Source: Lentinus brumalis
Lineage: Eukaryota > Basidiomycota > Agaricomycetes > Polyporales > Polyporaceae
Assembly (NCBI GenBank): GCA_001792895.1
Contig: MARA01000043.1
Location: 124,001 to 188,000 of the forward strand
Length of the DNA stretch: 64,000 nucleotides
Direction of reading: 5' to 3'
Shown here: positions 1 to 64,000 of the stretch, in pieces
Layout: each line of letters begins with the position of its first letter
Numbering within the stretch: the stretch's first letter is position 1
Made by a program: the position numbers and the translations under genes
Notes under the pieces: generated by a model
The model's database searches: none
What the model saw: only the letters and a program-made list of their open reading frames with translations
What the model was told of the DNA's origin: nothing

Positions 1-130
1 CGGGGTTCGCGTGCGGGTTCAACGGGGCCGCAGTTCGATCGGGGGTTCGTGCGCGGGTTCAGCGGGGCCGCAGTTCAATCGAGGGAGTCGTACGACGGGT
101 TCAACGGGGCCGTCGGGTTCGAGAGCGAGT
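1..130. repeat. Short GC-rich tandem repeat at window edge
   Basis: About three imperfect copies of a 40-42 bp unit lie head to tail. The core GGGTTCAACGGGGCCG recurs near positions 15, 55 and 97. The left end is cut by the window, so copy number is unknown. No gene is visible in it. Confidence 0.75.
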
Positions 131-689
131 GGACGGTGACTTCGGCCTCACCGGGCAGTCCTCGGATGACCTCCGAGTAAGGTGAACGCGATTGTGTAGA
201 TTTTCGTGACGGCGAGAGCACGCGAAGAGACGGGATGAGAAGAGAATCAATTGCGGGGGCGCGTTTGTCCTCTGTAGACTAGAAGAAAGACGGCGGGTGA
301 CGGGAGGTAGAGGCAATCGCGTGAGGACGAGCGAAGAAAATACACGGTATATGTAATCTAAACTAGCGCCGACCAGATTCTAATCTATCGATGTAAGTAC
401 GAGCTCGAACCGCAAGATGCCGGTGAGCGTCACAGACTACAACAGAAATGTAGTCAGAACCACTGGCTGCGCTCGCAAGAAGACTGCGACGCACAAGGGT
501 AAATGCAACGTCGAGATCCCAGTCTTGCTCTCTGACAACTATCTCGACGATGACGCTCTCCAGACGTGTTGTCCACGACTCGCGGAGGACCAACGAATCC
601 ACAGCGGGCACGTCTAGTGTAGTAAAACCATATATAGTCAGTAAGAGGTCTCGCAGTTATAAGATCATGAGCTGTCAGCCAAGCAAATT
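131..689. other. No supported gene
   Basis: Only short overlapping frames on both strands, with no family similarity to anything else in the window. I see no RNA gene or promoter that I can defend. Confidence 0.5.
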
Positions 690-845
690 CGACGAACATC
701 GAACAAACTGGGACGGATTGCTTTTGTGTCTTCGTGATAGAGGAATCGACAAGACAGCATGAGCTGCGCGCATGTAGGGCGATCTGCGCAAGATGTGACT
801 TCACGCAAAGTGTCCCTATTGAGAGGCGGAGATGGACAGGAGCCT
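690..845 (-). pseudogene. Relic of the N-terminal part of an F-box-like/LRR gene
   Basis: Read on the minus strand, this stretch encodes about 45 residues matching the start of the intact F-box-like gene at 21238: a PPLNRDTLREV segment, then TCAQLMLSCRFLYHE, equivalent to the F-box helices there (LNWDALREV, TCATLMLACRFFYHE). The similarity stops abruptly and no LRR region or terminal exon follows downstream, so it is a fragment and not a gene. The reading frame is open but leads into unrelated sequence. It is probably the remains of a duplicated family member. Confidence 0.7.
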
Positions 846-1445
846 GCATGAAGAGCAGAGTCTGTCGTATGATACAACTTCAGCGTACGTACGGAACGCA
901 CCTTCATGCATGTCGATCCCAAGACGACCAGCACGCGCACCCTCCGGTCAACCACCGTTCGTCCACGACGCACGTCCACCTCGCATAGGTTCAGGCTGAG
1001 TGTGGTGTCCTTCCCAGGCGCGTACTGTGGTGCAATAGCAGATTATCAAAGTCCTGGATCGTGGTCTTTTGTAAGTAGTTGGCGACTGGTCACTCGTCGG
1101 ACTCGCATCCTCATTTTCAAGCTATCCGATAGTCTGTCGCCATCGAGAGCAATGCAAGAAGAAGAACGACTCGTGATTCAGATGAACGGGCAATTCAAGG
1201 GCAATTGGGAGTGTCGACGACTGTCGACGGTTGCGATAATCGGGAGGCACGCTGGTTCAATTTATGATATTGTTACACGATTACTTATCACCCTTATTGA
1301 GGATACTACTGTTTTACTTATCGACAGCGCGAGTGGCGCGGCGTAGCGCTTTAACTTGAACCTCCTCCATGCACTTATGATGTACCTATAGATCTCTTCG
1401 GTCTTCCTGTGAACAGTACTTCTATCCTCACATAGCTAGAGGCGC
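846..1445. other. Intergenic, probable promoter of the F-box gene at 1446
   Basis: A 146-codon open frame (906-1346, +) has no recognisable domain and an Arg/Ser/Thr-rich composition expected of chance frames in GC-rich DNA, so it is not called. The last part is AT-richer and likely holds the promoter of the next gene. Confidence 0.4.
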
Positions 1446-3006
1446 ATGATGGCCCCCGCTCTCACCTATGATGCTCTTCTACACGTCCTCGCACTGTCTG
1501 ACTCTCTCGCCTCTGCAGTGTCATTGATGGCGACGTGCAGACTCCTGTACCACGAGGGCGCGAGACTCGTCCTGGAGAAGCCGGTCAAGCTTAAAACAAA
1601 CGGGCAAATTACCTCCTTCCTCGCATTTCTCAAGGCGCGCGACGGGGCACGGTCGCGCTACCTCCGCAGGCTTCATCTCGATATCAAAATCCGGCGTGAT
1701 AGCACGTCCTCCGAAGTGATTACTGGCCTCGCATCAGCCATCCGCGAAACCGACAACCTCGAAACGCTGGAGCTAGAGAACACCGAGCCCATGCTAGTCC
1801 ACTACCCCAACCTGCGAGAGGCCCTTACGACCCTCACGTCCTTGAAAAATCTCACCCTGCTTCGTGCGGGACCAGCCACCCGTCCCCTGCTGGAGTCGCT
1901 TCTGTCGCAGCTTGTCTGTCTCCGTGTTGAATGGGTGTTTTCGTCCAATCAAGTGTTCACCGACCCGAGCTATCTCCACCCTGTTCCGATGCTGAAGCAG
2001 TTCGCGGACACCCTCGAGCAGCTCGATTGGGAGACTGGGGACCGGTTGGCAGACGAGTCTTGCCTGTATGTGGCCTACCCCAAGCTCCGCCGACTGGCGA
2101 TCAAGTGCGGCGACGAAGGCCCACTTGCTGTCCTTCCCTGCATCCGCGCTTTCCCAAACACCACGCACCTCAGCATCGTTGGCCGGCGCGCCATAGATAC
2201 TCTCCGCCCGTTCGTGCTCGAGCGCACTGCGCCGGCGCATGCCGAAAACGACATGTGGACGAACGTAATTGAGCTTCAGGGCTCCGTCCAGGATCTGTTT
2301 GAAATCAGCGAGTCTGCCTCGCATATCCCTCGTCTGGTACTCCACCAAACCGACTCCACCGGTATGCAGTGGTCCTTGCCGCGTGACGTGCTCGCCCGTA
2401 CGCGCCCATCACACCTCACATACCGCACTTGGGGCGCACAGTTCCTTCACGAAGTGAGAGCTCTCTGCGCGATCGACGCGGGGAAGGACGCGTTGACGCA
2501 TCTGGAGCTCGACATTGGTATATTGGAACCGGACGACCTCAACATCGACTTTGGGCGTGCAATGGTGAGTTCCCCGTCGCGAGCTTGAGCTAACAACTGA
2601 CTTACACTCGCCGACACAGAGATACCTTACAAACTGGCAGTTCACGATTCCCCGGCTGCAACGCTTGAAGCTCGTCATCTTCATGTACGACATCCGCTAT
2701 GGAGCGCAACCGCAGTCCGGGCCGACCTGCTGGCACGAGTGGGCCGGATGCTCGCAGCAGTGCAACATGCATGAGCGCCGTTGGCGGCCGCATTTCTCCC
2801 GACTCGAGCAGGAGATCGAGAAGTTTGACCTCGGGAGCCTTGCAGCGAGCATGGCCGATCGTCACCCTCCGCTCGCTCGCGTCGAGATCACCGTGCCTCG
2901 TCCACGGTGCGGATGTCAGCGCAGCGCGGTCGTCGAGGGTGGTCGCGTCACTACCTCGGAGGTACACATAACCGGTCCGTGGCTGCAAGCCTCGCACTCG
3001 GGGTAG
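1446..3006 (+). CDS. F-box-like/LRR protein, divergent member
   Basis: Two exons (1446-2564, 2620-3006) joined by a 55-bp GT-AG intron give about 501 residues. The first 45 residues (LTYDALLHVLALSD, then MATCRLLYHEGARLVL) form the helical F-box-like start shared by the other family members here. Residues from about 90 to 350 carry leucine-rich strands (LETLELENTE, LKNLTLLRAG). Fungal proteins of this type are thought to bind SKP1 and present substrates to an SCF ubiquitin ligase, with the LRR as recognition surface; that role is family knowledge. The last exon differs from the family: it lacks the DVDAFVR-like segment and carries a Cys/Trp-rich stretch (CWHEWAGCSQQCNMHERRW). It is closest in style to the minus-strand gene at 24910-26622. 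Start chosen at the second of two adjacent possible contexts; MMAP versus MAP cannot be separated. Confidence 0.8.
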
Positions 3007-3355
3007 TCGCGCGAGCTCCGCATCCAAGCATTTTCCCGTATAATCAATCCCTTTAGCAACGCTACTCCTCAGTTCTTGACAAGACTTCACCGTCTCGCTA
3101 TGACACTCCTCATCCGTCTGTATGTAGCATTCACTTCACCCCTCGAGGTCCCGGTGACGAAGATTTCCCCGACGTACGTAGCACCCCGTTCGAGCACGGG
3201 ATGTAGTCGTGATGATTCTGATACTAGTACGGCAGCATCTTGGGCATGCATCCGGCGACAGGTGCATTGAGACTCTAGCTAAATGTTAGTCTTGGATCGC
3301 TGTACGTACTCTCACAGTGCGCACCGTTCACAACCAATCCGCCAACACGAACCAC
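3007..3355. other. No supported gene
   Basis: 3' flank of the F-box gene. Only short chance frames; nothing recognisable. Confidence 0.4.
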
Positions 3356-3589
3356 TTAACCATCGTTCTCTGCATCCTCCACTCCCCGGAACTCCCGCAT
3401 CAGTGCCCCAAAGGATGAACAAAGCATTTGCGAGAAGCCACCTGAGTCTGAGCGGAGCCGCTCATACGTTGCGGGTCGTGCTGCATCCTCGACACCGGGA
3501 GCGGTTCCGGTACGCAGCATGATACGAACATCCGCCGCTCGGACCAAGACCTCAGTAAGCAAGGTCACTTCGGTTGTCGTACTCAACAA
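3356..3589 (-). pseudogene. Weak relic, similar to the decayed DUF6533-like tail at 6.6 kb
   Basis: On the minus strand, VEDAARPATYERLRSDSGGF resembles MDAATPQTMHERLL followed by ADSGCFSA in the 6561-6791 relic. The match is short and the frame has no plausible start, so it is read as an old fragment. Assignment to the DUF6533-like family rests on the 6.6-kb relic and is weak. Confidence 0.3.
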
Positions 3590-5250
3590 TTCGACCGAGC
3601 AAGTTGCAGCACCATCACTTTAGCCCGGCCTCGCGAACTCAATCGCCGGAAGATTCAGCCACGCTCGCCACACCGCCTCTATGCCGCTACGTCCAAGTCC
3701 TTAGTCGCCCGCTATCTCCCGTGCAGAGACAACGCTGGCGGCTTGCAGAGAGCGTTGATATCTGCATCTCTGCTTCGCCGGAGCAGGACCGAAATCCAAG
3801 ACGTCCGCGACGTTCGACTACTCTTAGTCTTCCGCCCTTCCGAGTGTCCAGCGAATCGACGGGCAAAGTCGTCCTGCGGAACAAGGACTTGTCGCCTCAG
3901 CGGGGCAAAGGCGGGTCGACGGCGAGCACCATAGTGTCCGACTGTGAGGGCCGTGCTGCGCCATATGCTCGGTGCCGAGATAACTGCCTTGCCATCGTCA
4001 TAAGAGGATCATGGCCCGGGTGCCAGACTGCGCCCCATGGTATGACACCTGCCGTAATGAACGTTGGGCGGACGTTTGTTATGGTGTTCTGGAGAAACCA
4101 TAACCGGCTTCCTGGCGCTCGCTCTTTATCTCCGGATAGTTGAGCGCAAGGCTCGTTCTGGGCGCAATAAGATTGCGGATATGGTGGAGGGCGACCGCTT
4201 CTGCCCTTCTGTCTCATAGGTCGAACATGGAAGTTCAAACTCGTGAGCATCATATGCCGTCGCTTGTTCCTTGTTCCGTACATCTTGGGGAGGGGGGAGG
4301 CTTCGACGAACCCCATGAGAACTTCCAGCCGTGCTCTGCGCGTCGATGTCCCTCCACATCTCTCCGCACAATCAGCGAGGCTCGCCCTCATGTCTCCGAC
4401 ACTCTGATAGAGTGTAGGTAAACTCATAGGCTGACGGCGTTCCCCGCTCAACGCCCGCTGCCTGACAGGTCGCCGTCGAGGACAAATTCGCCAGAACATG
4501 CCGCCTTGCCTCTCGGTAGACTTGAACGTTGACCTCTCCTTCCACGATACGCGTGCAGATAGGTCTCAATGCCCGTGTCTCTTGAGGACGTCGCAGGATA
4601 CTGCGCTCAGGAGCACCGCACAACCTGCAGCAGACAGCGAAGGGATGATGAACGATTGACCATGGACAGACGGAGGTTTAGATGACACTGCATCGAGTCA
4701 GAAGCACTACGAACCACATCTCCTATCCACGTTACGTCCTGCCACTTCCAAATTCCTTGTATGGCGCCCCGAGTCTCGCCTCTCCTCCCCGCGAGGCCGA
4801 ATCTTCGCTGTCGATGTTCCGCAGCGGCCGCGACCCGCTATTTGAAGAGTTGCTGCCGAGGAATGGAAAGCGGCTGGTATCAGTAGGACGTTCTTATGGC
4901 GGAGGGCAGAGATTCCTCAACTTGATACCCACTCGTCCGACGCACTCCACCCGTTCACAGTCTCCCTATCGGCGTCGCATAACGCGGATTGCAGCGACGT
5001 TTGCTCGTGCGGCGATGGTGTCTCGGTTCCGGTACCCCACAGTATAAGCGTAGCTGCATTTATTGACAGTGATCAGCTCGCCTGCTGCCGGTCCTGCGAT
5101 CTGTGAGACGGGCACACCGATCGAGTCCGCGGACAATGGTTTGTTCAGCCGGGAGTTGCTGGAATAACGGATGTGTCAGAACCAGATCAGAATACAATAA
5201 GAACGCTGACGACGACTAACCCTTCGCGTGCTCGTCGCTCGAAATGTCTG
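3570..5250. repeat. Left copy of a dispersed direct duplication (partner 58,490-60,260)
   Basis: Long stretches match the region 58.49-60.26 kb in the same orientation and order. Shared landmarks include GATTCAGCCACGCTCGCCAC (near 3650 and 58,545), GACCTCTCCTTCCACG (near 4530 and 59,560) and the block from about 4660 to 5200 that matches 59,690-60,250. The block leads directly into hydrophobin H1 here and H3 there. Individual open frames inside it are broken and different between the copies, so I call none of them a gene. Part of it also appears upstream of H2 (near 30,150). Confidence 0.75.
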
Positions 5251-5534
5251 TTAGTATGTGACGTCAAGGACCTCCTCTGTATTCTGTTGCGGCCACGATG
5301 GACCTTGCTCGATGAGAGCATGAGTATCGCGAAGCAGATAGGCGAATCCCAATGCTACGTACCGTGGTGCCGTGATAAGTGCACTGCACCCGAGGACAGC
5401 GCGAAGGTCAATGACCGCTAACCCTTCTTACTCCACTCTTCGTGCCGCGACGACGTATCTCCCGGCCTTTGATTGCGCGATACGACTGAAATGCGTCGTC
5501 CAATGGTGGCCTCAGAACGAGAATGGTGAGCAAC

Positions 5535-5543
5535 TATAAAATA
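5535..5543 (+). promoter_or_regulatory. TATA box of hydrophobin H1
   Basis: TATAAAATA lies 85 bp before the H1 start codon. The three other hydrophobins have a TATA element 104-108 bp before their starts, and the flanking sequence is similar, so the assignment is strong for a fungal promoter. Confidence 0.75.
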
Positions 5544-5619
5544 GAGGACAAATCTCACCAACTCGTCCCCTACCAAGCACCTGCACGTACTGGCCTTTAC
5601 ACTCATATCCCATATCACA

Positions 5620-6055
5620 ATGGTCTTCTCCCGCACTCTCATCCTCGCTGCTCTGCCCCTTCTTGCGGTCGCCACTGCGATCCAGGGTCGCGCCGACGCG
5701 CTCATAGCCTCGTGCTGCAGCACCGTTGGCTCGGTGAGACTCTTCATCAGCGCATACGCGCCGTCGATGGCTGACTCTGCCCGTATTTCCACAGTCCAGC
5801 AACCCCGCCATCGCGAGTCAATTGGGGCTCCTCGGCATCGTCCTGGACGGCGTGCTTGTGGGTCTGGACTGCGCCCCGATTACCGTCGTCATCGGAACTG
5901 GCACTACCACCTGCTCTGGCACTACTGTCACCTGCACGGACAACTCCGACGTGAGTCGGATTGTGTAGACTGGACGTGACGCAGCACTTGCTGACGATGA
6001 CGTACTCACCTAGGGTGGACTCGTCCAGATTGGTTGCGTCCCTATCACCCTTTGA
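5620..6055 (+). CDS. Class I hydrophobin H1, six-cysteine form
   Basis: Three exons (5620-5733, 5795-5950, 6014-6055) encode 103 residues. A signal peptide covers about residues 1-19 ([14 protein letters not shown]). The mature part has a CC pair, then single Cys in [24 protein letters not shown] and IGCVPITL. Canonical hydrophobins have eight Cys in the order C, CC, C, C, CC, C. Here the first Cys and the first of the second CC pair are missing; the latter position is Thr. These two are disulfide partners in the known fold. Hydrophobins are secreted, self-assemble at air-water interfaces and coat hyphae; whether this form still assembles as rodlets is not known. Both introns sit at the same places as in H2-H4. 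The loop between CC and GLDC is two residues shorter than in H3. It lies in a duplicated block shared with H3. Confidence 0.9.
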
Positions 6056-6214
6056 GTAGACACAGGCTGTTGATACTCGGACGATGATCGAGGATGAGTC
6101 GAATGTATGAGGCGTACTAGTATTCTGAGACGGTGTATCGCGCGTACTTATGACATTCCGAACGAGCATGGATGATAGCAGAGTACTATTTGGAGGGTGA
6201 TTTGGCTGAAGCGT

Positions 6215-6560
6215 GACTAGTGAGCCGGAAAGTGCGGTCGACAGCGGGCAGTTCGTCAGCGTACCTTATCCCCCATGAATCCCCATCGATGTTGTACAGC
6301 GAGTCGCTGGAGCCCAGCGCCGGGATCTGCTCGCAGATGAAGCGCGTAAAGGGGACGCCCGTCATCCGCGTCCGTGTAGTACGTCAGGTTCTACGCACCT
6401 CTACTTCGCTTGCTTGCCACCGAATGAGTACTCACGGCCGGTCAGCATGTCGGCCGAGACGTACCACATCCAAGATAATTCATCCTACCGCGAGCGCAAG
6501 TCGTCCGGCCCCTGCAGCAAGGAATATACGGGGAGCTTTGAACGCAGTGGGTTTAAGTAT
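6215..6560 (-). pseudogene. Relic of the unrecognised gene found at 61.3-61.6 kb
   Basis: The sequence matches 61,310-61,590 in the same orientation (for example GATGAAGCGCGTAAA and CGTGTAGTACGTCAGG against CGTGTACGTCAGG). The minus-strand coding frame there is broken here. It shows that the duplication carrying H1/H3 extends beyond the hydrophobin into a neighbouring gene. Confidence 0.5.
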
Positions 6561-6599
6561 TCATCTGTGAAGTGGCGGAAGCGAAATCCTCCTGGGACA

Positions 6600-6990
6600 T
6601 GCAGCAGAGCTCGTGATCGCTTCGGCGGGGCAACGGCAAAGCGGCGCTTCGAGAGGGTCGACAACGCTTGCTGAGAAGCAACCAGAGTCAGCTTGAGCTC
6701 GGGTTAGGAGCCGCTCATGCATTGTCTGCGGTGTCGCAGCGTCCATACTATTGAATTCCCGGAAAGTGACGGACCTTCGGCTACCCGTCACGAGCCTCTA
6801 TCGATGACGCGCCCCCGGCGCGGCCCAAGTTGCGCAGGTCGAGGATGAACCGGGGAATCAGGATGGGGGTCAACCTGTAGAGGAAACGGGAGTCAGAGCC
6901 GAGAGCGGGTTCGTGATAACTGAGATCTAGGGGAGGAACGTACGTGTCGACGATCTCGCCCATCCGAGACGGACGTGTCCATGAGCACAA
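6600..6990 (-). pseudogene. Decayed C-terminal part of a DUF6533-like membrane protein gene
   Basis: Minus-strand reading gives LIPRFILDLRNL and, in another frame, FSASVVDPLEAPL. The intact gene at 31,989-33,867 has ISRLILNLREF and FAAFVDPLGAPV in the same order. Frames are shifted relative to each other and the transmembrane part is missing. It is therefore a remnant. Confidence 0.5.
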
Positions 6991-7149
6991 AAGCCATATG
7001 CACGATGTTGCGCGTGACGATGAGTACGAGTACACAGCGGCTCAGTCTGCGAATTTAGCAGGACAGACTCGAAGCTAAGGAGCATACGCATACGATATCA
7101 CGACAAACGTCGATTGGGCATAGAGCACATCAATGAATGCACCCCGAGC

Positions 7150-7512
7150 TCAGTCATAGTCCCTGGGATGCGCGTCCATGTCCTCGCCAACATGGACCTT
7201 CGACTTGGCGATCACAGCCCGCCGACGGCCGCTGCTACGAGGCCCGACGACTTGCACGATCGCATCCTCGAGGGTCGGAGTAGCTTCTCCTAGGGCGCGC
7301 ACGAATGCATCGACATCGTACGACTTGAGTAGGAGTTCTGCTGGGGTAAGGGGAGCGGGAGACGGGGAGCGAGGCTCGGGAAGCCTGTATACTTCCGCGA
7401 TCCCGCGGTCGCAATCGTCCGGGGACTCGGGTGTAGGGTTCAGCGAGTTCCCATTGAGGCTGAGTCGGAGCCTTCGCATAGGAAGCTGGGCGAGAGACGA
7501 AGCGACGGCGCG
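7150..7512 (-). pseudogene. Orphan 3' exon of an F-box-like/LRR gene with its splice acceptor
   Basis: A 121-codon open frame on the minus strand is closely similar to the terminal exon of the gene at 21238 (22483-22860): LAQLPMRRLRLSLN, PEPRSPSPAPLTPAE, DVDAFVRALGEATPTLEDA, VVGPRSSGRR. A CTTCCACAG acceptor precedes it at the exact position of the intron in the intact genes. No first exon with F-box or LRR is present upstream on this strand for at least 1.5 kb. The exon has kept its frame and stop, which suggests recent loss of the 5' part or capture by another transcript. Confidence 0.75.
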
Positions 7513-9246
7513 CTGTGGAAGGTCGAATGGGGATACTGTCAGCGAGAATGGATGTCATAGTCCATGAAAGATCTGGATGTTGTCGCGTGAGAACAACTGG
7601 ATACTACTCCGTGAATCGAGCTGAGGTCAACACTTCCCTATAATATCCAAGTCGACCGCTCACAATTGTGGAGCCTCTGCAACTTCAAGTCCTCAGGAGG
7701 GAGTCCGGAGCCTGGCAGAGAGGTGAGTGACTGTGAGTGAGCGACCCGGGATGCGCGTCTATGAGTTGAACTGAGCTCAGTTCGAATAGGTTCGGATCAA
7801 CCCGGCCGCCTTCTCCGACCTCCAAGGTGACGATTCGTACTTATGTTACTTACCCTCAGCACACCTGCCAGGTCCTGTCTATTCTCCGAGTTTGTCCTTC
7901 CCTTACCATGCGCAGCCGAAGTTCGAAGGCTTCAATATCTCCATGTTATTTTGTGCTCATCTGATATCTAGCTGTGCCGTTCACCGCCAACGCAGACGGC
8001 CGGCACTTGAGCTGGGATGCCTGGAGGCATTCAGCTTCGACAGCGAAGATCGCATGGCCCGTTTGCTTCCGAGCAGATGTTCTCATCCTCCTCCTATTCC
8101 GCTTTACGGCACTACGACACTCCCGAACATCCCATGTGGGTGCGGAATCCATGATCAGAGTGCCATAACGTGTTCACACGTCTATCGTCACTCATCTGTT
8201 ACTCGTCTTGCATCGTGACTCTCGCTGCCAATCGGCTACTTCTCAGCACTTACGGAACGTTGCCCACAGAATGAGGCCCCCATCGACTCTATCTAGGCGG
8301 GGATGGAGGGCAGCAAAGCACGTATTGGCGCCACAGTCTTTCAAGGCTTGTCGACCTTGCGGGAAACATGATGTCAGCCAGTACGTATGAGATCTTCTCT
8401 CTCGACCTTCACGCCAAGAAGAAGGACACCGCCGCGACATTTCCATGCGATGTCAGCGACAGTTCTGTCAGAAGACTTCCGCACAACATCTGGACCTCGC
8501 GTATAATCACGACCCGCCCCGCTCAGTGCGCCAGAAGCGTCGCGATACCTCGAGGAACTCGCAAGCTGAGCCATGGTGCGCACGATCTCGGCTTGTTGTA
8601 CTTCTAGGCGTATCTGACCAGAAACGGGGAATCCGACTTAACCGGGATGGCGCACGGCGTTTGTCCGGTGACTATTATTGCAGAAGCGCTGCCTTCGAGG
8701 CGTTCAAGGCTTGACACAACGCAATCACTAGCCTGTGCCACAACGGCTCAGATGTCTCCAGATGGCAGTTCCGCCGCCCATTCTACCCTGTACACACTTC
8801 CTCCACGATGACCAGAAGCCGAACGCCCAAACAAGTCGCCGAGCCCGCCATTACCTCACACGCACGAGGTACCCGTCCTCCGATGCCCTGCAAGCTGAGT
8901 ACGATCCAGTACGAATCTGGCCGGCACTAGTGCAAGAATGAGCTTGTTGCACGCATCGAGACAGCGGGTGAGTCGTGAAAGCGTGCTGCGGATGCCGACA
9001 TCACTGGCTTCCTCGACGCATGGACCGGCGACTCAAGATTGATATCCAATTCATTTTTCTCATGCGTCGATGATCACCGCGCTTGCAGCAGGCGTGTGTC
9101 GGCTGAACATGGAGAGCTCCCAGGTACATATTTGCTTATAAGGTACGCCGCCCCTCAATCCAGCTTCCCCCACCTCTCAGCACTCAAACCCGCACCTCGT
9201 ACACCACACCTATCACGCGACTTTATCCCCATCTCCCTGCTTTACC
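7513..9246. other. Long stretch without a supported gene
   Basis: Frames up to about 108 codons exist on both strands, but they overlap each other and have no domain or paralogue in the window. The last 150 bp are the likely promoter of thioesterase T1; a GCTTATAAGG element lies near 9134. Confidence 0.5.
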
Positions 9247-10157
9247 ATGGACACTGCTGTCGAATCTGTACTCTTCCGTGGCGACGTCGCTCCCGCGGTC
9301 CAGCGGCAGATCATCGAGTTCAGCGACTTCCACCTCAAGGAGTGCGCCTTTGCGCAGTCGACGGGCCAAAATCTCGTCCTCAGAGAGGCGTCCGTCTTCA
9401 AGCGCGCCGAGGACCGGAAAATGCACTCCAAGCTCGTCTACGAGATCACCGTCGGCGAAGGTACGCCTCCCACGTCTTGCTCGGTCCCATCACCCGACGC
9501 TGATACATTGTCGACGCGTGCTATTCGATCTTCAATCACGTACACAGACATGCTCAACCGCCAACACACGCTTCACGGTGGCTGCACCGCATTCCTCGTT
9601 GACGTGTGAGTCGGCCTTTCGCGGGCTTCGTCTCCGTGTTCGCCGTCGTCTCCGCTGCACCCGGGACTCACATACACACGCCAGGTGCTCCTCCGTCGGC
9701 CTCGCGTTCCTGGGAATGGTGCAAGGCAGGCCGTCGGACTTCGTCTCACAGACGATCATCACGACCTTCCACGCCCCAGCCCCGCTGTCAGTCCCTTCCC
9801 TTCCTTGCCCTGCCCGGCGCGGCGATCTGTTCTCCGTCTGTTGTGCTGACCATCCGTTCAATTAGCGGTGCCAAGCTGCACATCATCAGCACGACGACGT
9901 CCTTCGGCGCCCGGACGGTAGCTTCGCGGGTAGAAGTGAGTACCGCGCCTTCCTCTTCCGCACGCCCGCAGCCGCTTCTCCGATCGCCGGAGAACGGGTG
10001 CGGTCCGAGTCAGAGTCGAGACGCAGATCCTGACCGTCCTCCGCTGCCGCAGATCTGGGACGTGACACACGGCCGCCTGTGCGTGTCCGGCGTTCACAAC
10101 AAGATGGCGCCAAGGCTGCCGACTCCGACACCCGAGTCCTTCCACGCACGGCTGTAG
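9247..10157 (+). CDS. Hotdog-fold acyl-CoA thioesterase, T1
   Basis: Five exons (9247-9460, 9548-9605, 9685-9786, 9866-9935, 10053-10157) encode about 182 residues, normal for the PaaI/THEM2-like (ACOT13) family. The signature is MLNRQHTLHGGCTAFLVDVC: the Asn, the HGG turn and the Asp that acts as catalytic acid or base in THEM2-like enzymes are all present. Later strands SQTIITTFHAPAP and SFGARTVASRVE fit the hotdog sheet. Such enzymes hydrolyse acyl-CoA to free acid and CoA, usually as homotetramers; the substrate cannot be read from sequence. Exons 2, 3 and 4 (58, 102, 70 nt) have exactly the same lengths in T2 and T3. T1 has a longer C-terminus (ends ESFHARL). Confidence 0.9.
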
Positions 10158-10999
10158 GACCTTGTTCGGGTGCGACACATACTATGATAGAGATCCATGT
10201 ACTCGTACGATCTATATTATATCTATTCGCGGCGTCTTGAGCTTGAGGTCGACCGGTGTCTTACATAGACGATGGGGCATGTATGTCTCTCTTTTCCCGT
10301 GCCAACTACTACTCCGAGCTTCCGATGCTGGTGCCATCCGTCAATGCATTAGGACTTGGTGAAGAGTTCGGCTGTCCTTATATACGCGCCGGACCCGACC
10401 TTGACGTACATAAACATGAAGTGCGCGTCCTATCCCGGCCTGTGACCCGACGACGGAGAAGAACATACCACGCGACCGTACGGCCCCGTTGGCCCTAGTG
10501 GCAAGAAGGTGTGTCTTGTCCTTTTTTGCGTGGCTCGTGGTTGGAGACACGGCGTTTTGCACCCCTTCGAGAGCTTGTGTCCGCTAGTCACTTCTTCGAC
10601 TCCATGATGGGGTTTATGATCGAGCTCGTGCTGCGTCGACATCCTCACGCTCGGGTGCCGCTTCAGATCAAGAGCGGATTGGTGCAGAAGCAGATGTATG
10701 CCCACCTATCAGACTAGTACTAGTACAAGGCTAACTCCCGAGAGCCACTATCAATGCTGAACAGAAGACTTCTATGTCGTCAGCGGCTGCTAATACACGA
10801 TTGACGGTCTCCACGTGACGGATTTGATCAGAGAAGTGTACGTCGTAAGTCACGAACCCGACAGCCATCCATTTCCTGCTTGGCTCTAGTATAGCCCGCC
10901 ATCTCCGCAGTCGACGTGAACGGACGTCTGCTTGTCCGCCGAGGATCACACGAAGAACATGTAAGATGGATTGATACAGCAGAGCGTCATAGACACCCG
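10158..10999. other. Intergenic between T1 and HeLo-pseudokinase C
   Basis: Convergent intergenic region. Short open frames on both strands without recognisable content. Confidence 0.45.
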
Positions 11000-13900
11000 T
11001 CAGTCGTCCGACTCGTGGCTAAAAGCAATACTAGCCTCGCATGCATGATGGTTCAGCGCTGGGCGAATTTCTCGAAGGAGGGCGCACTCGTCCAGCGAGA
11101 AGTGGCACTTGTCGATGTACACGCTACACCAGCCGCGTCTCAGCGACCACTGCGACACAGCCGGGATTCGAGAAGGGTACGCACCGTGTCTGCGAGAAGA
11201 AATGCAGCTCGGGTCCAGAGTCCGAGGTGCGCAGTTGCTGCACCCAGGTAGTCGAACCGTTCTCCGTGCTCCCCGCGTATACGATGTTGCGCCCCTCGTT
11301 GTGGGGACCCCTCCTCGTGATCTCTTCCTCAGTAGGCGGGTCGTCAGGGCTCGTGGACCAGTACCCGACTGGCACCTCGAATGCCCCTTCTGAGCGCAGC
11401 GCGGAGAAGTTTTCGTAGAAGTACAGGACCTTCGGCTCTTCCGACGCGGGGCGTGGCTCCCCCGGACCAGTAATGGTAGGGAGATCGTACGTTTGGGTGC
11501 CGTCTTCTGACGGTCTAGGGAGGACCCGACCTGTACTGATGCAAACGCGCACTTTGACCACTATGGCGAGATGTCAGCTCTCGAAGTACTTAGTGCGGAA
11601 GGGAAGTACACCACGCGCCTATGGCAAGATCTGGTGCGAATTCGCACAATGAATCGTTCCGTAGCACCTCTTCCGAAAGCCATCTTCCAAGATCCTTCGC
11701 CGGAAGGCCTGCGATGGTGAGCTTGAAGCCAAGGATGGGATCTGCCACTGTCATGTCGACGGTATGGCTTCCGACGTCTATCAGGCACAGCACTCGAGAT
11801 GGTCGTCCAAGAAGACTTACCGTCTCCATCCGTCCGATAGGGCCACAGGGTCTCCGAGGAGAGAGGGCTCCTTGACAACACCCTCGAAGACATCGTCCAC
11901 TTTCCTTTCCCTTCCGGCAGTGACCATGATGCCGCCGTCAGACTCATTCTTGAACATTATCCGCCGTTTGCACGATTTCTCGCTACAGAAGCGGCTTGGG
12001 CACGTCGCAGCCAGCGCGTCGTAGAAACAACAGTGCCGCCGCGGGCCCCTGAGTTTCCAGCGGATCATCGGTGGCGAGTACCGGGCGGTCGTGATGTTGC
12101 CGTGTAAGATGAGAATGCACTGGCCGATGGACGGTATGACAGGGACTCCCCATATGCTGCGGCAGCAGCGGCGTTGGTAAGCCTGCGATAGAAAAGACCA
12201 TGTTCTTTCGAGAGCGACACGGGGATCGCGCGTGGGTGCGCAGAGGGCTGTGGATCGTGCCGAAATTAGAAGTGTGATCAGACGAGACCCCTCGAATGGG
12301 ACGGCACCTTTGATCAGGTCTCTGTCGAATTGGAGGAGCTACGAATCCTCGTTCAGGACTATCACAGGAAAGAGTAATAGCTACATTTATGCTCACAAGT
12401 TTCGGGAGATCGATAAAGCACGGTAGGACAGGCATCGCCCAGTTGTTCAAGTCCCATTGTAGTTTACCATTCGGAAGTAAGACCAGGTCTTGAGGGAAGA
12501 TATTGTGCATCTGGACGCATTTTCGTGAAGGTGAGCATCACCGATGATCGCGAATGTCCTATGCTCCTCTCCAATGGATTCGACTTACATCGTCCTCCTG
12601 GGAAGGCCAGTTCATGCCATTGTCCTTCATGTAATCGAATGCGCTCTGCGGAACCATGAGCATCCCGACCCAACCGACACACAAATGACTTGGACTTGCG
12701 TTCAGCTGCTTCATCTACATTGCCATGAAAGGGAACGTTCAGGTGAAGATCCCCAAAATTGATGAGTACACGCACGCATTCAATCACATAGTTCAGTTTA
12801 TCTAGCCCTCTCAGCTTGCGCAGGTGGACCAGAAGTTCAGCGCCTGCGTTGGAGAGTCAGAAGCTGCCGGGAACATAAAGTGGGCGCACCGCGCGGTGAA
12901 AAAAGCGACCAACCATTCATCCCCACCCCATCCTGCACGATGAACGCCTGGTGCGGATCCGGTCGCGAGACTCCTAGGGTCTGTACAATGTAGGGGTGCC
13001 TGGACCGAAGGTCAGCATAGCATCGGGAAATATGTTCTCTGCGCTTGCCAGATTCGCTTTGAGACTTCAACGGCACGTCTGAAACGATCGTCGTTCCGCG
13101 GGAACCGACGAATCACGACTGCATTTCTAGACTGGCGAAGCTCTGCGCGGTAGCGCATGACGGGTGTTTCGTCAGAGTCGGGCCATGGCACTTCTGGGTC
13201 AAGCTCCTCCAGTAGGTGGATATCTTCTCGCCCGAACAGCTTAAGCTATGACAACAGACACGTCAACATTAACCTTGAGACGTGATCAGCAAGAAAGAAC
13301 TCACCGTTCCGTCTACCGTCACATCGCGCCGCACAAGTTCGGTGACCCCTGCTTCGACGACACGTGTACGAGAGAGCAGGATGGCGCCAACACGGTCTAC
13401 GTCGTCTGCGTGAGTCAGAAGGCGACTGTGTGCGTCGAAGATGAGAGACAGTTGCGCGTTCGCACGAAGGGAGTTCTGCATCTGTGGAAGGAGCGTCAGG
13501 TATACAAAAATGAGTCGTGCAGCCGCCCGTGGACGCTGAATATGCTTACGTTGAACAGCCGGACTGCATCCTCGAGCGTCGTGTTGAGTCGCGCGATGTC
13601 TTCGTCGATACGGCCGCTGGAGCGCATCACCGAGAAGAGACTCTTGCGCCCCTGTCGACGCATGTACGCTTCAATGTCTTCGAGAGCACTGCCGCAGACG
13701 TGAGTCAAGTGCTAGAAGGTCGCACTTTGTTAGGCCGTCAGAGCTACGTACCAGAGGAAATTTGCAACCTGCTCGGTCATCTCAGCAGATCCGATGGTAG
13801 CGTCAGATCTGCGCAGATGTTCGTACACTGCGAGCGTAAACATGGCTGCGCGCTCGGCCAATTGGCGACAACGCTCCCGTGCGTTCTTCGCTTCCTACAA

Positions 13901-14091
13901 GGAGTGATGGTGCATTAGACAAGACTCGGACTATGAGACGGGTTCACGGCTCCACGACGAAAGGAGTGAGTACTCACATCTGCCATCTCTGCTATACTCA
14001 ATGCGATATTGATCGCGGACTTCAGACCTGGTACGGGAATGCCATCCGCGACCTTCTCGGAAATTTGCAGCGCTCGGAGAGTGCGATCCAT
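11000..14091 (-). CDS. HeLo/MLKL-NTD-like pseudokinase protein C
   Basis: Multi-exon gene, paralogue of those at 36,837 and 51,739. Exon 1 (13978-14091) is 114 nt, as in both others, and encodes IPVPGLKSAINIALSIAEMA. Next come ARERCRQLAERAAM and LNTTLEDAVRLFN, the helical pattern of basidiomycete MLKL-NTD domains. A kinase-like N-lobe follows: RYRAELRQSRNAVVIRRF, then HPYIVQTLGVSRPDPHQAFI. Beta-3 Lys is Arg. The DFG position reads WDLNNW (NGKLQWDLNNW), and no HRD motif is seen. The C-terminal region has PVGYWSTSPDDPP and TTWVQQLRTS and ends near SLDECALLREIRPAL. Unlike A and B it lacks an acidic tail. One intron (13000-13048) starts with GC. The middle exons around 12.4-12.8 kb are the least certain. 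Possible role: membrane-acting cell-death effector, inferred only from architecture. Confidence 0.75.
13000..13048 (-). other. GC-AG intron in HeLo-pseudokinase C
   Basis: The donor reads CTG|GCAAGC. The homologous introns in copies A and B read CTG|GTACGT and CTG|GTAAGC, and all three rejoin the same codon (Trp, then His-Pro or His-Arg). The position and phase therefore support a non-canonical GC donor here. Confidence 0.65.
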
Positions 14092-15108
14092 GCTTTTTGT
14101 GGAGCAACGGGTAGCGTCCGGACTCTCTGTGAGAGTTCAATTGTCACTGGGATCAGGAGTTGTACAGTCGGGTGGCAAAGGGGGATACTGTTGGGATACT
14201 GTATATGTACGCATACTGTACCCTTTGTGAGAGGCAGTGCGCGACCAGGGATTACGGCATGAGCGTCCGAGTGCACCCCGCATTGCTATGTTGTTGTATG
14301 CGGCACGCATTTCCTGGGAGTGCGGAGGCGTATTTGAGACATATGCGGTGCGCACGGGTACAGCTCGCAGAGATTGTGAGCGGAGGGAAAGTACCCACAC
14401 CAGTCAGTCGCATTTGTCGATTTGGAGTCGCGCGAGTGGCTGCCAAGCGAGCCTACCCATGTGTTTACTGTTTGGACGAGCAAGAAGGAGGGAAACTACT
14501 GAACCGTGCATGCTGGTCGTGGTTATAATGACAACTGTTGGCACGGCGAGATGACGGCGCACACTATCCAGGTCAGATCAGAGAAATCAAACGCAGAAAA
14601 AGAATCGATTTCGACCTAGGATCAATTGGGAGCGACCTACGAATGTAGCGAAGAGACAGGCCCATGATAATTACTAGACTCTGGTCAGTCGATGCCTGTG
14701 CAATCGAAGTTCAGTGATATATGGGCTCACGTTGGACTGATGAGGAAGGAGGAAGTATTGGGAGGTTCGAATCATGAGGGGCTCTGACTCACTGAGTTGA
14801 ACCAGAGTTCGTCCGAGGGTGTCACGCACTCGCGTGAGTGTGACGTAGCGCGTCGCGTCGCATCACCTCCCATACGGTTCGCAAGTTCCCTGGTCCCACC
14901 CTCGCGCGCGGACAACACTCGATACTTTGCCCTCCCAACAAGTAGTCGGACGTGACACCGTGGGCATCATCTTCATGAACCTAGGTAAAGTACTTGGGTC
15001 TCTCACCGGGGTCATTCTTACTCACTCGCGCGCGCATAATCATCCGCAGATCACACGCGATTCCTATCGATCTAACCGGACGACTTCCACGAACAAATTG
15101 TGCTCAGA
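14092..15108. other. Divergent intergenic region
   Basis: Lies between the starts of HeLo-pseudokinase C (leftward) and an F-box gene (rightward), so it should hold both promoters. Frames of up to 127 codons overlap on both strands and look like chance. No clear TATA element was identified. Confidence 0.45.
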
Positions 15109-16698
15109 ATGCCTTCGACTTCCCAGCTAAACCACGATGTTCTATGCGCGATCGCATACGCGGCGGACCGGCGGACCTGTGCCTCCCTCATGCTCACCTG
15201 CAAATCTCTCAAGCACGCAGCTGCCAAATCAGTACTCCATCCACTCGGTGGCAACTATCTCTGGAAGGAGATAGAAGTCACTAAGTTCCTTCGGTTCCTC
15301 CGCGCAGACCACTCCCGCTTTTCGTATGTCCGCGAGTTACACATTGGCTTTACTCGTCTACCCTCGGAGGTTCTCGAGCAGCTCTTGGAAGGTCTCTCGC
15401 AGATGACGCAGCTCGTGACCCTTGGGTTGCCCAACGGAGACGCTACACTCGAGGAATTTCCTACGCTCGTTGACATGCTTTCAAAGATGACGATGATTCG
15501 CCGACTCGAGGTCCGATTTGCAGGGCTCGCTACGTGCAGGCTCCTCTGGAACATGCAAGCCCATCTCACCTCTATCCTGCTTGACTGGCTCCCTCATGGC
15601 GACGATTCGTTTCATCATAACTTAGCCTCATCCGGATCTACATATTGGGCCGACTACCACCCCGTCCCGTTACTCTCCAAATGGTCTGCGACTCTCGAGG
15701 AACTCACGTGCCAGTCCTGGATCACGAGTCCGACCGAGCTGCCCACGTTCACGCAGACATATCCGAAGCTCCGACGGCTCTTCATCGAGTCCGAGGCGAA
15801 CCCCCGCGTTGCAACTTACATCCGAGCTTATCCCAACCTCGCGCAGCTCAACGTCCTGTCGGACGACAAGGACGTCTACCATCACACGAATGCCCATGCT
15901 GTGCAGAAAGCGCATGAGCGCCGCGCCGTCAATGTCCGAAGTCAGGAGGTTGCGGCCGGGGGCGGGCGCGGGACTTGGCCACATCTTGAGGCGTTCACCG
16001 GAACCCTCATCGACCTCTACCTCCTCGGCATTACCTGCCGCATTCTCCGGGTGCACCTTGACCCCTCCGTGGAAGCCCAGCTTCTCCAGCTTCTTCCGCC
16101 CGTTCTCGCATATGCGCAGCCCCAGCATCTCAAGATCGGAGGCGACAGCATGTTACTCGTCCACCCGTCATACGGCATCACGAAGCTCCTGCGTGAGCCC
16201 GGCGCGGCGCGCCTCGAGAGCCTCATGTTGGGGCTCGACTTTAGCTTTCAGGACCTCGAAGGTCTGAGCATCGTCTCCGCCCTAGTGAGTGACTTCGCAT
16301 TCGTCTCGCAAATTCCCCCGTTGCTGATGTTGTCTGTGCAGAACGACCTCGCCGATGCGCTGAAGCTTCTCCCGCTCCGCCGTCTACGCCTGTACATCGA
16401 CTGCACCCAACTCGACCCCACTCCATCACATCTCATCGGCGAGAGGATATTTGCGCAATGCTACGGGGACCCCACGCCTCCGCACCTGGCTCCAGCGCCG
16501 ATCACGGACCATGAGCAGTCGCTCCGGAGCGTCGATCTCGACGCGTATGTTCGGGACCTCGTGTCCGCAATCCCGTCCCTCGAGGACGTCATCGTATTCG
16601 TCGCGGGCGAGCGGGACGACGAGTGTGTGTATCGGAGGAGGGTTGCGCAGCTCGTGAGGGGTCGCAAAGCGGTGTATGCGGAAATGTATGAGTGGTGA
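15109..16698 (+). CDS. F-box-like/LRR protein
   Basis: Exon 1 15109-16284 and exon 2 16342-16698 give 510 residues. Residues 1-45 (LNHDVLCAIAYAAD, CASLMLTCKSLKHAAAK) are the F-box-like helices; LRR-type strands fill about residues 60-390, including the family landmarks YHPVPLLSKWSATLEEL, YPKLRRLFIE and DLYLLGITC. Exon 2 has the terminal signature DLDAYVRDLVSAIPSLEDVI. The 57-bp intron is a multiple of three and has no in-frame stop, so retention would add 19 residues without a frameshift. The ATG at 15109 is chosen because it aligns with MPSTLLLN and MPSTVTLN of the sister genes. Probable SCF substrate adaptor by family; target unknown. Its closest relative is the next gene, 1.7 kb downstream in the same orientation. 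Confidence 0.88.
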   Translation: MPSTSQLNHDVLCAIAYAADRRTCASLMLTCKSLKHAAAKSVLHPLGGNYLWKEIEVTKFLRFLRADHSRFSYVRELHIGFTRLPSEVLEQLLEGLSQMTQLVTLGLPNGDATLEEFPTLVDMLSKMTMIRRLEVRFAGLATCRLLWNMQAHLTSILLDWLPHGDDSFHHNLASSGSTYWADYHPVPLLSKWSATLEELTCQSWITSPTELPTFTQTYPKLRRLFIESEANPRVATYIRAYPNLAQLNVLSDDKDVYHHTNAHAVQKAHERRAVNVRSQEVAAGGGRGTWPHLEAFTGTLIDLYLLGITCRILRVHLDPSVEAQLLQLLPPVLAYAQPQHLKIGGDSMLLVHPSYGITKLLREPGAARLESLMLGLDFSFQDLEGLSIVSALVSDFAFVSQIPPLLMLSVQNDLADALKLLPLRRLRLYIDCTQLDPTPSHLIGERIFAQCYGDPTPPHLAPAPITDHEQSLRSVDLDAYVRDLVSAIPSLEDVIVFVAGERDDECVYRRRVAQLVRGRKAVYAEMYEW

Positions 16699-17260
16699 TG
16701 CAAATGGATGCTGGAGGAGGAGGCTGAGGAAGGCAGGCGCGCCATCGGACTTTTCCGCCGCGGACGACGCTCAGACGAGCGTGCAGCTCTCGGACATTGA
16801 TATTCACGGCTCTTAAATGAGCGTGGAGTACGAGGTGTGTGGGAATTGATTCAAGTTGAAGTACCTCTGTAGCTGAAGCGCTGAAGTACAGTCTCAGACT
16901 CTCAGCGGTATGTAATTTAGTGAGGGCCCGGCCGAGCCCGCGAGGCAGGCGCCCAGCGTCCAGCGGAGCAGACGAGCGCGCGAAGTTTTGTCTTCGCCCT
17001 CTCATCGCCGTATACGGGTTCCGAAGGCCCCCACTCTCCTTAGCATACTCGCTACTAGTCTACCTAAGTAGTAGCAGACGAGGCCAACCTGAAAGACGCC
17101 AGAGCAAGGTCGAACTGGGTCGAACTGAAGTTCAACTCATAGACGCTCAGCATGCCTTGATAGGTTTTTTTTTCGTCATTTCTCTGCCTGCAGCTTCCAT
17201 CCTCTGGAAGAGCTTGAACAACCTCCCGTACATCCACTGCGAATCAACCGGTTTGATCAG
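16699..17260. other. Intergenic, promoter of the next F-box gene
   Basis: Contains a run of nine T near 17166 and the probable 5' untranslated exon of the gene at 17323. No other gene seen. Confidence 0.5.
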
Positions 17261-17321
17261 GTGAGTGCTGAGCGCTGCTGCCACATTCCAAGGGAAGTTA
17301 CTTACTTTGCGATACTACTAG
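17261..17321 (+). other. 5'-UTR intron just before the start codon
   Basis: GATCAG|GTGAGTGC ... CTACTAG|G is followed one base later by the ATG at 17323. The F-box genes at 34509 and 57003 also have an intron ending a few bases before their ATG, so this looks like a family trait. Confidence 0.6.
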
Positions 17322-17322
17322 G

Positions 17323-18923
17323 ATGCCCTCCACGCTGCTTTTAAACTACGATATCCTCTGCGAGCTCGCCTACTGGTCGGACGAGGGCACTTGCGCAACT
17401 CTCATGCTTACATGCAGAGCCATGCGAACGGCGGCAGCGAAGGCCGTACTCCGTCGGCCATGCCGCCTATCGGAGGCGAAGGACGTACACCGATTCCTTT
17501 GCTGTCTGCAAGTCGACCCCTCGTGCTTCCAACATGTCCGTGAACTACGGATTTCATTGCAACCCTTGCCTCAGGAAATGTCCGGACGATTCCTAAACTG
17601 TCTGCAACACCTGAAGCGGCTCGAAACACTCGTCTTGTCTGATGGAGACGACTCGCTCACGGCGTTGCTCGGCCTCTTGGACACCATCGCGCAACTTATC
17701 ACGATCTGCAAACTGGAGGTTCGAAATGCGGGAGACGTTACTTGCAGACTCCTATCGAGGATGCAAGCCAGCCTGACTCACATCTCGCTCGACTGGCTTC
17801 AGGAGGACTGCGACTTCTTCTATTCCAATTTCCCCTCATCATCCCGCTACCCCCAATGGCCAAGTTACCATCCTGTTCCACTCCTCTCTAAGTGGAGAAC
17901 GACCCTTGAAGAGCTTGAGTGCGCATCTTGGTTCAACTGCCCCGGGGGACTGCCCAGGTACACGCAGATCTACCCTAATTTTCGCCGACTCTCCATCGAG
18001 CGCGACGACAACCCTCGCATTGCGCCATACATCCATGCGTATCCCAACCTCACTCACCTCTGTGTCCTGTCTGAATACGACCAGCTGTGGAACTACAGCG
18101 GTACGGCGCTCGTGGACGGCATACGGCTGCTGCGCATACGGCACGCGACGAACGTCCGGAGTCAGGAAGGACCAGACGGAGCAAAGACTTGGCCGCAACT
18201 GCAGCAATTCGAGGGGACTCTGGTTGATCTCTACCTTCTCGGCATCACCTGCCGCATCCTGCGAGTATCGCTCTGCTTCTCCGTCAATCCTCGCGATCTC
18301 GAGCTGCTGCCACCGGCCCTCGCCTACGCGCAGCCACAGCATCTCAAGGTGCATGGCACCGGCATGCTGCTCGCCCACCCGACATACGGCCTGACGAAGC
18401 TCCTGCGCGAGCCCTGTGCCGCGCGCCTAGAGAGCCTCGTACTTGGGCTTGATTTCAAGGAGACGGAAGGCCTCGACGTCGTGACCACGCTGGTAAGCCG
18501 CCCGCTCTCCGCTGTGCTGATCATAGTGTTCATCGACTTCGACAGAACGACCTCGCGGACTCGCTCAAGCGCATTCCGCTCCGCCGTCTGCGTCTCTGCG
18601 TCAACGGCACCAAGTTCAACTTACCAATCCCGAGACCGGATCCCTACAACCCCAGAGCACGGTCGCGCGTGGAGTCTTCGCCGCCGCTGCGCCCGATCCC
18701 TGCACCAATCACTACTCTCGAGAAGGCACTCTGGAGCGTCGATATCGATGCGTATGTGCAAGGCCTTTCGGACGCGATACCGTCCTTGGAGGATGTCATC
18801 ATGTGCATTATGGGCGAGCCGGACGACACATTCGACTACCGAACCAGGTCGGCGGAGGTTGTGAGGGTTCGCAGGGCGGAGTATGCAGACCGGAACGTGT
18901 ATGAGTGGTCGACCTACTGGTAA
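17323..18923 (+). CDS. F-box-like/LRR protein
   Basis: Exons 17323-18492 and 18546-18923 (53-bp intron) give 515 residues. F-box-like start LNYDILCELAYWSDEGTCA with MLTCRAM, then LRR strands with the landmarks YHPVPLLSKWRTTLEELECA, YPNFRRLSIERDDNPRIAPY and DLYLLGITCRILRV. The last exon carries SVDIDAYVQGLSDAIPSLED. It resembles the gene at 15109 along its whole length, which points to a tandem duplication. A second difference is a Pro/Arg-rich insert early in exon 2 (RPDPYNPRARSRVE). Likely SCF adaptor by family; target not known. Confidence 0.88.
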
Positions 18924-19586
18924 CTGAACGCTGGACGCGGCTGCCGCTCTCTCCAAGAGGACGCCATTGCACGAACTATTATGCAGGGGTATGCTGCCAC
19001 TCGGAACACGAATTGCAGGGAAGTGTCTATCGAATGATACTCGTGCCATGCGCTCGCAGTGCGGTCGTTCCTCAGGCCAGGCTGAGGCTCTTGCGAACCT
19101 GATGCGCAGGAGCCCGAGCCGCCGCATGTCGAATGGAAAACCGTCCCAAGCTCGTCACGACTCGACGACAACGCAGACGGCCCCCTTTCTCGCTCTGATA
19201 GACTCGGGCTTGTCCATTTTGTCCAGCGCGGAGGCGATGCGAGGTGACCGACATATACATCTCGAATGCCACCGAAGTCTACTTGACACTCATTATTATG
19301 GGCTCGGCGTAACCGTGAGCATTTGTGCAGTCAGACTCGATGGCAGCTGGAGTTGCAAGTAGCAGGTCAAGCCACCGACTTGCCACTCAGAATGTGCGGG
19401 AGCGCGGGCCGGGAAGACCGCTTACCATAAGTAAGCACTCTTACTTACTTTCCGTCAACGACGGCAACGTTTGCCCCGATTGCCGGTTGACGTATCATGC
19501 GACCACCACCACCACCATGAAGTCGCCCTTGCAATTGGGCACCGTCTCTGACTCTGGGCTTTCTATGTCACTCAGACTGGCCGACC
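18924..19586. other. Intergenic between F-box gene and T2
   Basis: No supported gene. Contains a short ACC microsatellite (six units near 19,502) about 80 bp before the T2 start. Confidence 0.5.
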
Positions 19587-20390
19587 ATGTCGCCTTCTCC
19601 CTCGCTCGATAGTCAAGACCTGCGCGCGCGTTCAACGACACGCTTCTCGGACAACCTGACCTCCAAGCAGCGCGAGGAGATCGTCGACTTCGCGGAGATC
19701 ATCCTTCGCGGACGTGGGGAGTTCGCGAAGCCGACAGGGTCGCGTCTGGAGCTGTGCGAGGTGTTGACGTACGAGCGGCCGGAGGATGGGAAGATGCACG
19801 CGGAAGTTGTGTTCGAGATTGATATGGCAGAAGGTACGTTTGTGTATCGCTGTGCAGCGCGTACAGAAACTTATACGAGGCTGCTTGTCTTGAAGACATG
19901 CTGAACTCTGCAAGACACATGCATGGCGGCTGCGCCATGTTCATGGTCGACGTGTACGTGACTCGCGGCAGTACGCGTACGTGCTCAATGCTCACCGTTT
20001 CCTCGGGGTTTCGTCTCTCGCAGATGCTCCTCTATCGCGCTCGTCGCGCTCAGCATCGCCATGAACAAGCGTGTCTTTCTCGTATCCCAGTCTCTGACCA
20101 CGGTGTTCCACTCTCCCGCGCTGCTGTACGTATGCACGCTGTGGCCTCTTCTCGCGACAGTGCTCTGACGTCTCCGCTGGCTTCAGCGGGGCTCGGCTAC
20201 GCATCACGAACAAGACGACCGCCTTCGGGGCACGCACCGTGTCTGCGCGTACGGAGGTACGTAGCTGCATTGTTGTCGCGCATTCAGCGAGACTGACCGA
20301 CAGCTCCTTCAGATATGGGATGTCACGAACCGCCGTCTGGTTGCGACGGGGATTCACAACCAGATGCCGCCATCACAGCCTAAGCTGTAA
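19587..20390 (+). CDS. Hotdog-fold acyl-CoA thioesterase, T2
   Basis: Five exons (19587-19833, 19896-19953, 20024-20125, 20187-20256, 20313-20390) encode 184 residues. The active-site segment DMLNSARHMHGGCAMFMVDV keeps the Asn, HGG and Asp of THEM2-like enzymes. SQSLTTVFHSPAL and KTTAFGARTVSARTE follow, and it ends WDVTNRRLVATGIHNQMPP. Internal exon sizes equal those of T1 and T3. It would hydrolyse acyl-CoA; chain preference unknown. It is more similar to T3 than to T1 (shared C-terminal NRRLVATGI and FEIDMAEG). Confidence 0.9.
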
Positions 20391-21237
20391 TTCGCGTACC
20401 CTGGTACGCTTTGCTTACAATCGAACGCAACACGATATATTCCTCCTTATCCCCAGTTCGATCATCGATGCATGTCAGGATGATGCGCGCAGCCTGAGTA
20501 CGGAGCAAGTTGGATAGATTTCCTCTCGCTTCCCCAATACTCTCATCCTGGTCACGCTCAATGTTAGGAATAGAGTCCTCGTCCTGTCACACAGACACGT
20601 ACGTACCTCCGAGTCCTGTATCCCATCACCAATGCCCCAGCTCGAGCTCCACTCTCGACCTTGACCTCCTTCTCTCCAAGTCGACCCCGGTTTTATTCGT
20701 CAGGTTCATCCCTCCTTCGACTGGGCGGAGAGCGCGTGTTGGGATGGGGCACCCGGTCTGCCATGTTCGCTATATCACTTGTACTGCCTGCACCTGTTCG
20801 GGCTTGCTTCGGACAGCTGCAGGTCAAAAGGGCAGTCACGTCACGGCTCACGGCACCTCCCGAAGAGCTCTTACCCTCCGACCACATCTCCGCATCTGCG
20901 CGACGTCCTGCTCTTGCGACGAGTAGCCCGGCTAATAGACCCTGGTATGCATGCTGTCGATCAAGCATTGGTGCGATCGGTATGCTCATCTCGAATATCC
21001 TCGTTGAAGAGAAAAGGCAGACATCACGGTAGGATCGTACGCATACACCCTGCAAATGACTGCCACTGACAGCTTGACTGTACTTAGGTTTCGGATTTGC
21101 CCAAGTGGGGGATCTTGGTCACCGACGACAGCAACTACGTCCCGCTGAAGGCGAGTCGGGCTTTGCATACTATGCGCGCTTCTGCTGAGCAGTGAGGCGT
21201 TTGGGTGGCTCTCCACAGACCTCCTGAGTCCTCGACG
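20391..21237. other. Intergenic with a faint DUF6533-like trace
   Basis: Around 20,585-20,780 (+) the sequence resembles the minus strand of the 6.8-6.95 kb relic (ACGTACGT...CTC, then TCGACCCCGGTTTTATTCGT against TTGACCCCCATCCTGATTCC). It would encode TPVLFVRFIPP in place of TPILIPRFILD. This is weak. The rest is the promoter side of the gene at 21238. Confidence 0.35.
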
Positions 21238-22860
21238 ATGTCGGCCACATATCCAACGCCGCGTCTTAATTGGGACGCGCTGCGTGAAGTCGCCTTTTGC
21301 GCAGATCGCTCTACATGCGCGACGCTGATGCTGGCTTGTCGATTCTTCTACCACGAAGCCGCAAAATCGATATTGTCCAATAACATACGACTGTTGGGCG
21401 AGAAGGACATCCTCGGGTTTCTCCAATTCCTTCAGGCCGACAACGGCTCACGCTTCCAATACGCGCGGCACCTCACCCTATGTTATTTGTACAGGCTCAA
21501 GGTGCACGTTGTGGCTTCGCTGATCCGCAGCATGGACCGCATGCCTCAGCTGGAGCGCCTGAGCATCATATGCAGGGACTCTAACCTCAAGGGGTACCCC
21601 GCGGTGACGAACGCCATTGCGAAACTCACTCATCTTCGCCACCTCGAGATCACGTTCGCTGGTCAGGTCACCTGCGAGCTCCTCAAGTCTATGCAATCGA
21701 CCCTCATCTCTATAAGCCTCGATTGGTGCGATTACAGTGACTCTCACAGCTTTTTCGAGGCTACGGTCGACCGCGACCTCCTAGCCAACTACCACCCCGT
21801 GCTCCTCCTAGCCCGATGGGCACCGACTCTCGAAGAGCTCTTCTGCCACTCATGGTGCACGGGCTTGAAGGTGCCCATATTTCCGCACGTTTATCCCAGG
21901 CTCCGCGTCCTGCAGATAGAAGAAGACGACTTCCCGCTCATAGCTCCATTCATCCGGGCATTCCCGAACCTCAGACAGCTCGACTTTAGGACGGATCGGC
22001 AACACGCAGACGATTACGACGACTGCGAAGAGCACGCCCTGCCGGCGGAGATCCGCCAACACCGCGAGCGGAACATCGCATCCCAGCTTGCTCCCAACGG
22101 GCCGGGAACATGGCAACATCTCGAGAAGCTCGTTGGAGGTGTGGCCGATCTGTACCTGCTCGGACTCACGAGCCAAGTGTCGGCCGTCAGACTCTACACT
22201 GAGCTCAACGCTGCGAAACTCGGCCTCTTGTCCGTTGTCCTCTCTTACGCACGGCCGCTCCATCTGATGATCGAGGGCGATGGCGCGCTTTTAACCCACC
22301 CTCTACGCAGCCTCGCCAAGATCCTCCACGAGCCGTGGGCAGCCCGTCTGGAGAGCCTCAGCGTGGAGCTGCATCTCGGGGAGCAAGATGGCGACATCGA
22401 CATCCCATCCCTCCTAGTGCGTGTCCAGCTTCCTTACCGACGCGATACATGCGATCTCCGCTGACCGTTGCTCCCTTCACAGCACGCGCTCGCTTTCACT
22501 CTGTCCCAGCTTCCTATGCGGAGACTGCGCCTCAATCTAATCACGACCTGGCTGGACCCGACGCCCGATCCGCCAGAAGACTTCGAAACGTGGATGGCGA
22601 CAGAGACTCACGGCTTGCCCGAGCCCCGTCCCCCGTCCCCCGCACCTCTCACTCCGGCTGAAGTGATGCTGCAGTCGTTCGACGTGGACGCGTTCGTGCG
22701 CACCCTGGGAGACGCCACGCCGTCCCTCCAGGACGCCGTCGTTCAGGTCGTCGGGCCGCGAAGCAGCGGCCGCCGGGTGGCGGTCATCACCAAGTCCAAG
22801 ATTTACGTCGACCCGGACATAGACGCGGACATGAGCGAGGATCCGTTGAGTTATGACTGA
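21238..22860 (+). CDS. F-box-like/LRR protein
   Basis: Exons 21238-22416 and 22483-22860 (66-bp intron) give 518 residues. Start LNWDALREVAFCADRSTCA with MLACRFFYHEAAK; LRR landmarks NYHPVLLLARWAPTLEEL, YPRLRVLQIEEDDFPLIAP, DLYLLGLTS; last exon with PEPRPPSPAPLTPAE and DVDAFVRTLGDATPSLQDA. This is the closest intact relative of both the N-terminal relic at 690-845 and the orphan 3' exon at 7150-7512, so those fragments likely derive from this branch. The start aligns with the family after MSATYPTP. Probable SCF substrate receptor by family. Confidence 0.88.
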
Positions 22861-23424
22861 GCGTGTAACGCCGCGTTCAGGTACTTAATTGCTCGGTTGC
22901 AATTTCCCGCGTCTGCTCCCTGCATGTCATGGACCTCCTTCTTGCCCCGATCAAGTTGCTCTGTGTCCGCTCCCTAGCTTCCCTACCACCCAGCTGTCAT
23001 CGCAATTGAACTACGACCCCGGCTTGTCCCCAACTTCAGTACAATGGCGGCTCAGAACAATCTTCATGATAACCAGATACAACTCACCCGTCGCGCTCAG
23101 GCTTGGATGATAGTGCGATGACACGGAGGAACACGTCGCAATCCAAGGCCATGTGAGGCCTCAGCAGACGTGAGCATCGTCGTCTCGGGGACGAAGTCAC
23201 GTAGGTAAGCAGGGAAACAATGGTGGTTAAAGTCAAGGTCGAATAAGCAGTTTCGATAGCGCGGTAAGTAACGGATAAGTAAGTTTATACTTACTCAAGC
23301 TTTCTTCGCGGGCGCTGCCTCCGCGAGCCTACCCTGAGACTCTCCATCACCACCACACTTCTAGGCCGCTCATGCCCGCGCTGCTCGTCTCGTTCCGTCG
23401 CTGTCGACGTCGACGGACCTGCGG
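22861..23424. other. Intergenic between F-box gene and T3
   Basis: No supported gene. A small GTAAGTAACGGATAAGTAAG cluster of GTAAG/TAAGT words lies near 23,262-23,300; no function assigned. Confidence 0.45.
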
Positions 23425-24228
23425 ATGACTTCGACTGCTGGACGCGGCTCTCCGACCATGGCTTCCGACGTACGGTTCTCCAGCAATCTCTCGCCCCAGC
23501 AACGCGCCGCGATCCTCGACTTTGAAGACCGGGTGATGCGCCGCGATCCGCGCTTCGGTAAGGAGACGACATCCAGGTTGGAGCTACGGGAGGTGGATGT
23601 GTACGAGCGGCGGGAGGACAAGAAGATGCACGCGCGCGTCGTCTTCGAGATCGATATGGCTGAAGGTGCGCTCTGAGCATTCACTCATCGTCTGGGTGTG
23701 GTACAGACCTCGCGCACCAATGCAGACATGCTCAACCTGGTGGGGAACATGCATGGCGGGTGCGTCATGCACCTCATCGACGTGTACGTATCCTCGTCGT
23801 CTCCCCGGCCGAACAGTCGATCCCATACCTGCTACCGGTGACCAGATGCACCACACTTGCATTGAACGCCTTGAAGATCGCCCTGAACAAGGAGGGAGAC
23901 TACGTCTCGCACGGCATTAACACAGTCTTTCATGCTCCGGCCAAAGTGTAAGTCTCTCGCGGTGATCTCCCCTCCCCCGATCCAGTCCAAAACTGAATGA
24001 CTCGCGATCGCACGCAGTGGTGCACGGCTGGAACTGATCAACACCACGACTGCGTGGGGCTCGAGGGCGGTTTCTGCCCGTACAGAAGTGAGCACATCAG
24101 CCCTGGCTATCGCGTTCGTCCAGGGACTAAGCTTGTCCGTCTGTCGTCCTATGTAGATCTGGGATATAACGAATCGCCGGCTGGTTGCTACTGGGATTCA
24201 GAACCAGATGCAGACGGCCAGACTGTGA
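23425..24228 (+). CDS. Hotdog-fold acyl-CoA thioesterase, T3
   Basis: Five exons (23425-23665, 23726-23783, 23846-23947, 24018-24087, 24157-24228) encode 180 residues. Active-site segment DMLNLVGNMHGGCVMHLIDV; later HGINTVFHAPAKV and TTAWGSRAVSARTE; end WDITNRRLVATGIQNQM. All family residues (Asn, HGG, Asp) are kept. A second ATG at 23458 (MASDV) is possible and would remove 11 residues. Exons 2-4 have the lengths found in T1 and T2, so the three genes are duplicates. Two of three are directly downstream of an F-box gene. Confidence 0.9.
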
Positions 24229-24909
24229 TCCGGTGACGAACAGACATACCCCACTTGGATGTATCTACGTGGTTCTTGCGCTCTGCATCGCTAACTCGTA
24301 ACGCACCGAACGTCAAACCCCAATGCTCTTGGACATACTTCTTCTGGTTCATTCCCATGTCGCATTGCGCTCCCCTATGTTGGTTGACCTCATGCACGCA
24401 TCGACGTGGCTTCCCCAGCTCTGTGTGCTCTCTATACTGTACTGGACTCGAGCTTAGGCCCCGGCCTGCTGTGTACTACATGCCCTTCTTGCGTTGTTCC
24501 TCGGGCTTGGATTCCTAATAGATCGCCTTGGACTTGAAACTGAACGGACTTCATGGTGCGCTGCTTCAATTGAAATGGCATGTCTTGACACCTCTTCGGG
24601 CGCGCATCCGATGTCGGGTTGCAAGAAAGCGCGAGGCTCAGGCGACGATATACTGGACTTCACCTTCGACCAATATATGCCCTTCTGCAACGCGACGTCT
24701 TTGACATGGCGACAACTAGTACTTCCCAGACTTGACATTGCCAACATGCTCATCAGTACTACTACTTGGTCGGCCTTTGAATGCCTGAAGCGGTCTGACC
24801 TCTAGGTAAGATGGCATCAGTACAAACGCGCCTTCTCGCAGCCCTGATGCCCCTTGCGAGAACGCAACGTCAAGAGTCAATGTCAGACCAAGCTTCACTC
24901 GAGACGACT
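24229..24909. other. Convergent intergenic region
   Basis: Between the ends of T3 and the next F-box gene. Short frames only; nothing recognised. Confidence 0.45.
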
Positions 24910-26622
24910 TCACTCCTCATACTCCAGGCATTCAACCGTGCGCGACCCATCTCGCGCAAGGGTCGCCACGCGCCGTCCACGCTGGCGCGGCCTCTCAATG
25001 ACGATCTCGACATCTCGCAGGGTCTGGAGTGCCTCGACGAGTCTTCTCGTGTATGCCGCTACGTCGAACTCCTCCATCATCCGCTCTTTGGCCGTCAGAG
25101 GCGGAGGCGGTTTGCGGTGCACCTTCGCCCCGGTGTGCTCGCCCCGCCTCTTCGCCGCCGGAACAACATATGCGGAATCCTTAGCACTGTTCCAGACGGC
25201 CCAATCTCCATCGGTGAAGTCAGGGCGAGTGTTGGCAACGATGGTGAGGTTGAGAGCGCCGATATTGATCTCCTCGATAGCGGAGGCGAACTCCTCCTGC
25301 AGTAAATCAATCTCGTTGATGCTCTATGCTAGTCGCAGGCGACGTGGGGTACTCACCATAGCCGCCGCAAGATCGACGTTGGGAACGGAACGTTCGAACA
25401 CGTATTGGATCTCAATAGTCTCCAGACTTGACTGCGCCTGAGGACTCATCTCACGTAGCGCGGCTGACAGCCACTGGAGGCCATCGCAGTCATTGTTTGA
25501 ACGAGTGGTGAGCTTGAGGTACGTCGGCCTCGTGTGCGACAACGTCTCGGCAAAGAATGGTAGATAGAGGTCGGACGACTGGGCGTCCAAGTTCAGGCGC
25601 GGGATGTGGCATGCAAATCCGAGAACATAGAAGTCCACGAAGGAGCCTTTGAACTCCTCCATATGCTCCCACGTCCCTCCGTGAACGGACGCAGGAAGGA
25701 GTTGCCGAGAGACGTTCAGCTCGTGGTTGTCTTCCAAGTCTTCGTCGACCTCATCGCAGGACATGTTCTCCTCAACGTAGGTGAGAACGGAGACCTGAGC
25801 GAGGTTGGGGAATGCCTGGACATACGGAGCGACGTAGACCGAGTCGACGTGTTCGATGCTGAGACGTTGAAGGCGAGGGAAGGTCTTGCGCGGACGAATG
25901 TATTCCTCGCCGGTATACCACCACTGGCAAGTGAGTTCTTCGAGTGTATTCGCGAAGTTCTCCAGAAGAACGGTGGGATGGTACTCCGGCCAATCATCCT
26001 CATCGACGGTCTCCCAATAAATTTCCCCAGGCGAAAAGTCGTCGTATCCCCACGACAACGAGATGATCTTGAGAGGCGCATTGAGCAGTCGCAGGAGGGT
26101 GCATACCAGCGTGCCCGAGCACGATAGCGATAGGCGTGTCAGAGAGTCCAGCTTCGCCAGACCAGCCACGAGGCCTGGGTCCGAGGCCATTATCCTCTCC
26201 GGAAACCACATACTCAACGATTTTAGCCCGACCATCGACGGACATATGCGGCCGAGCCGTCGCGCCAGCTTCGGCTGCATATCTGACATGTGCAACGAAA
26301 GGTCTCGCAGGTGCTGAGGGCGAGACAGGGGCGCGCTTCTCAAGAAGTAGAGGAAAGAGCGCAGTGCGGGCTCAGTGGACAGCGTGACAGGCTTCCCGAG
26401 TAGGATTCGCGCCCCGTCGTGGTAGAGGACGCGGCAGGTGGATACGATCGCGAGGCCTGTCTGAAGCGATCTCGACTGATCGATGACGTTCAGCAGCACG
26501 TCGTAGTTCAGTGCGGGGGGCGGCGTGCCGGTCGACTCTGTGAGATGGCCGCGTTCAGCCAAAGACATCTCCAATGTTATGACAAGCTCACCCTTCGGAG
26601 TAGACTCCATCCTTTCGTCCAT
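24910..26622 (-). CDS. F-box-like/LRR protein
   Basis: Exon 1 25357-26622 and exon 2 24910-25296 on the minus strand (60-bp intron) give up to 550 residues. The F-box-like part is LNYDVLLNVIDQSRSL with VSTCRVLYHDGARILLGKPV, closest to the gene at 1446. LRR landmarks: YHPTVLLENFANTLEEL, FPRLQRLSIEHVDSVYVAPY. The last exon has EFDVAAYTRRLVEALQTLRD. The start is uncertain: ATG codons at 26622, 26610 and 26568 are in frame, and 26568 (MSLAERGH) would give the family's usual short leader. Probable SCF adaptor by family; target unknown. Confidence 0.85.
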
Positions 26623-28675
26623 GGGGAGCTCGTTGAGGCGGGCGGAGGGATAGAGTACGAGACGACGCCGACTTCCCAAGGCGATCTTATAACAGGTGTC
26701 TTCCGTGCGGGCGAGAAGATTTCACGATATCAGACCATACTAGATCAAGAAATGCTTCGGCCAGGAGGCATGCGCGTGCTTGTTCGCCGTCCTTGCAGGG
26801 AGATATGTCTCGGTGTGCGGCTTCTACCAGGCAGGTGCTATCGTTAATCGGACGCCATACGACCTTCATGTCGGTAAATCCGGTACTCACTGGCAATTGC
26901 AGGCCACCCTAAGCCTACAGAGGCGTTGCACCGTGCTCCGCAGATCGAGGGATGGAAGAGCCAGCAGTCATCGTGGTGGCGAATCATCAGGGTTCCATGG
27001 GCGCTCCGCCATCCACCATGGTCGCATTGTAACGTTAACGTAATCTGGCCATCCGACAGCGTTTATGCGTACGCCTAGCGTTGCGTCGACTAGATGAGAA
27101 GCCAGCCATAGCTCACTTGCGGGCACTGGGCGTGTGCGAAGAGTGAACGGGACTCGGGAGGTATCGCAGCGGACGAAGTCTAGCAAGCGAAAGATGTCCC
27201 CCATACCTAGAAGTGTTCTATGAGCCGCCAAAGGATCATGCTGTGGAATTATTGATCAGTCTCATATTCTCTGTTCGCGAGAGGGAACCAAGACAACTCA
27301 CTACGCCCTCATTTAGCCCTGCTTCGAGGAAGTGCACTCCAGTTGACAGCCTGAGGTGCCGTAAACGTTGGTTGGTAAACGGCAGGCTGGCCGCGAGTTC
27401 CTGCTAGCGGAGAGGAAGACCGACTGTAAGCTGTCGTCGATATGTGCGACAGAGGACGAGTATCAGCTCTCCGTGAATCCTGTTATGAGCGAGAGAAACG
27501 TAAAGCTTCAGAGAATATGTACTCACCTCCCTCCAAACCTATCCGTCTGTATGCACGGCGGAGGAAGAATCCGCGCTGTCGTTGTCCTTCCACCCCGTCG
27601 TCGTGCACGAATACGAGATTATGCCGATAAAGCCATCGTAACCACTCCGTCCTCAACTCTGAGTGCAGCTCATGGCGCTGTCGCCGACGGTGTACCGCAC
27701 GCTTCTCCCATGCTTCACCAATTCGCTCTACAACTTGAACGTCTACGACCCGCAGATAGAAGGGGAAATAGGCGGCGTGAGGGTAAATGAGGATCCTCTG
27801 TACTTCCCCGTCCGTAACGAGCGACACTAAAACCGACTGTGGTATGTGATCGTCGCTGCACCGTACATTTCTGGACTCATCCTGTTGGCGTCGTCACCGA
27901 GCCCCCCGTGCGACTGGTTGGAGTCGATGCACGGATGTGAGGATTGGATTGATGGGCCACGAGTCTGCCGTAAAGCTGGAGGAGAGCGCAGAGGTGATTG
28001 ACCTCGATGCTAGACGTGACGAGAAGGCCGAATTCGTCCTTCTGGTAAAGTTAACCATATCGTATTAGTCACCTGACGTGCGACACATAGATGTCGAAAG
28101 CGCACCTTTCGCGATGTCAATCTGGAACACACCCTCGCGCCTATGCGGCTTCTCATACTTTGACCGTTTGGAGCAGCTTTCAGAGCTCGAGAAGCAACTC
28201 ATCCGGTATTAGGTGCTTCAGTGTGAGTGTAGGGCTGCATCTGCGCAGTTGATGAGTCCCGTGTGTTCGGGCATCCGTGAGTTGTTTGAAAAGCCGTGTC
28301 GGCGGACCATTGAGCGGGCACTGGTGACTCCTAGTAACTACCGGGCGAGGTAGCAGCTTAAGGCCTTAAGCTTGAGGGGTCATGGCCGTCCAGTCAGAGA
28401 GTCACGGGAAGTTAAGAGTTTGAGACAGTAGGTAGAAGGCGGAACTCTCTCTATGGCGGTAGTCCTCTGCCCGGCCAAGCCCGGCCCGTGCTTCCGCACA
28501 CAAGTATGTAGGCGCTCGCCGCTTCATACTCAACATAAGTACGTACTTACAGTACTTCGCTCTTGCAACCATCATCAGCGGTTTTCCAAAGCTCGAAAGC
28601 TTGGAGGTATGTCAAGCGCATACAAGGGGCTCCGAGCTTACTGACGAAACATACGGTAGCACATATTGTGGCGAA
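26623..28675. other. Unresolved 2-kb region with coding-like frames on both strands
   Basis: Minus-strand frames at 27483-27827 (YFPFYLRVVDVQVVERIGEAW), 26968-27231 (FRLLDFVRCDTSRVPFTLRT) and 26687-26896 (CLVEAAHRDISPCKDGEQA) end or begin near acceptable splice sites and could be exons of one gene. On the plus strand, a frame from 27672 to 27830 (SPTVYRTLLPCFTNSLYNLN) and pieces to 28,212 (FDRLEQLSELEKQLIRY) are equally plausible. I recognise neither and cannot decide the strand. No paralogue occurs in the window. Confidence 0.3.
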
Positions 28676-29581
28676 ATGGTCCCGACTCTCAACATCGACG
28701 TGCTCCGAGTCCTCCACGTCCTCGGACTCTCATATTACCTGGCTACTGCCACTTCGTTGATGGCAACATGCAAGACTCTTTACCATGAAGGCGCAAAGAT
28801 TGTTTCTAAAGGATGGGTCACCTTCATCAAATTCACGTCGCCACGGAAGTGGACGTCGTTCCTCTTGTTTCTCTGAGCGGAGGATGGGAAGCGCCTGCCA
28901 TACGTTCGCAGACTTGACCTAACACCCGGGATCTCACGTGCGAGATGCTACATTGCTGGTCTTGGTCCGCCTGCCAGCGGCGTCGGAAGAGCCACATGGA
29001 AGCACCTTATGGAGTCCGAGGGCTCTATCGAGGACCTGTACCACCTCACAGAGCTTACCTCACACGTCCCTCGTCTCGCGTTTCGCTGACAGAGCGACCA
29101 CGATATCTCTTTGCTCGGCGCGGTGCTCGCTCGAGCACAGCCAGTGCGGCTTATTTTTGGCCCCGGTCATCTGCACTTCATCTTCTTCCTGGATTACGTC
29201 AAGTCCCTCGCGGAGGCAGGGATCCGGGAGGGCACTGGAGTTGAACGTCTATCTCGAAATGGGCAAATTTGTTTTCCAGCATCTGATGGTGAGAGACCTG
29301 TTTAAATTGTAGACGTCGGACTCGGGCTGACCCATCGGCTATTTGATCAGAAAGACCTGAAAGTCTGGCTACTCACCATGCCCCGCTTGCAAATGTTCAA
29401 GATGTCACTCCTGCTTCCCTACCCGAGCTTCACGTTGCCCCAGTTCGATCTCGGTGGCTTTGTGGAGTTTCTCGTCTGCGAGCACCCTTCGCTGAAGCAT
29501 GTCACCGTGGCGTTGCCTCTCGGGATGGATCGAAAGGCTAGGCGAATTGCTACCGCTGACGAAGGTCGTGTCACATACTAG
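28676..29581 (+). pseudogene. F-box-like/LRR pseudogene with internal deletion
   Basis: Starts normally (LNIDVLRVLHVLGL, then MATCKTLYHEGAKIV), meets a TGA at 28874, and continues in the same frame with the family's later part (TWKHLMESEGSIEDLYHL, SHVPRLAF), having lost about 180 residues of the LRR region. A second TGA follows near 29,088. The terminal intron and exon remain (exon from about 29,352, MPRLQMFKMSLLLP, SLKHVTVALPLG, stop at 29,579-29,581). Two stops and a large deletion exclude a normal product. By its start it belongs with the genes at 1446 and 24910. Confidence 0.8.
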
Positions 29582-31056
29582 GAGACACACTAGGTGTGCA
29601 TACTATAGTTCCTTTCGGTGGCTGCTAGCACGCTCCCATGATCCAGCCCGGATACGCTGCAATTATTCTCCATGGACGTCCGTGTTATACCCTGTTGCGA
29701 ATACTCGTACAAGACGAGAAGCTTGCTGCATGCCCTCGACGTACATGTACATCAACTAATATGTTTCTCCATCCCTCGATTTATGTCGTAGTATGCACAG
29801 TAGCGCGAAATGTTCCTGTAGCCGTCCGGCCTACATACCGTCGCCCATTCGAGCGCGCGGAGAACTGCAATACAACCCTCAGAAACGTCCCGGCCAGTCG
29901 GTGGGTCTCCGGCGCACCGACGTCCGCGTCCATCCCTCCGCGCAATCAGCGACCCGCAGCCTCGTGTCCCAGACACGTCATGGGTAATAAATCCATACAC
30001 CGCAGCAACAGCGCTCTCCGCCTAATGCCCGCTGGCTGACACGCACATCTGCAATGAAGTCACCGCCATAATTCAGTCCTTGTACAGACCCCGGTAGAAT
30101 ATCACAACATACCGACTCTGCCGCTTGTTGATCGTGAACGATGACCTCTCCTTCCACCGCTCAGGTTCTTCCGACGGTTGCCCCTGTGACGTCCGGGGAC
30201 CTCGCAGGCTGTTGCGCTCACCATCTCCGTTCCACCTGACCAGACGAACAAGGTTATGGCGCTCAAGAAAACAGAGGTGAAGGACAGACGTACAGAGGGT
30301 TTGACGCACCGCACCCCGGAGAGGCGGTTCCGAATTCGAGAACCACCCGCCCATCCGCTCTTTCGCCTACTATCTCCAACTTCCCTGTGCGACGTCCCGA
30401 CTCCCGCACATCGTCGGGCATATGCCGAGTCCTCGTCATGGGCCGTCTGCAGCAGCGCCGACCCGCTAGCCCGAAAGAGGAGGGTCCATGGGCAAACGTC
30501 GCCGCGTTCTATGCACTCCACTCGCCATTCAGTGACACGGGCAACACGATCATCTCCGCGGACAGCGTGCTGGCAGTATCCGAAGAGCCGGAAGAAACTG
30601 AATCACAGATATGTCAGATTCGTCCCAGAACATGACAACAACACTGACGATCCCGACCACACGGCGCGCAGAAGCCTGGCCCGAAACATGTGGTCTTCAT
30701 TTCCTATGACGTAGAGGGATCGGGTACCCAGTGTTGTTAGCAGGAGCGCTGCAAGACGCGGACATGAGCATGAGAAAGCGCACAGGGAACGACAGATGTA
30801 TCATGCGAAGGCACGACATACCGCGGTACCGTGATGCACCACACCGGACGACAGCGCGAAGGCGGAGCCGCGACAGATCCCCTGGCCGCTGACCTCCATG
30901 TCCTTCGCGCTCCACCTTGCTCCTCGTCACCTATCGCTCGGCTCTCAGCCCTCAGTTCTCAACACGCCGCGACGGATGTTGTCGTCAACAGGTGCCGAGA
31001 TGCGAGGTGCGAGGTGCGATGGACGCCTGCGAAGAGGACGGTCAGCAACTTGAAGC
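29582..31056. repeat. Upstream region of H2, part of the hydrophobin-linked repeat
   Basis: The stretch near 30,140-30,220 (TGACCTCTCCTTCCACCGCT, then GTTGCCCCTGTGACGT) matches 59,555-59,640 upstream of H3 and, less well, 4525-4610 upstream of H1. The part at 30,830-31,050 matches the minus strand of 63,620-63,800 upstream of H4 (for example ATGGACGCCTGCGAAGAG in both). Open frames inside are broken and not conserved. A GCGAGGTGCGAGGTGCGATG microrepeat lies near 31,002. Confidence 0.6.
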
Positions 31057-31063
31057 TATAAAG
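31057..31063 (+). promoter_or_regulatory. TATA box of hydrophobin H2
   Basis: TATAAAG lies 107 bp before the start codon. The segment ACCTCAGGTCGAACACTCAG after it is shared with H3 and nearly so with H4, and probably contains the transcription start. Confidence 0.7.
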
Positions 31064-31163
31064 GAGAGACAGAACGGGAGGACAGACCTCAGGTCGAACA
31101 CTCAGCTCGCCCTACCAACCAACAGCACTCGCACTCGCCTTCGCACTCCTCTTGCACATCACA

Positions 31164-31616
31164 ATGTTCTTCTCTCGCGCCCTCATTCTCGCGGCTCTCC
31201 CCCTTCTTGCGGTCGCCACTGCCATCCAAGGCCGCAACGAGAGCCCGCCGCCGACCAGCACCAACCTGTGCTGCCAGACCACCGGCACGGTGAGGATACT
31301 CAAGGCTCACGATCGTCCGAGGGCTGTCAATCGCTAACTACGACGTTTCTGTCATAGACCAGCAACCCCGCCATTGCGTCGATCCTCACCGGTCTCGGCA
31401 TCAACGTACAGGACGTCAACGCCCTTGTGGGCGTGAACTGCTCCCCGATCACCGTCGTCGGGGGTGGCTCTGGCTGCTCTGCCACGACTGTCACCTGCAC
31501 CGACAACTCCCACGTGAGTCAGATATTTCAGTCCAAGCACGACGCAACGCTGATGACGACTTACTCTCATGTAGAATGGCCTCGTTGCCCTTGGCTGTGT
31601 CCCCATCACCCTCTAA
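31164..31616 (+). CDS. Class I hydrophobin H2, six-cysteine form
   Basis: Exons 31164-31289, 31358-31513 and 31575-31616 encode 107 residues. Signal peptide about residues 1-19; mature N-terminus is Pro/Thr/Asn-rich (NESPPPTSTNL) and ends in the CC pair. Single Cys follow in [24 protein letters not shown] and LGCVPITL. Cys C1 and C6 of the canonical eight are absent, as in H1, H3 and H4. The length of the CC-to-C4 loop is typical for class I. Secreted surface-active coat protein by family. Its promoter and 5' leader are strongly similar to those of H3 and H4, so the genes may share control. Confidence 0.92.
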
Positions 31617-31988
31617 GCCGATAGAGGTTCATGTCAAGTCAGACGTAGTGAGGCACGGTTCTGAGAGTCATAGGCGAAGTGGACGATATTCATGTATGAG
31701 AGTTGGAGATCGGAGTTGATATGAAGTCACTTGGACGATGATATGCCGGGAGTGTGCCGAGTGTGAAAGCTTGTTGTCACAGCGCGAGTCTTCGCCAGCA
31801 TACCTACCGTCTGAGGGTGCTGTGAATGCCGTCCGTGCACGGGTCCGTCTGCAAAGGACCTGCAGAGTTACATCAAGGGTGAACGCAAGCCTGAAAAGAC
31901 TCTCGAGTTCATATGAATTCTACTACAAACTATCTGCCATGATCTATCAGTGCTGACGGAAAAGGCCTTTGCAATCGACTCACGTGTA
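31617..31988. other. 3' flank of H2
   Basis: Convergent intergenic region between H2 and the DUF6533-like gene. Nothing recognised. Confidence 0.5.
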
Positions 31989-33867
31989 CTAGTACAGCAG
32001 ATAAATTCCCGAGACTCGCTCCGACCGCTTTAATCTCGAGGGCAGCGACGGAATCAACCCCCGACTGAGAGATTCAGCACCGATCCCCGCATCCCTACGC
32101 TCCTGCGCGAAAAACTGAGACTTGTCCGACGCCGTGCTCACCGCCGTGCCCATCGACGCACATCCCTCTGCTCCGTCCGAGTCTGGGCCGATTGAGGCCC
32201 GTGTAATCGCACCTTCCTCTAGATCGTCCCAAAACAAATCATACTCGACGGGCGCACCAAGGGGGTCGACGAAGGCTGCAAAGCTGGAGGACTCGAACTC
32301 GGACTTCATGAGCACGCCGGAGTCCGAGTCCGAGTCCGGGTCCGTGCAGGGTGCCGATGCAAACACCACCGTGACTATCTTCTCCCCGTCTGCGCTCGCT
32401 AGGGACGTCGAGTTCCCTGCGGAATCGAACTCTCGGAGGTTGAGGATCAACCGGGAGATCAGGAGCGGCATCAGCCTGCGCGGTGGCGGCTGTCAGCGAC
32501 GGACGACAGCCTGTGAGAAGGAGAGGGAAGATTTCGCGTACGTGTCAGCAAAGGTCGTCTCAATATTGCGGACGTCGTTGACGAACAGGAACAGCAGCTG
32601 CAGGGCGCTCAAGATGAGGATGACGCTGTTCGGATACGCCGTGAGCGCTCATATCTGGTGGGTTGGGAGGGGTACCTACATGAAGTATATCGTTCCTAAG
32701 GCGGGTTCGGGTCAGTATCGCGTGGCTGCACGTGAGGTACCAGCAGCTTACCGTCCCGTAAGAGCAAAGTGGAGAGCGACGCCCGGAAGCGTGCGGTTCG
32801 ACCATCCCTCCACATCCTGTACGTGCTGTGCCATGTGATGAACAGGACAAGAACGTCTCCCAAGAGCACGCAAGTCCTCGTCATCACAGCAACTAGAGCG
32901 CATGTAAGGTTAGATGGTCGTCTATATGGGAGGGTCCAGGGAATCGTACGTCTATGGGGGATGATGTGAGAACCATTGACGTGTCCGAGTCGATCCTCAG
33001 ACAAATTAGCTGACTCACCGTTCGTAGAGCTTCGGGTCGATATGTATGCTCGTTATGCAGAACAGGGGCGGAGGCAGCGTCCGGGTTGTAGTCAAGGGAG
33101 CGATGTACTGCGGGTCACGGGACGGTATCAGTGACGTCGCGAGTTAACTCCTGATAGGAAAATGCACCATGTTGACGACAAACGGCACTAAGAGAAGAGC
33201 GAAGACCACGAGCGCAGGAAAGATCGAGTGTTGTGTGAGTGCATACACTCGCAGGGCAAAGAATACTGTCTCAACTCGTTAGTATCACTTTGCACGTCCA
33301 GAAAAGAGACAGAGGCTACCGGACGGACCTGCGATTATCAAGAGTAAACTGTACTCCAAACCGGCAACAAGGAATGGCCCATAGCTGCAACTGAAATCCA
33401 TGAGCCGATTAGCCTCGACGCGACATCTCCTGTCAGAATTCAGGCGTACGTCTGTATGCAAACAAGTCAGCGTCGGGTAACCACAGGGTTCAATCGCCCT
33501 CGCCTGATCAGAGAACAGCAGCACTGCGAAGATGATGACTGAAAGCCTGAGGAGGGATACGTATCGGTTGAGGAGGAAGAGCAGCGTCGCCCCGTTAAAT
33601 TTACGCTTCCACACCAGGCGGACTTCACGGTCAAAAGTGAGGAAGATCTCGTACAGCGTGAGCGCTGTTGAGAGAGGCATCAGGCGGGGGTTTGCGCAGA
33701 GCCTACCAGCACGTACTGAGCATCGCACAGTCCGCCTGAGCGTCGAAAATGCTACGACAGGGCGAATCATCAATGCACAGCCCGCCGGCCCAGATACTGG
33801 CTATGCTCACTCACAAGACTGAGGCGGCAGAGACCAGCTCCGCCTGGTAGGTTGCTTTGCTCGTCAT
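31989..33867 (-). CDS. DUF6533-like multi-pass membrane protein
   Basis: The segment LYEIFLTFDREVRLVWKRKF with LFLLNRYVSLLRL is the hallmark of the basidiomycete DUF6533 family, which are membrane proteins of about seven helices and unknown function. Further hydrophobic pieces (LRLSVIIFAVLLF, FLVAGLEYSLLLIIA, FPALVVFALLLVPFVVNM) fit transmembrane helices. The cytosolic tail ends with ISRLILNLREF, an acidic DPDSDSDSG run and SFAAFVDPLGAPV. An ATG at 33,867 (MTSKATYQAELVS) suits the family start, but I could not join the first exons cleanly, so the N-terminal structure is provisional and the gene might be damaged there. Relics of the same family occur at 6.6-7.0 and 58.1 kb, probably 20.6 kb. 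Confidence 0.6.
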
Positions 33868-34438
33868 CTAGACAAGGTTCTTCGAGTGCGTCCGCGAGGT
33901 GAGTGCTCCTGTGCGGTCTACAGTCGTTCTGAGAGAAGAACTCACAACGCAGCGGCCGTCAAGGCCAAGGCGCATGGGGGTTCGAAGGAGGGCACGTTGG
34001 AGATGTGCGAATCGATGCGTGGCTTATGCCAGTCAGTATGTAGTACTTACACGATCCGACTCATCCGCAGGCCCATCTGCAAGTCCCAGGGCCGAATCTT
34101 CAGTTCTCAGGAGAGAGTCGCCGCTCTGTGTTGAGATCTGTCCAACGACCGTGAGTCGATACGACCATTGACAGATACGCAGTAACAATATTGTACCTGT
34201 TGTGGGGTCCATGATGCGGAATACAGGCTGCGGCATCAATGCGGCATCGGCGCAATCCCAGCTACGCTCTGGCGTCACGTGTACGCAACTGGGCGCTCTG
34301 GCACTACGAGGTCGTCCTTCGCCTCTTTGCTTCCACCACACGACGGCCCGCCCGCCCGCCCCTCTTGCTGTCTCTACGCCTCGGATACTAGTGCTGCGCG
34401 AACGAACATTGAGCACAGCACATACTTATATCCATCCA
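33868..34438. other. Divergent promoter region of the DUF6533-like gene and F-box gene A
   Basis: No gene seen. From about 34,270 the sequence resembles, in inverted orientation, the 5' flank of F-box gene B up to about 57,260. Confidence 0.5.
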
Positions 34439-34502
34439 GTGAGACCCCTCCACATCAACACGTCGACTATCTGCGCTAATTCTGACACATGCTCCGTCTC
34501 AG
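34439..34502 (+). other. 5'-UTR intron of F-box gene A
   Basis: CCA|GTGAGACC ... GTCTCAG|AGCCTG lies directly before the ATG at 34509. F-box gene B has the matching intron (57,010-57,066, minus), also six bases before its ATG. Confidence 0.6.
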
Positions 34503-34508
34503 AGCCTG

Positions 34509-36059
34509 ATGCCTTCCACCGTAACTCTCAATCTGGACGTACTCCGCCAGATTGTATGGTCGTCAGACCGGCAAACATGCGCTGCACTCATTCTGTCGTG
34601 CCGATTCTTCTACGAGGAAGCAGCCAAGCGTATCCTGAACGATCCTGTAGACCTAACCCGCCCTCGAGACGTCGACAACTTCGTACGTTTCCTCGGGTCT
34701 CAGCCCCAGGCGCGTGCTCGATACGTACGAGAGCTTCGCATCGGCGTTTCATGGCTCTCGCTCCAGGATATGCACGCCCTCGAGGGCCCTATCTCTCACA
34801 TGGACCGGCTTGAAAGTCTTGTTTTAGACGAAGGGGAAGACTTCTTGGTGCTCTGCCCGTTATTGGGCGAGTTCCTCACTGGCCTCACCTCGCTCCGACG
34901 ACTGCGAGTATATTCTGCCGGTGAGCTCACCGGCAAATTCCTCAAAGCGCTCAAGTCGGACCTGATCTCGATAACGCTCGACTGGATGTATTGCGACGAC
35001 AGCTGGTTCATCGAACGTGGCATGACGGCCGAAGTCTGGGTGTCCTTCCACCCGGTTCCCCTTCTCGCGAAGTGGCACGCGACGCTCGAGGAGCTCAACT
35101 GCGAGAACTGGCACAACGCCTCCGAGCTCCCCGTCTTCACCGACATTTACCCCAACATGCGCCGTCTCACCATCGACTTCGATAAGCTCCCTCTCGTGGC
35201 GCCGTACATACGCGCATACCCCAACCTCGCTCGCATTTCCGTCCAGACGTACCACGACGATGACATCAAGTCTCCGGAGGACGCGGAACTCATGCGTCAA
35301 CACCGCGCGCTCAACATCGCCAGCCAGGAGGCTGTGGGCGGTCCCGGGACCTGGCGGAATCTCGGAGAATACGTCGGATGCCTTGCAGACCTCTACCTCC
35401 TCGGCCTCACCTGTCATATCTCGCGTATAGCTCTCACCACGCAGATCACCGATGACCACCTCGAGCCTCTCTCCACGGTCCTGGCCTATGCCCAGCCCAC
35501 ACATCTCAAACTAGAAGGCGACGTTTCTCTGCTCGGACATCCTACTCACAGTCTTCCCGCCATCTTCCGTGGGCCAGCTTCGTCTCGACTGGGGAGCCTT
35601 GTTCTCAGAGTTGACCTCAAAACGAATGAGACATCGCTGGATGTGGGTGCGGCACTGGTAAGCAGACGCGATACGACACTTCACCAGTACCTGACTGAAA
35701 TGTTCCAAATTGCGCATGCATAGAATGCCCTCGCCTCCGCTCTGGCACAGCTGCACCTGCGCCGACTTCGCCTTCGTGTCTCCGAGCACAACCCACGCCC
35801 CAGACCGCGCTTGCCTGCCTACTTCTTGGCGCACGACAGCGAGCTGGAAACCGCGCAGGCTCCTCGCACCCGTGCGAATGTGAGGGACATCCTCCAGGAC
35901 CTGGACATCGACGCGTTTATGGTTGGTATTCCGTCGCTCACGGACGCCATTGTCGAGTTCAGGTCCCCTCGCAGGAGCGCTGACCGGCAAAGGACGATAG
36001 TTCCGGAGCATGCGGATCTTCCGGGGGCGCACGATCCTCATATGTACGAGATCGTGTGA
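34509..36059 (+). CDS. F-box-like/LRR protein A of the inverted pair
   Basis: Exons 34509-35657 and 35724-36059 give 494 residues. F-box-like start LNLDVLRQIVWSSDRQTCA with SCRFFYEEAAKRIL; LRR landmarks FHPVPLLAKWHATLEEL, YPNMRRLTIDFDKLPLVAPY, DLYLLGLTCHISRI; last exon DIDAFMVGIPSLTDAIVEF and IVPEHADLPG. Exon 1 is 1149 nt, the same length as exon 1 of gene B at 55422-57003, and the two proteins are alike throughout; B differs by a longer hydrophilic insert in exon 2. It faces HeLo-pseudokinase A tail to tail, 0.8 kb away. Probable SCF substrate receptor by family; a functional link with its neighbour is only suggested by the conserved pairing. Confidence 0.88.
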
Positions 36060-36836
36060 ACCTGTGCGCTGGCTGCTTGCTTTCTTGTGGACCTCGCTGT
36101 GAAGAACTGAACATGTAAGCCTCGAGACTATACATCTGCTGCTTGGAGCTGACTTGAACGAAGCTTCGGCGGCGGCGGCGACGCGTGTGGTCACGCGTGA
36201 TGGGACGCGTCGGTCACATTCTCGCCGTCCCGGCCTGAGTGGGAAGCCTGTGGCCTCGTCACCTCCGTCACCTCTCCGCGACGTGCGGTTCCTGAGCCTG
36301 GAGCAGAGTTCTGAATCAAGAGAGCCACGCCGTGGCTCTGTCCACTCGACGACCTGACTGTCCTACGGCCCCTACAACGCGTCGACAGGCCGACCTATAA
36401 GTACCTCCCGACAAATCCACATCGACGCATCTATGCATACCCTCACGCATGCCCGATACATGCGACGGAGCGGGATCGAGCCTAAGGGATGACGCTTCCG
36501 TGGCCTCCTTTGGATGCTCTTCGAGTTCGGTATGTCAGTCTCGGGGCACTCATATCGCCCGATGAGCGGCCTCGGGTCACAGTAAGTACTCCTTCTCGTA
36601 CAACAGCTCCCTGTTGGTATAGAAAGGGACGAGCGGAGACGCGGTCAGGGGTCATGTAACGAATCTCATGTAAGTTGTTCGCGTAGACATAATATATATG
36701 CAGTCCTGCTTCGAACCCGACACTGTCGTGATAGGAAAACATACAGAAGACGATGATAAGTCCAAGATATTGCCGGGCCCAGGGCTACAGATACAAATGG
36801 GAGGGAGGCGAAGGAAGTATGATGGGACAAGCGGAC
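36060..36836. other. Convergent intergenic region A
   Basis: Holds the triple ACGCGT array near its left side (36,181-36,210). Upstream of it CTGCTTGGAGCTGACTTG matches the inverted copy near 55,313. A GGCGGCGGCGGCG run precedes the array. No gene seen. Confidence 0.55.
36181..36210. promoter_or_regulatory. Three ACGCGT boxes with exact 12-bp spacing
   Basis: ACGCGT occurs at 36,181, 36,193 and 36,205. In yeasts this hexamer is the MluI cell-cycle box bound by MBF. The same three boxes with the same spacing occur at 55,270, 55,282 and 55,294 in the inverted copy, while sequence between boxes differs, which suggests the boxes themselves are kept. Both lie between the 3' ends of the two genes, an unusual place for a promoter element. 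Confidence 0.6.
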
Positions 36837-39800
36837 TCAAGAGCCGTACCATAGAGCGTGTAGGGCCCGTTCGTCGCCCCAGTATATAGAGACGTAGTGG
36901 CCCGGACGTGGAGATATGAAAGAACGTCCGAAGAGCACATCCCTCGTCAACCATTGCATCCAGCTTTCGTCTGCCGGTCCCTGCTCTGGGTCATCGTGTC
37001 CCAGTGGTCCGCATGGGTGACAAGGGTGCGAAATCCTCCCCGCTGTGCGGCCTTCCCCCGAGACCGAGCCTTCGACGTCCTCGGAGTGGTGCGCGGCATT
37101 CGCGTCCTCGATCGCGCCCCATTCCACTGCTGCTGCTCCCAGGCCGGGTTCCGCCTTCGGTCGCTTCGCCGGTCGAGTGTCCTCTGACTCACTTGGCCGC
37201 TTTGCCCGTGTGTGCTCTTCCTGCGATGGGAGGAAGGAGTCTGTACCCCCTGACTCGTCGCCAGCATCGATATCGTCGTGCTCCACGTCGGCCATCGAAG
37301 CGTCTTCGCCGTCCGAGGCGTCTCCGTCGTCTGAAGCGTCTCCGTCATCGGAATCGTCCTCGGACTCTTCGTCCATGTCCATGTCCACGTCTGAGTCCGT
37401 GTCCGTGTCCGTGTCCGAAAGCTCCTGTATCCGACCCTCCGCACCAGCAAGTTCATGCATTTCCCGCAAGACGAGACATTCATCCTTCGTGAGCGAGTAG
37501 TAATTGACTTCCACCCTGATGCAGGCATGTAGTCAGCGACGTCACTTTACTGGAGTACTCGGATGAGACACATACATGACTTCGATCTTGAACGTCCAGG
37601 GACCAAGCAGCTGAACCCACGTATACGTGCAGTCCTCTTGAGAGATCCCGGTGAAGGCGATGCAATGTTTTGAAGGATTGCCAGCACCTCGGTGTGCTTC
37701 GGAGGAGTCACGCATGTTGCATTGGTCATCCGAATCAGTTGACCAGAAACCCCAAGGCCAGTCTAGAGTCGGATCGAGGCTGCCGTTAGCGTACTCATGG
37801 ACCCGTTCGTAGAAATACAGCTGTGAAGGGAGCTGTCGCCCTGCACTGTTCCCCGACATATTGACGAGCGAAGTACGAGTGTAGAAGGTGAGGTCACTCG
37901 CTGCGGGTGCGGGATGCCCTCATCTTAGCGAGGCTGGCTGCATACGACGATGTAATGACTCACAGACAGCCAGATCTTCGAGAATGTTGGACCAGTCACG
38001 GCGTCGACGGGCCTCGTCTATCAACCAGAATTGATAGTTGCTGGGAGTCTCCACGTAGGTCCGCGTACAGAGGGTCAAGCCATAGGCCAGATCGGTTACT
38101 GTGTATCTAGAGATGAACATCGCAAGACTATGAGCATCCGTCACTGCACAGGCAGGGGCACGATACGGATAGCCGGCTTACCTCCTCCATGGTTGTTCTT
38201 TAGTAGAACCTCCCGTCACAAACTCACTTTTATTGACGACTGAGTGTACGACGGTGGCTGACAACGAGGTCTCGTCCTCACTGTCGACGACGTTCGGTGG
38301 CAGGTATCTGACACGTAGCCCGAACAGAAAACCGTTCAGGTCCGGTAGTACCTCCTTTCTTGAAAGCGAGAATACTTCCCCTGGCGCCGGTATACGAAGA
38401 GAGGACCAGAACACGCCGTCGACGGTCGGCATGAACCCGCTGGCTGCTATGACATTGAAGTCGTGCCATAGTCTCTGCAGGTAGTCGTAGCGATCCATCG
38501 GCACATTGGACTCGAAGTCGAATGCTGATATAGGTGTGCGAGACTTAGCAGACAGTATAGCGTCGTGAGAGGGTCCTCACATTTCACAAGGTCGCGCGTA
38601 CTCGTCGAAAGCTCGAAAAGCAGCGTCTGTCAAGACCTTTGTCAGCACTGCAATTTTGGGCCGTCATGGAAAAGTAGTACTTCTCCGCTGAAGATGCAAG
38701 TGGGCAGTTTGTTATTTTGAATGCATGAAGGGTCAAGGAGGATCCGCCCATCTTCGCTCACGACAAGTCCTTCTTTGGACAGCAGGGACTCCATCTGCAG
38801 ATGTAATCAGCGGACTGGGGCCCGGATGTGTCCCGGGTCCCTTACCCTATCATCAAGGGGCCAACAGAAGTTATCGCGCTGGGTCGCCAGATATGCGAGT
38901 CCCGCCTATAGCAGTTGGTAAGCAGCGGTACGCACCGACGCTGTCACGTAGCTCACATGTGTTTCTTTTGCCTACCTTCGAGCATGAGTTGGGGTTCAAG
39001 GGACTAATCACGATGAAATACGCACAACTTTCAGTATCCATTGCAGTTTGTCAGGACCATGTACCGTGTTGATCACCGCGTTGAACGACCGGGTATCTGG
39101 TCGAAGCACATCAGTGCGAGATGACATATGATATTCGAGGCAACATACAGAACCCATCGACGATGAATGCGGTGCCTGCGTCAGGCTTGGAATATCCGAT
39201 AACCTGCACGACGTTGGGATGCCTGTTCAAATGCGTCCTTTCAGGCCGCTCCTCTGAGAGGTAAACCGCACGTACCAGATCGACTTCGCAGCCTCTACCG
39301 CCTCGCGGAATTTGTCGTCCGGACGCGAGTAATTGCGCAGGACTACGAGTCTTCCGGTGTCACAGAGCCTTGCCTTGTAGCGCGGTTCGGAAGGATACAG
39401 GGCATCCTCAGGATCGATGACCCCCAGCAAGTCTATGTCCGCCTTGCTGAACAGTCGCAACTGCAGATGGGTAAGTCAGTAAGTCAGCTAGATCACGCAG
39501 AAGCACACAGAAATCATGCGCACCGCGCCGTCATACGGACTGCTGATTGTAACCTGTTGGAGAAGTGTGACGAGACGTGCATCGGTCTCGCGCGCGTAGC
39601 GAAGCAGGTCCGAGTCGACGCGCGCTGTATCGTCGAAGCGTTGTACCAGAGCTGTCTGGGTACGTCTGACGCTGCCTAGTTGGTACTCGGTACGTATAGA
39701 GCCCAGAAGCTGATGAGCAAGGATAAATAATCACTGCCGGAGACCGTCAATAAGTGAGCGAACTCGCATGAAAGGTTTCGACGGCTCGATCGAACTCCCT

Positions 39801-40289
39801 CCTCAGCTCGTCAAGTTCGGTTTTGCGTTTGCTTGAATGCATGATTGAACCAAAGATGCGCCGTATTCCGTGTTTCTTCCTGGTCCGTAATATGACTGCC
39901 TCAATTCTCTGGAGAATACTGCCACGATGCGTCAGGAGGGCAGGGCACACGTGCGATCTTCCATCAAACCACTCACATCAATAAACTATCAAGGCGTTCA
40001 CCGAAATCGGCGATGTCTATCGAGCCTTCAAGCGAGCTTAAGGTGTCGTATATGCCTTGCGTAGTCCCAGCAGCGTACTCGGCCAGCGAGCGCCTGTCGT
40101 CCTCCGTATCTTTGATCTCCTGCGAGCCAGAAGATGATTGGAGACAGCACACCGTGCAGCAAGCGGGAGACATACCTTAGCCATTTCAGCTAGCCGAAGG
40201 GATATCTTGACCACATTGGTGAGTCCTGGAACGGGGAGAGCTTCGGTTGCTGCCTCCGCAAGGCGAAGCGCACGTATCAGGACGTCCAT
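36837..40289 (-). CDS. HeLo/MLKL-NTD-like pseudokinase protein A
   Basis: Multi-exon paralogue of B and C. Exon 1 (40176-40289, 114 nt) encodes LAEAATEALPVPGLTNVV and LRLAEMAK, nearly identical to B. Then RRSLAEYAAGTTQGIYDTL and ELDELRREFDRAVETFH complete the helical bundle. Kinase-like part: RYKARLCDTGRLVVLRNY, HPNVVQVIGYSKP, FIVDGF; beta-3 Lys is Arg. The activation region reads GRILLDPS, so DFG is DPS. The C-terminal domain has WPWGFWSTDSDDQC and YTWVQLLGPWTFKI, then SLTKDECLVLREMHEL. The protein ends with a long acidic Asp/Ser-repeat tail (DTDTDTDSDVDMDMDEE) and a basic RPAKRPKAEP, which looks like a nuclear localisation signal. The exact 3' end is uncertain; stop at 36,837 assumes no intron in the tail. 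Middle exons (37.9-39.1 kb) were not all fixed. A GC-AG intron is at 39,710-39,767. Confidence 0.75.
39710..39767 (-). other. GC-AG intron in HeLo-pseudokinase A
   Basis: Donor TTTCAT|GCGAGT, acceptor CATCAG|CTTCTG. At the same place B has TTCTAC|GTGAGC and C has TTCAAC|GTAAGC, all in phase 0. Any nearer GT would break the frame. Confidence 0.6.
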
Positions 40290-40983
40290 GGTGTTCAAGT
40301 TGGGATTGCAACTTCGCAAGTCCTCGGTCAGCACCTCCAGTAAGGTTCCACTCCAACAGATCGCCACACCAGCACTCACCAGAGACCAGCTTTAGTAGCG
40401 TGAAGCTGGCGGCGGAGAAGTCAGTCTTGGGGGATCTGAGACACCCGAGAGCGCCGCGACCTTTTAACACTGCTGCCAGTGCCGCCGGGTGTGGTCGTGT
40501 CGGGAACGAAGTAGACACCCGCTAACCAATGCTACGCGGTAGGCTCACAGAGATGAGTCGGCCGTTGTGCCAGGAAGAGGGAGTTGGACATACCGGATGC
40601 GAGCGAGGCGCGCCGCCTGTCAATGTCGTCAGAGAACAAGGCTATGCGCGGCTAACTCACTGTTGCGGACTGGTGATGAGGCAGGGCCGTGTCGAGCTTG
40701 TCACGGCCACGCGGAACGTCTGCAGCACGTAACCGACGAAAAGACTTCATGGAACAATGCACGCACCGCAGATCATCATGCGTGGGGAGGCTAACTGATG
40801 CACGCACGAGCCGGTTGCGAGGGATGGCGCACCGGTCACGTCCTTGGGCGACGATGGAAACCTACAACTGGTATACACGTACACGGATGTGACTGCGACG
40901 ACAGAGCATGAGAGAATACAGACAGCAACAAGGAAAGAACAAGAGAGAAACGACTACCCTACCCGACCTGACACCCGCGCTCA
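40290..40983. other. Intergenic between pseudokinase A and SMC1
   Basis: Upstream side of pseudokinase A and 3' flank of SMC1. Short overlapping frames; no gene called. Confidence 0.5.
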
Positions 40984-43900
40984 TCAGTCGTCGTACTGTG
41001 TCAACTGTGACGGCAACGCTGTCAGATATCTACAACGCAGAGCAAATGTAGTTAGATACTCACGTCGAGTGTCAATGTACGCGAGCTATTCACGTCCTGA
41101 TCACGGTAGATGCCCACGAGAGAGTTACTGCGCTCGTACAAGGAGCCCTTCAGACTGATGACGATGAACTGGAAGGTCTCCGACGAATGAGTCCGGATGT
41201 AGTTAGCAATCTTCGCTACGTTCGTGTTGTCCAGCGCAGCGTCGACCTCGTCCAGGACGAAGAACGGGGAAGGTTGATAGCTAAAAGCACGGTCAACTTG
41301 ATCTCTACTTTCAGGACAAGGATGTGGCACGTACCTGTGGATAGCGAAGAGGAGCGCTAGAGCGGCGATCGTTTTCTCACCACCGGACAGCTGCTCCATG
41401 TCACGGAACCGTTTCATAGGCGGCATCGCATGGTACTTGATACCGGCTGTGTACGGTTCCTCGCTGTCTTCCAGGGTCAGGTACGCGACACCTCCTGCAG
41501 GTGCCATCTTGCCCTTCGTGAGGTCCTTGTATACCTGATCGATGCGCTCCGAGATATGGTTGTACGCCTTGTTGAACAGCTCGCACCTGGAAGAAACGTC
41601 AACGCTTGACATTTTCGAAGTACTGGAGTCACGTACCGCTTCTTCTTCAGTTCGTTGAACTGTTCCCGTGCTGTCTTTGAGTCCTTCCGGGCCTTATCAG
41701 CCTCCTTCTCGGTCTCGACCAGTTTCGCCTCGACGTCATCGAGCCTGCACACAATGATTCAGTGACTCGGTATGGCATACACGAGTCATCACCCACCTAT
41801 CCAGGGCTTTCATGTTGGGCGCCAACCGCTCAATCTCAGCGTTCGCCTTGGCAATGGCCTCGTCCAACTCTTTAATAGTCTCTGCAGGGTCCTCCTGCTC
41901 ATCGATCGTCAGTGACACTGCGCGGCAACGGTACAGGCTTCGGACGTACATCGGGGTCCACCTCACCAAGGGCCTCGAAGTCCACTTCGATCCCGTAGTC
42001 AGGAACACGCTTGACGCGCTGAGTGCCCTCTTCATCGTCGTCAACGTCCATAGCCACCTCATCACGGAGGTTCTGTACGATGCCTGTGTGAGTTGATATC
42101 CAAGACGAGAAATCTCTGGCACTCGCCTCTTCCATAGGGACATTCTTGAGGTTCCCTGCCACCAGCGGCAGCGCGATCTCGTCCAGCCTGCACTTCCGAT
42201 ATATCGAAGACCGCTCCAGACCAAGCTTCTCAATCTCGTCGTTCTGGGCACTTGTTGTCAGAAAGGAGACACTCCGATGTTTCGTATATACTCACGTGCG
42301 TGGCGATCTCCTTCAGTGCTTGGTCGAGCACCTTGCTCGCCTTGCTCGTCGTCTTCTTCACCTCTTCCACCTTCTTTGTCTTCTCCTCAAGCTCGTCATT
42401 CAGCTCCTTGAGCTCCTGTTGAAGCTCCTTGATGGCCGCCTCTGATTCCTCGATGTCTTCTTGCGCAGCGACGCGCTCTGCCTCGAGGCGCTCGAGGTTC
42501 GCGGTCTCCGTGCTGATGATTTCGCGGTACGTCGTGAGGCGCTCTGTAGTCATCTGGATTTGCTCCTGGAGGAATTGAGACCTGCGCAGCCCGGCGGTGA
42601 GCAGACGAAACCCCGAACCAGCTTAGGAGGAGACATACGCATGCGTGAGACGGGCGATCTGGGTGTCAAACTGGAGGCGAGCCTCGCTCTCCGCTTGTGC
42701 AAGCTTCAGCTGACGCTCTTCGTACTCGCGAATATTCTCCACCCCGATTTGCTCGCAGAAGTCGGCGAAGATGTCGTCCTCGGCAGCGTTGATGACAGCC
42801 GTCAGCGCATCAACCTTCTCCTTCACCTTGTTGTACGCCGATTGCGCCTATTTGACGACGAACCCCAGGTCAGTATACGTATGCTCCTTAGTACAGGCAC
42901 CACGACGTACCTTGCGGAGCTCAGGCTGAAGTTGCTTGATCTCCTTGTCAGTGTGCTTGAGCTCGCTCTTGATACCCTCGAGCTTTGCCTTGCACGCGTT
43001 CTGACAAGAAAAGAGTCGTGTGAGAAATGGCATCATTCACAACAGCAAGCCTCTGCTCCATACCAGATCATCGCGCGCAACAGAGAGGGAAGACTCCAGG
43101 CGACTAATCTCCGCGATCAACACTTCGCTTTCCTTTCCACGAGGCTTGGATTTGTTGAGCTCCAGGAGTTGCGCCATCAGGTTGTCCCGCATGCGATGCA
43201 GACCTACGGGAGAGGATGAGTTTCGAGGACGAATCTTGCATAATTTGCCTACCTTGAACGTCCTTCTCCTCCCACTTCTTGCCACCGGTCGAAGAGCTCT
43301 TACCACCAGTAATCAAACCGCTCTTGTGGATGATCGTACCCTCGAGGGTGACGGCTGGAGATGACGTCAACATCCGCTCTTTCGCATCGCGTATAAGGAC
43401 TCACCTTTGACCTCCTGGCCCTTCTCGTAGCACACGTACTTCGCGACCTCCATGGAGTCACAGACCAACGCATTCCCGCAGGCATGATGCATCGCGCGTT
43501 CGACGGCTGGGTCATAGGTGATAACATCAACCGCCAAGCGTGCACCCTTCGCGAAGGCACGGAACTTGTCGTTCACAGGCTTGACCTGGATCGTGTCGAG
43601 CGGGATGAACGTCGCCTGACCCGCACGCTGGTTGCGCATGTACTCGATGCAGTCAATCGCTGTCTTCTCTTCGTCAACGACGATCGCGTCGATGTTGCGC
43701 CCAAGAACGACTGCCACAGCCGTCTCGTACTTGCGCTGCGTCGGCTTGCACAGGTCGACGACGCGGCCACGCACACCGGGGAAGATGCGCTGCAGGTTCG
43801 AGAGCGTCTCCTTGAGACGAGCTTCCCGTTGCGACTCCTGCTGGTCGACGCCAGCCTGGGTAAGCTGTTCGTAGATGTTGACCAGCTTCTCGTTGGTCTC

Positions 43901-45778
43901 CTTCTCGAGCGTCCTGCGGGCCCCGGTCAGAGACCAGACATCGTGCCATGATTTAAAAGACTCACTCAATGCGCTTCTTCTCTGACTGCTGATTCTCGTA
44001 CTCCTGCTTCACCTTCGCGAGGTCGCCCGACAGCTCCTTTACTTTATCTTCCAACTACGTGGGAGACGTTCAGCACATAGATGATGGCGCACAGAAGGAT
44101 ACGCACGTCCGACTTCTTCTGCTCCTGCGTGTGCCGCTCCTCCTCGAGCTTCTCGCGCTTTTGCGTGAACTGCTCCAGCTTGTCCTTCAGCTGGGCCAGC
44201 GTCCGTCCGGCAGTCTTCTCATCTCGCGCGAGGGTCTCCAGGGACTGACGCTCGTCCACTGCCAGGACGCTCGCTGCCGCCTTCCTGTGCCGGCGTCAGC
44301 CAAGGGTTACGTGCGGTAATGGACAGCACCTACAGTCGTCTGTACTCTTCCAAAGATTCTTCACTTAGAGATAAGTTACGTTGTGCGGCCTTGCGCTGCG
44401 CCTCTGTGGACGGTGTCAGTCGTCGTCAACGGAGCGCAGAGACCGACGTACCCTGTGCAGCGTTCGCCGCCTTCTTCACTGTGTCAAGATCCTTCAGCAG
44501 CGCCGCGAGCTCGCGCTTCTGCTGTTCCTCGGTCTGCTTCAACTTCTCGAGCTCTTGCTGCGCCTTGTCCCGCTTCCGCTCCGAGTGCTTGAGCTGCGCC
44601 TCAATGCGTACCAAGTCCGGCCGCTACAGAACCACCGGTGAGCTGCGCACATGGTGCCAGGCTGTCCAACGCACCTTGGTCTCCAGAGCCTTCTCCGCCT
44701 TCTTGATCCTCTTCTCCTTCTGCATGACGCTCCCCCGCGCCTTCGCTTGCTCTGCACGCGCCTCCTCGAGGGCCTTCTCGTGCTTGCGCTGCTCCTGGCG
44801 CAGCCCAGCAAGCGTCTTGTTCTGCTCGCGTATTGCCTTCGCGTGCTCCTCAAGCGACTTCTGGATGTGGTACAGCTTGAAGAGTATGCGACGTAGCACA
44901 AGGTCGTCCTGCGACGCGTATTGAGAGCGTGAACTGTCTCGTATATGCGGACTGAACCTACCCGTTCGTCGATGAGCTTATCAAACCGCTCGGCCTCGCC
45001 CTTCTGCTCCTTGTACTGCTTGATCTCCCCAGCGATGCCGCGCCTCTTCGTGAAGTTGAACGTCGCGTTCTCCGTCGCGCGCTCAAGCGCCTCCTTCGCC
45101 TTCTCATATTCCCCAGCAAGCTCGAGGGAGCCGGAGATCTGGTCTATGAGACGCGAGAGCTCCTTCGGGGACTGCTGCGCGACAGCCTCGACGTCGCCCT
45201 GGAAGACGAGGAAGTTCTTGGCCTTGACGAGGATGTTGTGGCTGACGAGCGCGGCGTTGTACGCGATCATTGTTACCACTTTGCCGTCGATCTTGTACTC
45301 GGATTGTCCGGCCGTCGACACCCTGTGAATGGGTGGGTTAGCCGTCGAGCCTCGCGAAACGAACGCGGTTTGCCCGACTTCAAGGCGTCGGATCAGATAG
45401 TTCTGCGACTCACGTTCTCTGAAATCTCCACTCCTTCTTGGCGGCATCTTCATAGACCGCAAGCACCCACGCCTTCTTCGCCGTCCCCTCTCCCTCCTCA
45501 GCCTCGTCCTCGGCCTCCTCGTCCTCGGGCTGCGCCTGCCCTCCATCCTCGCCATCCGGATTTCGCGCCAGCCGCCGCCCTCGGTAAACGAGGTCCTTCA
45601 GCTGGCTCGACCGCAGCTGCGCCGACCTGATCCCGAGCACGAACGAGATGGCGTCCATGAGGTTCGACTTGCCCGCGCCATTTGGGCCGATGACGGACGT
45701 GAAGTTGCGGAAGGGGCCTATAATTTGGTGTCCGCGATACGACTTGAAGTCGCAGACCTCGATGCGAATGAGCGGCAT
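40984..45778 (-). CDS. SMC1: Cohesin subunit SMC1
   Basis: ATPase subunit of cohesin, which pairs with SMC3 and holds sister chromatids together in the nucleus. Twenty exons all join in phase to 1246 residues, normal for the family. Walker A is GPNGAGKS at residues 31-38. Coiled coils flank the hinge (about 530-720; [31 protein letters not shown]). The signature LSGGEKT is near 1150 and Walker [13 protein letters not shown] near 1173. Exon limits, 5' to 3': 45778-45414, 45322-44962, 44908-44675, 44623-44452, 44403-44334, 44284-44107, 44054-43966, 43913-43405, 43354-43253, 43203-43064, 43000-42911, 42847-42639, 42581-42296, 42243-42127, 42072-41950, 41894-41797, 41744-41637, 41586-41335, 41280-41064, 41004-40984. 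The last exon is 21 nt (LTQYDD and stop), matching the conserved end of SMC1. An acidic insert of about 30 residues follows the Walker A region (from residue 73). Single copy here. Confidence 0.95.
42073..42126 (-). other. GC-AG intron in SMC1
   Basis: GAAGAG|GCGAGT ... GTACAG|AACCTC, 54 bp, phase 0. It contains no in-frame stop, so it could also be translated as 18 extra residues. Removal joins NVPMEE to [11 protein letters not shown], which looks like continuous SMC1 coiled-coil sequence, so splicing is preferred. Confidence 0.55.
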
Positions 45779-46129
45779 CGCGGCGACGTCTGGGCGACGA
45801 GGAGATGGTGGTGGCTGAGGAGAAGGATGTTCGTGGCGCCTAACACGTCGCGTCGCGTCTGTGGCTTCGGCGCCTACTGGTACTAACCTCGAGTAACCAC
45901 TCGCGAACTACAGGCTGATGATACTTTTAACCACAAGTACTAGTATCGATGACTGGATGACCAAATCTCTTCAACTCACAAGCCACTCCCCATCAAACGG
46001 CGCACGGCATCTAGCTCGCGAGTTCCAAGCCACAACTCATCACGGTTCTACCACGCTCGAAGTACAGACGTATTGGCTACAGGTCTTCGGGAGTCAATAT
46101 GATACAACTCACTTTCAGTTACGTCTGGT
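45779..46129. other. SMC1 promoter and BTB gene 3' flank
   Basis: A CGTCGCGTCGCGTC stretch near 45,846 is reminiscent of, but not identical to, cell-cycle boxes. No gene seen. Confidence 0.45.
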
Positions 46130-47124
46130 TCAGCTCAACCACTCGTCCATGCGCGCCCACACATCCCGTTGCTCCCCTCTCCACTCCTCCCGCTTGTCCT
46201 TCACGCACTCCGCGCACAGGCCCTCCTTCTCCCAGTCGATCGCGATGATGCGCTCGAGAGTCTCCAGCGGACGACAGAGGCCGTTGTCATCGAGCGCGGT
46301 TTGAATGACAAGAGGCATCCACTTCTCCGCGAGCACGTCTGTGCACGCCATGTGGCCTGCAGTTGCGACCGTGAAGAGGATGGGGGTAAAGTGCGCGATA
46401 AGTTGATCGAGGAGCGCGTCGCACCGTGCGGAAATGTCGGGAGCAAGTTCAGGGTGAGATACGGCGCCGTTAGCCTGGGGTTCTGGTACATCCGACGGGT
46501 GTGGGTGCGTCGCTACACTGTAGTACAGAGCTTTCCGTATCTGACGCGCGAGCGTAAGAATATGCGCATGAGATGCACAAGTGAAACACTCACAGAAGGT
46601 ACGTCGTACGTTACAGCGAGGTCTAATGCCTCCTCCGCATGCTGCGCGCGAGCGAAGGCCTCCGGATTCGAGGGGATCAGTTGCTCGATCCTGCTCCGGG
46701 CTCGGGCGTGGATGGTGGGGAAGTCGAGCTGCTGCTTGGACGAAGCTCTAAACACAGCTGCAATGCGGGCAAAGTCCGCCTCCGCATCTAGGGGTCTACA
46801 TAGCATGAAAGATGCAGCCAGAAGAAACGGTTCCATGACTCACGCATCATGATACAGGTGCTCCAGGAGAGCCTGGAAGTCCCCGCTCCTCACACCCAAC
46901 TCATCTGGTATATGAGCCACTTCAATCCCATCCACCGTGTCTCGTCCTACGCTCTCGCTGTTTAACGGTTGCAAGGACGCGAGGGTCTTGGAATGTCGGT
47001 GCAAGAGACTCCGGTGAACCTTGTAAAGCTCATCCTGCGCGCGGAGGACGATCGAGCCATCGTCCAGCCAAAATTTCTCGTGCTTGCGTAGCTTCAGATT
47101 CTCGGCATCGTTATGGATCGTCAT
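46130..47124 (-). CDS. BTB/POZ-domain protein
   Basis: Exons 46844-47124, 46594-46795 and 46130-46540 on the minus strand encode 297 residues. The N-terminal HEKFWLDDGSIVLRAQDEL followed by YKVHRSLLHRHSKTL is the BTB fold as found in many basidiomycete proteins of this size, with FQALLEHLYHD closing it near residue 92. The rest (LDLAVTYDVPSIRKALYYSV, then WEKEGLCAECVKDKREEW) matches the usual C-terminal region with a CxxC-like pair. BTB domains mediate dimerisation and, in some proteins, CUL3 ligase binding; the partner here is unknown. Upstream region is shared with nothing else; it is not part of the inverted arms. Confidence 0.88.
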
Positions 47125-48149
47125 GGCAGCAAGCAGAGGAGGGAGCAGGAGGTCAGGACGGAAGGAGGTCCGGAGAACGTATGTACATAGATCAGATTCA
47201 AGTCGAGCATTAGTACGTGATTAGCGCTGCATATCAGTACAGCTATTTCCAAAACAAGTGGCCGCGCGCCACTTGCGCACTGCACATTTTGCACGAAAAA
47301 TTCGAAAAATCCTCGATATTGCGGGTGCCTCCTGAGCCCAGCGACGCATGTATGTGAGCTCGTATGGGTCCTTCTAGTATTCCTGTGAGTTTGTGAGCGT
47401 CCGCAAGACATAGATACCCCAGCAATGGGACGACGCAGCGCTCCCGTCATCGGGCGCTTATGTCAGTGGATGACGGCGAGCATTTACAGCGAGACTTTCA
47501 TGCCGGAGGGGCACAAAAGGCACTGAATCTGCAACAAGAATAGACACCGCTGTCATATAATTAAATTAAAGGTCGCATGCGACCGTAGTGCTCGAGCAAG
47601 ATGCTCTGAGAGCCATCGACGACCTGGTGCATCCATCTCGCTACAGTACGCTTACCGGGCCCTCAAATTGCTCAGGCAGACTGGACGTACTTTGGGCAAC
47701 CCTACCACGTTGAGTTTAGGGCCTACGAAGACATAGACTGGGCTCGCATGAATTTCCTGAATTTCTTGAATTATTCGCGTCAAAAGTGTACGTGCGTCTG
47801 TCGGAGTTGGGCGGCCACTTGTTATGGAAATAGCTGTAAGCATAGTCCCGCGTGTTAAAATTCAGAAGTTCGGCTTACTTTGAGCTGACTACTAGTATGT
47901 TCCTTGAACCGCAACCGCCAACGTTGACTCGTGAAACCGGCGAGAGATGCTCGTGAAGGCTGCAACATCTTGCAAGACAATTGCAGAGTGCCGGATCGCA
48001 TAGCAGGAGAAGAACGAATCGCACACGTTGTCTCTGTTGGCGTACACCTCTTGTCAGCTGCTCTAAGGTCTAAGCTGCGAGTGCTAATTTCGTAACTTTC
48101 CCTCGACCGGTCGCTGATACTTCGCTCTACAATAGCCGCCTTCGCGAAC
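47125..48149. other. Divergent intergenic region
   Basis: Between the BTB gene and the NmrA-like gene, holding both promoters. Small minus-strand frames (47652-47843, 47855-48151) show no domain. No gene called. Confidence 0.5.
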
Positions 48150-48157
48150 ATATATAA
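48150..48157 (+). promoter_or_regulatory. TATA box of the NmrA-like gene
   Basis: TATATAAG lies 81 bp before the start codon, a usual distance in fungal genes. Confidence 0.6.
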
Positions 48158-48230
48158 GCCTGGAGCGACGGCTCCAGGGATTCCAGGACCCTATTCTTAG
48201 TGGTCGCAAACAGCATCCTCGGCGCACTCG

Positions 48231-49474
48231 ATGACCAGACTTGTGGCTATTTGCGGTGCGACAGGGAACCAAGGTATGTCTTCGCCGCAGTCTTCGTTTC
48301 CGCAACGGTGATACTTAGCTGAAGGCTATAACTGGGACGTACATACTAGGTGGCTCCGTCGCGAAGCTACTACTTCAGTACCCGGATCTGTACCGGGTCC
48401 GTGCTCTGACGCGTGATCCTCAGTCCGCCGCCGCTCAAAAACTCGCCAATCTTGGTGCGGAAGTAGTGAAGGCAGATCTCACTGTGCCCACAGACGTGAA
48501 GGCGGCACTACGCGGTTGCTGGGGCGTCTTCGGCGTCACTAACTTCTACGATCCGGTACGTGCATCCTGCTCTCTTCACTGCTGGTCTCAGCAGCATGCT
48601 GATATGGTCCGCAGAAAATCAAGGACGATCCGGGTAGCGAGGAACAACAGGGCAAAAACCTCGTCGATGCCGCGCTGGAGAATGCCATCGAGTGCTTCGT
48701 ATGGAGCACCCTCCCTAGCTCGGAGAAGATTTCTGGCGGACGCTTGATCTCTCGAGTGTACGAGGGTCTGTGGGGTTCATGCATTGAGTCATTGTATCAA
48801 TCATCTGACATGCTCGCAGGGAAGCATCATGTCGACGGCTACATCCTCGAGAAGGGTCTCCCGGCCACCTTCCTCTTCACGGGTAACTTCTACGAGAACT
48901 TGGTCTATAGATCTCACATGACGTACGACCGCGAGCGCGACATCGTGGAATTCCACCAGCCCATCATCAAGGAGACTACGCCGCGTAAGCCCCCTGCCCC
49001 GACCAGATGCGTCGCTCGCTTGATTACATCACTGAGCACAGTCACTCGCAGTTGCGATGCTCTATGTTCAGAAGGACCTATCCGCAGTCACGAAAGCCGT
49101 CTTCGACAACTGGGATGCTCGCAAGGACGAGCTGAACCACCAGTACCTCTACGTCGCGAACGCCCGAGTGACCCCGCGCGATATCCTCGCTAGCGTCAAG
49201 AAACGTACGCCCCTTTCAATATTCACTACTCCGCAACGAAGGCTTACGAACCCCCGTATGTGCAGTAACCGGGAAAGACGGAACGTACCACGTCCTTCCG
49301 ACCACAGGCGTGCCAGACCGCGACGTCATGTTCCAGATCTACAACGACACGGGGATGTATGGAAGCAAGGAGCTCCCTGACGAGAATATTGCCAAGCTCG
49401 GCGTGGAGATGCACGGAATCGACGACTTCGTGAGGGACATGCTGGCTCCTCATCTTGGTCTGCCGTTGTTGTAG
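48231..49474 (+). CDS. NmrA-like NAD(P)-binding protein
   Basis: Six exons (48231-48273, 48350-48555, 48615-48765, 48820-48984, 49052-49204, 49266-49474) encode 308 residues, the normal length. The N-terminal beta-strand and glycine motif LVAICGATGNQGGSVAKLLL binds NAD(P) in this atypical short-chain dehydrogenase family. Further family features are VRALTRDP after beta-2, AEVVKADLTVP, GVFGVTNFYD and FVWSTLPSSE; FLFTGNFYENL follows. The usual catalytic Tyr-x-x-x-Lys is not evident, consistent with NmrA-type redox-sensing or regulatory proteins rather than active dehydrogenases. NmrA itself binds a GATA factor in nitrogen control; whether this protein does is not known. Splice phases all agree. 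Confidence 0.9.
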
Positions 49475-51738
49475 CTGGAGGGAAGCATACGCACACCTCA
49501 TGTGCGTGGTCGGCATGTGAGTGCTGCTCCGGATCGGCTGAATTCGCGTGCGCTCATTCTGCGACGGGTGGCAAGGGAGCTTGTAGAAGTGCTACGCTAT
49601 GGCCGCTAAAATTGGTTTCGAACAGACGCAACAGAGTTGACGTTCTCCCCGTACTATCTCTTCCAGGCGGCTGAACTGATACTTCTGAAGAGCAACTGCG
49701 ATACATGGAACTAACATTATGTCGAAGTCGTATTCTTGAACACGTACCAGATTCATGCCACTGTCTCAACGTCTCGCGGGAAGGCCGGGGCAATCTCACG
49801 CAGTATTGCCACTGTCGCCACCGGCCTCTTGGAGTCGACGCAGCGCTCGACGTGGCGATCGAGCTTTTGGAGATAACGCAAGTCGATTATTGCCTCGTAT
49901 GCGCTACTATCCCGTGAGCCTCAGCGGTGTAGTTCCAACCTCGAACCTGTCATTCACCGTGTCATCTCGCCAACTTCCAGAGCACTATAGACGAAGGTCC
50001 GACGATGTTATCGCATGCCAAGGTCCAACTCATGTTGATCAGATATCAGCAAGCCTCTCTGGTCTTGGAGAAGGCAGTCCGGAGCATGAGGCGTGCCTTG
50101 AGGTATGCCCCATGACGGCCGGTGGCAGCGGGTATCCGGTAAGCCACTGACAGTGAGTGGAACAGGAACGCATGGGACATGCCAGACTGACTCGCATGGA
50201 AGTTCGGAGGAAGCTGCGCGGGGTGAAGGCTCATGGCGGCGTTGAGGTAGCGCGGCCGTCGTTCCGGGGCAGTGATGGCTGTACGGGCAGATATCAGGCA
50301 AGTTTCGTTCGTCTTTGACCACGTTGCGGAGCTTGACTTGTCTCGGCTTGAGCATGTAGGGAACTGATCTTCCTGCCCGCTCACACATTGCACTATACCG
50401 CGCACTCTACCTTTCTAAACCCGCTCTCTCTTTCGCCAATGTCCATCCTCCGGTTGGGCTATGACCACCACGTTGTAATGTAGGCCCTGCTTTCCCATCC
50501 AACGCCGTAATGCTACAGTCTCCGGCGTCACTATCACTGCAACCTACTGCTCCATGCTCATCGTCCTCGAGCTCGAGGACATGTTCATCCGCACCGACAC
50601 AGCTCGGTATGTGGCCCTCATCACCGGACTTCAGCATATGCATGCTCACCTCGCGGACATCAAGGTACAGTCGCGAGTCTCACAGCTCGGGCCCTATTAC
50701 GTCCAGCCACGAACCTTAGTTGCACATGTCCCGACCTATATCCCCGACTCGTCAGCGCGTCAGTTATCCCGCGCATCTCCGTCCCGCATCACATAGCCCA
50801 CTCAAAGACACACACCAGAGCCAGGCAATTTGACAGCATCGGAACGAGATATTGGAAGCAAGGACAAACCTGTCTGGGCAGTACATAGTGGTGCAGACCA
50901 GCGCGGCGTCGACATGCTCCGCGGACGTGCTGCACATTCGTCCCGTGAACGTAGGGTGCGTCAGAAGCCTCTCTGAAGCCGGTTACGCCAGCTCCCAAAG
51001 AAGATGCTCACATGCTCCAGACTCCAGAGTCCAGATCAACACGAAGAAGAATGAGGAAGACGTATTGCCCTGTTAGTCCGTATATGATTGGGATATCGTG
51101 GCGGTCAGTACGTACATGGTATCTACCCTTCCAGCTATTGAAGTCAACATCTAATGCGATTATTCACGGCGGTTGGTGGCGGCACGAGGATACAGCAAAC
51201 GCTCATACTGTCAACCATAGCCGGATGAGTTATCGTTAATGGGAAATATTGAGGGCCCGAGCCGGACACTCAGAACGTCTGAACACGACTGTCGCGTACG
51301 GCCGCGGTGCCGGCCTCGCAAGCTCAAGTTCGATTGTGATCTCGGACGGCAAAGCGGTGAGCACTGCCAGGAAGTTAGCCTGTCCGGCCCCGGGTACTCC
51401 TTATCCCTTTGTAGTCTTTCTCAAGCTACACGGTACTTACAGCTGTCAGTGCCCAGCAGGTGCAAGGCGTGGAGGCAGCACGGCCGAACCAATGTAGACG
51501 CCAAGGCCTGAAGGGCTCGGGGTGATAATCAGCCATCTCCCGTCTCCCCTCTCTCATCCCTCGTCTCTCATCCCTTGTCCCAGCCTGACTAGTAGTAGTG
51601 TCACACGGGCTTTCCCTCCCCCCGCTACGCTCAACACTAGTCTCGTCACACAAGTCGTCGGTATGTGACGCTTGGTTCGCTGAAGCTAGACGTTCTGACT
51701 ATCCCCTGGCATTGACAAAATTGTTACAGTCCTCATCA
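49475..51738. other. 2.2-kb stretch without a supported gene
   Basis: Overlapping frames up to 131 codons on both strands, none with a domain, paralogue or splice-joined continuation. The plus frame at 50,554-50,796 (ALITGLQHMHAHLADIKVQ) is the least chance-like but is isolated. The last few hundred bases are the promoter of pseudokinase B. Confidence 0.5.
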
Positions 51739-54700
51739 ATGGACACACTAATCGATGCCCTCAAGCTTGCGGAAGCGGCGACCGAGGCGCTCCCGGTACC
51801 TGGCCTTACCAATGCAGTCAAGGTATCCCTCAGATTGGCTGAGATGGCTAAGGTACGGGTTTCTCCGAGCTTATCCAACTCACACCAGCTAATGTTTTCA
51901 CTCTGTCGCATGCAGAAGATCAAGGATACAACGGACGGTATGCGGGCGCTTGCTGAGCACGCTGCTGCGACCACGAAGGCAATATACGAGGCCTTAGGCT
52001 CCGTGGAGGGTACAAGAGACCTTTCGCAGACCGAAAGACTTGTCGAAGATCTTCTTAGGTGAGTGTACCAACCGGTCCCCTACATGTCATGCTTCCTCCG
52101 CAATTTTGACATGTCCCAGTACGCTCCGCGAAATCGAAGCTCTCATGTTGCGGCCGAAGAAGAAGAAGAAGTTATTCCTTCACCGCCACAAATACGAAGC
52201 CGAGCTTGCTGGGCTTACGAAGAAGCTTGAGGGTTCTCGCGCATCATTCTACGTGAGCTATTGCATTTGAGGGCAGCGCGCGTCGGGATGTCAATGATTC
52301 TTTGTCAGGTCCAAAGCGCGGTTACCACAGATCTGCAGCTGCGCGATATACGACTCACTCACGGTGCTCTCATGCAAGGCGTCGACGATGTCCATCGTGT
52401 CAATGCGCAACTCCTTCCCCTCACTCGCGACACTAAAGCAGACGTCGCCAAGATCATGGGCAGCATCTCGGTCATTACTGGATATGACGGTGCGGTACGT
52501 CCGACATGCTTTCACCTTTGCGATTACCTGACTCTCGCCATCTTCTGCAGAGCAAACTGTTCGGCCTAGACGAGATAGATTTCGATGAACCCATATCCGC
52601 GGGCTCTGTATCCCGGGTCAAGGCAAGAATATGTAGCAGCAACAGAGTTGTGGTGGCCCGAGTGTTCTCGTCTCCAGATGATGGCAGCTTCCGTGAGGAA
52701 CTCAAGGTTGCAAAGTTGGTCTGGTAAGCGGAACCTACTTGAGCTGAGCACCGTGCATGGTGACAGTACTCACTGTGTCAATAGGCACCGCAACGTAATA
52801 CCAGCTATCGGGTACTCCCGGCCGGACCCACGTGTCGCGTTCATTGTTTATGACAGGCCCAGAAGTTTGCCGTTCCCCCGAGTCGGTGCCCTTGGCCTCG
52901 CTGACATTCATCGTCAAGATGTCCGCTCATTCGAAGAAGTGTTTGACACGATCGCCCGTGGCCCCGAAAGGATAGAATGGCTCAAGAAAACTGTGCGTGC
53001 TAGGATGCTTACATTTTGACCTCACTAATCGCTATGCGGCAGGCGAAGGAAGTAGAGGTAAGCCATGAGGTACTCAGTAGTGTACATCTGTTTACTATCT
53101 CCTTCAGGTGGGACTCGCACATCTCGCAAACCTACTGGGCTCTCTTGATTTCCATTCCCACCGGAAAAGTATCGAACCTAAAGATGTGAGCGACGTCCTG
53201 AATTGCACACTCAACATGCTGATCGTCAGCAGGAATACTACGCATGGGCTGATGCACTGGTCATAAGCGAGTCTGATGGGAAGGTCCTCCTAGACCCGTC
53301 ACAATTCCAGCTCGCGGGCGTGTTGCCTCTTGAGATCGAGTATTCAGGATACGAACACCACTCCGTACGGCTGCTTCTTTATTTCAGAGTATGACGATGC
53401 TCACTGGCACGGACATGAACTCATCTCCTAGCGCTTGCCGACGAGTGAGTCAAATCATCTTTCGACTTGTAGAACTGAATTGTTGACGTCTAGCGGGGGC
53501 ATAGCTGTGACGCACGACTCCACAGTGCCACCATCGGAACGCTATGATTATTTGCTCACGCTCTGGCGTGACCTCAGTGATATTGTGATCTCCGGTGTTA
53601 TTCGAGGGTTCAGTTATCCCTGGTTGAGGGGCTTTCATACATGGCCGGTTCTTGGGCAAGCGGTGTTGTGGAGGAAACGAACGTCCGTGCCCGACATAGC
53701 ACATGAAGACCTCATTGCCACATTGGAGGAGAATAAGTCGTTTCTGAGCCACGGCAAACCGTGGTGGTCCTCCAAAGAAGGAGGTTTCAGTGGTGCTGCC
53801 CTTGTGGAGCGAGGCACCGCGGTCAAGCAGCGGTGGTGGAGGTACGTCACTTCTCAGTACGGGGACAAGGTCTACGGTCCAACAGGCCCGAGAGCAACCT
53901 GACGGCTTTTACGCTCAGGTACACGGCACGTAAGGACTTCGTTGAGGATAAGGTGTTCAGTGAAGTACATGTCGATACTCGCTTCACCCAGAAGTCCAGC
54001 TGGTTCCGAGACCAATGCCTTCGATATCTCAATTTTGGCTATGACCTCGATGAACTGGCTATCAGTAGGTCTTTGCATCCTCTCATGCGGTCCGGATCGC
54101 TCACGAGAGGATTATCTGCAGCGACGGGTGTGTGCTACCTCACGAACATATCGCGCAAAGTTGATGTCTCCGAGGACGCAAGCGATGAAGGACTTCTCTC
54201 AGAACTCTACTACTTCCAGCGCGTTGCTTATTACCCAGACGCGACCGTCATTCCCAATCTTTCCCAGCCATGGGGCTTCTGGTCGTGTAATCCGGACGAC
54301 CCATGCGATGTCCCCGATTTTCAAGATGCATCCCAGAGCGGGCCTTCAACTTGCTACGACATCACGCTTCTCCGGACAGATGACCAGAACGACGACAAAG
54401 ATTCGGGCGACGAAGACGTCCGCGTTACGTGGATCCAGCGAATTGGTTCTTACACGTTCACCATGATTCTTCAGTATGCATCGCAAATTCCTTGTCTTAC
54501 ACAATCAGCAGAATTTTGCTAACTCCATGATTGACTTAGTCCAGTGTGCTATGTTCAGCAACTCACTTCGGACGAGATTGTGCTGATCAGGGAGCTACAA
54601 GAACTCGAGCGTGTGCAGGGTCGATTCGAGGAGGTCGCGGACGTCTCCATCAGCCGCCTCGAGGACGCAGATTCATTCATCGACACTGCACCGTCTGAGG

Positions 54701-54801
54701 ACACGGATGCTTCCGATGTCCCCGAAGATATGGATGCGTCTAGCGAGTTGGGAGATGTCTGGTACGATGCGGAAGACGGCTCGGAGGAGGGATCAGAATA
54801 G
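51739..54801 (+). CDS. HeLo/MLKL-NTD-like pseudokinase protein B
   Basis: Fourteen exons give 768 residues with all phases matching: 51739-51852, 51916-52058, 52120-52252, 52309-52494, 52551-52723, 52785-52992, 53043-53057, 53108-53185, 53230-53364, 53432-53444, 53505-53841, 53919-54064, 54110-54473, 54540-54801. Residues 1-175 are the helical bundle (LAEAATEALPVPGLTNAV, MRALAEHAAATTKAIYEAL). Residues about 190-390 are kinase-like: VVVARVFSSPDD (beta-3 Lys is Arg), HRNVIPAIGYSRPDP, VGLAHLANLLGS, GKVLLDPS (DFG is DPS), no HRD. The private C-terminal domain has SQPWGFWSCNPDDPC and RVTWIQRIGSYTF, then LTSDEIVLIRELQELE and a short acidic tail. Exons 7 and 10 are only 15 and 13 nt. It faces F-box gene B tail to tail. 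Cytotoxic or signalling role is inferred from likeness to MLKL architecture. Confidence 0.8.
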
Positions 54802-55421
54802 GTCTCGCGCACACGGTATCCGGGGAAGTAACAAGAGCTCGTGTCGAGGGAGAGGGTGCAGACTCTGCGATGTATGTCATTTGATGGCCGGCCGGGCGGA
54901 CCTACGACTGGTTTTGCGTGCCACTGTTTACTATGTAACATGTATCACCGCGACTGTCCGGGACATCCGCGTCCATAGCGCCGTATCACTCTTGAAAAGC
55001 AAATCTCGGAGTCAGCAGCGGGTTCATCAGGACTCCGAGAAGGGGGCACCGAGCTCAAACATTTTCCTCATCATTCATCTCGCCTTCCGAGTCCTGAGTA
55101 CTTGTCCCCCGCAGAGTAAATTGGCGCAGTTAAAATCCTGAGGCGAGCCGATGAGCAGTGTAGAAGTTCATCAGATGAAGACATAATGGTGGTGTTGTCC
55201 CTGGGTGAAAGCGCACGTCGTGAAGGGGAGATCTGGGAGATGGGTGACGCATCCACTGCTACGTGACCGACGCGTACCGTCACGCGTGACCAGACGCGTC
55301 GACGCCGTCGTCCAAGTCAGCTCCAAGCAGTCGATGTATAGCGTCTCGAGAATTACATGATCAGATCTTCACAGCAAAGTCCACGACAAGAACAAACGGC
55401 CTACACGCAAGTACAAGAGGT
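54802..55421. other. Convergent intergenic region B
   Basis: Contains the second triple ACGCGT array and, beside it, CAAGTCAGCTCCAAGCAG, the inverted match of the A region. No gene seen. Confidence 0.55.
55270..55299. promoter_or_regulatory. Three ACGCGT boxes with exact 12-bp spacing, second copy
   Basis: ACGCGT at 55,270, 55,282 and 55,294, the counterpart of 36,181-36,210. The hexamer is palindromic, so inversion does not change it. Confidence 0.6.
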
Positions 55422-57003
55422 TCAGATCTCAAACATACGAGGATCGCACCCTCCCGGAAGGTCCGCATGCTCCGGAACGATCGTCCTCTCCCGGTGACCG
55501 CTCCTGCGGGAGGATTTGAACTTAACGATGGCGTCGGTCAACAAAGGAAGCGCGCCCATGAACGCGTCGATGTCCAGCTCCGAATCCTCAGGCTGGTGGG
55601 TGTCTTGCACATGTGCACGGGTGTCACTGCGAGGGGCCCGAGTCTGCGCGGTTCCCGACTCGGGCTCGCTATCGTCAGACTCGGAGAAGTCTCCAGGCCA
55701 CCGCGGGGTAGGTTGTGGGTCGTTTTCGAAGACGCGAAGGCGAAGGCGACGCAGAGACAGCTTGGCCAGAGCGGAGGCGAGGGCAGTCTGTCATGCGCAG
55801 ATGGGGTATGTCAGGGAGGTACTGCAGAAGAATCAGCGTGTCGCGCGTGCTTACCAGTGCCGCACCCGCGTCCAGCGGTGTGTCCTCCGTCTCGAGGTCA
55901 ACGTTGAGGACAAGGCTTTCCAGCCGAGACGAAGCTGGACCAGTGAGGATGATGGGAAGGCTGTGCACAGGATGTCCCAGCAAAGAAACATCGCCTTCTA
56001 GTTTGAGATGCGTCGGCTGGGCACAGGATAGAACAGCGGAGAGAAGCTCGAGGTGGCGATTCGTCATCTGTGTTGTGAAAGCTATACGCGAGATATGGCA
56101 GATCGGGCCGAGGAGGTAGAGGTCAACGAGGGATCCGACGTATTCTCCGAGATGCTGCCAGGTCCCGGGACCGCCCACACCCTTCTGGCTGCCGATGTTG
56201 AGCGCGCGGTGTTGATGTAGACGCTCCACGTCCTCCGGATACCGGATATCCTCGACGTGGTCTGTCTGGACGGAGAGACGGGCGAGGTTCGGGTATGCGG
56301 TGATGTACGGAGCGACGAGGGGGAAGTCGTCGCGCTCGATCGTGAGACGGCGCATGTTGGGGTACACGTCGGTGAAGACGGGGAGGTCGGAGGCGGTGAA
56401 CCAGCTCTCGCAGGTGAGTTCCTCGAGCGTCGAGCGCCACTTTGCGAGAACGGGAACGGGGTGGAAGACCGCCCAGTCGTCGTCGTCCAGGCCCTGTTCA
56501 GAGAACCAGTTCTCGTCGCTACCCATCCAGTTGAGGGAGATCGAGATAAGGTCGGACTTGAGCGCTTTGAGGAACATCCAGGTGAGCTCGCCGGCAGAGC
56601 ATACTCGGAGCCGTCGGAGAGAGGTGAGGCCAGCAAGGGTCTCGAGCAAGGAGGGGCAGAACTCGAAGAGCTCCTCCCCTTCGTCTATCCATAGGCTTTC
56701 AAGCCGGTCCATTTGTGCGATGGAGCCCTCGAGGGCGTGCAGATCCTTGAGCGAGAGCCGGGAAACGCCGAGGCGAAGCTCTCGAACGTATCGTGCACGC
56801 GCATATGGCTGAGGCCCGAGAAAACGCACGAATTTGCCGACATCACGTGGGTAGGAGAGGTTAACAAAGTCGTGCAGCACACGCTTGGCTGCTTCCTGGT
56901 AGAAAAAGCGGCACGACTGGATGAGCGCAGCGCAGGTTTGTCGGTCTGACGACCACGCAATCTGGCGGAGTATGTCCAAGTTGAGGGGTAAGGTAGAAAT
57001 CAT
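55422..57003 (-). CDS. F-box-like/LRR protein B of the inverted pair
   Basis: Exons 55855-57003 and 55422-55787 on the minus strand (67-bp intron) give 504 residues. Start LNLDILRQIAWSSDRQTCA with SCRFFYQEAAKRVL; LRR landmarks FHPVPVLAKWRSTLEEL, YPNMRRLTIERDDFPLVAPY; last exon DIDAFMGALPLLTDAIVKF and IVPEHADLPG. Exon 1 is 1149 nt as in gene A. Exon 2 is longer than in A because of a Ser/Glu/Asp/Thr-rich insert (ESDDSEPESGTAQT). A 57-bp 5'-UTR intron (57,010-57,066) ends six bases before the ATG. Probable SCF adaptor by family; tail-to-tail partner of pseudokinase B. Confidence 0.88.
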
Positions 57004-57260
57004 CGTGCTCTGTGAAGAAGTACGTGTCAGAAGTAGCGCATATAGTCGACGTAGTGAAGGTCTTACTGGATATATGCGCTAGCGCGCAATGGCAGTATGT
57101 AGCAATGTGAATTGCAATGTTCGTTCCCCACAGCAATATCAGGGGCGTAGAGACAGCAAGAGGTAAAGCGGGCGGCGGTGCGTGGATTGTCTGCGTTGTT
57201 GGTGGTGGAAGAGAAGAGAGAGGCGAAGGGCGACGACGCGTCGTCCTCGTAGTCGAGCGC

Positions 57261-58079
57261 CCATTTACACGTGACGCTCCGTGGACCAAGTCGCTGACCG
57301 CGAGCCTTGGCGCGAACTGAACGGTTGGGATGCTTTGAGACGGGGTAGACTCCCTGGATGCTCACATCAGTGTCACCCAAGTATACTCAGTGTAAGTCCT
57401 TCATGCCGAACAATGTTCAGATCTGACCTTGCGTTGTTCCAGCCGCGCAGACTCCCGAGGCCACAGGACTATACCCAATAACGATTGTGCGTCGAAATCA
57501 TGGTTAGACTCAGGTGGTGCGATGAGTCTTTGGCATCGAACAACGGTACGCGTGTCTGCCATCCCAGAGATCGCGCTGGCACTGAGGAGCCCTCGGAAGT
57601 GTGGTCGAAGACTAGAGTCTTCGACACGGCCGGAGTTTTGGCATAGCAGCTCGGCAGCAGTGACGCGAGGATTTCTGAGAGTACTAACTTGCAAGAGTGC
57701 GAACGTGGTTAGGGAGAGACTCACTCGGAAATTGAGATCAGTGGTCTTCGGCGCCGGACCGGCCCTCCGGACCGGACCACCTCAAGTTGTCCGCGCTCAA
57801 CGTCGCTAAACTTTGAACTCGAAGCTCGCTACTTATCCGACAACAGTACTGTGAGTAAGGCCATCTTTTACGTCTCTCTGGCGATGCACCCTGGAACTCT
57901 ACTGACAGAGATATGCGTCAGTACTTCGTAGCTTGCATTAAAGCCCGGCCGAGACCGACCGCACGTAGCTGAGTACCAGTCGTACTCAATACGACTGGAT
58001 CTCGGTATCCCTTGCGAGTTCTGGCGGAGAGAAGACAGTCACGGTGGTTGTTGCATCGGCACTTCGCACGTACACGGAC
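57261..58079. other. No supported gene
   Basis: Outside the inverted arm. Frames of 107-126 codons on opposite strands over the same bases have no recognisable content. Confidence 0.45.
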
Positions 58080-58330
58080 TCATTTCCGGGAGGAGAAGAA
58101 GGGCGGTGCCTCCGAGTCCTTCAGCTTTGCAGCCTTCGTCGATCCACTTGGTGTGCCCGTCGACTGGAGTCGACTATGCTTGGATTGGCACGACCCAGAT
58201 GAAGATGCAACTACGTCCCTGAGGTACCCCGGTTCGGATAGAGCGGATGAATGGACGGCGGTGGCTGCAGCGTTGGACAAGGCTCGGGCGGCGGCGAAGG
58301 AGCGTTGCAAAGCGTTGATGACGCTCTGCG
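58080..58330 (+). pseudogene. Relic of the C-terminal tail of a DUF6533-like gene
   Basis: The plus-strand frame reads SFSFAAFVDPLGVPVDW and then DPDEDATTS, PGSDRADEWTAVAAALDKA, matching SSFAAFVDPLGAPVEY and the following part of the tail of the gene at 31,989. No membrane segments precede it. The relic directly adjoins the left end of the right repeat copy. Confidence 0.6.
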
Positions 58331-58489
58331 TCGTGGGCTGTTTTCATCGCTGTTCTCCGAGTCGATATTACCGGACGAACGTAAACCGGACGTTTTGTTA
58401 CGGTGTTCTGCAGGAAATGCACCGGCCGTCTTCGCCTGTCGTACACAACGGATTCGACCCGGCACGTTCCAGCACCATCGCGCTACGAG

Positions 58490-60260
58490 TACAAGCTGTC
58501 CAAGGCCGCCCGGGCCTCTCGACAACCACCGCAACAACTGGAAGATTCAGCCACGCTCGCCACACCGCCTCTATGCCGCTCCGTCGAAGTCCTTTGTCGT
58601 CCGCTGTATCACTCGCAGAGACAGAGCTAATGGCTTGCGGAGAGCGCTCACCTCAGGATATCTGCTTCGCTTGCCGCTTAACAGCAGAGCAGGACCGGAT
58701 CTCAAGTGGTCCGGGACGTCTGAGTGATGAAGTCTTCTGCCCCTCCGGGTATTCAGCGAATTGACGAACCAAGTCGTCCTACGGGAGAAGGTGTAATTGC
58801 TTCAGCGGGGCAAAGGGAGTTGACGGTGAGAACCATACTGTAAGCTAGACCTGCACAAACGAGAGACTTGCCTGGCCCTCAAATCAGCTTTACGCTCCTC
58901 GTCACCGTCACCATCATCCGACTGGGAAGGATGTCCTGCGCCAGAGGCTCTGTGCCGCGACGATAGCTTTGCCACCGTCACAACAGGATCATGGTGCCAG
59001 ACTGCGCCCCATGGTATGACACCTGCCAGAAGGAACGTAAACCAGGCGTTTTGTTACCGTCTTCTGCAGGAGACGCACCGGCAGCTGGAGCCGTTTGAAG
59101 TTCTGGGCGCAAGGAGAGCGCGGATATGGCGGAAGGCAGTTGCTTCCGTCCTTCTGTTACATACGGGCCACGGCGAGCACGAGACTTCAGACTCCAGAGC
59201 ATTATAGGCCGCCGCTTGTTCCATGTTGCGTATATCTTGGGGCTCCTTCGACGAATCACACAGGGACGTTCCACTGGTCATGGATGACGCTCTGAGCAGC
59301 GACTCGCGACGGTCGTCGTCATCTCTCCGCGCAATCAGCGAGGTCGGACTCCTGTCTCCGGCACCCCAATAGAGTACTGTCATGGGAAATTGTTCCATAG
59401 GCAGTAACTACTAACCGTGACGGCGCTCCCCGCTCAACACCCGCTGGCAGCTGACAGGTGCATCTGCAGTGAAGTCATATTGATCATTCAGTTGCTGTCG
59501 AGGACGAATTCGCAAGAACATACCGCCTTGCCGTTAGGTGGGTTTGAACGTGGGTGACCTCTCCTTCCACGGTACGCATGCATGTCCTAAGTTCCGGGCG
59601 TCGTGCCCCTGTGACGTTTACGGACGTCGAAGGCTATCGCGCTCATAGACACCGCACGATTGGCAGCAGACGACGAAGGAGCTAGTGATGCGCATGAGCG
59701 AACGACGAACGATTGACGAGGGACGGACGGAGGTTTGGACGCACTGCACCGGCCAGTCGGAACCAAACCCGAAGCAGGAAGTACTGAGAACCACACCGCC
59801 TCTCCGCGTTACCACAGCCACTTCCAGCTTCCGTGTACCACGCCCCGACGCTTGCCTCTCGTCCCAGCGAGGCTGGATATTTGCTGTCGAATTCCCACCA
59901 CGTCCGCGACCCGCTAGTTGAAGAGGTGTTGCTGAGGAGTGGAAAAAGGTCAGCATCAATAGGAAGTTCTGAATGGTGCAGGGCAGAGGCTCCTCAGGTC
60001 GCTTGTCCCTCCCTGTCCGACGCACTCACTCGTTGACAGCCTATCTGCGTCGCATGATGCCGATTCCAGCGACATTTGTTCGCGCGGCGATTGTCTCGCC
60101 TCCGGTACTACAGTATCCTGCCATGGAGTACTGCCGGTCCTGAGAACTGTGAGATGGGCGAACCGATCAACTCCACGGACAAGGTGCCTTGTAATGTTCC
60201 TCCAGAAGTCTCTGCAGTCACAGACGTGTCAGAAGCAACTGCGAAGACAGCGTGAACGCT
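58490..60260. repeat. Right copy of the dispersed direct duplication (partner 3,570-5,250)
   Basis: Same order and orientation of matching blocks as in the left copy, with many small insertions and deletions. It leads into hydrophobin H3. Frames inside are not conserved between copies. Confidence 0.75.
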
Positions 60261-60626
60261 GATCACGGCGAACCTGCGTGGATAAAGGTGTTCTAAATCG
60301 TCTGTTATGTGACGTAGAAGTATCTCGTAGGTATTCTGTTTCTGAGATGAACCTTGCTTCAAAGATCATGAGCATTGCGAAGCGGACGGGAGAGGCTGGA
60401 ACATACCGCGGTGCCGTGATACAATGCACCCGAGAGACAGCCTGAAGGCGGAGCGCGGCAGATGCACTGACAGCCCATCTTCTCGACGTTCTTGCTCCAC
60501 TCACTGTGCCTCGACGGCGCATGTCCCGGCTTTGCCTTGTTGCGCGAGACTGCGAAAGCTGTTGTCATCAACAGGGTACGAGATGCGGCGCCCAATGGTA
60601 GCCTCAGAACGGAAATGGTGAGCATC

Positions 60627-60634
60627 TATAAAAG
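60627..60634 (+). promoter_or_regulatory. TATA box of hydrophobin H3
   Basis: TATAAAAG lies 108 bp before the start codon, followed by the conserved leader ACCTCAGGTCGAACACTCAG. Confidence 0.75.
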
Positions 60635-60734
60635 AGGGGGAGGACAGGAGGACAGACCTCAGGTCGAACACTCAGCTCGTCCCCTACAAGCAACTGCACT
60701 CGCACTCGCCTTTCCACTCATCGCCCATATCACC

Positions 60735-61176
60735 ATGGTCTTCTCCCGCGCTCTCATTCTTGCGGCTCTGCCCCTTCTTGCGGTCGCCACTGCGATCCAG
60801 GGCCGCGGTGGCGAACCCTCCAGCGGAGCCACGTGCTGCAGCACCTTCGGCGAGGTAAGACTCTTCATCATCATCTTCTACGTGCCGTCGATGGCTAACT
60901 CTGCCCGTGTCTCTACAGTCCAGCGACCCTGCCATCGCGAGCCAATTGGGGGCCCTCGGCATCATCCTGAGCGGCCTCGACGTGCTCGTGGGCCTGGACT
61001 GCTCCCCGATCACCGTCATCGGGCCCTCTGGCTGCTCTGGCACTACTGTCACCTGCACGGACAACTCCAAAGTGAGTCGGATTGTGCAGTCTGAGCGCGA
61101 CGCAAGACTTGCTGATGATGACGTACTCACCTAGGCTGCAGCCGTCGACATTGGCTGCGTCCCTATCACTCTTTGA
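60735..61176 (+). CDS. Class I hydrophobin H3, six-cysteine form
   Basis: Exons 60735-60854, 60919-61071 and 61135-61176 encode 104 residues. Signal peptide about residues 1-19, identical to H2 and H4 over most of its length. Mature part: CC pair in ATCCSTFG, then [24 protein letters not shown] and IGCVPITL. C1 and C6 of the canonical eight are missing. Intron positions equal those of H1. It is the nearest relative of H1, and the two lie in the direct duplication, so H1 and H3 are products of one event. Secreted, surface-active coat protein by family. Confidence 0.92.
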
Positions 61177-61309
61177 GTGGTTACAGGCTGTCGAGACTCG
61201 GACGATGATGAGCCGAAGGTACCGAGGCATCTTCTGAGATAGTATATCTTGTATGACAGTCAGAACGAGGATCTATGATAATTGTTTGGAAGGTGAATTG
61301 GCTGAAGCG

Positions 61310-62074
61310 TGAGCCGCGAACGGGCAAGTGCGGCTGAGAACGGGCACGACGCGAGATTCGACAGCTTACCTGATCCCCGACCAACTGCGCAAGTGTTCAT
61401 GACACCTGAACGTTCTATGAGAGCTGCGCATTAGACATACTCTTCATACTCTTCATCCACTTCGCCGTCGGATCGATGGTAGATGTCGTGAAGCGAGTCC
61501 TGGAGCCCAGCACCGCATCTGGCAGATGAAGCGCGTAAACAAGACGCCCGTCTTCCAGTCCGCCCTTGCATTCGTGTACGTCAGGTTTTGCTTGTTGTAT
61601 AGTTCACATTTAATATGCTTGATAGCCGGTGGTTTGACGAGCATCTCACCCAATCTGTTCCACAGCTGTTCACGGTTCGGCCACAACACATCATGATTCG
61701 CGGCATGTGTGACTTCATTCTCGATCTTCCAGAAAACGGAGCAGGACGCGTACACGGAGGGGAGGCGATTGTAGAGCGTGACAATGTTGCGTAGGTTCTG
61801 CCAGCTATCCGAAAGCTCTGCGCTCATGTCGTAGCATAGGACGAGTGCGAGGGTGCGAAAGCCTAAAGGCGGGGAATTGCAGAACCTGTAGGAACGGAGA
61901 CTCGGCAACGGAGAGGACTCTGTCGGCGAGAATCTGAGTTTGCTGCATAGGCGAGTCGAGGATAAAGAGGGAATCGTACCCGGACATCCGCTCAGGGCGG
62001 TACACGCGTAAGCAGACAAGACACAGAGATTGAGGAAGGCGAAGAACGGAACCGCGAGGTTCAAGTCCGACCAC
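61310..62074 (-). pseudogene. Broken unrecognised gene, first fragment
   Basis: Minus-strand frames 61453-62064 and 61805-62074 overlap and switch, with coding-like pieces SGYDSLFILDSPMQQTQILA, RNIVTLYNRLPSVYASCSVF, WNRLGEMLVKPPAIKHIK and DWKTGVLFTRFICQM. The frame change near 61.85 kb could be a missed intron or a frameshift. The part up to 61,600 is also found at 6215-6560. I do not recognise the family. Confidence 0.4.
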
Positions 62075-62253
62075 TGAAAATGTCGAGGTCGGGGATTCTC
62101 GGTGACAACTTGAACGGAGGTAGAGGACGGGCCCGCAACTAGTCGCAGACGTCTATGGCAGCTGAAGTCGACTCCTGGCAGCTTCTCGACGCGCTTCGTC
62201 GATCCTCTCGCGGCGCCACTTGAAGAGTTCTGTGGTGTTAGGGATGTAGAACA

Positions 62254-62500
62254 TCATAAGTTCACGTAGAGAGCCGGAACGTACTGCTCAAAGAACAGCT
62301 GCATCAGCGTGCCAGTTCTCCAGTCCACGATGGGGTCTATCTCGCGCCATTCCTCCGCAGGTATATCCGCCAACACCAAACTTCAAAGTGATCGCCGCAA
62401 TAGCTGGCAGCGCGACGAGGGCCTCGCCCAGCAGGCGCCACGTGGGTGTCCACTCTGCGCTGTGGCAAAAGGTCTCGGGGGCGCAGACGCCGTGGATGAT
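62254..62500 (-). pseudogene. Unrecognised gene, second fragment
   Basis: WRLLGEALVALPAIAAITLK, then after a frame change DPIVDWRTGTLMQLFFEQYV and a stop at 62,254. This matches WNRLGEMLVKPPAIKHIK and DWKTGVLFTRF of the fragment to its left. Two adjacent tails imply a tandem duplicate followed by decay. Confidence 0.4.
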
Positions 62501-63058
62501 GTGCCAACGCGACCCAAGAAACAAGGAAGTCTTGGTGAATTATTTCATGTGTACGTGGGTCGATGACCGAAGCTGGCCGTTTCCGTGAACTGATGCGTCA
62601 TGGCAGATATTCAGTAGTAGAGTACGGGTTGGGAACTGGCGAGGGACTTGCCTATACTTTTGGAACGCATATCACTTCCAGAATCTCACTTGCACTTGCG
62701 CCTGCTAAATGGCTATCCCCGAGCCTGAGACGGGTATGCTGCCGCTTAAGTTGTCACCCACCATCTATGCCTAGATGGGTACGCTGCATACAAACCCTGC
62801 AGACGTCTTCAGGCTTCAGGAATGCTAACGAGTATTCGCGCGGTAACTTTCAAGATCAATCGCACTTCTCAGGTCGGCACGCTCCAGACAATTCACCGTC
62901 CAAGTTTCTTCAATCCATTCCGATCTCCGACTGTCATACATGAATACCGTGGCACATATCTCAGAAGACGCATCCGCCGCTTCGACTCGTCGCTGTACAA
63001 TGTCCTGCGACTACAAATCTCAGAACCACGCCTCAATACATTCGCCTCGTCATCGTCT
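62501..63058. other. No supported gene
   Basis: Convergent or flanking sequence between the relics and H4. Nothing recognised. Confidence 0.45.
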
Positions 63059-63088
63059 CATCAACCTCTATTTGCTTAGAGGTTGATG
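63059..63088. other. Perfect 12-bp hairpin over the H4 stop codon
   Basis: CATCAACCTCTA and TAGAGGTTGATG pair perfectly around a 6-nt loop TTTGCT. The H4 stop codon lies at the loop edge, so the last codons of the mRNA would be inside the stem. Confidence 0.6.
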
Positions 63089-63494
63089 GGGATGCAGTCA
63101 AGGGCAACGAGGCCAGCCTAGGTGAATATAAGTCATCATCAGCAGGCGTTTCATTGTGCTCGGACTGCACAGTTGGAACTCACGTGGGAGTTGTCGGTGC
63201 AAGTGACAGTAGTGGCTTCCCCGCAGCCAGAGCCAATCCCGATGACGGTGATCGGGGAGCAGTCCACGCCCACGAGCCCGGTGACGTCCGTGATCCCGAG
63301 AGTCGCCAAGACCGAGGCGATGTCGGAGTCGCTGGCCTATAACAGCAACACCGTAGTTAGCCATCGACTCGGAGCGCACTCAGACGTTCGTGAGTCTGGA
63401 GTATCCTCACATCGCCGGTGCTCTGGCAGCACAAGTCAGTAGCGACAGCAAGGAGGGGCAGAGCCGCGAGGATGAGAGCGCGAGAGAAGACCAT
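63076..63494 (-). CDS. Class I hydrophobin H4, six-cysteine form with minimal N-terminus
   Basis: Exons 63411-63494, 63184-63336 and 63076-63117 on the minus strand encode 92 residues. The signal peptide ([13 protein letters not shown]) runs almost directly into the CC pair: only two residues (DL) lie between, where H1-H3 have 11-16. Later Cys: [33 protein letters not shown]1 and C6 are absent. Since signal peptidase usually cuts near residue 19, the mature protein would start at or next to the cysteines. Promoter and leader are highly similar to H2. Secreted surface-active protein by family. Confidence 0.9.
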
Positions 63495-63591
63495 GGTGAC
63501 GTGGGAGATAAGTGAGAGGGCGAGTGCTGTAGCGTTGTAGGGGACGAGCTGAGCGTTCGACCTGAGGTCTGTCCTCCAGTCCTTCCCCTCC

Positions 63592-63598
63592 TTTATAT
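63592..63598 (-). promoter_or_regulatory. TATA box of hydrophobin H4
   Basis: ATATAAA on the minus strand, 104 bp before the start codon, followed by ACCTCAGGTCGAACGCTCAG, one base different from H2 and H3. Confidence 0.7.
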
Positions 63599-64000
63599 GT
63601 ATCAACTGACCGTTCTCTTCGCAGGCGTCCATTGCACCTCGTACATCAGCCGCTGTTTACGATAACAGTTGTCGCGTCGTATTGTGAAATGAAGGCCGAG
63701 AGGGGGATCGAGAAGCACGGAGTGGAGCAAAAGGGACGTGGGGGTCGGCGGTCAGCGCATCTGTCGCCGCTCCGCCTTCGCGCTATCTTCGGGTGCGATA
63801 CCGCGGTGCGTTGTGCCTTCGTACATCTGTGCTTCCCTGTTCACTTCGTCCGGCTCATCTCCGCCTCTTGCAGAGCTCATGACGCTAACATGATGCAAGA
63901 TGCCTCGACATAGGGGCGTGAAGACCAGATATCTCGCGTTGACAGGATTCTGCGCGCCGCGTCGTCGGGATCGTCAGTATTGTTGCTATCTTCTGAGATG
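63599..64000. other. Upstream region of H4, similar to that of H2
   Basis: The first 200 bp match, on the minus strand, 30,830-31,050 upstream of H2. The rest to the window end shows no gene. Confidence 0.5.

Follow-up and report, generated by a model that had tools for sequence, protein, structure and literature searches.

The 64,000-nucleotide stretch of the Lentinus brumalis genome analysed here (hereafter the window) carries three genes, A, B, and C, which together with a fourth gene, D, elsewhere in the same genome encode predicted proteins in which an MLKL_N-type domain that carries a leading helix is connected by a linker to a degenerate kinase region and then to a conserved C-terminal part. 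We consider it somewhat probable that A-D constitute an MLKL-like three-domain family, in which a helical bundle gated by a pseudokinase would permeabilise a membrane and lead to regulated cell death.

Gene models were obtained by reading each stretch in three frames and joining the exons via splice signals and mutual homology. Gene A (14091-11000, minus strand) has 15 exons and encodes 738 amino acids, with 11 GT-AG and three GC-AG introns, while gene C (40289-36837, minus strand) has 15 exons encoding 882 amino acids, with 13 GT-AG introns and one GC-AG intron. Gene B (51739-54801, plus strand), whose model was built by hand, uses GT-AG at all 12 introns. Thus, 36 of the 40 introns of the three genes are GT-AG and four are GC-AG, and all three frames are intact. 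The initial annotation had placed B at these coordinates, which proved exact to the base; its count of 14 exons and 768 amino acids gave way to 13 exons and 792 amino acids in the rebuilt model. The weakest point of the models is the border between exons 9 and 10 of B, where a 43-nt intron has no homology backing.

The three genes are alike in their exon layout, N-terminal helical domain, kinase-like region, and C-terminal part; the three-gene family proposed earlier therefore holds, with intact members that share both exon layout and domain order. The alignment of the A-C proteins is strongest over the first 400 residues and then again in the C-terminal part. The first exon measures 114 nt in A, B, and C, as had been claimed, and 123 nt in D. 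All four genes contain a 15-nt phase-0 microexon at the same place, which in B is exon 7 (53043..53057, plus strand). The previously described PVPGL motif, LAERAA-like helix, and GFWS or GYWS followed by WVQ or WIQ were all found in the A-C proteins, where the common forms are PVPGL, LAE-AA, and G[FY]WS ... W[VI]Q; the corresponding motifs in D are PVPG, LAERAA, AYWS, and WTQ. The C-terminal tail of gene C (36837-37515, minus strand) is long and includes an acidic stretch; it is absent from A and D and partial in B.

In gene B, the N-terminal helical domain of the MLKL_N type is encoded by exons 1-3 (51739..52252, plus strand), with a leading helix before PVPGL and homology to A and D. The Pfam MLKL_N model (PF22215; curated cut-off 27 bits) scored above the cut-off in three of five sequences, namely, A (27.3 bits), D (33.0 bits), and a Cerioporus squamosus protein described below (35.3 bits). 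B and C gave no match to PF22215 at E <= 10, and we count them as MLKL_N type because they are homologous to the other three. The PF22215 match begins at residue 24-27; in the segment before it, the model of the Cerioporus protein shows a helix at residues 3-20 (pLDDT 84-93). When the N-terminal profile of A-D was compared with the PDB, MLKL appeared in two of nine rows at E about 0.9. With the related N-terminal domain of gene E (see below) added to the profile, MLKL occupied five of 11 rows at E 0.14-0.29, all over the span 23-144, but a designed coiled coil led the list (E 0.027), and two unrelated chains also scored better than MLKL. We therefore regard the PDB matches of the N-terminal profiles as not significant by themselves, in contrast to the Pfam MLKL_N match, which is significant. 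PF22215 run directly on the L. brumalis genome gave a single match (E 0.57), a near-empty result that comes from the division of the domain among several exons. Exons 1-2 of B had no match among phage records, which is uninformative. The hydrophobic moment of the first bundle helix is 0.24 in A, 0.42 in B, 0.38 in C, and 0.23 in D, with net charges of 0, +3, 0, and +1, respectively. Exon 4 of B (52309..52494, plus strand) encodes a linker between the two domains, corresponding in position to the brace of MLKL, and this segment is helical in a low-confidence model of the Cerioporus protein.

The kinase-like region of B is encoded by exons 5-9 (52551..53388, plus strand) and carries VVAR for VAIK, PKD for HRD, and DPS for DFG. 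A profile of this region from five sequences matched the PDB with a best E of 3.8e-5, and the best 60 of its 261 matches at E <= 1 were all protein kinases. Similar results were obtained with four sequences (best E 1.2e-4; the best 60 of 253 matches at E <= 10 all protein kinases) and with three (best E 2.8e-4), and the kinases matched included Fes, TNNI3K, RAF, ABL, LIMK1, and BRI1. The reversed four-sequence control found no match in the PDB at E <= 10. Together, the MLKL_N scores above cut-off in A, D, and the Cerioporus protein, the kinase profile matches, and the empty reversed control bear out the architecture first suggested, a helical bundle joined to a kinase domain. None of the five sequences passed a Pfam kinase cut-off (PF07714 or PF00069): the kinase-like region of C reached 17.4 bits with PF07714 (E 0.0029; cut-off 23.1), A scored 13.6 bits, also below cut-off, and no kinase match was listed for full-length B, D, or the Cerioporus protein.

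We compared the residues at the canonical kinase positions. HMM alignments to LIMK1 and Fes placed Arg in the β3-Lys column of A-C, which backs the replacement reported for these three copies; in D and the Cerioporus protein, this column holds Val, followed by Arg. The DFG position reads DPS in B and C and DLN in A, just as initially noted, DMH in D, and DIQ in the Cerioporus protein, and its Asp is invariant in the family alignment of all five sequences. At the HRD position, we found QED (A), PKD (B), LDD (C), and QRD (D and the Cerioporus protein); HMM alignments to Fes and TNNI3K indicate that the Asp is apparently kept in all five, with variable loop spacing. Thus, the earlier statement that no HRD is found is correct for the motif but not for its Asp, which appears to be retained in the three copies concerned. 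The glycine loop (GxGxxG), the catalytic Asn, and the DFG Phe-Gly are absent from the family alignment, and only B has Glu at the αC-Glu position, where A and C have Ala and D and its Cerioporus relative have Asp. We conclude from these alignments that the region is a degenerate kinase, which has lost the β3-Lys, the glycine loop, the catalytic Asn, and the DFG Phe-Gly. The description of the domain as catalytically dead is likely to be right, given the loss of these residues, yet it is unproven because the HRD and DFG Asp both appear to be kept. In the profile matches, kinase similarity fades soon after DFG, and thus, a complete C-lobe is not demonstrated.

The remaining kinase C-lobe would lie in the weakly conserved middle segment, encoded in B by exons 10-11 (53432..54064, plus strand), where the identity between copies is 14-25%. 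It is followed by the third domain (GFWS ... WIQ) and an acidic tail, encoded by exons 12-13 (54122..54801, plus strand). The third domain, roughly 140 residues long, is marked by conserved P-x-[GA]-[FY]-W-S, D-D, W-[VIT]-Q, G, F, and a final E...RE. The initial annotation had called it uncharacterised, in agreement with our searches: it is present in A-D and the Cerioporus protein (five of five), it had no match in Pfam, and the single rows returned from the PDB (E 1.4) and NCBIfam (E 0.09, far under cut-off) were taken as noise. Homology to the C-terminal part of E seemed plausible by eye and was rejected, as hhalign gave no support for a relation between the C-terminal parts of E and A-D (0.7%).

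Two AlphaFold2 models, of the third-domain exon alone and of the Cerioporus protein, had mean pLDDT values of 40 and 43, and no folded kinase region was predicted (block pLDDT 26-43 in the Cerioporus protein). The latter model showed helices in residues 1-100 at block pLDDT 52-93 and fell below 60 thereafter, and fold searches were uninformative. Because the predicted models are too low in confidence, the fold assignments given here rest on sequence profiles.

With residues 1-685 of C as the query, the L. brumalis genome (136 contigs, 53.4 Mb) yielded matches at the window genes and at a single further locus, C43:395262-395516. Around it lies a complete fourth gene, D, with 12 exons encoding 717 amino acids in an intact frame. 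As a protein query, D gave one match at E <= 0.01 among 7997 scored, a hypothetical protein of 714 amino acids from Cerioporus squamosus, a polypore (Polyporales). The two are 81% identical over their full length, and the Cerioporus protein is probably the ortholog of D; by region, the linker shows 74% identity, and each of the other four segments (N-terminal, kinase-like, middle, and C-terminal) 82-83%. The splice acceptor of D exon 8 and the length of 717 amino acids were adopted because the Cerioporus protein fixes that site. A 710-aa model of D with the other exon 8 acceptor was used in the four-sequence kinase profile, the reversed control, the full-length Pfam scan, and the dN/dS analysis; the stretch that differs lies in the kinase-like region, for which the five-sequence profile uses the 717-aa version. 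About 6 kb past D, at C43:403468-403548, we observed a 28-aa piece 81% identical to the C-terminal domain of D, perhaps from a second, partial D-like gene.

The family resemblance is beyond chance, as direct pairwise comparison with the Cerioporus protein gave E values of 7e-49 for A (residues 5-422), 8e-30 for B (1-412), and 7e-49 for C (1-689). When C was used as a query against the protein database (first 730 of 882 amino acids, region 1-720), no match at E <= 1e-3 was found among 7992 scored. This result carries little weight, since the same database includes the Cerioporus protein that C matches directly.

Nei-Gojobori estimates for the B-C pair put dN below dS in every region, with respective values of 0.42 and 1.78 in the N-terminal domain, 0.53 and 1.87 in the kinase-like region, 0.93 and 1.85 in the middle segment, and 0.64 and 1.78 in the C-terminal part. 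These dS values are close to saturation, and dS was not computable for nine of the 24 pair-regions. dN was lowest in the N-terminal domain and the kinase. Thus, the four intact frames and the excess of dS over dN between B and C point to function, with the tightest constraint in the first two domains.

The same genome contains another type of gene, E (L081; C101:130200-134300, minus strand), which encodes an MLKL_N-like domain, a kinase, and a C-terminal part of no recognised family. E and A-D have in common a related N-terminal domain, a kinase, and a further C-terminal part, whereas E alone keeps HGD, the catalytic Asn, and DFG; its kinase retains HGDLK, AAN, and DFG and matches PF07714 at E 9e-47. 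The N-terminal domain of E scored 22.8 bits with PF22215, under the MLKL_N cut-off, and is related to those of A-D (hhalign probability 88%, E 3e-6). For the kinase regions, the hhalign probability was only 41% (E 2.8e-4). A phase-0 intron in the catalytic loop of all four genes A-D lies within one or two codons of a phase-0 intron of E, and this shared position supports a common kinase ancestry. The C101 copy of E may be damaged: its first exon has an apparent frameshift relative to the sister copies, and the reading frame changes where the kinase begins, with no recognised splice site. D as a query also finds MLKL_N-like exons at C101, C4, and several places on C121. Further E-type N-terminal exons are L057 (C4:25078), L058-L060 (C121:28553, 40718, and 12121), and L062 (C121:10-267). 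The C4 and C121 copies are 91-97% identical in DNA to the C101 copy, and their similarity to the C101 gene stops before the kinase, within the ~1 kb examined. The protein database contained 42 proteins matching the E-type N-terminal query at E <= 0.01, including several from named fungi.

Matches to NACHT genes numbered 12 in this genome, none of them on C75, the contig carrying the window. A scan of 20 neighbouring long frames at E <= 0.01 detected LRR models on one and NmrA on another. The former (21196-22464, plus strand) matched two LRR models, both under cut-off, and the latter (48603-49193, plus strand) matched NmrA above cut-off (E 4.5e-9).

Animal MLKL (human, mouse) likewise has an N-terminal domain, whose relation to that of A-D shows at the Pfam MLKL_N level, followed by a linker and a degenerate kinase region. 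In comparison, the A-D family adds a leading helix before the bundle and a third, C-terminal domain; its kinase region appears far more divergent, with an unrecognisable C-lobe. Plant MLKL proteins also combine a helical bundle with a kinase-like region, a likeness to A-D drawn from published descriptions. MLKL is described as being kept off by its pseudokinase and killing once the bundle is freed (PMC12881547). A passage of the same source mentions fungal HELL-kinase/pseudokinase proteins in general terms, giving neither an example nor a phylum and no third domain. In fungal NLR proteins studied with AlphaFold2, those of basidiomycetes commonly have MLKL-type bundles, and the basidiomycete MLKL-like (BaMLKL) domains are reported to carry an additional N-terminal helix (PMC9815663), as does the MLKL-type bundle of A-D. 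As described there, however, BaMLKL forms the NLR N terminus before a nucleotide-binding domain, whereas in A-D the pseudokinase and third domain come next. A fungal "MLKL" has been named in Basidiobolus meristosporus (PMC11476962), and MLKL-family proteins with Sel1 repeats in Glomeromycotina (PMC8778642); these belong to other phyla, and their descriptions there do not include a domain resembling the third one. Our literature search, in which subscription journals were thinly covered, found no account of the A-D family or its third domain. Fungal MLKL-like proteins have already been mentioned in print, and the three-domain form appears to be new among them.

Could A-D instead be regulators, decoys, or adaptors, with no executioner role, which would use their MLKL_N domain to contact others of the MLKL_N type, for example E, and their third domain to sense something? 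We regard this as possible, if rather doubtful. It would fit the presence at C101 of an MLKL_N-like domain ahead of a kinase that keeps HGD, the catalytic Asn, and DFG, and the fact that no cationic, strongly amphipathic first helix is common to A-D; however, the first helix of B is cationic and moderately amphipathic, there is no sign of an interaction between A-D and E, and the damage suspected in the C101 copy weakens the proposed partnership. A bolder reading, which we consider improbable, is a polypore necroptosis-like pair, in which an E-type active kinase would activate the MLKL_N pseudokinases A-D and the third domain would be the recognition part, diversifying by local duplication.

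It is quite improbable that the kinase-like region belongs to an atypical kinase still active via its two retained Asp, with MLKL_N serving as a localisation domain. All five sequences apparently keep the Asp of both HRD and DFG, which would allow for this, but the glycine loop, β3-Lys, catalytic Asn, and DFG Phe-Gly are all missing, and the αC-Glu is retained only in B. We give even less credence to A-D being decaying duplicates without function: despite the clustering of three copies within 44 kb and the short D-like fragment past D, all four frames are intact across 12-15 exons, dN is below dS between B and C, and a full-length relative exists in another genus.

Given an MLKL layout with an added domain, the simplest reading of A-D is a signal-gated membrane effector acting in fungal non-self recognition or defence. 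The kinase-like region would act as a switch and not as an enzyme, as in MLKL, and would keep the N-terminal bundle inactive; a signal acting on the pseudokinase or on the C-terminal domain would release it. The freed bundle would then oligomerise and permeabilise the membrane, and the outcome would be regulated cell death; that A-D proteins kill cells is what we infer by analogy with MLKL. If this is true, a mushroom-forming fungus has full MLKL-type proteins with bundle, linker, and pseudokinase, beyond the bundle found on NLRs and on HET-S-like effectors. A shared origin of necroptosis-like death in animals, plants, and fungi would then become directly testable, and one would have to ask what it is that the additional domain detects.
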